From positions 1 to 29,325 of the forward strand of contig CAMLRZ010000012.1 of the NCBI GenBank assembly GCA_946482575.1: DNA of 29,325 bases, given 5' to 3'. Origin of the DNA: an uncultured Candidatus Saccharibacteria bacterium (GTDB lineage Bacteria; Patescibacteria; Saccharimonadia; Saccharimonadales; UBA4665). Shown here in pieces: positions 1-29,325 of this stretch. The notes under the pieces are model-generated. The model was not told where the DNA came from and did not search any database. It saw only the letters and a list, made by a program, of their open reading frames with translations. Within the stretch, counting starts at the first letter, position 1. Each line of letters opens with the position of its first letter. Both the position numbers and the translations under genes were made by a program.

Positions 1-249
1 GTTGGTGGGCGGAAGTGGTACAGAAGCGTCGGCAGCCGGTTGGACCGTTACTTTTTTGTTGCTGTCCATCAACGGACGTTCATCTCGATCTGACATCATC
101 GGATCCTTCACTTGGGGTTTATGCCCTACAATTACCGGTCGCGACGTTGGCGACACGGGCGTCTTGCCCGGGCGCATCACATCAAAAACCTTTTTTGTTG
201 CATCCTGAGGTCCAGTCTTGGCAGTTTTTTTAGAGGATTTACTCTTCAT
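1..249 (-). CDS. Hypothetical protein, N-terminal part only (runs off the left edge)
   Basis: Reading the minus strand from an ATG at 249 gives 83 open codons to the window edge. The product starts MKSKSSKKTAKTGP, is rich in Lys, Ser, Pro and Thr, and looks disordered; a stretch reading RPGKTPVSPTSRPVIVGHKP is its most distinctive part. No signal peptide or membrane segment is visible in the part present. The start lies inside the 3' end of tpiA (11-nt overlap), with AGGG just upstream, so the gene is probably translated by coupling to tpiA. I do not recognise the family; the C-terminal part is outside the window and could carry the functional domain. Confidence 0.7.
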   Translation of the reverse strand, partial: MKSKSSKKTAKTGPQDATKKVFDVMRPGKTPVSPTSRPVIVGHKPQVKDPMMSDRDERPLMDSNKKVTVQPAADASVPLPPTN

Positions 250-1030
250 TTCCCTGCTCATGTTGCATTCGGTATGCTGAATCAATAATGCCGGCAAACT
301 TATACGGGTTGATACTGGCGCCGCCAACAAGCGCGCCATCGCAGCCTTCAATTTCCAGATAGCCTCGCACCAAGTGTTCGTCTACGCTGCCACCATATAA
401 TACGCGGATCATGCTGGCAGTATGGGTGCCATACAGTTGTTCTACTTGGTGACGAATGTACAAAATCGCTTCTTCGGCTTCGCGAGGCTTGGCCAGCTGG
501 CCGCCAAACGTGCTAATGGCCCACACAGGCTCGTAGGCAATGACGATGTTGGCAACTTCAGCGGCAGTCAGATTACTCAGTGCCGATGTTACCTGATCGT
601 GCAAAACTTGTTTGGTTTGGCCCTCGTCACGCTCTTGTTTGGTCTCGCCCACGCACAAAATTGGTGTGATGTCATTGCGGACAGCAGCCTGTAATTTATC
701 GCGAATCATGTTTAAGCCTTCGCCAAAATAGATACGGCGTTCAGAGTGCCCCACAATTACGTAGTGCACCAGATCGCGCAGCATTGTAAACGAAACTTCG
801 CCGGTAAAGGCTCCTTCGTCTTTGTGATAGCCATTTTGCGCAGCCAGACGAAACTTGCGTCGGTCAATCTGGTTGCTGAGTGGCTGCAGTGTGAGTAAGC
901 TCGGTGCTAAGACCACTTCAATATTGCGGTGAATCCGCGTTCGCTCCTGTAAGCGATGCACGAGCAGGCTTGCCTGGCTAGTGTTCAGGTGCATTTTCCA
1001 GTTACCAACGAGCAATATTTTTCGGGCCAT
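239..1030 (-). CDS. tpiA: Triosephosphate isomerase
   Basis: Interconverts dihydroxyacetone phosphate and glyceraldehyde 3-phosphate in cytosolic glycolysis. The 263-residue product has normal family length. Catalytic residues are visible: Lys12 in NWKMHL, His95 in VIVGHSERR and Glu167 in AYEPVWA. The phosphate-binding segment GALVGGASI is near the C-terminus. The ATG at 1030 gives the canonical N-terminus MARKILLVGNWKM. No strong Shine-Dalgarno is seen; a TAAAGA lies 7-12 nt upstream. It sits downstream of pyk and pgk on the same strand, making a lower-glycolysis cluster, but a convergent small ORF separates it from pgk, so it probably has its own promoter. The next gene overlaps its 3' end. 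Confidence 0.97.
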   Translation of the reverse strand: MARKILLVGNWKMHLNTSQASLLVHRLQERTRIHRNIEVVLAPSLLTLQPLSNQIDRRKFRLAAQNGYHKDEGAFTGEVSFTMLRDLVHYVIVGHSERRIYFGEGLNMIRDKLQAAVRNDITPILCVGETKQERDEGQTKQVLHDQVTSALSNLTAAEVANIVIAYEPVWAISTFGGQLAKPREAEEAILYIRHQVEQLYGTHTASMIRVLYGGSVDEHLVRGYLEIEGCDGALVGGASINPYKFAGIIDSAYRMQHEQGNEE

Positions 1031-1138
1031 ACGCGTTTCTTTAAATCTCTTTGTAGCTTAGCATAAGCGTTAGAAAAAGTACAAAATCTTACAGACGCTG
1101 TTCGTAATATGACCTATTTTGGAACGCGGGAGGTAACT

Positions 1139-1375
1139 ATGGAAAACGCACTATGTCCGCCATATATTTTGAATCGTCACAACGAGGAACACGCCAAACC
1201 TGGCAGCACTGCCAATGAGCTCGTGCCTGGCATGGAAGGAATGGCGCTCACCGAAGGTGATTGCGTGCTCGAAGCGCTTAAATGCGCCAGCAGCGATCAG
1301 CTGCATGAGGTCATGGATCAAGCGCCGTCGTGTCACCAATTGGGCAAATGTATTTTGGACCGATCCGCCGGTTAG
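1139..1375 (+). CDS. Small unknown protein with a good ribosome binding site
   Basis: A 78-codon ORF starting with ATG at 1139, preceded by GGGAGGT (about 1128-1134) at good spacing. The in-frame ATG at 1109 has no such site, so I prefer 1139. The product starts MENALCPPYILNRHNEEH, has five cysteines, no membrane segment and an acidic middle. It lies between divergent tpiA and convergent pgk, overlapping the pgk stop region by 4 nt. I do not recognise a family. The ribosome binding site and its position in an otherwise empty gap argue for a real gene; the lack of a clear promoter and of any known motif argue for caution. Confidence 0.5.
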   Translation: MENALCPPYILNRHNEEHAKPGSTANELVPGMEGMALTEGDCVLEALKCASSDQLHEVMDQAPSCHQLGKCILDRSAG

Positions 1376-2658
1376 CGGTTTTCGAGCGCTTCTACACCAG
1401 GCAACTTGCGGCCGGCCATGAGCTCCAGGCTGGCGCCACCACCGGTAGAAACGTGGTCAAATGCGCCAATTAATTTGCGCTCGGCAATATAGGCAGCGGT
1501 GTCTCCGCCGCCTACCAAGCTGTACGGTCGATGGCCGTAATCGCCAACAATAGCGTCGATGACCAGCTCGGTACCTCGAGCAAACGGGCCAACCGGCCCC
1601 TGTAGGCTGGGAGTTTCGGTAACGCCCATGGTACCGTTCCACACCACGGTATTGGCGAGCTGGATGCCGCCCGCAATGAACGCGCCACTAAACGGTCCGA
1701 TGTCTAAGATCATTTCATCATCAGCAATAACACGGCTGGACCCTGGTGGTTGCTTGGGGTAGCTTTCTACCTCGGCAATCATGTGTGCGTCCCAGTCCAC
1801 AATGCGGGTGGCGGCGTTTTTGTCCGCGCCGGTGGCGACCACACCATCTTGTGGCACGTAAAAAATAAATCGTTCACGCTTAGCTTTTTCACGAGCTTTG
1901 GCCATGATGTCTTTTGCCACAGCAACATCATTGGGTTCAAATTTGCTTTTGGCCACATCAATTCCTTCGGCCGCCAAAAAGGTGTTGGCCATGGCGCCAC
2001 CAATGGCAATAAAATCGGCAATATCTATAAAGCGGTTCAGAACATCGATTTTGTCGCTGATTTTGGCACCGCCCACGATTGCCATCAAAGGACGCTCAGG
2101 CGTGTCCATAACCCGGGTAATGCTATCAACTTCTTTTTCGAGCAACAGCCCAGCCACGCTGGGCAAATGATGGGTAATCGCTTCGGTGCTGGCATGTGCC
2201 CGATGCACCACGCCAAACCCATCTTGCACAAAAATATCAGCAACCTTGGCAAGTTCAGTGGCAAACTCGGCATCGTTTTGCTCTTCTTGAGGGTGAAAGC
2301 GCAGATTTTCCAGTACAAGCACTTGCCCGGCCTGTAAGCTGCCGGCCATTTTCTGCATTTCTTCGCCAATACAATCAGGTGCAAATTGTACATCCTGCTT
2401 GAGCAGCTCGCCCAATCGCTCGGCAACCTGGCGGAGGCTTAATTTGGGATCTGGCTTGCCGTCTGGCCGGCCCAAGTGGGAGCACACAACCAGTTTTACG
2501 CCTTTGTCTAGCAAGACCTTTACGGTTTGCAGCGATTGCTGAATACGGTAGTCGTCGGCAATGGTACCATCGTCGGCAAGTGGCACATTGTAATCGGCTC
2601 GCAGTAGAACGCGCTTGCCAGCTATATCAATATCGTTGATCGTCTTTTTGGTAAACAT
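1372..2658 (-). CDS. pgk: Phosphoglycerate kinase
   Basis: Transfers phosphate from 1,3-bisphosphoglycerate to ADP, the first ATP-yielding step of glycolysis, in the cytosol. From the ATG at 2658 the product is 428 residues. It shows the substrate-binding RADYNVPL and SHLGRPDGK segments near the N-terminus, the hinge segment VVWNGTMGV, and the nucleotide-binding [10 protein letters not shown] and [13 protein letters not shown] segments near the C-terminus. An upstream in-frame ATG (2700) is possible, but the start at 2658 has AGAGGT about 7 nt before it and gives the usual N-terminus. A strong hairpin separates it from pyk. The 3' end overlaps the convergent small ORF by 4 nt. Confidence 0.96.
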
Positions 2659-2702
2659 ACAATACCTCTTATGGTTGTATTGTAGCACCGGGGACATCAA
2701 CT

Positions 2703-2730
2703 AAAAAGAACCTGTTTCCAGGTTCTTTTT
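2703..2730 (-). terminator. Intrinsic terminator between pyk and pgk
   Basis: Perfect 12-bp stem AAAAAGAACCTG (2703-2714) / CAGGTTCTTTTT (2719-2730) with loop TTTC. The A and T flanks allow it to act on both strands; the gene it serves is pyk on the minus strand. Confidence 0.85.
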
Positions 2731-2748
2731 GCACACTTTGCCGTAAGA

Positions 2749-4194
2749 CTACTGTAGCACGCGGACTTTAATGGTGTCGGTGCCGCCAATGAGGCCTGGC
2801 TGGTGACCAGAAACAATAACCACACGATCGCCAGATTGGAACACGCTTTGCTCTTTGAGCCATTCGGCCAAGTTTGCGCCCACGTTTTCCACATCTTCAC
2901 GTAAGAAAGACTTGCTTGCGTACATCAAGGCCATTTGGGTTGCCACCCGAGGCGTTGATGTCACCACAATAATGGGCATGTTCGGACGGCGAGCCGCAAT
3001 ACTTAAGGCTGTTGGGCCAGATTTGGTCTGCGCAATAATTGCAGCCGCTTTGATCTGCTCGGCCAAGGCCAAAGCACCAGAGGTAATGGCTTCTTGTAAG
3101 TTGTCGGTGTGTTCGTCGGTAGTGTAAATGGGGTTTAACGCAGCGTTTTCTTGGGTGTACAAAATAATGCGCTTCATTGTGGCCACTGCTTCCAGTGGAT
3201 AATTGCCGTTAGCTGACTCGTCAGACAACATGACACAGTCAGCGCCAGTAATAACAGCGTTAGCTACATCGGAAACCTCAGCGCGGGTTGGATCAGGGTT
3301 GTCTACCATACTAATCAACATCTGGGTGGCAACAATGCTGATCTTGCCGTACTTCTGGCAGAGGCCCAAAATGTTGCGTTGCACTACTGGCACAGCCTCG
3401 GGACTCACTTCGACGGCTAAGTCGCCGCGAGCTACCATTACACCATCGCTTACCTTTACGATTTCTTCCAATGCACCGTCTTCAATAGATGCTTGGGTCT
3501 CAATTTTGGCTATGATTTTGGCGTCGGAGCCTTTTTCGGTTAGAATTTTGCGTAAGTTAGTAATGTCTTCTGCGGACTGCACAAAGCTAAGTGCTACATA
3601 GTCAATATCTTGCGTAACACCGTAATCAATGTCGCGTAAATCTTTTTCGGTTAGAATGTCGCCGCCAAAGTTAGTGTCAGGCAGGTTCATTCCTTTGCGC
3701 TTCAGCAAGAAACCATCATTGTCAATCTGAACGGTTAGAACGCCTTCGGCAGAAATGTCAGCTACAATGCCACGCAAGCGGCCGTCGAACAGGAATAGGC
3801 GCTCACCAATCTTCATTTTTTGGCTTAGGTCATACTGAATAGGGATAATTCCAGATTCTTCGTAGTTGGCGCCAAATTTAAATTGAAGAGCATCACCAGC
3901 CTTTACTTCAATACGGCCCTCAAAGTCGCCCAAGCGGATTTTTGGCCCCTGTAAGTCCTGCAGGATAGCCACTGGCTTGCCATACTCGGTACTCGCTTGG
4001 CGAATCCATTCGATGCGACGACCATGTTCTTGGTGGTCACCGTGGCTAAAGTTCAAACGAAAGCCATTGGCACCGTTTTTCATCATGCCTAATACACTGT
4101 CGTAGCTGTCGGTAGCCGGACCAACCGTAGCCAAAATTTTGGTGCGCTTAAACACGCGTGAAGAAACATTTGGGGCTTTATCAATAATTGTCAT
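2749..4194 (-). CDS. pyk: Pyruvate kinase
   Basis: Converts phosphoenolpyruvate and ADP to pyruvate and ATP, the last glycolytic step. The 481-residue product has normal length. The N-terminus carries RTKILATVGPAT, then FRLNFSHG (substrate and K+ binding), LQDLQGPKIRLG, and the catalytic segment IIAKIET followed by GVMVARGDLAVE. The C-terminal domain starts with the conserved GPTALSIAARRP. The ATG at 4194 has GGAG in the leader just upstream and a clear promoter about 40 nt away. It is followed by a strong terminator, so it is probably monocistronic. No unusual substitutions are seen. Confidence 0.97.
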   Translation of the reverse strand: MTIIDKAPNVSSRVFKRTKILATVGPATDSYDSVLGMMKNGANGFRLNFSHGDHQEHGRRIEWIRQASTEYGKPVAILQDLQGPKIRLGDFEGRIEVKAGDALQFKFGANYEESGIIPIQYDLSQKMKIGERLFLFDGRLRGIVADISAEGVLTVQIDNDGFLLKRKGMNLPDTNFGGDILTEKDLRDIDYGVTQDIDYVALSFVQSAEDITNLRKILTEKGSDAKIIAKIETQASIEDGALEEIVKVSDGVMVARGDLAVEVSPEAVPVVQRNILGLCQKYGKISIVATQMLISMVDNPDPTRAEVSDVANAVITGADCVMLSDESANGNYPLEAVATMKRIILYTQENAALNPIYTTDEHTDNLQEAITSGALALAEQIKAAAIIAQTKSGPTALSIAARRPNMPIIVVTSTPRVATQMALMYASKSFLREDVENVGANLAEWLKEQSVFQSGDRVVIVSGHQPGLIGGTDTIKVRVLQ

Positions 4195-4233
4195 ATGGAC
4201 TCCAAGATAAGATTTTTGCTATCGTTGGCCCCT

Positions 4234-4262
4234 ATTATCTACCTTTTTGGATCAGATTGCAA
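4234..4262 (-). promoter_or_regulatory. Sigma70-type promoter of pyk
   Basis: On the minus strand TTGCAA (4262-4257), a 17-nt spacer, then GATAAT (4239-4234). It lies about 40 nt before the pyk ATG, leaving a leader with a GGAG ribosome binding site. It is a conventional leadered promoter, unlike the leaderless ones listed elsewhere. Confidence 0.65.
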
Positions 4263-4273
4263 ACATGAGCATT

Positions 4274-4798
4274 TTACTCGCGATACAGATCTGCATCAGG
4301 CCAATTTGTCATATCTTGAGTACGCAAATCAATCCACATATCTAGGCGATTGCTTTCTGTTAGTGGCTCGAATTCCTGGGGTGTTTGAGCAATAAGTTCA
4401 TCGAGTGTTTGTGGATACGGGCGACGAACACTATGGTCAGTCGCAGCGCGAGCAATCTGGAGAGCATCAGCGCCAAACGCTTCACGAGCCATAACAATTT
4501 GACTTTGCATAGGTTCAGAAAAACGTAGCTCCGGAACTGCCTGCAGGCGCAAGTCCCGACCGCATGCCTGCAACACATGCACACCAACTTGCTGTGCCTT
4601 GTGTGGGTCTAAATAATGAGCCTCCAGATCGTCCACCTCAACCTGCTTGGTTTCGAGATAGTGATTTATTACCAAAAAACCAACTGTTCTCCCGGTTTCC
4701 GTCTGGTCTACCTGATAATGGAAGCGTCGTGGCCAGCCCTCGCGCCAGCGCTCAGTCGTATCAAATTTTGTTACTTTGAAATGTTGTTCTGTGCTCAT
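4274..4798 (-). CDS. Hypothetical protein, 174 residues
   Basis: A cytosolic-looking 174-residue product with no signal peptide, membrane segment or low-complexity run. The N-terminal half reads like a beta-rich small domain (MSTEQHFKVTKFDTTERW, then FHYQVDQTETGRTVGFLVI), followed by a helical acidic C-terminal half ending NWPDADLYRE. I do not recognise the family. The start at 4798 has no clear Shine-Dalgarno. It ends just beyond the pyk promoter and may read into pyk. Coding potential is good: full-length open frame and codon use like the neighbours. Confidence 0.75.
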   Translation of the reverse strand: MSTEQHFKVTKFDTTERWREGWPRRFHYQVDQTETGRTVGFLVINHYLETKQVEVDDLEAHYLDPHKAQQVGVHVLQACGRDLRLQAVPELRFSEPMQSQIVMAREAFGADALQIARAATDHSVRRPYPQTLDELIAQTPQEFEPLTESNRLDMWIDLRTQDMTNWPDADLYRE

Positions 4799-4842
4799 AG
4801 TGAGCCAAGTTTAACAAAAGCCAAACATAAGCGCAATAAACT

Positions 4843-4874
4843 AAAACAGCCCGCAGTTGGGAGCGGGCTGTTTT
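4843..4874 (-). terminator. Intrinsic terminator downstream of the winged-helix gene
   Basis: Perfect 12-bp stem AAAACAGCCCGC (4843-4854) / GCGGGCTGTTTT (4863-4874) with an 8-nt loop. It follows the minus-strand gene ending at 4890, and the A/T flanks would also allow termination from the other strand. Confidence 0.85.
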
Positions 4875-4889
4875 GCTAAATATATAAGA

Positions 4890-5156
4890 TTAGTAGCCTA
4901 GACTGGGGTTGAGTCCAGATTCGGGCCACACGTAGCGGACCAGTTGGCGGCCTTTGGCGCTGAGGCGAATCCATGGCTCCTGGTAATTACGACTAAAGTA
5001 GATCAGTCCTTTATGGTGTAATGCTTGCACAATATGGGCAAGGCGTTTTTTGTCGACGCGTAGTGATTCAGACAAGGTGTCCAGATCTTCTTCGCCACTC
5101 TCGTTAACTTGTTGGAGCACCAGTGCGTAGTCGGCTGGCAGCGTAATCTTTTTCAT
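4890..5156 (-). CDS. Small winged-helix DNA-binding-like protein
   Basis: An 88-residue product with the layout of a stand-alone winged helix: helices (ADYALVLQQVNES, EEDLDTLSESLRVDKKRLAHIVQALHHKGLI), then a wing (YFSRNYQEPWIRLSAKGRQLV). The DTLSESL...VDKKRLAHIVQALHHKGLI stretch is the typical helix-turn-helix pattern of MarR/ArsR-like regulators. Metal- or ligand-binding residues are not evident. The start has AAGGGGG about 10 nt upstream. It is divergent from the CDP-alcohol phosphatidyltransferase, and an inverted repeat GTGTT-N17-AACAC lies between them, so it may regulate itself. The regulatory role is inferred from fold only. Confidence 0.75.
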   Translation of the reverse strand: MKKITLPADYALVLQQVNESGEEDLDTLSESLRVDKKRLAHIVQALHHKGLIYFSRNYQEPWIRLSAKGRQLVRYVWPESGLNPSLGY

Positions 5157-5161
5157 GTGAT

Positions 5162-5188
5162 GTGTTCCCCCTTTATGTTAGGTAACAC
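5162..5188. promoter_or_regulatory. Inverted repeat, possible operator
   Basis: GTGTT (5162-5166) and AACAC (5184-5188) form a spaced inverted repeat in the leader/promoter region of the winged-helix gene. The half-sites are only 5 bp, so chance occurrence is possible. Confidence 0.25.
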
Positions 5189-5241
5189 TTTTAGTCTGCG
5201 CCGCAATGCTTGCGAAATGCTTGGGATTTACGATACTGCGC

Positions 5242-5247
5242 TATACT
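5242..5247 (+). promoter_or_regulatory. -10 element placed for a leaderless transcript
   Basis: TATACT ends 7 nt before the ATG at 5255, so transcription would start at or next to the start codon. The surrounding CGCTATACT is shared with the promoters before 15611 (plus) and 28803 (minus). Confidence 0.55.
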
Positions 5248-5254
5248 AAAGGGT

Positions 5255-5854
5255 ATGTTAACTGTCTTTAAACCTGTGATCGAGCAACCTCTTAAACCTG
5301 TTGCCCGATTGCTACAACGCATTAATCCTAATCTGATTTCTTTGCTCGGCCTGGTCTTTCCAGTGCTGTTTTTTTGGGCAGTCATGCAGGAACACTACGT
5401 CTGGGCACTGATTGTTTTCATTTTTAATGGTGTAGATCTATTGGATGGCATGGTAGCCCGCCTGAGTGGCAAGGTCACAGCATTTGGTGGCTTTTTGGAC
5501 TCCACTATTGATCGGTTTGCCGATTTTACAGTGATTGCGGTGTTTGGATTTGCAGGACTCGTGGGCTGGAACATTATTTTACCGCTGTTGATGCTGACGT
5601 ACATGATCAGCTACATGCGATCACGTACCGAGCTCGCCGCCAAAGGCAAAATTACCGCCAGCGTCGGTATAATTGAGCGCACCGAGCGGCTCGTTCTGGT
5701 CTTTGTGGGCCTGCTGCTGTATGCGATTTTTCCTGATACGCAAATCGGTAGTCAAAATATCATTGGCCTTACCTGCCTGCTACTTATCGTGCTCTCGGTA
5801 ATTACCGTGGCACAGCGCACTGCGTTTGCATATCGCAAACTAAAAGATTTCTAG
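5255..5854 (+). CDS. CDP-alcohol phosphatidyltransferase family membrane protein
   Basis: Integral membrane enzyme that transfers a phosphatidyl group from CDP-diacylglycerol to an alcohol. The 199-residue product has the family signature DG-x2-AR-x8-G-x3-D-x3-D: DGMVAR, then G and LDSTIDRF. Several hydrophobic segments follow (PNLISLLGLVFPVLFFWAV, ALIVFIFNGVDLL, LVLVFVGLLLYAIF and a C-terminal LLLIVLSVITV). The acceptor (glycerol phosphate, inositol phosphate or another alcohol) cannot be told from sequence. I chose the ATG at 5255 rather than 5210 because the upstream codons are not hydrophobic and a -10 box sits just before it. It converges with the next gene with a 4-nt overlap. Confidence 0.9.
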   Translation: MLTVFKPVIEQPLKPVARLLQRINPNLISLLGLVFPVLFFWAVMQEHYVWALIVFIFNGVDLLDGMVARLSGKVTAFGGFLDSTIDRFADFTVIAVFGFAGLVGWNIILPLLMLTYMISYMRSRTELAAKGKITASVGIIERTERLVLVFVGLLLYAIFPDTQIGSQNIIGLTCLLLIVLSVITVAQRTAFAYRKLKDF

Positions 5855-6288
5855 CGTTTGGTGCGTGGCTTTTTGACCGGTTTTTCTACCGAAGTTTCAT
5901 CAGTTACTTCAGGATAGCGGCCAGGGTGTTTGCGGTAGTAATCCACCCATTTATCGCCTTCGTCAACCGTAACTGATTCAACAAAAACGCCATTGGCAAA
6001 TGCACCTGCGCGTTCGTTTTTAACTGCTTGAGCATTAGCAATCTCTTGATCGTCCAGGCCCAGCACCGTCTTTAGGTCATCCAAGGCTTGCTGCACGTCG
6101 GCGATCTCTTTTATAGCTTCGTCTCGGTCAGACACGGGAATTTCTTGTGCTTCTTCAAGGATTTTGGCCACCAGAGCCTCGGCGTGCTCGGTGGGATCAA
6201 GCGTATAGTACTCGGGGTCGGCGCCTGACGCAATTTGCTGATCTACAATTTTGTCACGCACTAATTTATTGAAGATAAACTTTGGCAT
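5851..6288 (-). CDS. MazG/phosphoribosyl-ATP pyrophosphohydrolase-like protein
   Basis: The 145-residue product begins MPKFIFNKLVRDKIVDQQ, the KLVRDKI start typical of a family of PRA-PH/MazG-like 'house-cleaning' nucleotide pyrophosphohydrolases. The helical core has paired acidic residues (KILEEAQEI, then EAIKEIADVQQALDDL) matching the metal-binding EExxE...ExxD pattern. A basic tail ends KPRTKR. No histidine-biosynthesis genes are nearby, so a nucleotide-sanitising role is more likely than histidine synthesis. The start at 6288 is preferred over 6303: TACAAT lies exactly 6 nt upstream, suggesting a leaderless mRNA. Confidence 0.8.
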   Translation of the reverse strand: MPKFIFNKLVRDKIVDQQIASGADPEYYTLDPTEHAEALVAKILEEAQEIPVSDRDEAIKEIADVQQALDDLKTVLGLDDQEIANAQAVKNERAGAFANGVFVESVTVDEGDKWVDYYRKHPGRYPEVTDETSVEKPVKKPRTKR

Positions 6289-6300
6289 ACCTGTATTGTA
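6289..6300 (-). promoter_or_regulatory. -10 element placed for a leaderless transcript
   Basis: On the minus strand TACAAT (6300-6295) is followed by 6 nt and the ATG at 6288. It is arranged back-to-back with the promoter of the 6331 gene. Confidence 0.55.
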
Positions 6301-6318
6301 CACTGCAACTCACGCGCG

Positions 6319-6330
6319 TACACTATAATC
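6319..6330 (+). promoter_or_regulatory. -10 element placed for a leaderless transcript
   Basis: TACACT (6319-6324) is followed by 6 nt and the ATG at 6331. The overlapping TATAAT at 6324-6329 would be too close to the ATG to serve it. A weak -35, TTGTAC, lies at 6296-6301 with a 17-nt spacer. Confidence 0.5.
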
Positions 6331-6939
6331 ATGAGCATCATTAACATCGGTTTTGGAGGCAAACGCGATGAGGACCGGCGGCTTCCGCCGGGGCAATCAC
6401 AGGTCAAAAACTGGCCGGTGTTAACCTACGGCGCAACACCGCACATCGATATCAAAAACTGGGAGTTGGTAATCGACGGCGAGGTCAACAAACCAATTAC
6501 GCTCACATGGGACCAGTTTATGGAGCTCCCCAAGACAACTATGAATACCGATATCCATTGTGTCACTCGCTGGAGTAAATTGGGTATGGAGTGGCAAGGC
6601 GTCTCGCTCGATGGCCTTATTACAGAGGCGGGCGGCCTTACCAAAAAAGCGCGATTTTTGATAGCGACCAGTCATGGCAACTACACCACTAACGTGCCCG
6701 TGGGAGATGTTACTGATGGCCAGGCGTTGGTTGCCTTTCAGGCTCAAAATGAAACGTTACCTGATGAGCATGGCGGCCCCGCCCGACTGTTTATTCCTCA
6801 TTTGTATTTTTGGAAAAGCGCCAAATGGGTGCGCCGACTGACCTTTACCGCTGATGATCATCCTGGATTTTGGGAAATGAATGGCTACCATAATTACGGC
6901 GACCCCTGGCGTGAGCAGCGATATGACACCGACGTCTAA
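6331..6939 (+). CDS. Sulfite-oxidase-like molybdopterin-dependent oxidoreductase
   Basis: A 202-residue single-domain protein of the sulfite oxidase/YedY-type molybdopterin fold. It has LVIDGEVNKPITLTWDQF near the N-terminus and the cofactor segment around Cys77 in HCVTRWSKLGMEWQGVSL, where Cys is the expected molybdenum ligand. Later come ATSHGNYTTNV and the GGPARLFIPHLYFWKSAKWV segment, also typical. There is no Tat or Sec signal peptide, so it is probably cytosolic. The next gene, a flavin reductase, overlaps its end by 17 nt and is the likely electron partner. Substrate unknown. Molybdenum-cofactor synthesis genes are not in the window. Confidence 0.9.
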   Translation: MSIINIGFGGKRDEDRRLPPGQSQVKNWPVLTYGATPHIDIKNWELVIDGEVNKPITLTWDQFMELPKTTMNTDIHCVTRWSKLGMEWQGVSLDGLITEAGGLTKKARFLIATSHGNYTTNVPVGDVTDGQALVAFQAQNETLPDEHGGPARLFIPHLYFWKSAKWVRRLTFTADDHPGFWEMNGYHNYGDPWREQRYDTDV

Positions 6940-7666
6940 CGAGCCAAGCGAGTGGTTTCCCGCCACCATCACGCGCATCATACAAGAGACGCCTAGCGTG
7001 AAGACGTTTCGGTTTGCCCTGCCTCACTCCGTGCAGCACCTGGCTGGCCAACATTATGAAATCCGCCTCACCGCGCCAGACGGTTATCAAGCGGCGCGTC
7101 TATATTCGGCGGCCTCTGTTGCTGCAGGCGATAACCATTTGGAGCTAACGGTAGCCCTCTTGCCCAATGGCGAGGTCTCGCCCTATATGCATCAAGTGGC
7201 CACCACCGGCACGCAGGTAGAAATTCGCGGACCGTTGGGCAAGTTTTTTGTGTGGGATCCGGCGCAATCTACCCCCGTTTTGTTAATTGCTGGCGGCAGT
7301 GGCGTTGTGCCGATGCGCTGCATCCTGCAGGCCCACCAGCGTAGTAAATCAACTGCGCCTATTCACTTGCTCTACAGCGCGCGAACCTATTCAGAAATTA
7401 TTTATAAAAACGACTTACTCCGAGATAAAACACTGGCCAAGCACGCCACGATCACCGTTACCGACGAGCACCCTGTAGGCTGGCAGGGCAAAACTGGCCG
7501 AATCGACCAAGCTATGGTGCAAGAAATGTTAGCACAGCTTCCCTCCAACCCGGTGTGCTATTTGTGCGGAACAACACCGTTTGTTGAGGCGATGGCTACC
7601 GTGTTAGTGGCGCTCGGCATACCAGCCGAACAGATCAAAGCCGAGCGTTTTGGCGCTACAGCCTAA
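6923..7666 (+). CDS. FAD/NAD(P)-binding oxidoreductase (ferredoxin reductase family)
   Basis: The 247-residue product has the two-domain layout of ferredoxin-NADP reductases. The FAD domain ends with the flavin motif ARLYSAAS and a GPLGKFF segment; the NAD(P) domain starts LLIAGGSGVVPMRCIL and ends with YLCGTTPFVEAM and a C-terminal aromatic ERFG. No 2Fe-2S domain is attached. I chose the ATG at 6923, which overlaps the preceding molybdopterin gene by 17 nt. The pair likely forms a two-component system passing electrons from NAD(P)H through FAD to the molybdenum centre; this pairing is inferred from adjacency. Confidence 0.88.
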   Translation: MTPTSNEPSEWFPATITRIIQETPSVKTFRFALPHSVQHLAGQHYEIRLTAPDGYQAARLYSAASVAAGDNHLELTVALLPNGEVSPYMHQVATTGTQVEIRGPLGKFFVWDPAQSTPVLLIAGGSGVVPMRCILQAHQRSKSTAPIHLLYSARTYSEIIYKNDLLRDKTLAKHATITVTDEHPVGWQGKTGRIDQAMVQEMLAQLPSNPVCYLCGTTPFVEAMATVLVALGIPAEQIKAERFGATA

Positions 7667-7667
7667 C

Positions 7668-7696
7668 TTTACTTAGATTCATTTTTGTTATATAAT
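7668..7696 (+). promoter_or_regulatory. Promoter of the GC3-rich gene at 7756
   Basis: TTTACT (7668-7673), 17-nt spacer, perfect TATAAT (7691-7696). Transcription would start near 7703, which excludes the in-frame ATG at 7699 as the start codon and supports the GTG at 7756. Confidence 0.65.
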
Positions 7697-7755
7697 ATAT
7701 GCGAGCTTTCGCTCTTTCCCGTTTTCGTTCGATCATTGAGGCAAGGAGTCCCCTC

Positions 7756-8250
7756 GTGGACATGGAAGACGTCGCATACCTGCAGTCCCTTCCCGAGGAA
7801 GAGGCCACGCGCATTCTGCACGCCCGCACCGTCGCCCTGCAGATGAGGACGTACCAGAAGACACGGTCCCTCCGTGCCCTCGCGGTACTCACCTACGGCA
7901 GTGACAAGGTCTTCGACCGCAGCGTCCGCTCGCTGGGTGTCAGCTTCGTGACCGCCTACCTGGGTCAGCCGCTCGATGAACGTAGCGTTGTCCTGGCACT
8001 CACGCACTGCGTGCACCTGGACCACACCAACACCCACACCGCCGCCATCCTGATGGCCAACCTGGTTCCGGAGTACGTCGCTCAGACGGCTCAGAGCCTG
8101 GACGTCACCACCGAAACCGTGGAGACCGCCCTGACCCTCGGCATCGCCGAACTCCTGGACGCCGGTCAGCTGACTCTGCTCAGCGTCATGTCGCTCTCGC
8201 TCTACCTGGGCGCCGTCGCCTCCTCTCGCCTGCGCAACACCGCCACCTGA
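7756..8250 (+). CDS. Hypothetical protein with strongly GC3-biased codons
   Basis: A 164-residue soluble, helical product, rich in Leu, Ala, Thr and Val, ending SSRLRNTAT; it contains a His/Cys stretch CVHLDHTNTHT. I do not recognise the family. The start is GTG at 7756, with AAGGAG 7 nt upstream; the ATG at 7699 lies before the predicted transcription start. Codon use is striking: nearly every third position is G or C (runs of GCC, CTG, GTC, ACC, GAC), unlike all other genes here. That points to transfer from a high-GC genome or to exceptional codon selection. It has its own promoter and is followed by hairpins and an intrinsic terminator. Confidence 0.85.
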   Translation: MDMEDVAYLQSLPEEEATRILHARTVALQMRTYQKTRSLRALAVLTYGSDKVFDRSVRSLGVSFVTAYLGQPLDERSVVLALTHCVHLDHTNTHTAAILMANLVPEYVAQTAQSLDVTTETVETALTLGIAELLDAGQLTLLSVMSLSLYLGAVASSRLRNTAT

Positions 8251-8268
8251 TCAACAACAAAACGGGAC

Positions 8269-8335
8269 GGACGAGTTCGTATGCACAGTGTGTCGCTTCT
8301 GCGACAATCAACACTCCCTGTACTCGAACTCGTCC
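8269..8335 (+). other. Structured 3' UTR: nested hairpins after the GC3-rich gene
   Basis: An 11-bp perfect stem, GGACGAGTTCG (8269-8279) with CGAACTCGTCC (8325-8335), encloses a second perfect hairpin TGTCGC-TTCT-GCGACA (8291-8306). The intrinsic terminator follows directly. It could stabilise the mRNA 3' end or be part of a small RNA. Confidence 0.55.
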
Positions 8336-8345
8336 CACCCCCAAG

Positions 8346-8377
8346 AACACCTCACCCCACTCATAGGGTGTTTTTTT
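8346..8377 (+). terminator. Intrinsic terminator
   Basis: AACACC (8346-8351) pairs with GGTGTT (8367-8372), with an alternative CACCC/GGGTG pairing inside, followed by a run of seven T. It ends the transcript of the 7756 gene. Confidence 0.7.
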
Positions 8378-8445
8378 ATTTGCGTATTGTGGATAAGTAG
8401 TGTACGTTTTTGAGGTAGCTGCAGGACACTTACAGGAGCGCATTC

Positions 8446-8745
8446 GTGCGAATTCAGCCTCGCGTGGCAACCCTTCCGCCTGATTTCATCAAGCGTTTTA
8501 CCGACATCTTCCCGGAAAGCGAGGTGATATATGCACGCATCAATCGCCGACTTCAAAGGGGTCTCATAGACGAGGTCGCGACCTTTTTGCTGGGGGAACT
8601 CAAAAAGTTCTCGGCAGCCGAGATCCTGAGTCACGTTGACGACAGCGGCCAGATCGACCCGGCATTCATGGAGACGCTGAGGCGCCATCGGGATATCGAC
8701 GCGCTGTACAGCGAGATCAACACCCTCATTCGCGCCCTGTCCTAA
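8446..8745 (+). CDS. Hypothetical protein, 99 residues
   Basis: A 99-residue product starting with GTG at 8446, with AGGAG (8434-8438) 7 nt upstream. It is basic at the start (MRIQPRVATLPPDFIKRF) and helical after that, with charged segments (RRLQRGLIDEVATFLLGELKKF and a C-terminal LYSEINTLIRALS). No membrane segment is present. I do not recognise the family. Codon use is GC3-rich, less so than the gene before it. The two genes share GTG starts, strong ribosome binding sites and flanking hairpins, and may have arrived together. Confidence 0.75.
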   Translation: MRIQPRVATLPPDFIKRFTDIFPESEVIYARINRRLQRGLIDEVATFLLGELKKFSAAEILSHVDDSGQIDPAFMETLRRHRDIDALYSEINTLIRALS

Positions 8746-8787
8746 CCCATCCGCACTACAAGCACACCAAGCAATTCGCTTGGCTGC

Positions 8788-8825
8788 GAGGAGCGGCCAC
8801 ATTTTTCTTTTTTTGGCCGCTCCTC
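8788..8825. terminator. Strong hairpin with T-rich loop
   Basis: A perfect 12-bp stem GAGGAGCGGCCA (8788-8799) / TGGCCGCTCCTC (8814-8825) encloses a 14-nt T-rich loop. There is no T run after the stem, so it is not a classic terminator; it may block or stabilise 3' ends of the gene at 8446 and of the convergent gene ending at 8843. A smaller hairpin CCAAGC-AATTC-GCTTGG lies just before it (about 8767-8783). Confidence 0.45.
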
Positions 8826-8842
8826 ACCCCCTCACCCGAAAT

Positions 8843-10510
8843 TTATAGCAGTGTCCAGCTCCAGGTTGGCGTACCGCCAGAGTATGTCAGCGTAATGTTT
8901 TTACCCGAAGGAACGACAACCATGCCAGGGCCAGTCAAAATACTGGCGCCATCAACCGCCACCCCCGTTACAGTGGCGCTGCCATTATTAACTTGTACGG
9001 CCGCATCGCGCCAGAACGGGTTGCGAAATGCCGTAGTGCTTGCAGAGACACCAGGTGCAGTAGTGGCACCCGGACCAGCGTCCAAGTAGATAACTTTTAC
9101 GTCGGTTGGGTTTGACACGTTTATGCTCGAAATGCTACCGCCAAGGCCAATGTAGCCGGTTGCGGTCCCCGTGCTATCTACCAAGTGGTTCATACTGCCC
9201 TCGACCGATAGCGCGTTAATAACCACGCGACCGCTCGCCACGATGTGCACGCCATTCACACAAGCCTCGATGCTTGCTCCACCAATCCAGTTGTAGTGTT
9301 GCTGTACCACGGAGCTAAAGAAAGAACCGCTCAGCATACCGGTGTAGCAATAAATTGCCGCCAGACGATCTGCCGACAAGTGCTCGCCCAGGTAAAAGCC
9401 ATAGGTTGCGCCATATACCGTACAGTTGCTCATAATAGAAAGGTCGTTGTTGCCCGGAACTGGCATGGCGATACCAAAGTTCCAGCCAGGCGTAGTGTAG
9501 GTGGCATTGAGCTGGCCAGGTGTTGCGTTGGGCAAGAAGCTGACGTCTTCAAGGTGGGCATTAGCCATACCTCGTAAGTCAACACCAGAAGTGTCTGATC
9601 CGCGGGCGGTCAATGGAACTTGAATTTGAATACCGCGAATAACAATATTGCAGTTAGAGTAGTTTGCACCCGATACAAAGCCGTTTGGCAACGTGGGACC
9701 GCCCAACACACTCCCCTCATTCGATGTACCTGACTGGTCGGGGGCGTTCCAGGTGGATTTAAGAGTTACGCCATTTACCTGGCCAGCGGTAGCGTTCCAG
9801 TGTGGCATAGAGGCCGCATCTGCTACACCAATCAGTGCCAGAGTAATTTTATTATCTGCATCATCAACTACTGGCAAGGCAAGTTGAGCGTTACCATCTC
9901 GATCGGTGCGACCAGCCGACGATAACAGATAGACGGCTGGCGGGAAAATAACTTCGGCATAGCTGTTATTGGCGGTGGCGTACGCAACAGCGGCATCAAT
10001 TGCGGCCTGAATGGCAGCCGTGTCGTTGGTGGTACCATCGCCCGCCGCACTGTATGGGGCGTCTTGCACGTTAAATTGCCAGGGATTAGTGGCCAGTGCC
10101 TGCCAAGATGCCGCAGTAGTACTAGTGGCCGTTAACACTGCGCCAGTTGCCGGCGTGCCGCTCACCGTTACACCATTAACTTTAGCCACCGTAGGGTTGG
10201 GGTAGGTGCCGCTTAGGTCACCGCCTGCGCTGGCACCTGTTTGCAACGCACCTGTTATGCGGCTGTCATCACCCGCAGCAACAGTACCCGCGGTAGTACC
10301 GGTAGGCAAGTTAGCAATAGGAACTTTTGAGCTTCCATTCAATGGCGCATAGCCATTTGCCTGGCCTTTATTAGTAGTGAGTTCAGCTCCTGCAGCCGTT
10401 ACCGCACTGTCTTTGAGGGTGCCATCATTGTTATGCGCTACACCTAAAAAATCGTTTAATACTGTGCCCCATACACCGTCATCTGATCCAGGATTCGGTA
10501 ACCGCGCCAT
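8843..10510 (-). CDS. Beta-helix (pectate-lyase-like) protein with MARLP N-terminal module
   Basis: The 555-residue product opens with MARLPNPGSDD, then WGTVLNDFLGVAHNNDGTL, a module shared with the protein at 28345. A low-complexity stalk follows (about residues 40-140) with a GDLSGTYPNPTV segment typical of phage tail-fibre-like proteins. From about 145 it resembles the pectate lyase 3 / parallel beta-helix superfamily: DGTTNDTAAIQAAIDAA, then IFPPAVYLLS, and many Asn/Gly turns to the end. No signal peptide is visible, so the export route is unknown. The ATG at 10510 has AGGGG 8 nt upstream. Function is probably surface binding or glycan degradation; catalytic residues were not identified. 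Confidence 0.8.
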   Translation of the reverse strand: MARLPNPGSDDGVWGTVLNDFLGVAHNNDGTLKDSAVTAAGAELTTNKGQANGYAPLNGSSKVPIANLPTGTTAGTVAAGDDSRITGALQTGASAGGDLSGTYPNPTVAKVNGVTVSGTPATGAVLTATSTTAASWQALATNPWQFNVQDAPYSAAGDGTTNDTAAIQAAIDAAVAYATANNSYAEVIFPPAVYLLSSAGRTDRDGNAQLALPVVDDADNKITLALIGVADAASMPHWNATAGQVNGVTLKSTWNAPDQSGTSNEGSVLGGPTLPNGFVSGANYSNCNIVIRGIQIQVPLTARGSDTSGVDLRGMANAHLEDVSFLPNATPGQLNATYTTPGWNFGIAMPVPGNNDLSIMSNCTVYGATYGFYLGEHLSADRLAAIYCYTGMLSGSFFSSVVQQHYNWIGGASIEACVNGVHIVASGRVVINALSVEGSMNHLVDSTGTATGYIGLGGSISSINVSNPTDVKVIYLDAGPGATTAPGVSASTTAFRNPFWRDAAVQVNNGSATVTGVAVDGASILTGPGMVVVPSGKNITLTYSGGTPTWSWTLL

Positions 10511-10573
10511 ACACTAACCCCTATTAAAGCATTACCATTATTTAAGCACACTTACGGGGTGGCGCAAAGCAGT

Positions 10574-11470
10574 TTATGAGCTTGTCAGACTTAGCAAAAT
10601 AACACCGGCAATACTGACACATGCACCGGCGAAGGGGACCACCGCCACTACTTCGTCAAACGATCGACGAGCCAAGAAAACGGTTAGCACTGGGTAGCAC
10701 GCCGATAGCGCCGCCACAATCGCGCCAGAGCTGTGCTCCCGCGATAACCCTACGTTCAGTGACACGGCTGCAAAGAGCGAAATACCACCCGCCAGCAAGA
10801 TACTTTTGTTTTTACTAGCAGTAATGATGTGTGCAAATGTAAACTTCTCGCTCGTTTTAATCAACGGAATACACACGCCAAACGCCAGCGCCATGGCCAT
10901 AAACTCTATTAAAGATGCCAGCTGCCAGCCAAGTCGAGCAATTGCCTGCGCTGCAAAGGCGTAGCCCAAGCCCCAAAAGATTGCGGCGCCCAAGCCAAGC
11001 AGCGGGCCTTTTTGTATTTTTCGGGTAGCAATACCTTTGGTAGTAAGCAGGCCTGAGGCAGCCATTACGCCAATCATAATCATATAAATAGCAATAGTTT
11101 GTACGCCACTTAAGCGGGCGCCAAAAATTACGAACGCCACAATAGTAGTAACCAAAGGGTATGCGGCGCTGAGCGGCGACACTAGCGCCACCGGTCCGCG
11201 TGCTAATCCCCGAAAATAGCTCAGCGCCCCCAGCGTAATTACAACACCCGAAGCAATGGCGTAATACACGCCCGCAGCCTGCACATGATGTCCGTTTCGG
11301 AAGAAAAGAAGGTAGACCAGCGCATACCCCACCGCAACTATTCCATTAATAAGCACTGACGCCAACAGAGGTCCAATGCTCCGCGAAGCTTTAGCATCAA
11401 AAAATCCCGAGACGCCCCAGCCTATGCCTGCCGCCAAGCCACACACGATTGCCACAAGATCAGTTTGCAT
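10574..11470 (-). CDS. EamA/DMT-superfamily membrane transporter
   Basis: A 298-residue protein with ten hydrophobic segments in two halves, the drug/metabolite transporter layout. The first half starts VAIVCGLAAGIGWGVSGFF and the second GPLLGLGAAIFWGLGYAFA, which is the internal repeat of EamA proteins; each half ends with a PL(V/L)-containing segment. Substrate unknown. I prefer the ATG at 11470 over 11533: the extra 21 residues are basic and not conserved-looking, and TATACT lies exactly 6 nt before 11470, which suggests a leaderless mRNA. It is divergent from the lytic transglycosylase gene, with overlapping promoters. Confidence 0.88.
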   Translation of the reverse strand: MQTDLVAIVCGLAAGIGWGVSGFFDAKASRSIGPLLASVLINGIVAVGYALVYLLFFRNGHHVQAAGVYYAIASGVVITLGALSYFRGLARGPVALVSPLSAAYPLVTTIVAFVIFGARLSGVQTIAIYMIMIGVMAASGLLTTKGIATRKIQKGPLLGLGAAIFWGLGYAFAAQAIARLGWQLASLIEFMAMALAFGVCIPLIKTSEKFTFAHIITASKNKSILLAGGISLFAAVSLNVGLSREHSSGAIVAALSACYPVLTVFLARRSFDEVVAVVPFAGACVSIAGVILLSLTSS

Positions 11471-11484
11471 GCAACTAGTATAAT
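11471..11484. promoter_or_regulatory. Overlapping divergent -10 elements
   Basis: On the minus strand TATACT (11482-11477) lies 6 nt before the transporter ATG at 11470. On the plus strand TATAAT (11479-11484) lies 8 nt before the transglycosylase ATG at 11493. The two boxes overlap, so the genes may compete for RNA polymerase, and both transcripts would be nearly leaderless. Confidence 0.55.
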
Positions 11485-11492
11485 AGATACGT

Positions 11493-12203
11493 ATGAAAAT
11501 GAAACGTCTTAAGCTTGCACGATCGCGGCGCAAATTTGTTACGGTATCTCACCGTGATGGATTTATGATTTGCGTGGGAGTAGCGCTGGCGTTACTAGCC
11601 TTAGTGGCTGGACGTGCTATCCGATCAGCGCAGCCTACTCCGGTCGCTGCAAGTGGCGGCATTACTATTCCATGGGTACCCGACACCGTAAAACAGTGGC
11701 AGCAGCCTATTACCGAAATGGCACAGAAGTATAATGTAGACGCTGATCTATTGGCGATTATCATGACTGTCGAATCGGGAGGATACCCTAAAGCGGATAG
11801 TGGGCAGGCGCAGGGTCTCATGCAAATCACGCCCCCAACCGCGAGCGATATTGCCAGCAAGTATCTCAAAAAGCCCGTGGCGTCCTACAATATTTGGGAT
11901 CCACAGACCAACATTGAATTTGGCGCGGCCTATGTAGCACATTTGCGTGATGTGTTTGGGGCCAGCAGCCAAGGCCCCAGTTGGAACACCACTGTTGAGC
12001 TTATTGGCGCTGGTTATAATGGTGGTCCCGGCGCAGCGAGCAGCCTAGAAAAAGGTACCGGCCTCCGCGATATGCAAACTGTCTCGTACAGTCGCGACGT
12101 CTACAATATGTGGCGTGAGCGCCACGCCCCCAGCAGCCCCACTTTTGACCGCTGGAAAGAGCGTGGCGGCATCGACCTTATTCAAAAAGCACAGACTCCT
12201 TAA
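11493..12203 (+). CDS. Membrane-anchored lytic transglycosylase (SLT domain)
   Basis: Cleaves peptidoglycan glycan strands. The 236-residue product has a basic cytosolic N-terminus, one membrane segment (about residues 23-42), and an SLT/goose-lysozyme-like domain from about residue 70. Visible motifs are the catalytic Glu94 in MTVESGG, the SGQAQGLMQITPPTA segment, NIEFGAAYVAHL, and AGYNGGPGA. It faces outward. Its last 4 nt overlap the convergent gene ending at 12200. The neighbouring peptidoglycan and polysaccharide enzymes suggest an envelope-remodelling region. Confidence 0.92.
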   Translation: MKMKRLKLARSRRKFVTVSHRDGFMICVGVALALLALVAGRAIRSAQPTPVAASGGITIPWVPDTVKQWQQPITEMAQKYNVDADLLAIIMTVESGGYPKADSGQAQGLMQITPPTASDIASKYLKKPVASYNIWDPQTNIEFGAAYVAHLRDVFGASSQGPSWNTTVELIGAGYNGGPGAASSLEKGTGLRDMQTVSYSRDVYNMWRERHAPSSPTFDRWKERGGIDLIQKAQTP

Positions 12204-13237
12204 CGCTGAGCACTACGCGCTTGCCAATCGTAACCGCCGGCAACGCCTGTTGCTATTTTGGTGGGCTGCGCATTCTGTTGGCCCAAATCCAGCACGAATA
12301 GATCTGTAACACTCTGCGTCGTATTCGTCATTGCAAACAGAATCTTGGTACTATCTGGTGAGAACATTGGCGCAGCAATCACGTCGTAGCCACCCTGATC
12401 CACCGGAATATTCGTTACGGTGCCGTCCACGCCGCTCACGCTAATGCCTTCGCCGCTATGAGACTCCAAAAATACTATTTTACTTCCGTCGGCCGACCAT
12501 GAGGCATCATAGCTCTCGCCGTCGGCAATGGTGCTTCGGTGGCTGCCATCCGCCCAAATTGTATACACTTCGTCGGCACTGTCACGATACAAGATTTTCT
12601 TGCCATTAGGTGACCACGAAGCCTGCGCTGGCACTACATCCGAAAGGGTAGTCAGGGTGCGCGACTGATGCCCCGCTACATGAGCGACCACCAGGGTTGC
12701 TTGCTGCTCGCTCAACTGTTCATACACCAGCTGCGTACCGTCCGGCGACCACGAAGGCGACTGATAGCTACGCTGTGCCGTCCACCCTGCTACAGACACC
12801 GTACGCTTGGTATCCAGACGCATAACCAGCACCGCTTGCTGCTTTTGACCCGACTTTGAGCGCTCCGCAACAAATGCGATACGTGAGCCATCTTTTGACC
12901 ATGCAGGCCTCGAAGCAACCGAATAGTATCCGGGCGTTATAGTCCGCACCGAGCCTGTTTGATAGTCTAACAATCGCAACTGTTGATGCTTGCTGGTAAA
13001 AAGTAGCCGCTTGCCGTCCGGCGACCATACGGGATCAGTGCCACCGTAGGCTATGGGCTTTGCATACGTGCCATCGGCCTGCATAGTCCATATATTTGCA
13101 GTATTGTTCGCTGTTTTGGCGAAAGCAATGTCACCATTTTGGCCAGTAAAAGGCGTAGTCGCCTGGGCCTGTGCCGAAGTTCCAAGCGGCAGACCAATAC
13201 TAGCTACCAATGCACCTAAAACCAAGAAACGTTTCAT
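12200..13237 (-). CDS. Secreted TolB-like beta-propeller protein
   Basis: The 345-residue product has a clear signal peptide (MKRFLVLGALVASIGLPLG, cleavage near AQA) and then repeated PD40/WD40-like units. The repeat core is P-x-WSPDG-x(2-4)-hydrophobic, seen at PVWSPDGKRLLF, PAWSKDGSRIAF, PSWSPDGTQLVY, ASWSPNGKKILY, ASWSADGSKIVF and PMFSPDSTKILF. It resembles the C-terminal propeller of TolB, but no Pal or Tol genes are near and the organism is probably Gram-positive-like, so a TolB function should not be assumed. AAGGAG precedes the ATG. It may bind proteins or ligands outside the cell. Confidence 0.88.
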   Translation of the reverse strand: MKRFLVLGALVASIGLPLGTSAQAQATTPFTGQNGDIAFAKTANNTANIWTMQADGTYAKPIAYGGTDPVWSPDGKRLLFTSKHQQLRLLDYQTGSVRTITPGYYSVASRPAWSKDGSRIAFVAERSKSGQKQQAVLVMRLDTKRTVSVAGWTAQRSYQSPSWSPDGTQLVYEQLSEQQATLVVAHVAGHQSRTLTTLSDVVPAQASWSPNGKKILYRDSADEVYTIWADGSHRSTIADGESYDASWSADGSKIVFLESHSGEGISVSGVDGTVTNIPVDQGGYDVIAAPMFSPDSTKILFAMTNTTQSVTDLFVLDLGQQNAQPTKIATGVAGGYDWQARSAQR

Positions 13238-13310
13238 TTCGCTGCTCCTTACTTATGTTTGCGCCTATGGTTTATCACAAGCTCGTTCAGAAGCAAAACA
13301 ATTCGCGCGT

Positions 13311-13757
13311 CTAACTTTGGAGGGCTAAGCGAGTAACGCCGTACAGCTTACGATACCGAGGATATCTGGAGAATTTTGACAGTGGCCACACTTTATTATG
13401 CGGACCCTCCAGATTGGTCGCGTGCAACAGCAATGGATCACCATCCACCTGATGGCCGGTACTCACAGCAACGTGCTTTACCGGAAAGTCGCGCCAGTTA
13501 ACCAGGTTGCCCGCATCATCATAGCGTAGGGGTATATCCTCGGGCCGTCGCACTGCGTCCTGTAGGCCAAACCACACCAAGTCGCCAATCTGCATGTCGG
13601 TCACTGACTCAACGGGCTTAAAGTGTTCTCTATCCAGATATAATTCCGCGCAACCCAGACGAGGCGGCAACTCATAGTCAAACACATCTTTGATCACCAA
13701 ATGCGCCAAAGAAATACAGTTAAGCCCGTCGCGAAGCGCATCACTTCTGCTACGCAC
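13311..13757 (-). CDS. NlpC/P60-like hydrolase, start uncertain
   Basis: The 148-residue product has the features of an NlpC/P60-type cysteine hydrolase: Cys in DGLNCISLAHLV as the likely nucleophile, a DMQIGDLVWFG segment, and a His in KHVAVSTG or LLLHATNLEG as the partner. It probably cuts peptidoglycan peptides or acyl/amide bonds; no signal peptide is seen. The only canonical start is the GTG at 13757, 13 codons before the Cys. However, the same frame stays open upstream to about 13857 with protein-like sequence (ELLDEYLDPQYQYDFWQ), and AAGGAG (13850-13845) and a TTGACA promoter lie further up, so the true start is probably there, perhaps a rare ATT at 13829. Confidence 0.7.
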   Translation of the reverse strand: MRSRSDALRDGLNCISLAHLVIKDVFDYELPPRLGCAELYLDREHFKPVESVTDMQIGDLVWFGLQDAVRRPEDIPLRYDDAGNLVNWRDFPVKHVAVSTGHQVDGDPLLLHATNLEGPHNKVWPLSKFSRYPRYRKLYGVTRLALQS

Positions 13758-13844
13758 AACATCGGGATTTTGCCAAAAATCGTATTGATACTGAGGATCT
13801 AGATACTCATCTAGAAGCTCACGAGTAATTACTTCTGCTGTAGT

Positions 13845-13909
13845 CTCCTTGTAAGCAGGTTACTGTCTCTTTTGCCTTATATTTAGCACTGAGTAGTAAA
13901 ATTTGTCAA
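13845..13909 (-). promoter_or_regulatory. Promoter and Shine-Dalgarno of the NlpC/P60-like gene
   Basis: On the minus strand a perfect -35 TTGACA (13909-13904) is followed, 18 nt later, by a weak -10 TAAATA. AAGGAG lies at 13850-13845. No ATG, GTG or TTG in the hydrolase frame follows at normal spacing. Confidence 0.5.
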
Positions 13910-13932
13910 CCTACGGACGCACCAAGCAGGGC

Positions 13933-15468
13933 TTATTGCTGTTGGCTATAGACACCGGTGCCGGGGTTTGCCGGATCAAGATTGAGCAAGTCGCTCACGG
14001 TGACCAGCGTATAGCCTTGCCTAATAAGGTCAGGAATGATGCGCTGGTAGGCGGCGGCAGTGGTAGGGTATAAATCGTGCGACAGCACAATCGCACCTGG
14101 CTTAACCGCTGACATCACCCGCTGATACACAATGTCGGCATCGCGGTCCTTCCAGTCGTCAGGATCAACGCTCCACAGAATAAAGGGTTCGCCCACGGCA
14201 TTTACAACCGCCTGGTTATACGAGCCGTATGGTGGACGAACAAAGAACGGGCGCTTTCCTACTATGTTTGCAACTGCTTGCGCGGTGCGATTAACTTCGC
14301 CTTGGGCGTCTACCAAGCTCATATTGGTTAGATCTGCGTGGTCCCAGGTGTGGTTGCCGATATCGTGTCCTTCGGCAGCCTCACGCTGCACCAGCGACGC
14401 GTATGACCCCACACGCGATCCCACAACCATAAATGTACCGTGCGCTTTGTATTGCTTGAGCGTATCCAAAATGGTTGCTGTGCCCAAGCCCGGGCCGTCA
14501 TCAAAGGTGAGTGCCACGCATTTTACCTTAGTACAGTCAGTATTTGAGCCATTTACCAGTGGCTGATCCCCTTGCCCGGCTGCTGCCTTCTTGGCTGCAG
14601 CTTCTGCGGCCGCCTTTTCTGCTGCTGCTTTCTGCGCTGCGGCCTGCACCTGGGCGATATAATCAGGAAAAACTGTGCCCACGATGCTGTCGTTCAAGTC
14701 GCTGTTCAAGCTATTTATCGCCAGCGGCGCTCGCACAACCCCCAGCGAAACATCCGCAACCTGACCCGGCTCAAAGATAATATTAATGGTATTGCTGTCG
14801 ACAATTTCAAATTGGTCAAAGTGTGCAGCTGTAGGTGTGGTGCCGGCCTCTACCAATGCCTGCTGGTAATTCATGGTGCCCAAAATGGCCGGTAATTCTT
14901 TGCGTGCGGTGTCGCTGGCTGTTTGCAGATATCCGCTATCTTTAAAGAGGTCGGATGTTTGGATTTCCTTGCCTGTGGTGCGATTAAATAAGGCGTTCAT
15001 GGTAATGTCGCCTTTTTTGCCGTTAACCACCCATTTACCTGTGTACTCAAAGTTAATGGCTTGCTTGCTGGCATAATTCACAGCGCCCACAATGTTCAAC
15101 TCGTATGGAGCGCTGCCCTTGGGTTTGCTGGCAACTTGCTTGCGAAACGCGGTAACGTAGTCGTTAATCTTAGCTTTGGCAGCGGCGTCTAGCTGCTTTT
15201 GACCAGTTAACGGATACATTACACTCATGCGATAGTCGTTGTTCCACTCAACGGTGGTATCAAATTGGATGTTATTAAATGCCGTTTTTTGCGTTGACGA
15301 TGTTTGCTTTACGGTATCGTCTTGGTAGTTTCTATAGAGCAAAATACCCACTGCGGCAGCTATGAGCGCCACAACGACAATCGCCACCGTGTACAGGCGG
15401 CGACGAGTGATTCTTTTATAGACTGTTAGTTGAACGGGTTCGCTGTTTTTATGATTTTGGTGTTCCAT
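13933..15468 (-). CDS. Membrane-anchored polysaccharide deacetylase with PdaC-like N-terminal domain
   Basis: The 511-residue product has an N-terminal membrane anchor (about 26-45), a DUF4163/DUF3298-like extracellular domain (about 65-260), an Ala/Lys-rich linker (KAAAEKAAAEAAAKK), and a NodB-type deacetylase domain from 317. The metal and catalytic motifs are intact: TFDDGP (321-326), HTWDH (373-377), RPPYG (411-415) and LSHD (462-465). The layout matches Bacillus PdaC, which deacetylates peptidoglycan, so the likely job is N-deacetylation of cell-wall glycans and lysozyme resistance. I chose the ATG at 15468 over 15507 because of TTGGA upstream and the normal basic start. Upstream lies a weak TTAA tandem repeat. 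Confidence 0.92.
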   Translation of the reverse strand: MEHQNHKNSEPVQLTVYKRITRRRLYTVAIVVVALIAAAVGILLYRNYQDDTVKQTSSTQKTAFNNIQFDTTVEWNNDYRMSVMYPLTGQKQLDAAAKAKINDYVTAFRKQVASKPKGSAPYELNIVGAVNYASKQAINFEYTGKWVVNGKKGDITMNALFNRTTGKEIQTSDLFKDSGYLQTASDTARKELPAILGTMNYQQALVEAGTTPTAAHFDQFEIVDSNTINIIFEPGQVADVSLGVVRAPLAINSLNSDLNDSIVGTVFPDYIAQVQAAAQKAAAEKAAAEAAAKKAAAGQGDQPLVNGSNTDCTKVKCVALTFDDGPGLGTATILDTLKQYKAHGTFMVVGSRVGSYASLVQREAAEGHDIGNHTWDHADLTNMSLVDAQGEVNRTAQAVANIVGKRPFFVRPPYGSYNQAVVNAVGEPFILWSVDPDDWKDRDADIVYQRVMSAVKPGAIVLSHDLYPTTAAAYQRIIPDLIRQGYTLVTVSDLLNLDPANPGTGVYSQQQ

Positions 15469-15598
15469 GATAATCCAAGTATATATGTGTACATACGAAA
15501 CGAGCAATCATGTTGCAGCTTCTTTTAATCTCTTGTTAATAAATGTTGCCTGTATGTAAAATCACGACCTAATGTGCAAAAAATACTACAAGACGCGC

Positions 15599-15604
15599 TA
15601 TACT
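15599..15604 (+). promoter_or_regulatory. -10 element placed for a leaderless transcript
   Basis: TATACT ends 6 nt before the ATG at 15611, within CGCTATACT. The 6 nt between are AGGAGT, which would otherwise look like a too-close Shine-Dalgarno. Confidence 0.55.
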
Positions 15605-15610
15605 AGGAGT

Positions 15611-16699
15611 ATGAAAGCTCAAAAACATAAAACCTCTTCTACCAACACTAAAAAAACAAAATCCACGCTGCCTACCCCTGTTAAAACAGGTCACAGGCGG
15701 CTTTTTATTTGGCTCGGCAGTATTGCTGGAGCCCTGGTAGTACTGGCAATTGCGGTAATCATTGCGTTTCAGGTTAGTCCATGGCCTAACGCGCTTGTAA
15801 TTCGGTATTTCTTTGACAAAGGCGGCGCCAAAACAGCCGCAAGCATGGAAAAATACATCCCTACCGGCATTGCCTCCGTTAAAAATCAGCAATATCGTGC
15901 GCATGATAAAGACGCCAAATTGGATGTTTTTTACCCTCAAAAGATTGCCGACACCAAAACTGCTCTGCCAACAATTGTGTGGGTTCATGGTGGCGCGTGG
16001 GTTTCCGGCAGTAAGGAAACGGTGGATCCGTACTTGCAAATTCTGGCAGGACAAAACTATACCACCGTGGGAATCGATTACAGTATCGCGCCCAACGCCA
16101 AATATCCTACGCCCGTAGTACAAACAGTGGCTGCACTGCGCTACTTACAACAAAATGCCGAGCGCCTTCATATTGACCCGCAAAACATAGTTCTGGCCGG
16201 CGACTCAGCCGGATCGCAAATTGCGGCACAAGTGGCTACCATTATTACCAGTCCTTCATATGCCCAAAAAGTGGGCATACCTTCCCCAATGGCCGCCAGC
16301 CAATTAAAAGCAACTGTACTAAACTGCGGCGCATACGACCTTACGCTGCCCAATTACAACGGTGAAGACGGCAAGTTTTTAAAGACGGTGCTGTGGGCAT
16401 ACTCCGGATCTAAAGACTTTCTGGCCGATCCGACCATCAAAGAAGCTTCGGTAGCCGATTATGCAACCAAAGGCTTTCCACCAAGCTTCATTACTGCAGG
16501 AAATGCTGATCCGTTAGAAGCACAATCCAAAGAATTTGCGCAGGTGCTTGGCAAGCTTGGCGTTAAAACCGATACGCTGTTTTACGCGGCGAACCACCAG
16601 CCAGAGCTGCCTCACGAATATCAGTTTGACCTAGCAACGGCCGATGGGCAGCACGCACTGGCTCGCATCAAAAGCTTTTTGGCAGCTACGCTCCAATAG
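15611..16699 (+). CDS. Membrane-anchored alpha/beta hydrolase (esterase/lipase-like)
   Basis: The 362-residue product has a Lys/Thr-rich cytosolic tail, one membrane segment (31-53) and an outward-facing alpha/beta-hydrolase domain. It shows the hormone-sensitive-lipase-type oxyanion motif HGG (126-128, in WVHGGAWVSG), the nucleophile Ser199 in AGDSAGS, an acid candidate in NADPLE and the histidine in NHQPELPHEYQF. Substrate unknown; an ester or acetyl group on a surface glycan or lipid is plausible. The upstream ATG at 15572 is rejected because a -10 box lies between it and 15611. No terminator follows, so some read-through into the regulator operon is possible. Confidence 0.9.
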   Translation: MKAQKHKTSSTNTKKTKSTLPTPVKTGHRRLFIWLGSIAGALVVLAIAVIIAFQVSPWPNALVIRYFFDKGGAKTAASMEKYIPTGIASVKNQQYRAHDKDAKLDVFYPQKIADTKTALPTIVWVHGGAWVSGSKETVDPYLQILAGQNYTTVGIDYSIAPNAKYPTPVVQTVAALRYLQQNAERLHIDPQNIVLAGDSAGSQIAAQVATIITSPSYAQKVGIPSPMAASQLKATVLNCGAYDLTLPNYNGEDGKFLKTVLWAYSGSKDFLADPTIKEASVADYATKGFPPSFITAGNADPLEAQSKEFAQVLGKLGVKTDTLFYAANHQPELPHEYQFDLATADGQHALARIKSFLAATLQ

Positions 16700-16708
16700 C
16701 TGGCTACT

Positions 16709-16752
16709 TTTACGCGTAATTTAACGAATATTTAACAATTGCGCTATATATT
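16709..16752 (+). promoter_or_regulatory. Promoter of the signalling operon with tandem 11-bp TTTAAC boxes
   Basis: TTTAAC at 16720-16725 and 16731-16736 (both preceded by A) form a direct repeat with an 11-bp period; a degenerate TTTACG at 16709-16714 continues the register. Exactly 10 nt after the last box comes TATATT (16747-16752), a 5/6 -10. There is no separate -35. Direct repeats with 11-bp period replacing the -35 are the hallmark of OmpR/PhoB-family activation, so the encoded regulator probably drives its own operon. Confidence 0.65.
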
Positions 16753-16779
16753 TAATAGTAAGGTAATATTACAACCAGG

Positions 16780-17454
16780 ATGCGACTGCTAATTATCGAG
16801 GATAACCTTGCTCTAGCTTGGAGGCTTCAGGCTTCGTTAGAGCGTGATTTTGAAGTGCACGTTGCCAAGATGGGCGCCAGTGGTCAGCGCCAAGCAGAGA
16901 CTGATCGCTTTGATCTGATTATTTTAGATTTGGGTCTGCCCGACATGAATGGCACAGAAGTCTGCAAAGGGATTCGCAGCGCCGGAATTGTAACGCCGAT
17001 TCTTATTTTGACGGGCGAGGACACGGTGCAGACCAAAGTACAGCTCTTTGGCGCAGGCGCAGATGACTACCTGACCAAGCCATTTGAGCTCGAAGAATTG
17101 CGAGCTAGAATTACCGCCCTGCTTCGCCGACGACAAGTCGGTGCACCGCCCACGTTATTGCAAGTGGGGGAGCTTCAAATTGATCCGGGCCAGCGCACTG
17201 TCGTCTACGCTGGCACCCCTATTCACCTGAGGCGCAAAGAATTCGACATATTAGAGTATCTGGCACGCAACCAAGGCAAAGTAGTAACTCAGGCCATGAT
17301 TTTTAATCACGTATGGGGCGAACTGGATAAGGACGTCTGGAACAATACGGTGCGCGTCCACGTTAAACACTTGCGAGACAAAATTGACCGCCCTTTTAAT
17401 ACGTCGCTGCTAAAGACAGCTCGAGGCGTAGGATATGTCCTGGAAGCACCGTAG
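16780..17454 (+). CDS. OmpR/PhoB-family response regulator (ComA role)
   Basis: A 224-residue two-domain regulator. The receiver domain (1-115) has the acidic pair in IIEDN, the phospho-acceptor Asp50 in LIILDLGLPD, Thr78 in LILTGED and Lys100 in YLTKPF. The winged-helix DNA-binding domain (about 128-222) has the family pattern RRKEFDILEYLARNQGKVV, then TVRVHVKHLRDKI and a wing ending ARGVGYVLEAP. It is the first gene of a four-gene operon with a candidate signal peptide, a histidine kinase and a prenyl/terpene enzyme. Its DNA box is probably the TTTAAC direct repeat before it. Bacillus ComA is of the LuxR/NarL type, so the regulator role is matched by function, not by homology. Confidence 0.95.
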   Translation: MRLLIIEDNLALAWRLQASLERDFEVHVAKMGASGQRQAETDRFDLIILDLGLPDMNGTEVCKGIRSAGIVTPILILTGEDTVQTKVQLFGAGADDYLTKPFELEELRARITALLRRRQVGAPPTLLQVGELQIDPGQRTVVYAGTPIHLRRKEFDILEYLARNQGKVVTQAMIFNHVWGELDKDVWNNTVRVHVKHLRDKIDRPFNTSLLKTARGVGYVLEAP

Positions 17455-17503
17455 CGTGCTACTATAGGGCAAACGCACAATAAAACTACTAAGGAGGAAT
17501 GGC

Positions 17504-17614
17504 ATGGAAAACGTCATCACCAATATCTTGACCAGCACAAGCGTCCGAAGCGATGCAGCGGTTGAAGAAGCACTTATTCAAGAGGTCGGCGTTGCCTCAC
17601 CGTGGGCAGACTAG
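17504..17614 (+). CDS. ComX-like signal-peptide precursor (candidate)
   Basis: A 36-codon ORF beginning MENVITNILTSTSVRS and ending EVGVASPWAD. It has the best ribosome binding site in the window, AAGGAGG (17491-17497), 6 nt before the ATG. It lies between the response regulator and the histidine kinase and overlaps the kinase start. The single Trp is third from the C-terminus, as in Bacillus ComX (...RQWGD), where that Trp is prenylated. The N-terminal part is acidic and amphipathic like a propeptide, with no hydrophobic signal sequence, Cys or lanthionine-type residues cluster. An alternative is a leader peptide for coupling; the C-terminal match and neighbours favour a pheromone. Mature length and modification are inferred. 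Confidence 0.75.
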   Translation: MENVITNILTSTSVRSDAAVEEALIQEVGVASPWAD

Positions 17615-19032
17615 GCCAGGCAAACACCCGTATGCTACGTTCTACTCATATCCTGCAGCGATTTGAGCGGGGCGTAGCCTCTTTGGTGGCGCCCCGGTCT
17701 ACTGATCCTAACACCAGCAGCCGCGAGCTGGCGCTGCGTACTATATTTTTGGGAACCCTTGGTCTTACCTTTGGTGCGCTCCTTATTGTGTGTGTTAATT
17801 ATTTTGTGTTGCATCTTGAGTACCTACTGGTGCGCATTGTGATAATCGGTGTAGTAGCCGTGGTGCTCCTTGGATTATATGCGATGGTTTTGCGCCAGCG
17901 CTTTACCCTCCCTGCTTTTAGTTTGCTGCTGGTTTACTTTATGGCGGCTACTATTGCCTGTTGGCTCTGGGGCGTAGAAACCCCAATCGGTACCCTTCTT
18001 TTTGCGTTGGTAGTCATATTTGCAGGCATTTTGCTTGGGGCGCGATATTCGCTCTATGCCGCACTGCTTGTGGTTGGCATACAAGTACTTTTTGTGGCGC
18101 TGCTGCATACCGGGGTGGCTCATCCTGATGAAACATGGGCGGCAACCCCGGCTCGTTTTTATGACGTGGTCGTGTTTGCCATAATACTGGGAAATATTGC
18201 GCTCATCTCGTGGCTGTTTAACCGATCCATGGAACGATCACTAGCCCGGGCACAACGGTCGGAACGAGCATTATTGCATCAAAAAGAATCATTGGAGATT
18301 ACGGTAGAGGAGCGTACTCGTCAGGTACAAGTTGCCCATTTGGAGCGCACGCAGGAATTGTATCGCTTTGCGGAGCTGGGACATATGAGCGTGGCGTTGC
18401 TGCACGACATGGCCAATTACCTTACGGTGTTATCGTTGGATATCGAAGGGCTCAAGCAAGCGCAAAAAAATCGGTCGGCTGCCATGCATCGTGTACAGGA
18501 AAGCACTCGCCACCTGAATAGCCTGATCAAGCAAGTACGCGGGCAGATACAAGGCGAAACTACTATCTCGCACTTTAACATTGCCGACGAAATAAGCCAG
18601 GTGATCAAGATTTTGGAGCACAAAGCTACCACCGCTCACGTTACAATCCAGTGGCAGCCGAGCTTGCCAAGTAAAGAGCTTGCCTACATTGGCAAAGTTA
18701 ATTATTTTTGGCAGATTATTATGAACCTTATTTCCAACGGCATTGACGCCTACGACACATCTAGCATCGTCAACAGAATAGTTACCGTGCAAGCAGTACC
18801 CACCGAAACACATATCATTATTAAGGTCACTGACTTTGGCAAGGGCATACCCGCCGCCAAATATGACAAGATTTTTGAGCCGTTTTACTCAACCAAAAAA
18901 GACGGCACGGGCGTAGGATTGGCCATTGCCAAGCGCATGGTTGAAAAAGATTTTGGTGGCACCATTGCAGTAGAAAGCTCAAAAGAATTGGGCACGACAT
19001 TTACCGTCGCACTGCCCCGCAGCACAGCCTAG
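17602..19032 (+). CDS. Six-TM sensor histidine kinase (ComP role)
   Basis: The 476-residue product has six hydrophobic segments (about 47-70, 75-98, 104-124, 128-145, 149-170, 187-206), a short coiled-coil linker (about 207-255) and a kinase core. Visible motifs are the H-box ALLHDMANYLTVL with His268, N-box NLISNGIDAY (N379), G1 DFGKGI (411-416), FEPFYSTK and GTGVGL (435-440). No separate extracytoplasmic sensor domain exists, so the ligand is probably sensed by the membrane part, as for ComP and other pheromone kinases. The GTG at 17602 overlaps the peptide gene by 13 nt; an ATG at 17632 is an alternative. Either way translation is probably coupled to the peptide. Confidence 0.93.
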   Translation: MGRLGQANTRMLRSTHILQRFERGVASLVAPRSTDPNTSSRELALRTIFLGTLGLTFGALLIVCVNYFVLHLEYLLVRIVIIGVVAVVLLGLYAMVLRQRFTLPAFSLLLVYFMAATIACWLWGVETPIGTLLFALVVIFAGILLGARYSLYAALLVVGIQVLFVALLHTGVAHPDETWAATPARFYDVVVFAIILGNIALISWLFNRSMERSLARAQRSERALLHQKESLEITVEERTRQVQVAHLERTQELYRFAELGHMSVALLHDMANYLTVLSLDIEGLKQAQKNRSAAMHRVQESTRHLNSLIKQVRGQIQGETTISHFNIADEISQVIKILEHKATTAHVTIQWQPSLPSKELAYIGKVNYFWQIIMNLISNGIDAYDTSSIVNRIVTVQAVPTETHIIIKVTDFGKGIPAAKYDKIFEPFYSTKKDGTGVGLAIAKRMVEKDFGGTIAVESSKELGTTFTVALPRSTA

Positions 19033-19033
19033 C

Positions 19034-20947
19034 ATGGACACTCCCCTTCACAAAACACTTCATTTTTTACGGACTCAGCAGCAAACGGACGGATCTTTTT
19101 TAGGCGATTCAAGCCCCCAAGCCGTGCCATTTACCTCAGACTATCGGTACCGAACGGTGTTTGCGCCCGCGCTGATATTGCGAGCGCTCAGCGCAGTTCC
19201 TCACGCTGGGGATATACAACAAAAGATAGCAGATTTTTTGATCACTCAAAAAAGTGCACATTGGTCGTTTAACTACTGGGCGCGCCAGAGCAATGAAGCA
19301 AAGTTCATGCCGTATCCCGACGATCTGGATGATACGTTTTGTGCGCTCAATGCCCTTTGGCTCCATGATCCGTCACGCATAACCGGAGCCGCCCTGGCTC
19401 ATATTACCAAAATACTGATTACTACCGAGGAGAGCGTGGGCGGGCCCTACCACACCTGGCTTGTGCCCAAAGATAGCCCGGCTGTATGGCGGGATACCGA
19501 CCTGGCTGTGAATGCCAACATCGCCCTCTTTTTGCAGCTGGCCGTTCAACCCCTGCCCAATCTCACCACTTTTATGGAAGAGGCTATCGCAAGTTGCTCG
19601 TTCCAGTCACCCTACTACCCCGATATGTACCCAATTATTTATTACCTGTCGCGTGCATATCGCGGCCCACAACGCCCTGCCTTGGTGGAGTTTATTAATA
19701 ACCGCTGTCTGCCTGACGGCCGCTGGGATACACCACTTCACACCGCATTAGCTATCTGTAGTCTCCGTAATTTGGAGCAACCTCTGCCGGCAGCAGCCCA
19801 GCAATATCTTATGCAAACGCAGCAGCAAAATGGTTCATGGCCCGCCGAAGCTTTTAGCATTGATCCCAAGCGCCAAGGTCGGGTTTACTATGGAGGATCG
19901 GCTGCGCTGACTACGGCCTTCTGCATCGAGGCGCTTTATGCACCCCACCGGTCTTCGGCAAAACCGCACAGCACAACAAAACCAAGCATCTACGCTACCA
20001 CTATTACCGATCGGGCGGCGCAGGATTGCCGCAGCCTGGACGGCGCCGTTCGTGATCCACTACTTGCCGCACTTGCCAGTGCGGCGCATGGTAAAAATGG
20101 CCAGGAAATTATCTGCCTGGCCAGCCATTTTTATAAAAATCTGCCACATTCACCAATCCTAGAACAGGCCACGCTTGATGCTTTGGCGCTGGCAAATCTG
20201 TACGGCTGGACAGCGTACACGTTGTACGATGACATTTTGGACGGCGACGCTGAGGTCGCTGTGTTGCCTGCCGCAAACGTGGCTATGCGCCGTTCGATGC
20301 ACTGGTTCTTGCAAGCAGTGCCCAACAGTCCGGCCTTTCATGCCCATGTCCGCACCACCTTTGATGCGATGGACGCCGCCAATGCCTGGGAGATAACCCA
20401 AGGCCGGTTCGCAATTAAAGATACGCACATAACTATTGGCACACTGCCATCGTATGGAAAGGGTCAGCAGCTCGCCCAGCGGTCACTGGGCCACACGCTG
20501 GCTCCACTGGGAGTCTTTGCTGCAGGAGGAGTAGTGCCACATGCAGCGGCCGCGCAAAAACTACAAACGGCGCTTACGCATTATTTAATTGCCAAGCAGC
20601 TCAACGACGACATTCATGACTGGGAGGACGACCTGCGAGCCGGGCATGGTACCTTTGTGGTATCGCACATATTGCGCTCGATCAAAATAACGCCCGGGCA
20701 ATACGACATCAACCAGCTTGTTGCACAGACTACACCCCACTTCTGGCACCATGTCCTTCCACAAATGTGCGAAATCATAGCACATCATATCGCCCAGAGT
20801 CGGGAGGCACTTGCAGCGGTCAGCCCGCTTGCCAGCAAGAATGTTGTGACGTCCCTTTTGGATACCCTTGATCAGGTGATGGCCACCACACGGGCCACCA
20901 TCACCCAAACTGAGGAATTTTTGAAAGCGTATCGCTCAGCGCCGTAA
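19034..20947 (+). CDS. Two-domain terpene-cyclase/prenyl-synthase-like enzyme (ComQ role)
   Basis: The 637-residue product starts 1 nt after the kinase stop. Residues 1-305 are an alpha/alpha-barrel of the squalene-hopene-cyclase/prenyltransferase type, with QW-like repeats (TQQQTDGSF, TQQQNGSWP) and a class II acid motif DLDDT (97-101). Residues about 325-637 are an all-helical polyprenyl-synthase (class I) domain with both metal-binding motifs: YDDILD (398-403) and NDDIHDWEDD (524-533). ComQ consists of the second type of domain only. The most likely role is modifying the Trp of the neighbouring peptide with an isoprenoid; alternatively it makes a free terpenoid signal. No signal or membrane segment is seen. 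The gene ends 2 nt from the convergent adhesin gene. Confidence 0.88.
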   Translation: MDTPLHKTLHFLRTQQQTDGSFLGDSSPQAVPFTSDYRYRTVFAPALILRALSAVPHAGDIQQKIADFLITQKSAHWSFNYWARQSNEAKFMPYPDDLDDTFCALNALWLHDPSRITGAALAHITKILITTEESVGGPYHTWLVPKDSPAVWRDTDLAVNANIALFLQLAVQPLPNLTTFMEEAIASCSFQSPYYPDMYPIIYYLSRAYRGPQRPALVEFINNRCLPDGRWDTPLHTALAICSLRNLEQPLPAAAQQYLMQTQQQNGSWPAEAFSIDPKRQGRVYYGGSAALTTAFCIEALYAPHRSSAKPHSTTKPSIYATTITDRAAQDCRSLDGAVRDPLLAALASAAHGKNGQEIICLASHFYKNLPHSPILEQATLDALALANLYGWTAYTLYDDILDGDAEVAVLPAANVAMRRSMHWFLQAVPNSPAFHAHVRTTFDAMDAANAWEITQGRFAIKDTHITIGTLPSYGKGQQLAQRSLGHTLAPLGVFAAGGVVPHAAAAQKLQTALTHYLIAKQLNDDIHDWEDDLRAGHGTFVVSHILRSIKITPGQYDINQLVAQTTPHFWHHVLPQMCEIIAHHIAQSREALAAVSPLASKNVVTSLLDTLDQVMATTRATITQTEEFLKAYRSAP

Positions 20948-20949
20948 GG

Positions 20950-23900
20950 TTATACTCGCTGGTGCGCTCGACGTCGCTCCCGTACCCACAGTGCAGCTGC
21001 GATCAAAGCGATTGCGCTACCCACTATCAGTGCTGTTTTTTGACCGGTGTTGGCAAGGCCGCCACCGTTAGCTGCCGCCAGTACGCCCGTCACGGTGTCC
21101 GATGCAGAGGTGTCGTTCAGGCTAGGATCAGGCGTAGCCGAGGTGATGCTGGCAGTGGTTACTAAGTTGCCTGTCTTGTTGATGACACCAGTAAGGAATA
21201 TTTGGTAACTAGTTACGGGGAACGTGGCCGCGTTACAGGTAAGCGTGGTGCCGCTCAAGCTACAGCCAAATGGGTTTGTTGCAGCAACGGCCTGTGGGAA
21301 GAGTGCATTGTTCAGTTTTGCCAGAATTGAACTGCCACCGGGCTCTGTGCCGCTCACATTAGTTACCTTGAGGCCTTCGGGCAGGTTGGAAGTCATGACC
21401 GCGTCAGTTGCCACCGAAGGACCGTGATTAGTAAGCGTGTAGGTGTAGGTGATTTGGTCGCCCTCATGATAGGTTTTTTGTTCGTGTGTGATATCGATAG
21501 CAAGGTCAGCCTGGTAATTAACGGTGTCTGAGGTGCTTGGTTGATTGGCCGAGGTGTCCGTGCCATTAAACGTAACGGTAGCACTGTTAACCGCAGGGTT
21601 TGGCGCGTCTGAGGCTACTGCAACTTCCACGTCTACACTGGCGGAATCCGTGTCAGCAAGTGCTGGGAGTGTACAGGTAACAACCTGTCCGGCAGCGTCA
21701 CAGTCCCAGGTGCCGTCCACGTCAGTAAATCCCTGATATGTCATGTACGAAGGTAGCGTGTCTTCAATTTTTACCGCGCCGGCAGCGTCAGGGCCGTTGT
21801 TGGTGACTGCAAAGCGATAGGTAGCGTCTTCACCAGCGGTAATGGTGCCCTGTAGAGTCTTGGTAGCGTCCAAATCAGCCTGAGCCTGATCAAAGTTGAC
21901 CGTGTCGGTGTCGGTGTTGTTGGCTGTGTTTGGATCGGTAGTGGCCGAGGCAATCGAAACCGTATTATTTACACTTGAGCCGGTAAATGCTGGGTCAACC
22001 GCCACTACCAGATCGATAACTACGGCGTCGCCATCGGCCATCGAAGGACCCACTTCACAGGTAACTGTTTGGCCGGCGTTGCTACAAGTTGTGCCCGTAG
22101 ATGTGGCGCTCACGTAGGTCAAGCCAGTTGGAAGCGTATCGGTAACTGTAGCAGTAGCAGCGTCTGACGGACCATTGTTCGTTGCGGTAATTGTAAATGT
22201 TCCGTTCGAGCCGGCTTTAAAGTTGCCGGTGTGTGTCTTGGTGATAGACAAGTCTGCGCTCTGCACAACTGTGTTGGTTGCCGTAGAGCTGTTGTTGCTT
22301 GTATCGGGGTCGTTGACGTCAGTAGGTGTCTCAACCACTGCAGTGTTGGCAATGTTGCCTGTTGCCGAAGATTCTGCCGCTACGGTAAGAGTAACCGTTG
22401 CGTCGTCTCCGCTGGTAATACCGCTTCCGGTACATGTCACGTCTTGGCCAACTGCGTTACAGGTGGCGCCGGTGGCACTAACGTATGAAAGGCTGTCGTC
22501 TAGCGTGTCGGTGACCGTGAATGATGCGACGTCAGAAGGTCCCGCGTTGCTCACTACAATATCGTAGGTGGCGTTGGATCCAGCCGTAATGTTTCCTGTG
22601 TGGCTCTTGGCTATAGATAGATCAGCATTTGGCTCAACACTGGCCGAGTCGGTATCAGTATTGTTGCCGGAGTTAGAGTCGGTGACGCCGCTTGCTGGTG
22701 CTACCGTGGCGCTGTTGTTTATGGTTCCTGTGGCGCTGCCGCTGATAGCCACATCAATAGTAGTAACTTGCGCTGGGTCGCCGGCACCAATTGCGCCGCC
22801 GGTGCAGGTTACGGCTTGGCCTGCAGCGCTACATGTTGCTGCGCTACCCGCTACCGTGCCCACAAAGGTTACCCCTGTCGGTAAAGTATCAGTAATAGTA
22901 TACGATGGCGAGTCGGCCGACGGGCCACCGTTGGTAACACTAAAGGCATATTGTGCCTGCTGGCCAGCTACAAAGGCAGTACCAACGTGGCTTTTAGTGA
23001 TGGCCAGATCGGCATCGGCATCAATAGTTACCGAATCGGTTGACGTGTTGCTCGCCGTGGGGTCTGGTGTGGTGCTAGTAACCTCCGCCGTGTTAGTGGT
23101 AGGCGAATCGGCAATAGGATCCACATGCACTTTCAATGTAATGGCGGAGGAGCTACCACCCGCAGTAATGACGCCACCGTAGTCACAGCTCACCGTATCG
23201 CCAGTGTTACTGCAGGTCCAGTTAGTACCCACAGCAGAGACGAAAGCAAAGTCTTCGTCCAGCGTGTCAGTAACGGTTACGCCACCGGCGACGGTGCTCG
23301 AAGGACCGGCGTTGTCTACAGTAATAGTAAAGTCGTTATCTGTGCCAGCCGTGAAGTTGCCGGTGTGTGCCTTGGTAACCGTCAGGTTTGTTTGCACCAG
23401 AACGTTTGAGCTATCGGTAGAGCTGTTGTTACCTGCGTTCGGATCGGTTGTGCCTCCTGGCGCAGCCACCGTGCCGGTGTTGGTAATAACACCGCCGGCG
23501 TACCCGCCGTCCACACTAACCGTAATGCTAAAGGTAGCTGTATTGCCAGATCCGCTACTTGTCAGTGCGCCGCCCGTGCAGGTTACAGCCTGGGCCACGG
23601 CGTTACACGTAGCGCCGGTAGCGCTCACATATGTTAAGTCTGCGGCAAGTGTGTCGGTAACTGTGAACGATGCTACGTCAGATGGACCGTTATTGGTCAC
23701 CGTAAAGTCATAGTTGTATGAGCCACCAGCCGTTGGTGTGCCGCTGTGGGCTTTGGTCATCGTGAGGTCAGCCTTTGGTGCCGCTGGCAAAGTGACACTT
23801 GCGCTGTTATTGCTCGAGTCCGGGTCGTTTGCCACGCTGGCAGATGCCGTGTTTATTTTGCTTCCCGTGACGTTTGAAGCTATATTCGCCTCAATAGAAA

Positions 23901-26373
23901 TGGTTGGAGCCGTAGCGCCATTGGCAAGTGCAGCGCGCGTACAGGTAACCGTTTGGCCAGACACATTGCAGTTCCATCCCGTACCGGTAGCACCGCTAGC
24001 CTTGGGCACAACACCTGCAGGCAACGTGTCGGTGACCGTCACTGTGCCAGCGTCTGACGGACCGTTGTTCTTGACAACCAGCTTGTATTCTAATGCTTCG
24101 CCGGGGGTGTAGCTGGTAATTGTAGCTCCACTCGGTGTGGCTGCCGTTTTACTAACAAATTCTATGTCAGAGCCAGCTAGTGAACCAAAGGTGAAGTAAC
24201 TGGTGCCTGCTGCCAGCGTTACCGTTGCTTCATAATTAGAACCGTTTGACGCCATGGTGGTTCGAGTTGAGCCGCCGTCAAAGGTGGTACTGTTACTGGT
24301 GTATAGCTCGCCGCTGTTGCCACCGGTAGCTGAAACCAGCGATTTAGGAATACTTATTTTTACTTGTCCCGGTGTATTAGTGCTCACTGCTTTCCAAATG
24401 CGGTTAATGCGGCTGTACGCACCAGTTACCGTAGTCGTGGCGTTGGTTGATCCACCATTGTCGCCCCATAATAAGAATGATTTATCGTTAGAAAAAGTAT
24501 TGCTGTTAGATGCGTTATCAGCGGCAATCGTGCCACGCCCGATAGTCACCTCACTGCTTCCTACCGATTGCTTCTGGTTCAACGTGCTCGTGTCGTCACG
24601 ACCGATTCCGGCAATGCGGTTGGGGAACGTCGTATCTTTAGCCCAGATAACACCGCTACCACTATCTACGTAGCTACCACTGTTGGTGCCTTGATAACGC
24701 GTAACACCCCATTTAATAGCCATGTATGAGAATACGCGAAGCTGTTCCGTGCTGGTAAGCGCGCGGTTAAAGTAGATTGCCTCACCAATAGGACCTGCAA
24801 AGCTGGTACCTGAGCTCCCGTTGGTACTACCAAAGGATGCACCCGTTTGACCACCACTGTTCGTTGTGTAGGTGCCGGTGGTAACGTTTTGCGCCTCTTG
24901 CTGGTCATCAACTCCAACAGAGCGTGACTGGTTGTTTGCGTTTGGCGAAATAAAACTGTAGACATGTGGAGCGCCCGTTTGCGCCGAAGAATACGTGTAC
25001 TGCAAGGGGCTGGTGCCACGTGCGTACAGATCAGGTTTGCCGTTGTTCATACTAATACTTGGTGTGTCGTCACCAAACTCGTTAAAGTAACGGTAGCCGC
25101 CATCGGTCCGCGTAGCAATTGCCCCAAAGTAGGCTGTCAGGCCGTTGGTGCCGCCAATACCTTGGGAGTCCATACGGAAAACGTCGTCACTACCGTCAAA
25201 TACGTAAGCTGGGTTAAAGTTAATCTGGTTTGTGCTCAACACCGGTTGTTTTGAGCCCGTAGCCTGCGTTAGGTTACGACCAGCGCCACTAAAGTCATTC
25301 CATTGTGCGTTCGTGTTGCCTGAACTGTCGGCCTTATACCACATGGCAACGCCGCTCACTCCAGCTGGGTCGGGTCCAATTTGGGTTGTGAATCGAATAA
25401 TTACAATACCGGAGCCACCAGCACCACCTGTGCCGCCAGAACCACCGCCGCCACCGCCTGAGCCAGTGTTGGCCGTTGCGCTGCTACCAGCACCCGTGCC
25501 AGTACCACCTGTGCCGCCACCGCCTGAGCCACCTGCTCCAAGTGTGCCGGTACTGTGGCGACCACCGCCGCCACCGCCTGCATACGTAACGGAAGAGCCA
25601 GTAATGTCATTGGCTGCACCGGCGCCACCGGCGCCTGCTACCTCGTTAGCACCTTCGGTACTATTGCCCGATCCGGTACCACCAACAGCGCTGGCGCCAC
25701 CGCCGCCGCCACCGCCACACCAACCAGTTGAGCCAGTACAGGGCGAGTTGTTGCCACCATTATTGCCCAGGCCCGTACCACCACTGGGCACTGTCCCTAG
25801 TTGGTTGCCCAAGCCAAAGGTGCCCGTGTTGCCGTTGATGCCGTTGTCACGACCAACACCACCGCCTGAGCCACCATTTAGGCCAGACTTGGTGGTGTAG
25901 CCACCTCCACCACCGCCACCTGGTGCAACAGCTGCCGATCCAATAGATGATGCGCTACCGCTAGTCGCCTGTCCATTGGACGTACCGCCCGAGCCACCGG
26001 CGCCTACTGTAACGGTGTACGATGTACCTTGCGTAATAGACATAGATGGCGCGGCAACCATACGGCCGGCGCCACCACCGCCACCGCCCGAGCCACCTCC
26101 ACCACCGCCACCGATAACCAGAACGCGCACGTTGCTGACGCCGCCAGGCGCCTTAAAGGTGCTAGTGCCCGTGGTCTTATATTGCAAAACCGTATCACTA
26201 CCCACGGTTGTTACTTGTGCGTTGCCGCTGTCCAGGCCGGGGTTTGTGCTAGCCACCGCCTGCATAGGCTGTTGGGCAACCAGTGCCGCTGCCATTAATA
26301 CGGTCAAGCTCGCAAAAATCAGTGCCCCCTGGCTACGGAATCCGCGACGTAGACGTTCTGTGATTGACTTCAT
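20950..26373 (-). CDS. Giant cell-wall-anchored adhesin: Gly-rich, DUF8202-like and eight DUF11 repeats
   Basis: The 1807-residue surface protein begins with a long signal peptide (hydrophobic 17-33). A Gly-rich domain (about 60-335) has long G and S runs. A LamG/DUF8202-like region (about 340-740) contains WYKADSSG and the IAGIGRDDTSTLNQKQS segment. Eight DUF11 Ig-like repeats (about 755-1740) each show xDLxxTKxHxG, NNGPSD and VTDTLP. The C-terminus is LANTG at 1773, a hydrophobic stretch and RERRRAHQRV, a sortase-type sorting signal. It likely acts in attachment. The start has AAGGAGG and overlaps the small membrane gene by ATGA, and the promoter carries the same 11-bp tandem boxes as the signalling operon. 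Confidence 0.92.
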   Translation of the reverse strand: MKSITERLRRGFRSQGALIFASLTVLMAAALVAQQPMQAVASTNPGLDSGNAQVTTVGSDTVLQYKTTGTSTFKAPGGVSNVRVLVIGGGGGGGSGGGGGGAGRMVAAPSMSITQGTSYTVTVGAGGSGGTSNGQATSGSASSIGSAAVAPGGGGGGGYTTKSGLNGGSGGGVGRDNGINGNTGTFGLGNQLGTVPSGGTGLGNNGGNNSPCTGSTGWCGGGGGGGASAVGGTGSGNSTEGANEVAGAGGAGAANDITGSSVTYAGGGGGGRHSTGTLGAGGSGGGGTGGTGTGAGSSATANTGSGGGGGGSGGTGGAGGSGIVIIRFTTQIGPDPAGVSGVAMWYKADSSGNTNAQWNDFSGAGRNLTQATGSKQPVLSTNQINFNPAYVFDGSDDVFRMDSQGIGGTNGLTAYFGAIATRTDGGYRYFNEFGDDTPSISMNNGKPDLYARGTSPLQYTYSSAQTGAPHVYSFISPNANNQSRSVGVDDQQEAQNVTTGTYTTNSGGQTGASFGSTNGSSGTSFAGPIGEAIYFNRALTSTEQLRVFSYMAIKWGVTRYQGTNSGSYVDSGSGVIWAKDTTFPNRIAGIGRDDTSTLNQKQSVGSSEVTIGRGTIAADNASNSNTFSNDKSFLLWGDNGGSTNATTTVTGAYSRINRIWKAVSTNTPGQVKISIPKSLVSATGGNSGELYTSNSTTFDGGSTRTTMASNGSNYEATVTLAAGTSYFTFGSLAGSDIEFVSKTAATPSGATITSYTPGEALEYKLVVKNNGPSDAGTVTVTDTLPAGVVPKASGATGTGWNCNVSGQTVTCTRAALANGATAPTISIEANIASNVTGSKINTASASVANDPDSSNNSASVTLPAAPKADLTMTKAHSGTPTAGGSYNYDFTVTNNGPSDVASFTVTDTLAADLTYVSATGATCNAVAQAVTCTGGALTSSGSGNTATFSITVSVDGGYAGGVITNTGTVAAPGGTTDPNAGNNSSTDSSNVLVQTNLTVTKAHTGNFTAGTDNDFTITVDNAGPSSTVAGGVTVTDTLDEDFAFVSAVGTNWTCSNTGDTVSCDYGGVITAGGSSSAITLKVHVDPIADSPTTNTAEVTSTTPDPTASNTSTDSVTIDADADLAITKSHVGTAFVAGQQAQYAFSVTNGGPSADSPSYTITDTLPTGVTFVGTVAGSAATCSAAGQAVTCTGGAIGAGDPAQVTTIDVAISGSATGTINNSATVAPASGVTDSNSGNNTDTDSASVEPNADLSIAKSHTGNITAGSNATYDIVVSNAGPSDVASFTVTDTLDDSLSYVSATGATCNAVGQDVTCTGSGITSGDDATVTLTVAAESSATGNIANTAVVETPTDVNDPDTSNNSSTATNTVVQSADLSITKTHTGNFKAGSNGTFTITATNNGPSDAATATVTDTLPTGLTYVSATSTGTTCSNAGQTVTCEVGPSMADGDAVVIDLVVAVDPAFTGSSVNNTVSIASATTDPNTANNTDTDTVNFDQAQADLDATKTLQGTITAGEDATYRFAVTNNGPDAAGAVKIEDTLPSYMTYQGFTDVDGTWDCDAAGQVVTCTLPALADTDSASVDVEVAVASDAPNPAVNSATVTFNGTDTSANQPSTSDTVNYQADLAIDITHEQKTYHEGDQITYTYTLTNHGPSVATDAVMTSNLPEGLKVTNVSGTEPGGSSILAKLNNALFPQAVAATNPFGCSLSGTTLTCNAATFPVTSYQIFLTGVINKTGNLVTTASITSATPDPSLNDTSASDTVTGVLAAANGGGLANTGQKTALIVGSAIALIAAALWVRERRRAHQRV

Positions 26374-26834
26374 AGTACCCCCTCCTTGTACTGCAGTTTT
26401 ACGGTAAGTTCTTGACCGTCTTTGAGCAACAGTTTTTCTTGAGGAAACAGCCCCTCATGACCGAACTGCTTACCCACCAACATAACGTAATTGCCTGCCG
26501 GCATCGCTAATCGAACGTGTCCGTCTTTGTCCGGGCGCACTACGCTCACTTGCTGACCGTCAGCATTAAAAAGGTAGATGTTAAAACCGTACTTTTGGTT
26601 GCATGATTTTTTGCAGTCATACTCAATGTGAGCATTCAGGCCCGCTACGCCGCTTACCTTTTTGTACGAATCGGTTCGTGAAACAGCGGTGTCGTTACTG
26701 GGCAGAAATATCCAGCACAAAATAAGAATACAGAGCGCCACAACAATGAGCGTGATCGTCAGCGCTTTTCCCTGTAACAATAGCTGACGTGACGACTTGT
26801 GAGACCCCTTTTTTATATGTTCATCGTGGTGCAT
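26370..26834 (-). CDS. Small single-pass membrane protein coupled to the adhesin
   Basis: From the ATG at 26834 (AGGGGGAAGC upstream) the product is 154 residues: a His/Lys-rich cytosolic tail, one membrane segment (TITLIVVALCILILCWIFL), and an extracellular beta-rich domain with a Cys pair (DCKKSC) and a PAGNYVMLVG segment typical of carboxypeptidase-regulatory or prealbumin-like folds. The ATG at 26855 is possible but less well placed. Its TGA overlaps the adhesin ATG by 4 nt, so the two are translated together. It may assist adhesin secretion or assembly; this is inferred from coupling only. Confidence 0.82.
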   Translation of the reverse strand: MHHDEHIKKGSHKSSRQLLLQGKALTITLIVVALCILILCWIFLPSNDTAVSRTDSYKKVSGVAGLNAHIEYDCKKSCNQKYGFNIYLFNADGQQVSVVRPDKDGHVRLAMPAGNYVMLVGKQFGHEGLFPQEKLLLKDGQELTVKLQYKEGVL

Positions 26835-26873
26835 GCTTCCCCCTGAAGACAACATTAACCCTACTTGCTGCTA

Positions 26874-26906
26874 ACTATAGCAACCGTAGGTTAACTCGTT
26901 GTTAAC
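26874..26906 (-). promoter_or_regulatory. Promoter of the adhesin operon with tandem 11-bp AGTTAAC boxes
   Basis: GTTAACT on the plus strand at 26890-26896 and 26901-26907 (AGTTAAC on the minus strand) is a direct repeat with an 11-bp period. Exactly 10 nt downstream on the minus strand is TATAGT (26879-26874), a 5/6 -10; no separate -35 is seen. Core (TTAAC), period and gap are the same as before the response-regulator operon. Confidence 0.65.
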
Positions 26907-26941
26907 TTACAGAAAAAGCTTATGCTTCGCCAAAATTCTAC

Positions 26942-27625
26942 TTAGGGAGCAACGGGATCACCCATAAAATCAGCGACTTGCGTCGCGGTTAAAGACACAT
27001 TGAAGACGCGAATGTCGTCAACTTCTGCATTCGCCGGGCTCGGAAGTGCTATAAAATTATAGGTGCCGCCGGTAATTCCACCGGTGTTTACAAACGAGCT
27101 AACTTCCGCACCATCGCGAAAAAGTCGAATAGTAGTGCCGTCAAAAGAGAGCGCAACATGCACCCACGAATTTAGTGTTAGCGCTGTGTGATTTACAGCC
27201 ACCAAACCACCATCCACTCGCACATTTCCCTGCAACACATTAGCTGTACTAAAATCGCCACGCTGCGCCCAAAGAGCAACCTGGGTGGATGATGCTGAAT
27301 CTGTACCGCTCCAGATACCAATCAACGGTCGGTTGGTGCCCGCCGTTAAGTTAAGTGGTTTAGCCCAACACATAATAGTCATCGGGCTGCTCAAACTTGT
27401 CCAGGTGGCTCGCGTGGCGCCGCCCGCACCCGCATTCGTAAGGGCGAATCCGCCAGAATGTCCGGCAGTCCAGGTGGCAGCACCGCTTATAGTGAGCGGC
27501 AGATTATGCTCGGAACTGTCGCGAGCTATGGTGCCGGTACCTTCGTCAAAGCCCCAGGCAGCAACAAGACCGGGGTATTGCTCGCGGCGGCGAAGCGCCG
27601 AAACACGAAATGAGGGCAAGCTCAC
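26942..27625 (-). CDS. LamG/concanavalin-A-like domain protein
   Basis: The 227-residue product is one LamG-type jelly roll: PGLVAAWGFDEGTG, then MTIMCWAKPLNL, WVHVALSFDGTTIRLFRDG and VDDIRVFN, the usual strand signatures of the fold. It has no signal peptide. It starts with GTG at 27625, directly after the TAA of the MARLP-module gene, with AAAGGA upstream, so it is co-translated with it and probably forms a complex with, or a split extension of, that protein. Likely role: glycan or protein binding on the surface. Substrate unknown. Confidence 0.85.
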   Translation of the reverse strand: MSLPSFRVSALRRREQYPGLVAAWGFDEGTGTIARDSSEHNLPLTISGAATWTAGHSGGFALTNAGAGGATRATWTSLSSPMTIMCWAKPLNLTAGTNRPLIGIWSGTDSASSTQVALWAQRGDFSTANVLQGNVRVDGGLVAVNHTALTLNSWVHVALSFDGTTIRLFRDGAEVSSFVNTGGITGGTYNFIALPSPANAEVDDIRVFNVSLTATQVADFMGDPVAP

Positions 27626-28345
27626 TTAGAATCCTTTGGCGCCCAGCGCCCCATACCAATTTGTACCGCCGTCCACCGTAAATAACGAAATAATATCCAT
27701 TTTGGAGGCGGTAATCGTAAGGCTTGGTGCCCCAGCATTGCCCCATTTAACGCTGCCCGGCCAGGTTATGGTACGGGAGCCGACCCCATCCTGAAAAACA
27801 AGCAGCGTCAGCGAGCACATAACACCGCTCGCTGGACTGGCAAGACTTACTGTGCAATTTGCTGTCAGCGTCACTTTTTGCACATTACCGTTAGCTGCGT
27901 TAAGCGCCAACGCCGCCCCAGAGTTGCCAGCATCAAAAAAAGTCTCGCCACCACCGTTGGTCGTAGACACTTTGCTGGCAAGGGCAGGAACGGTTGGTGA
28001 ATCTGCGGTGCCAGCAAGATCGCCAGCCAGCTGCACGATACCCTTGCTCGTGGTAGTGGCATCGGGTGTGCTGACGCCTGCCACGGAATCATCGACGTAC
28101 GTCTTGTTGGCCGCCTGACTGGCCAGCGTTGGCGTTGGCACAACGGGCGAGGAGCTGAACGTCTTGGTGCCGGCAACCGTCTCAGCGCCAGTGTTATGCA
28201 CGACCGCTGAATCAGAAGCCGCTCCGGCATTTGTAACGGCACTACTTTTTAGCGTGCCGTCACTGGCATGCGACACATCCAAAAAATCGTTGAGGACCAC
28301 TCCCCAACTGTTGTCATCGCTACCAGGAATCGGAAGACGAGCCAT
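27626..28345 (-). CDS. MARLP-module tail-fibre-like protein
   Basis: The 239-residue product begins MARLPIPGSDD, then WGVVLNDFLDVSHASDGTL, matching the module of the protein at 10510. A low-complexity middle contains AETVAGTKTFSSSPVVPTPT and ANKTYVDDSVAG, patterns common in phage tail-fibre proteins. The C-terminal beta domain has LFVFQDG-like and TITWPGSVKWGNAGAP segments and ends TNWYGALGAKGF. No phage genes are nearby, so it is more likely a surface appendage or secreted binder than a prophage remnant. TATAGT lies 6 nt before the ATG. Confidence 0.82.
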   Translation of the reverse strand: MARLPIPGSDDNSWGVVLNDFLDVSHASDGTLKSSAVTNAGAASDSAVVHNTGAETVAGTKTFSSSPVVPTPTLASQAANKTYVDDSVAGVSTPDATTTSKGIVQLAGDLAGTADSPTVPALASKVSTTNGGGETFFDAGNSGAALALNAANGNVQKVTLTANCTVSLASPASGVMCSLTLLVFQDGVGSRTITWPGSVKWGNAGAPSLTITASKMDIISLFTVDGGTNWYGALGAKGF

Positions 28346-28357
28346 AGCCGTACTATA
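28346..28357 (-). promoter_or_regulatory. -10 element placed for a leaderless transcript
   Basis: On the minus strand TATAGT (28357-28352) is followed by 6 nt and the ATG at 28345. No Shine-Dalgarno is present. Confidence 0.5.
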
Positions 28358-28413
28358 ATCTCCTAATGTCCTCTATAGTTTAGCAGAAACACAAGCGAAA
28401 TGCGCAATAAATG

Positions 28414-28803
28414 CTAGACAGGCTGGCGCTTCCAGGCACCCTGTAATAGACCCGCAACAATCAGTAGAACGGTTATGGTACCGTCAAAGCTCACAAAGTC
28501 GCTTGCACCAGGTATGTTGCCACTCATTAGGTAAAAAACGCCAATAATACTGAGCGCCAATTTGTTAGCTACGACAATAGTCCACAACTCCCGATTGCTG
28601 GCTGGCTTTTTGGCTAGCAGACCAAAAAGGGCGGCAAATGTAAAGAAGCCGACCGTTCGCCATGTCTCAACGGCTAATGTAGCCTTGGAAGTATCGAGCA
28701 GATCAACCAGTCCGCCAACCCCGGCAACGACAGCCAAAACTGCCAATGCAATTAAAATAGTCTGGGCAGCTTTTTGCTTGGGTGATAAAAGTGTTGGTTT
28801 CAT
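28414..28803 (-). CDS. Small four-TM membrane protein
   Basis: The 129-residue product has four hydrophobic segments: ILIALAVLAVVAGVGGLVDLL, VGFFTFAALFGLLA, LALSIIGVFYLMSG and ITVLLIVAGLLQGAW. I do not recognise a family. Two in-frame ATGs are available; I prefer 28803 because TATACT lies exactly 6 nt before it, while the one at 28809 lies inside the predicted initiation region. It is flanked by a tail-fibre-like protein and a glyoxalase-fold protein, with its own promoter, so no functional link is clear. Confidence 0.78.
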   Translation of the reverse strand: MKPTLLSPKQKAAQTILIALAVLAVVAGVGGLVDLLDTSKATLAVETWRTVGFFTFAALFGLLAKKPASNRELWTIVVANKLALSIIGVFYLMSGNIPGASDFVSFDGTITVLLIVAGLLQGAWKRQPV

Positions 28804-28815
28804 ACCCATAGTATA
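28804..28815 (-). promoter_or_regulatory. -10 element placed for a leaderless transcript
   Basis: On the minus strand TATACT (28815-28810), within CGCTATACT, is followed by 6 nt and the ATG at 28803. Confidence 0.55.
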
Positions 28816-28849
28816 GCGTACGACGCCAAAAAATTCTCAGCAGGGAGAG

Positions 28850-29227
28850 CTAATTGCTCTCCAGTTGCTGTACCACGTCAACAACTTCACCGGCCGGGCC
28901 CATAACCATAAAATGCTTCTGGCCCCATTCCTCAGTGGTTAAGTCATAAAAGATCTCTACCTTGCCCTTAAGCCGTTGGTATTCCTTTTCGGCGTCCGCC
29001 ACCTCAAAGCTAAACACCAATCCCTTGCCATCAAAGCCAGCGTGCAACTGTTTGGGCTGGTTAGCAGCATTTGGCACCATGAATGCAAGCTCAGCACCGC
29101 TTGGTTTGTGCAGGAGCTGGATGTACCAATCTTGTTCAAAAATGGCGTCAAATCCAAAGTGTTCGACGTAAAAATCGGCACACTCTTTGAGTTTTTTGGT
29201 AATAAGCAACGGATAAATCTTTTGCAT
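28850..29227 (-). CDS. Glyoxalase/bleomycin-resistance (VOC) fold protein
   Basis: The 125-residue product is a single VOC domain with two beta-alpha-beta-beta-beta halves: IYPLLITKKLKECADFYVEHFGF, LLHKPSGAELAFMVP, then VFSFEVADAEKEYQRLKG and HFMVMGPAGEVVDVVQQ. Such domains bind metals or small toxic compounds; the typical metal-binding His/Glu set is only partly present, so catalytic activity is uncertain. AAAGGA lies 7-8 nt before the ATG at 29227. The 98 bases to the right edge contain no other gene that I can support. Confidence 0.85.
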   Translation of the reverse strand: MQKIYPLLITKKLKECADFYVEHFGFDAIFEQDWYIQLLHKPSGAELAFMVPNAANQPKQLHAGFDGKGLVFSFEVADAEKEYQRLKGKVEIFYDLTTEEWGQKHFMVMGPAGEVVDVVQQLESN

Positions 29228-29325
29228 GGTCGATTCCTTTATTTACAGAGCAATACTACCGTAAAAAGACCGCCGGGTATTGTACCGATCGGACATGTCT
29301 AGTATCGAGCTTTGAATGTGGAGGG

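What the first reader, a model, noticed from the sequence alone, without database searches (positions are those of the whole stretch)
16780..20947. A ComQXPA-like prenyl-peptide quorum-sensing locus in a Patescibacterium
Seen: four plus-strand genes in tight order, response regulator, 36-aa peptide ending SPWAD, six-TM histidine kinase overlapping the peptide gene, and an enzyme with two prenyl-synthase Asp-rich motifs 1 nt later. Known: Bacillus ComQXPA has the same four roles, with ComQ a prenyl-synthase-fold enzyme that prenylates the Trp near the ComX C-terminus (...RQWGD). Inferred: this is an independent or highly diverged version. Differences are real: OmpR-type instead of LuxR-type regulator, a larger two-domain enzyme, a shorter peptide, and a different gene order. 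I know of no described prenyl-peptide signalling in Saccharibacteria.
Basis: partly seen in the sequence, partly recalled or inferred. Interest (0 to 1): 0.95.

Follow-up and report, generated by a model that had tools for sequence, protein, structure and literature searches.

The report
Terpene-tagged peptide signalling in Patescibacteria
A small operon found in many lineages of the tiny Patescibacteria encodes a gene regulator, a short peptide with a tryptophan near its end, a membrane sensor kinase and a two-domain terpene-type enzyme; the enzyme is predicted to hang an isoprenoid on that tryptophan and close it into rings, and the product is likely a cell-to-cell signal, which would be the first of this kind known in these bacteria.

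Summary
In detail: RR, a 36-aa peptide ending SPWAD, a six-TM histidine kinase and a 637-aa enzyme lie in tandem at 16780-20947. It is not a one-off. In 56 of 56 distinct related loci with usable upstream DNA a short reading frame with Trp 2-7 residues from its end is present; when the ORF is picked by its N-terminal pattern alone, 55 of 56 carry that Trp. 31 of the 34 first loci are titled as Patescibacteria, 3 only as 'bacterium'. The enzyme is a class II terpene cyclase domain (DxDD in 44 of 46 read) joined to a prenyl-synthase-fold domain (Q..DD..D in 54 of 54 aligned). Peptide and prenyl-synthase domain stay together even where the cyclase half has decayed or the kinase is missing. An 11-bp direct repeat before the RR (TTAA-N7-TTAA in 24 of 38 loci against 1.1 expected) predicts autoregulation. 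Best reading: a ComQXPA-like circuit whose pheromone is a terpenylated tryptophan peptide, with ChrPC-type chemistry. It fails ComQXPA membership tests. Trp prenylation, ring closure and sensing are inferred; no biochemistry was done. New variant of a known kind, high interest.

The parts
16720..16736 (+). 11-bp-spaced direct repeat TTTAACGAATATTTAAC, predicted binding box of the operon's own response regulator, ending 43 nt before its ATG
   Evidence: Only match in the window at up to 3 mismatches, 0.57 expected; TTAA-N7-TTAA upstream of RR in 24 of 38 loci against 1.1 expected
16780..17454 (+). OmpR-type response regulator gene
   Evidence: PF00072 and PF00486 above cut-off; homologue within 600 nt upstream of the kinase, same strand, in 38 of the 50 loci gone through
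17504..17614 (+). 36-aa precursor peptide gene; leader-like N-terminus (ILTSTSVR), Trp third from the end in SPWAD
   Evidence: leader-only test 55 of 56; L9 and R15 in 90% or more of 40 rows; Pro before the Trp in 47 of 55
17602..19032 (+). six-TM sensor histidine kinase; start may be ATG 17632
   Evidence: HATPase_c 6.5e-23; H268 in 98% of 47 homologues; membrane helices, long linker helix and kinase core in model m13f3b70087e9, pLDDT 83.2, pTM 0.49
18403..18405 (+). phospho-acceptor His268 of the kinase (role inferred)
   Evidence: invariant in A4, 26 of 26
19034..20947 (+). two-domain terpene cyclase / prenyl-synthase-fold enzyme, 637 aa
   Evidence: AF2 model pLDDT 89.2, pTM 0.73
19034..19954 (+). 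C domain (residues 1-307): class II terpene cyclase fold
19322..19336 (+). DLDDT, DxDD acid motif of the C domain
   Evidence: DxDD in 44 of 46 cyclase domains with letters there, 47 rows
19976..20884 (+). P domain (residues 315-617): polyprenyl diphosphate synthase fold
20228..20242 (+). first Asp-rich motif DDILD of the P domain
   Evidence: first D in 53 of 54, fifth D in 54 of 54
20597..20620 (+). second Asp-rich motif QLNDDIHD with the Gln before it
   Evidence: Q, D, D, D each in 54 of 54

Best explanation
The operon encodes a response regulator, a short tryptophan-bearing precursor peptide, a six-TM histidine kinase and a class II cyclase / prenyl-synthase-fold fusion enzyme, and it likely works as an autoinducing signal circuit in which the enzyme would prenylate the peptide's C-terminal-region tryptophan and ring-close the prenyl chain, and the kinase would sense the released product. 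Shown here: the genes, their recurrent order, the Trp, the two predicted folds and their motifs, the linkage of peptide to the P domain, and the 11-bp repeat before the regulator gene. Inferred: the N-terminal part of the peptide is a leader bound by the enzyme; the P domain transfers a C10-C20 isoprenoid from a diphosphate to the indole; the C domain, by protonation at DxDD, then cyclises it (order taken from ChrPC); a protease and an exporter encoded elsewhere cut and release the C-terminal core; the kinase detects it at the membrane and phosphorylates the regulator, which binds the repeat and raises its own operon.
Against: No biochemistry. The Gln before the second motif is also in an ordinary prenyl synthase (FQIRDD), so it does not by itself prove Trp transfer. 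ComQ with DDxx in its second motif loses Trp transfer (PMC5331326), and this family has DDxxD; PalQ keeps Asp there and does transfer, so the point is open. No conserved protease or exporter: an ABC-type protein is in 5 of 50 loci at no fixed place. Three loci have peptide and enzyme without the kinase, so signalling is not universal. 2 of 23 carrier genomes lack PF00348, as do 2 of the 12 genomes. The co-occurrence test does not correct for kinship, genome size or completeness (completeness is not told). Only one usable cyclase-only negative exists (L110). The kinase's membrane half is hardly more variable than its kinase half (0.44 against 0.48), no strong sign of signal-receptor diversification. 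Further box sites are under the control count in complete genome G001 (4 against 11).
Confidence: 0.72

Rival explanations
1. The enzyme makes a free cyclic terpene that the kinase senses, and the short peptide is a small protein subunit or activator of the enzyme and not its substrate.
For: Both halves have terpene-making folds; the peptide follows the enzyme, not the kinase, as a subunit also would; no exporter or protease is linked at a fixed place.
Against: The tail is variable apart from the Trp and the Pro mostly before it, the pattern of a modified core; the cyclase half is dispensable while the peptide is not; a 2026 review says all characterised trans-IDS-like prenyltransferases act on Trp (PMC13290415 section 9).
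Confidence: 0.13
2. The product is a terpenylated antimicrobial peptide that, like some lantibiotics (recalled), also induces its own operon through the kinase; signalling is only self-regulation of a weapon. The chemistry is as in the best explanation, so this rival overlaps with it.
For: Loci without kinase keep peptide and enzyme, as a weapon would; no clear regulon was found beyond the operon.
Against: No immunity or export gene travels with it at a fixed place.
Confidence: 0.3
3. The small ORF is a regulatory leader (attenuator) of the kinase and enzyme genes, and its Trp codon serves translation control.
For: It sits just upstream of the kinase in most loci.
Against: One Trp in 50 of 55 peptides, not a Trp run; conserved positions L9 and R15 far from the Trp; in L066 it lies with the kinase away from the enzyme, on the other strand, and in L078, L080 and L081 there is no kinase.
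Confidence: 0.03

Closest known systems
ComQXPA of Bacillus (ComQ, ComX, ComP, ComA)
   Same: Four roles: prenyl-synthase-fold enzyme, short peptide with Trp near the end (ComX: 3rd or 4th from the end, PMC5331326 passage), multi-TM kinase, response regulator; variable peptide tail
   Different: Order RR-peptide-kinase-enzyme; OmpR-type regulator; six TM instead of 8-10 for ComP (PMC4008528 passage); peptide mostly 32-40 aa against 53-58; a leader-like motif, where none is obvious in ComX (PMC5331326 passage); DDxxD second motif against NDxxx; added class II cyclase domain; the 2014 census found none outside Firmicutes (PMC4008528 abstract)
ChrPC and NctPC, prenyltransferase-cyclase fusions of ribosomal peptides (Hubrich et al. 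2024; original PMC11484575 not held; known to me through review PMC13290415)
   Same: A Trp prenyltransferase fused to a terpene cyclase domain (MstE-like in NctPC), peptide substrate; in ChrPC the transferase is prenyl-synthase-like
   Different: Here the cyclase domain comes first in the chain (order in ChrPC not checked); bound to a two-component system with a predicted regulator box; Patescibacteria; peptide of 36 aa. No sequence comparison was made, as the ChrPC sequence was not at hand
PalQ/PalX/PalP of Paenibacillus alvei (PMC10853753)
   Same: Transferase of prenyl-synthase fold, Trp peptide and a histidine kinase in one three-gene cluster; Q197/D200/D204 spacing as in Q522/D525/D529
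   Different: PalQ is blocked by residues after a C-terminal Trp (review), here the Trp is 2nd to 7th from the end; PalX has a nitrile hydratase-type leader; the cluster as told has no regulator and no cyclase
Drimenol/drimenyl diphosphate synthases and MstE (class II cyclases)
   Different: Fused to a prenyl-synthase-fold domain instead of a HAD domain or standing alone

Membership tests
ComQXPA quorum-sensing systems | Four adjacent genes: transferase, Trp peptide, multi-TM kinase, regulator | tested here: met
   window; regulator within 600 nt upstream of the kinase in 38 of 50 loci; order differs from Bacillus
ComQXPA quorum-sensing systems | Transferase matches PF00348, the Pfam family given for ComQ in PMC4008528 | tested here: not met
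   no PF00348 match at E 0.1 in 32 of 32 members of A1
ComQXPA quorum-sensing systems | Pseudo second Asp motif NDxxx (or GDxxx) | tested here: not met
   DDxxD in 54 of 54; requirement read in PMC5331326 section 7
ComQXPA quorum-sensing systems | First Asp motif, first and fifth Asp | tested here: met
   53 of 54 and 54 of 54
ComQXPA quorum-sensing systems | LuxR-type (ComA-like) regulator (recalled) | tested here: not met
   Trans_reg_C, OmpR type
Trans-IDS-like Trp peptide transferases (ComQ, PalQ, ChrPC P domain) | Prenyl-synthase fold | tested here: met
Trans-IDS-like Trp peptide transferases (ComQ, PalQ, ChrPC P domain) | Gln just before the second Asp motif | tested here: met
   54 of 54; also seen in an ordinary synthase, so not exclusive
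Trans-IDS-like Trp peptide transferases (ComQ, PalQ, ChrPC P domain) | Isoprenoid transferred to peptide Trp | not testable with these tools
   needs enzyme assay
Trans-IDS-like Trp peptide transferases (ComQ, PalQ, ChrPC P domain) | Sequence kinship with ComQ, PalQ or ChrPC | not tested
   their sequences were not at hand
Class II terpene cyclases | Alpha-alpha barrel fold with DxDD | tested here: met
Class II terpene cyclases | Proton-started ring closure | not testable with these tools
   needs enzyme assay
Chain-making trans-prenyl synthases (PF00348) | IPP-binding basic residues (GKR before, RRG after the first Asp motif; recalled) | tested here: inconclusive
   no RRG after the first motif in the consensus of A1, present in the neighbouring true synthase; profile alignment weak
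Two-component systems | Conserved His, N, G boxes; receiver plus output domain | tested here: met

The most novel reading that the evidence does not exclude
Patescibacteria talk by a pheromone class of their own: short ribosomal peptides carrying a ring-closed terpene on tryptophan, made by one cyclase-transferase fusion, sensed by a dedicated six-TM kinase and self-amplified through an OmpR-type box. Lineages that lost the cyclase half use a linear prenyl form, and lineages that lost the kinase keep the terpenylated peptide for another use.
Probability: 0.55. Interest if true: 0.93.

Novelty: new variant of a known kind. Interest (0 to 1): 0.87.

Why it matters
The 2014 census of ComQXPA-like loci found none outside Firmicutes (PMC4008528 abstract), and none of the titles and abstract openings shown (capped lists) describes prenyl-peptide signalling in Patescibacteria. 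These are very small, mostly host-dependent bacteria with few regulators (recalled); a dedicated signal circuit in them bears on how episymbionts time attachment, surface-protein production or gene exchange. It also gives a large natural set of cyclase-transferase fusions with matched peptides for making terpenylated peptides, and a natural experiment (cyclase decayed in at least two places of the tree) on what the ring closure is for.

Tried and rejected
Viral contigs held no relative of the enzyme. A profile alignment of the P domain with neighbouring prenyl synthases was too weak to place the IPP-binding residues (probability 3.5). The kinase model gave no informative relative of its sensor part: the 50 rows shown are mainly histidine kinases, and no ranges are printed. 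A search for further regulator targets by the box, both strands against the reversed pattern: G001 4 against 11, G003 10 against 2, G004 18 against 12, G005 12 against 5; six sites, one of them an operon's own, were looked at in G001, G003 and G004, among them one 45 nt before a 982-aa secreted protein (G001) and one before a Crp-type regulator just upstream of the operon (G003). No regulon is claimed. The ABC-type proteins in 5 of 50 loci were not followed up. A first idea that the enzyme is a plain ComQ was dropped on motif and family tests.

Rows dropped before counts. Peptide count: L001 and L017 (contig ends before the peptide region; L001 still shows a kinase end), L076 and L114 (contig end), L065, L082, L107 (same genomes as L006, L025, L021, by identical peptides), L110 and L111 (cyclase domain only). 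L111's contig starts inside its gene, so only L110 serves as a negative: no peptide, no kinase (leader score 1.8, no Trp). L081 has masked letters inside the peptide frame: counted as present, left out of the 55-peptide composition count. L016 has the peptide frame but no ATG, GTG or TTG start: counted as present by eye, failed the automatic tests. L029's peptide has a poor leader score. In some loci (such as L069, L071, L073, L074, L077, L106, L109, L112, L113, L117) a longer ORF exists and I took the start that fits the alignment. P-domain counts: 60 loci were given to, 54 had a hit of 200 residues or more; of the other six, L019, L022, L025 and L033 are cut by contig ends, L030 and L081 scored too low but have Q..DD..D (the first motif of L030 was not found by my pattern). 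Cyclase motif: 47 rows, L024 without letters. The 40-row alignment A3 was made of ORFs chosen partly for their Trp, so its Trp column is not independent evidence; one search was run for that.

Full report
WHAT IS THERE. The four genes are at the stated coordinates and in tandem. RR is an OmpR-type regulator, the kinase has a HATPase_c core. The peptide is 36 aa with a good ribosome site and ends in SPWAD. The enzyme starts 1 nt after the kinase stop. The claimed overlap of kinase and peptide gene holds only for the GTG start at 17602; ATG 17632 is as likely. No whole genome is held for the window. The enzyme's nearest relative with an organism name is from a Saccharimonad genome (62% identity, P0003); an unnamed one is 97% identical (P0001).

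HOW WIDE IT IS. The enzyme has 581 homologues at E 1e-3 or better among 7996 scored candidates, 120 listed. Across the listings, 13 proteins carry an organism name: 11 Saccharibacteria or other Patescibacteria, one 'Bacillota' and one 'Candidatus Acidoferrum' bin. A scan of the species-genome collection with two conserved patterns gave 48 matches and 34 confirmed loci; 31 titles name Patescibacteria lineages (Saccharibacteria, Daviesbacteria, Levy-, Shapiro-, Colwell-, Nomura-, Taylor-, Uhr-, Moran-, Berkelbacteria and others), 3 say only 'bacterium', none names another phylum. That scan would miss forms without those patterns, and no phylum outside Patescibacteria was searched otherwise. Whole-genome searches found a match in 23 of 392 genomes of the class of G001 (Saccharibacteria by its record title), 7 of 334 of the class of G008 (Colwellbacteria; 2 of the 7 match the cyclase domain only) and 8 of 281 of the class of G006 (Microgenomates). 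The spread is patchy.

THE NEIGHBOURHOOD. Over the 50 loci clustered the recurrent protein clusters are the enzyme (50 loci), kinases (46), regulators (39), a true polyprenyl synthase (9; 7 on the enzyme's strand) and an ABC-type protein (5, at no fixed place). The synthase overlaps the enzyme's end on its strand in 5 loci (L004, L005, L011, L020, L070), is upstream in L010 and L067, and lies on the other strand in L012 and L066. No exporter or protease is conserved at a fixed place.

THE PEPTIDE. Before the kinase, or before the enzyme where there is no kinase, every locus with usable DNA has a short frame with Trp near the end: 33 in the first set (window, L002-L034 without L017, L016), 15 in the second (L066-L081 without L076), 8 in the third, 56 of 56. 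The third set was fetched after the rule was fixed. Since looked for Trp, an independent test was made: a profile of the first 16 residues only, leave-one-out, picks the best ORF; it carries Trp in its last 8 residues in 55 of 56 loci (L016, which has no standard start, fails), while 62 of all 192 candidate ends, these 55 included, have one. In the 40-row alignment L9 and R15 are in 90% or more. In 55 peptides the Trp is 2 to 7 from the end, Pro precedes it in 47, 50 have a single Trp. Shuffle test: 46 of 48 against 5.0 expected, strict 43 of 48 against 0.93. No two of 54 aligned P domains are 80% identical or more.

WHICH PART BELONGS TO THE PEPTIDE. In 12 of the 54 tree rows, enzymes of 422-601 aa, the cyclase domain scores only 0 to 60 bits and no DxDD motif was found at its place; ten lie in Saccharibacteria-class genomes, two (L108, L109) in another class and apart on the tree, whose support values I did not read. 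A GGPY stub is left in 10 of 10 rows of A2. Eleven of these twelve have the peptide; the twelfth, L076, is cut by the contig end. The one usable cyclase-only protein, L110, has neither peptide nor kinase. L078, L080 and L081 have peptide and enzyme side by side and no kinase in the 9-10 kb fetched; their genomes hold only matches to the kinase's C-terminal half, E 2.8e-12 at best, against 9.7e-114 in G001 (completeness not told). So the peptide is tied to the P domain. That is what a substrate, or a subunit, of the P domain would do.

SUPPLY. PF00348 synthases are in 10 of 12 host genomes, and in 21 of 23 carriers against 104 of 369 non-carriers of one class (Fisher p 1.5e-9, no correction for kinship, genome size or completeness).

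CIRCUIT. The kinase has six TM segments in the window (4-6 in 45 of 47 homologues by hydropathy) and conserved His, N and G boxes; the model has membrane helices, a long linker helix and a kinase core. The membrane half is a little less conserved than the kinase half (mean top-residue share 0.44 and 0.48), not a strong contrast. Upstream of the regulator gene an 11-bp-spaced direct repeat is in 30 of 38 loci (8.6 expected; next best spacing 13 against 8.0), TTAA-N7-TTAA in 24 of 38 (1.1 expected; next best spacing 5 against 1.3). Some loci of another class carry ATAAAG repeats with the same period. The 11-bp period is that of OmpR/PhoB-type boxes (recalled).

HOW IT LIKELY WORKS. The leader-like start of the peptide would dock on the enzyme; the P domain would move an isoprenoid from a diphosphate to the Trp; the C domain would then cyclise it, the order described for ChrPC (review PMC13290415: section 9 read, passages of section 8; the original paper is not held). 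The tail would be cut off and exported by proteins encoded elsewhere, sensed by the kinase, and the regulator would raise its own operon. The chemical, export and sensing steps are inferred.

AGAINST KNOWN SYSTEMS. Works like ComQXPA; not a member: the second motif and the regulator type fail, and there is no PF00348 match. ComQ loses Trp transfer with an Asp-first second motif (PMC5331326 section 7), a point against the reading; PalQ has D200 and D204 there and does transfer (PMC10853753 passages), a point for it. The nearest chemistry is ChrPC, joined here to a two-component circuit. Papers: PMC10853753 outline, first part of section 5, section 12 and passages; PMC5331326 section 7 and passages; PMC13290415 section 9 and passages; PMC4008528 abstract and passages; PMC12715784 one passage. 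Searches for prior description: of which I saw listings, often capped; subscription papers and preprints are largely not held, so an unseen description is possible.

Noticed in passing
window 20950-26373 (-): 1807-aa protein with glycine-rich start, many repeat domains and a sortase-like end (LANTG, hydrophobic stretch, RERRR), convergent with the enzyme gene.
   Followed up: no
L090 3735-3780 (G001): A near match to the regulator box lies 45 nt before a 982-aa secreted protein in a complete Saccharibacteria genome; another site lies before a Crp-type regulator just upstream of the operon in L092. G001 counts are under the control, so only leads.
   Followed up: partly
window 8843-10510 and 27626-28345 (-): Two proteins share the start MARLP(N/I)PGSDD..W..VLNDFL with otherwise different bodies, like exchangeable surface or fibre proteins with a common anchor (guess).
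   Followed up: no
L080 5-559, L081 3293-3775, L078 9179-9718: The three regions with peptide and enzyme but no kinase each hold a similar small membrane protein gene (LIRLIAD..V..VVLIGA.A.LF); it may be a lipid diphosphate phosphatase (guess) or shared chromosome context.
   Followed up: no
L024 7881-9748: Enzyme copy in a Colwellbacteria genome is split into two reading frames; broken copy or assembly error.
   Followed up: no
genomes G078 and G109: Two carriers of short enzyme forms show no PF00348 synthase, so their donor must come from elsewhere or the gene lies in a missing part of the assembly.
   Followed up: no
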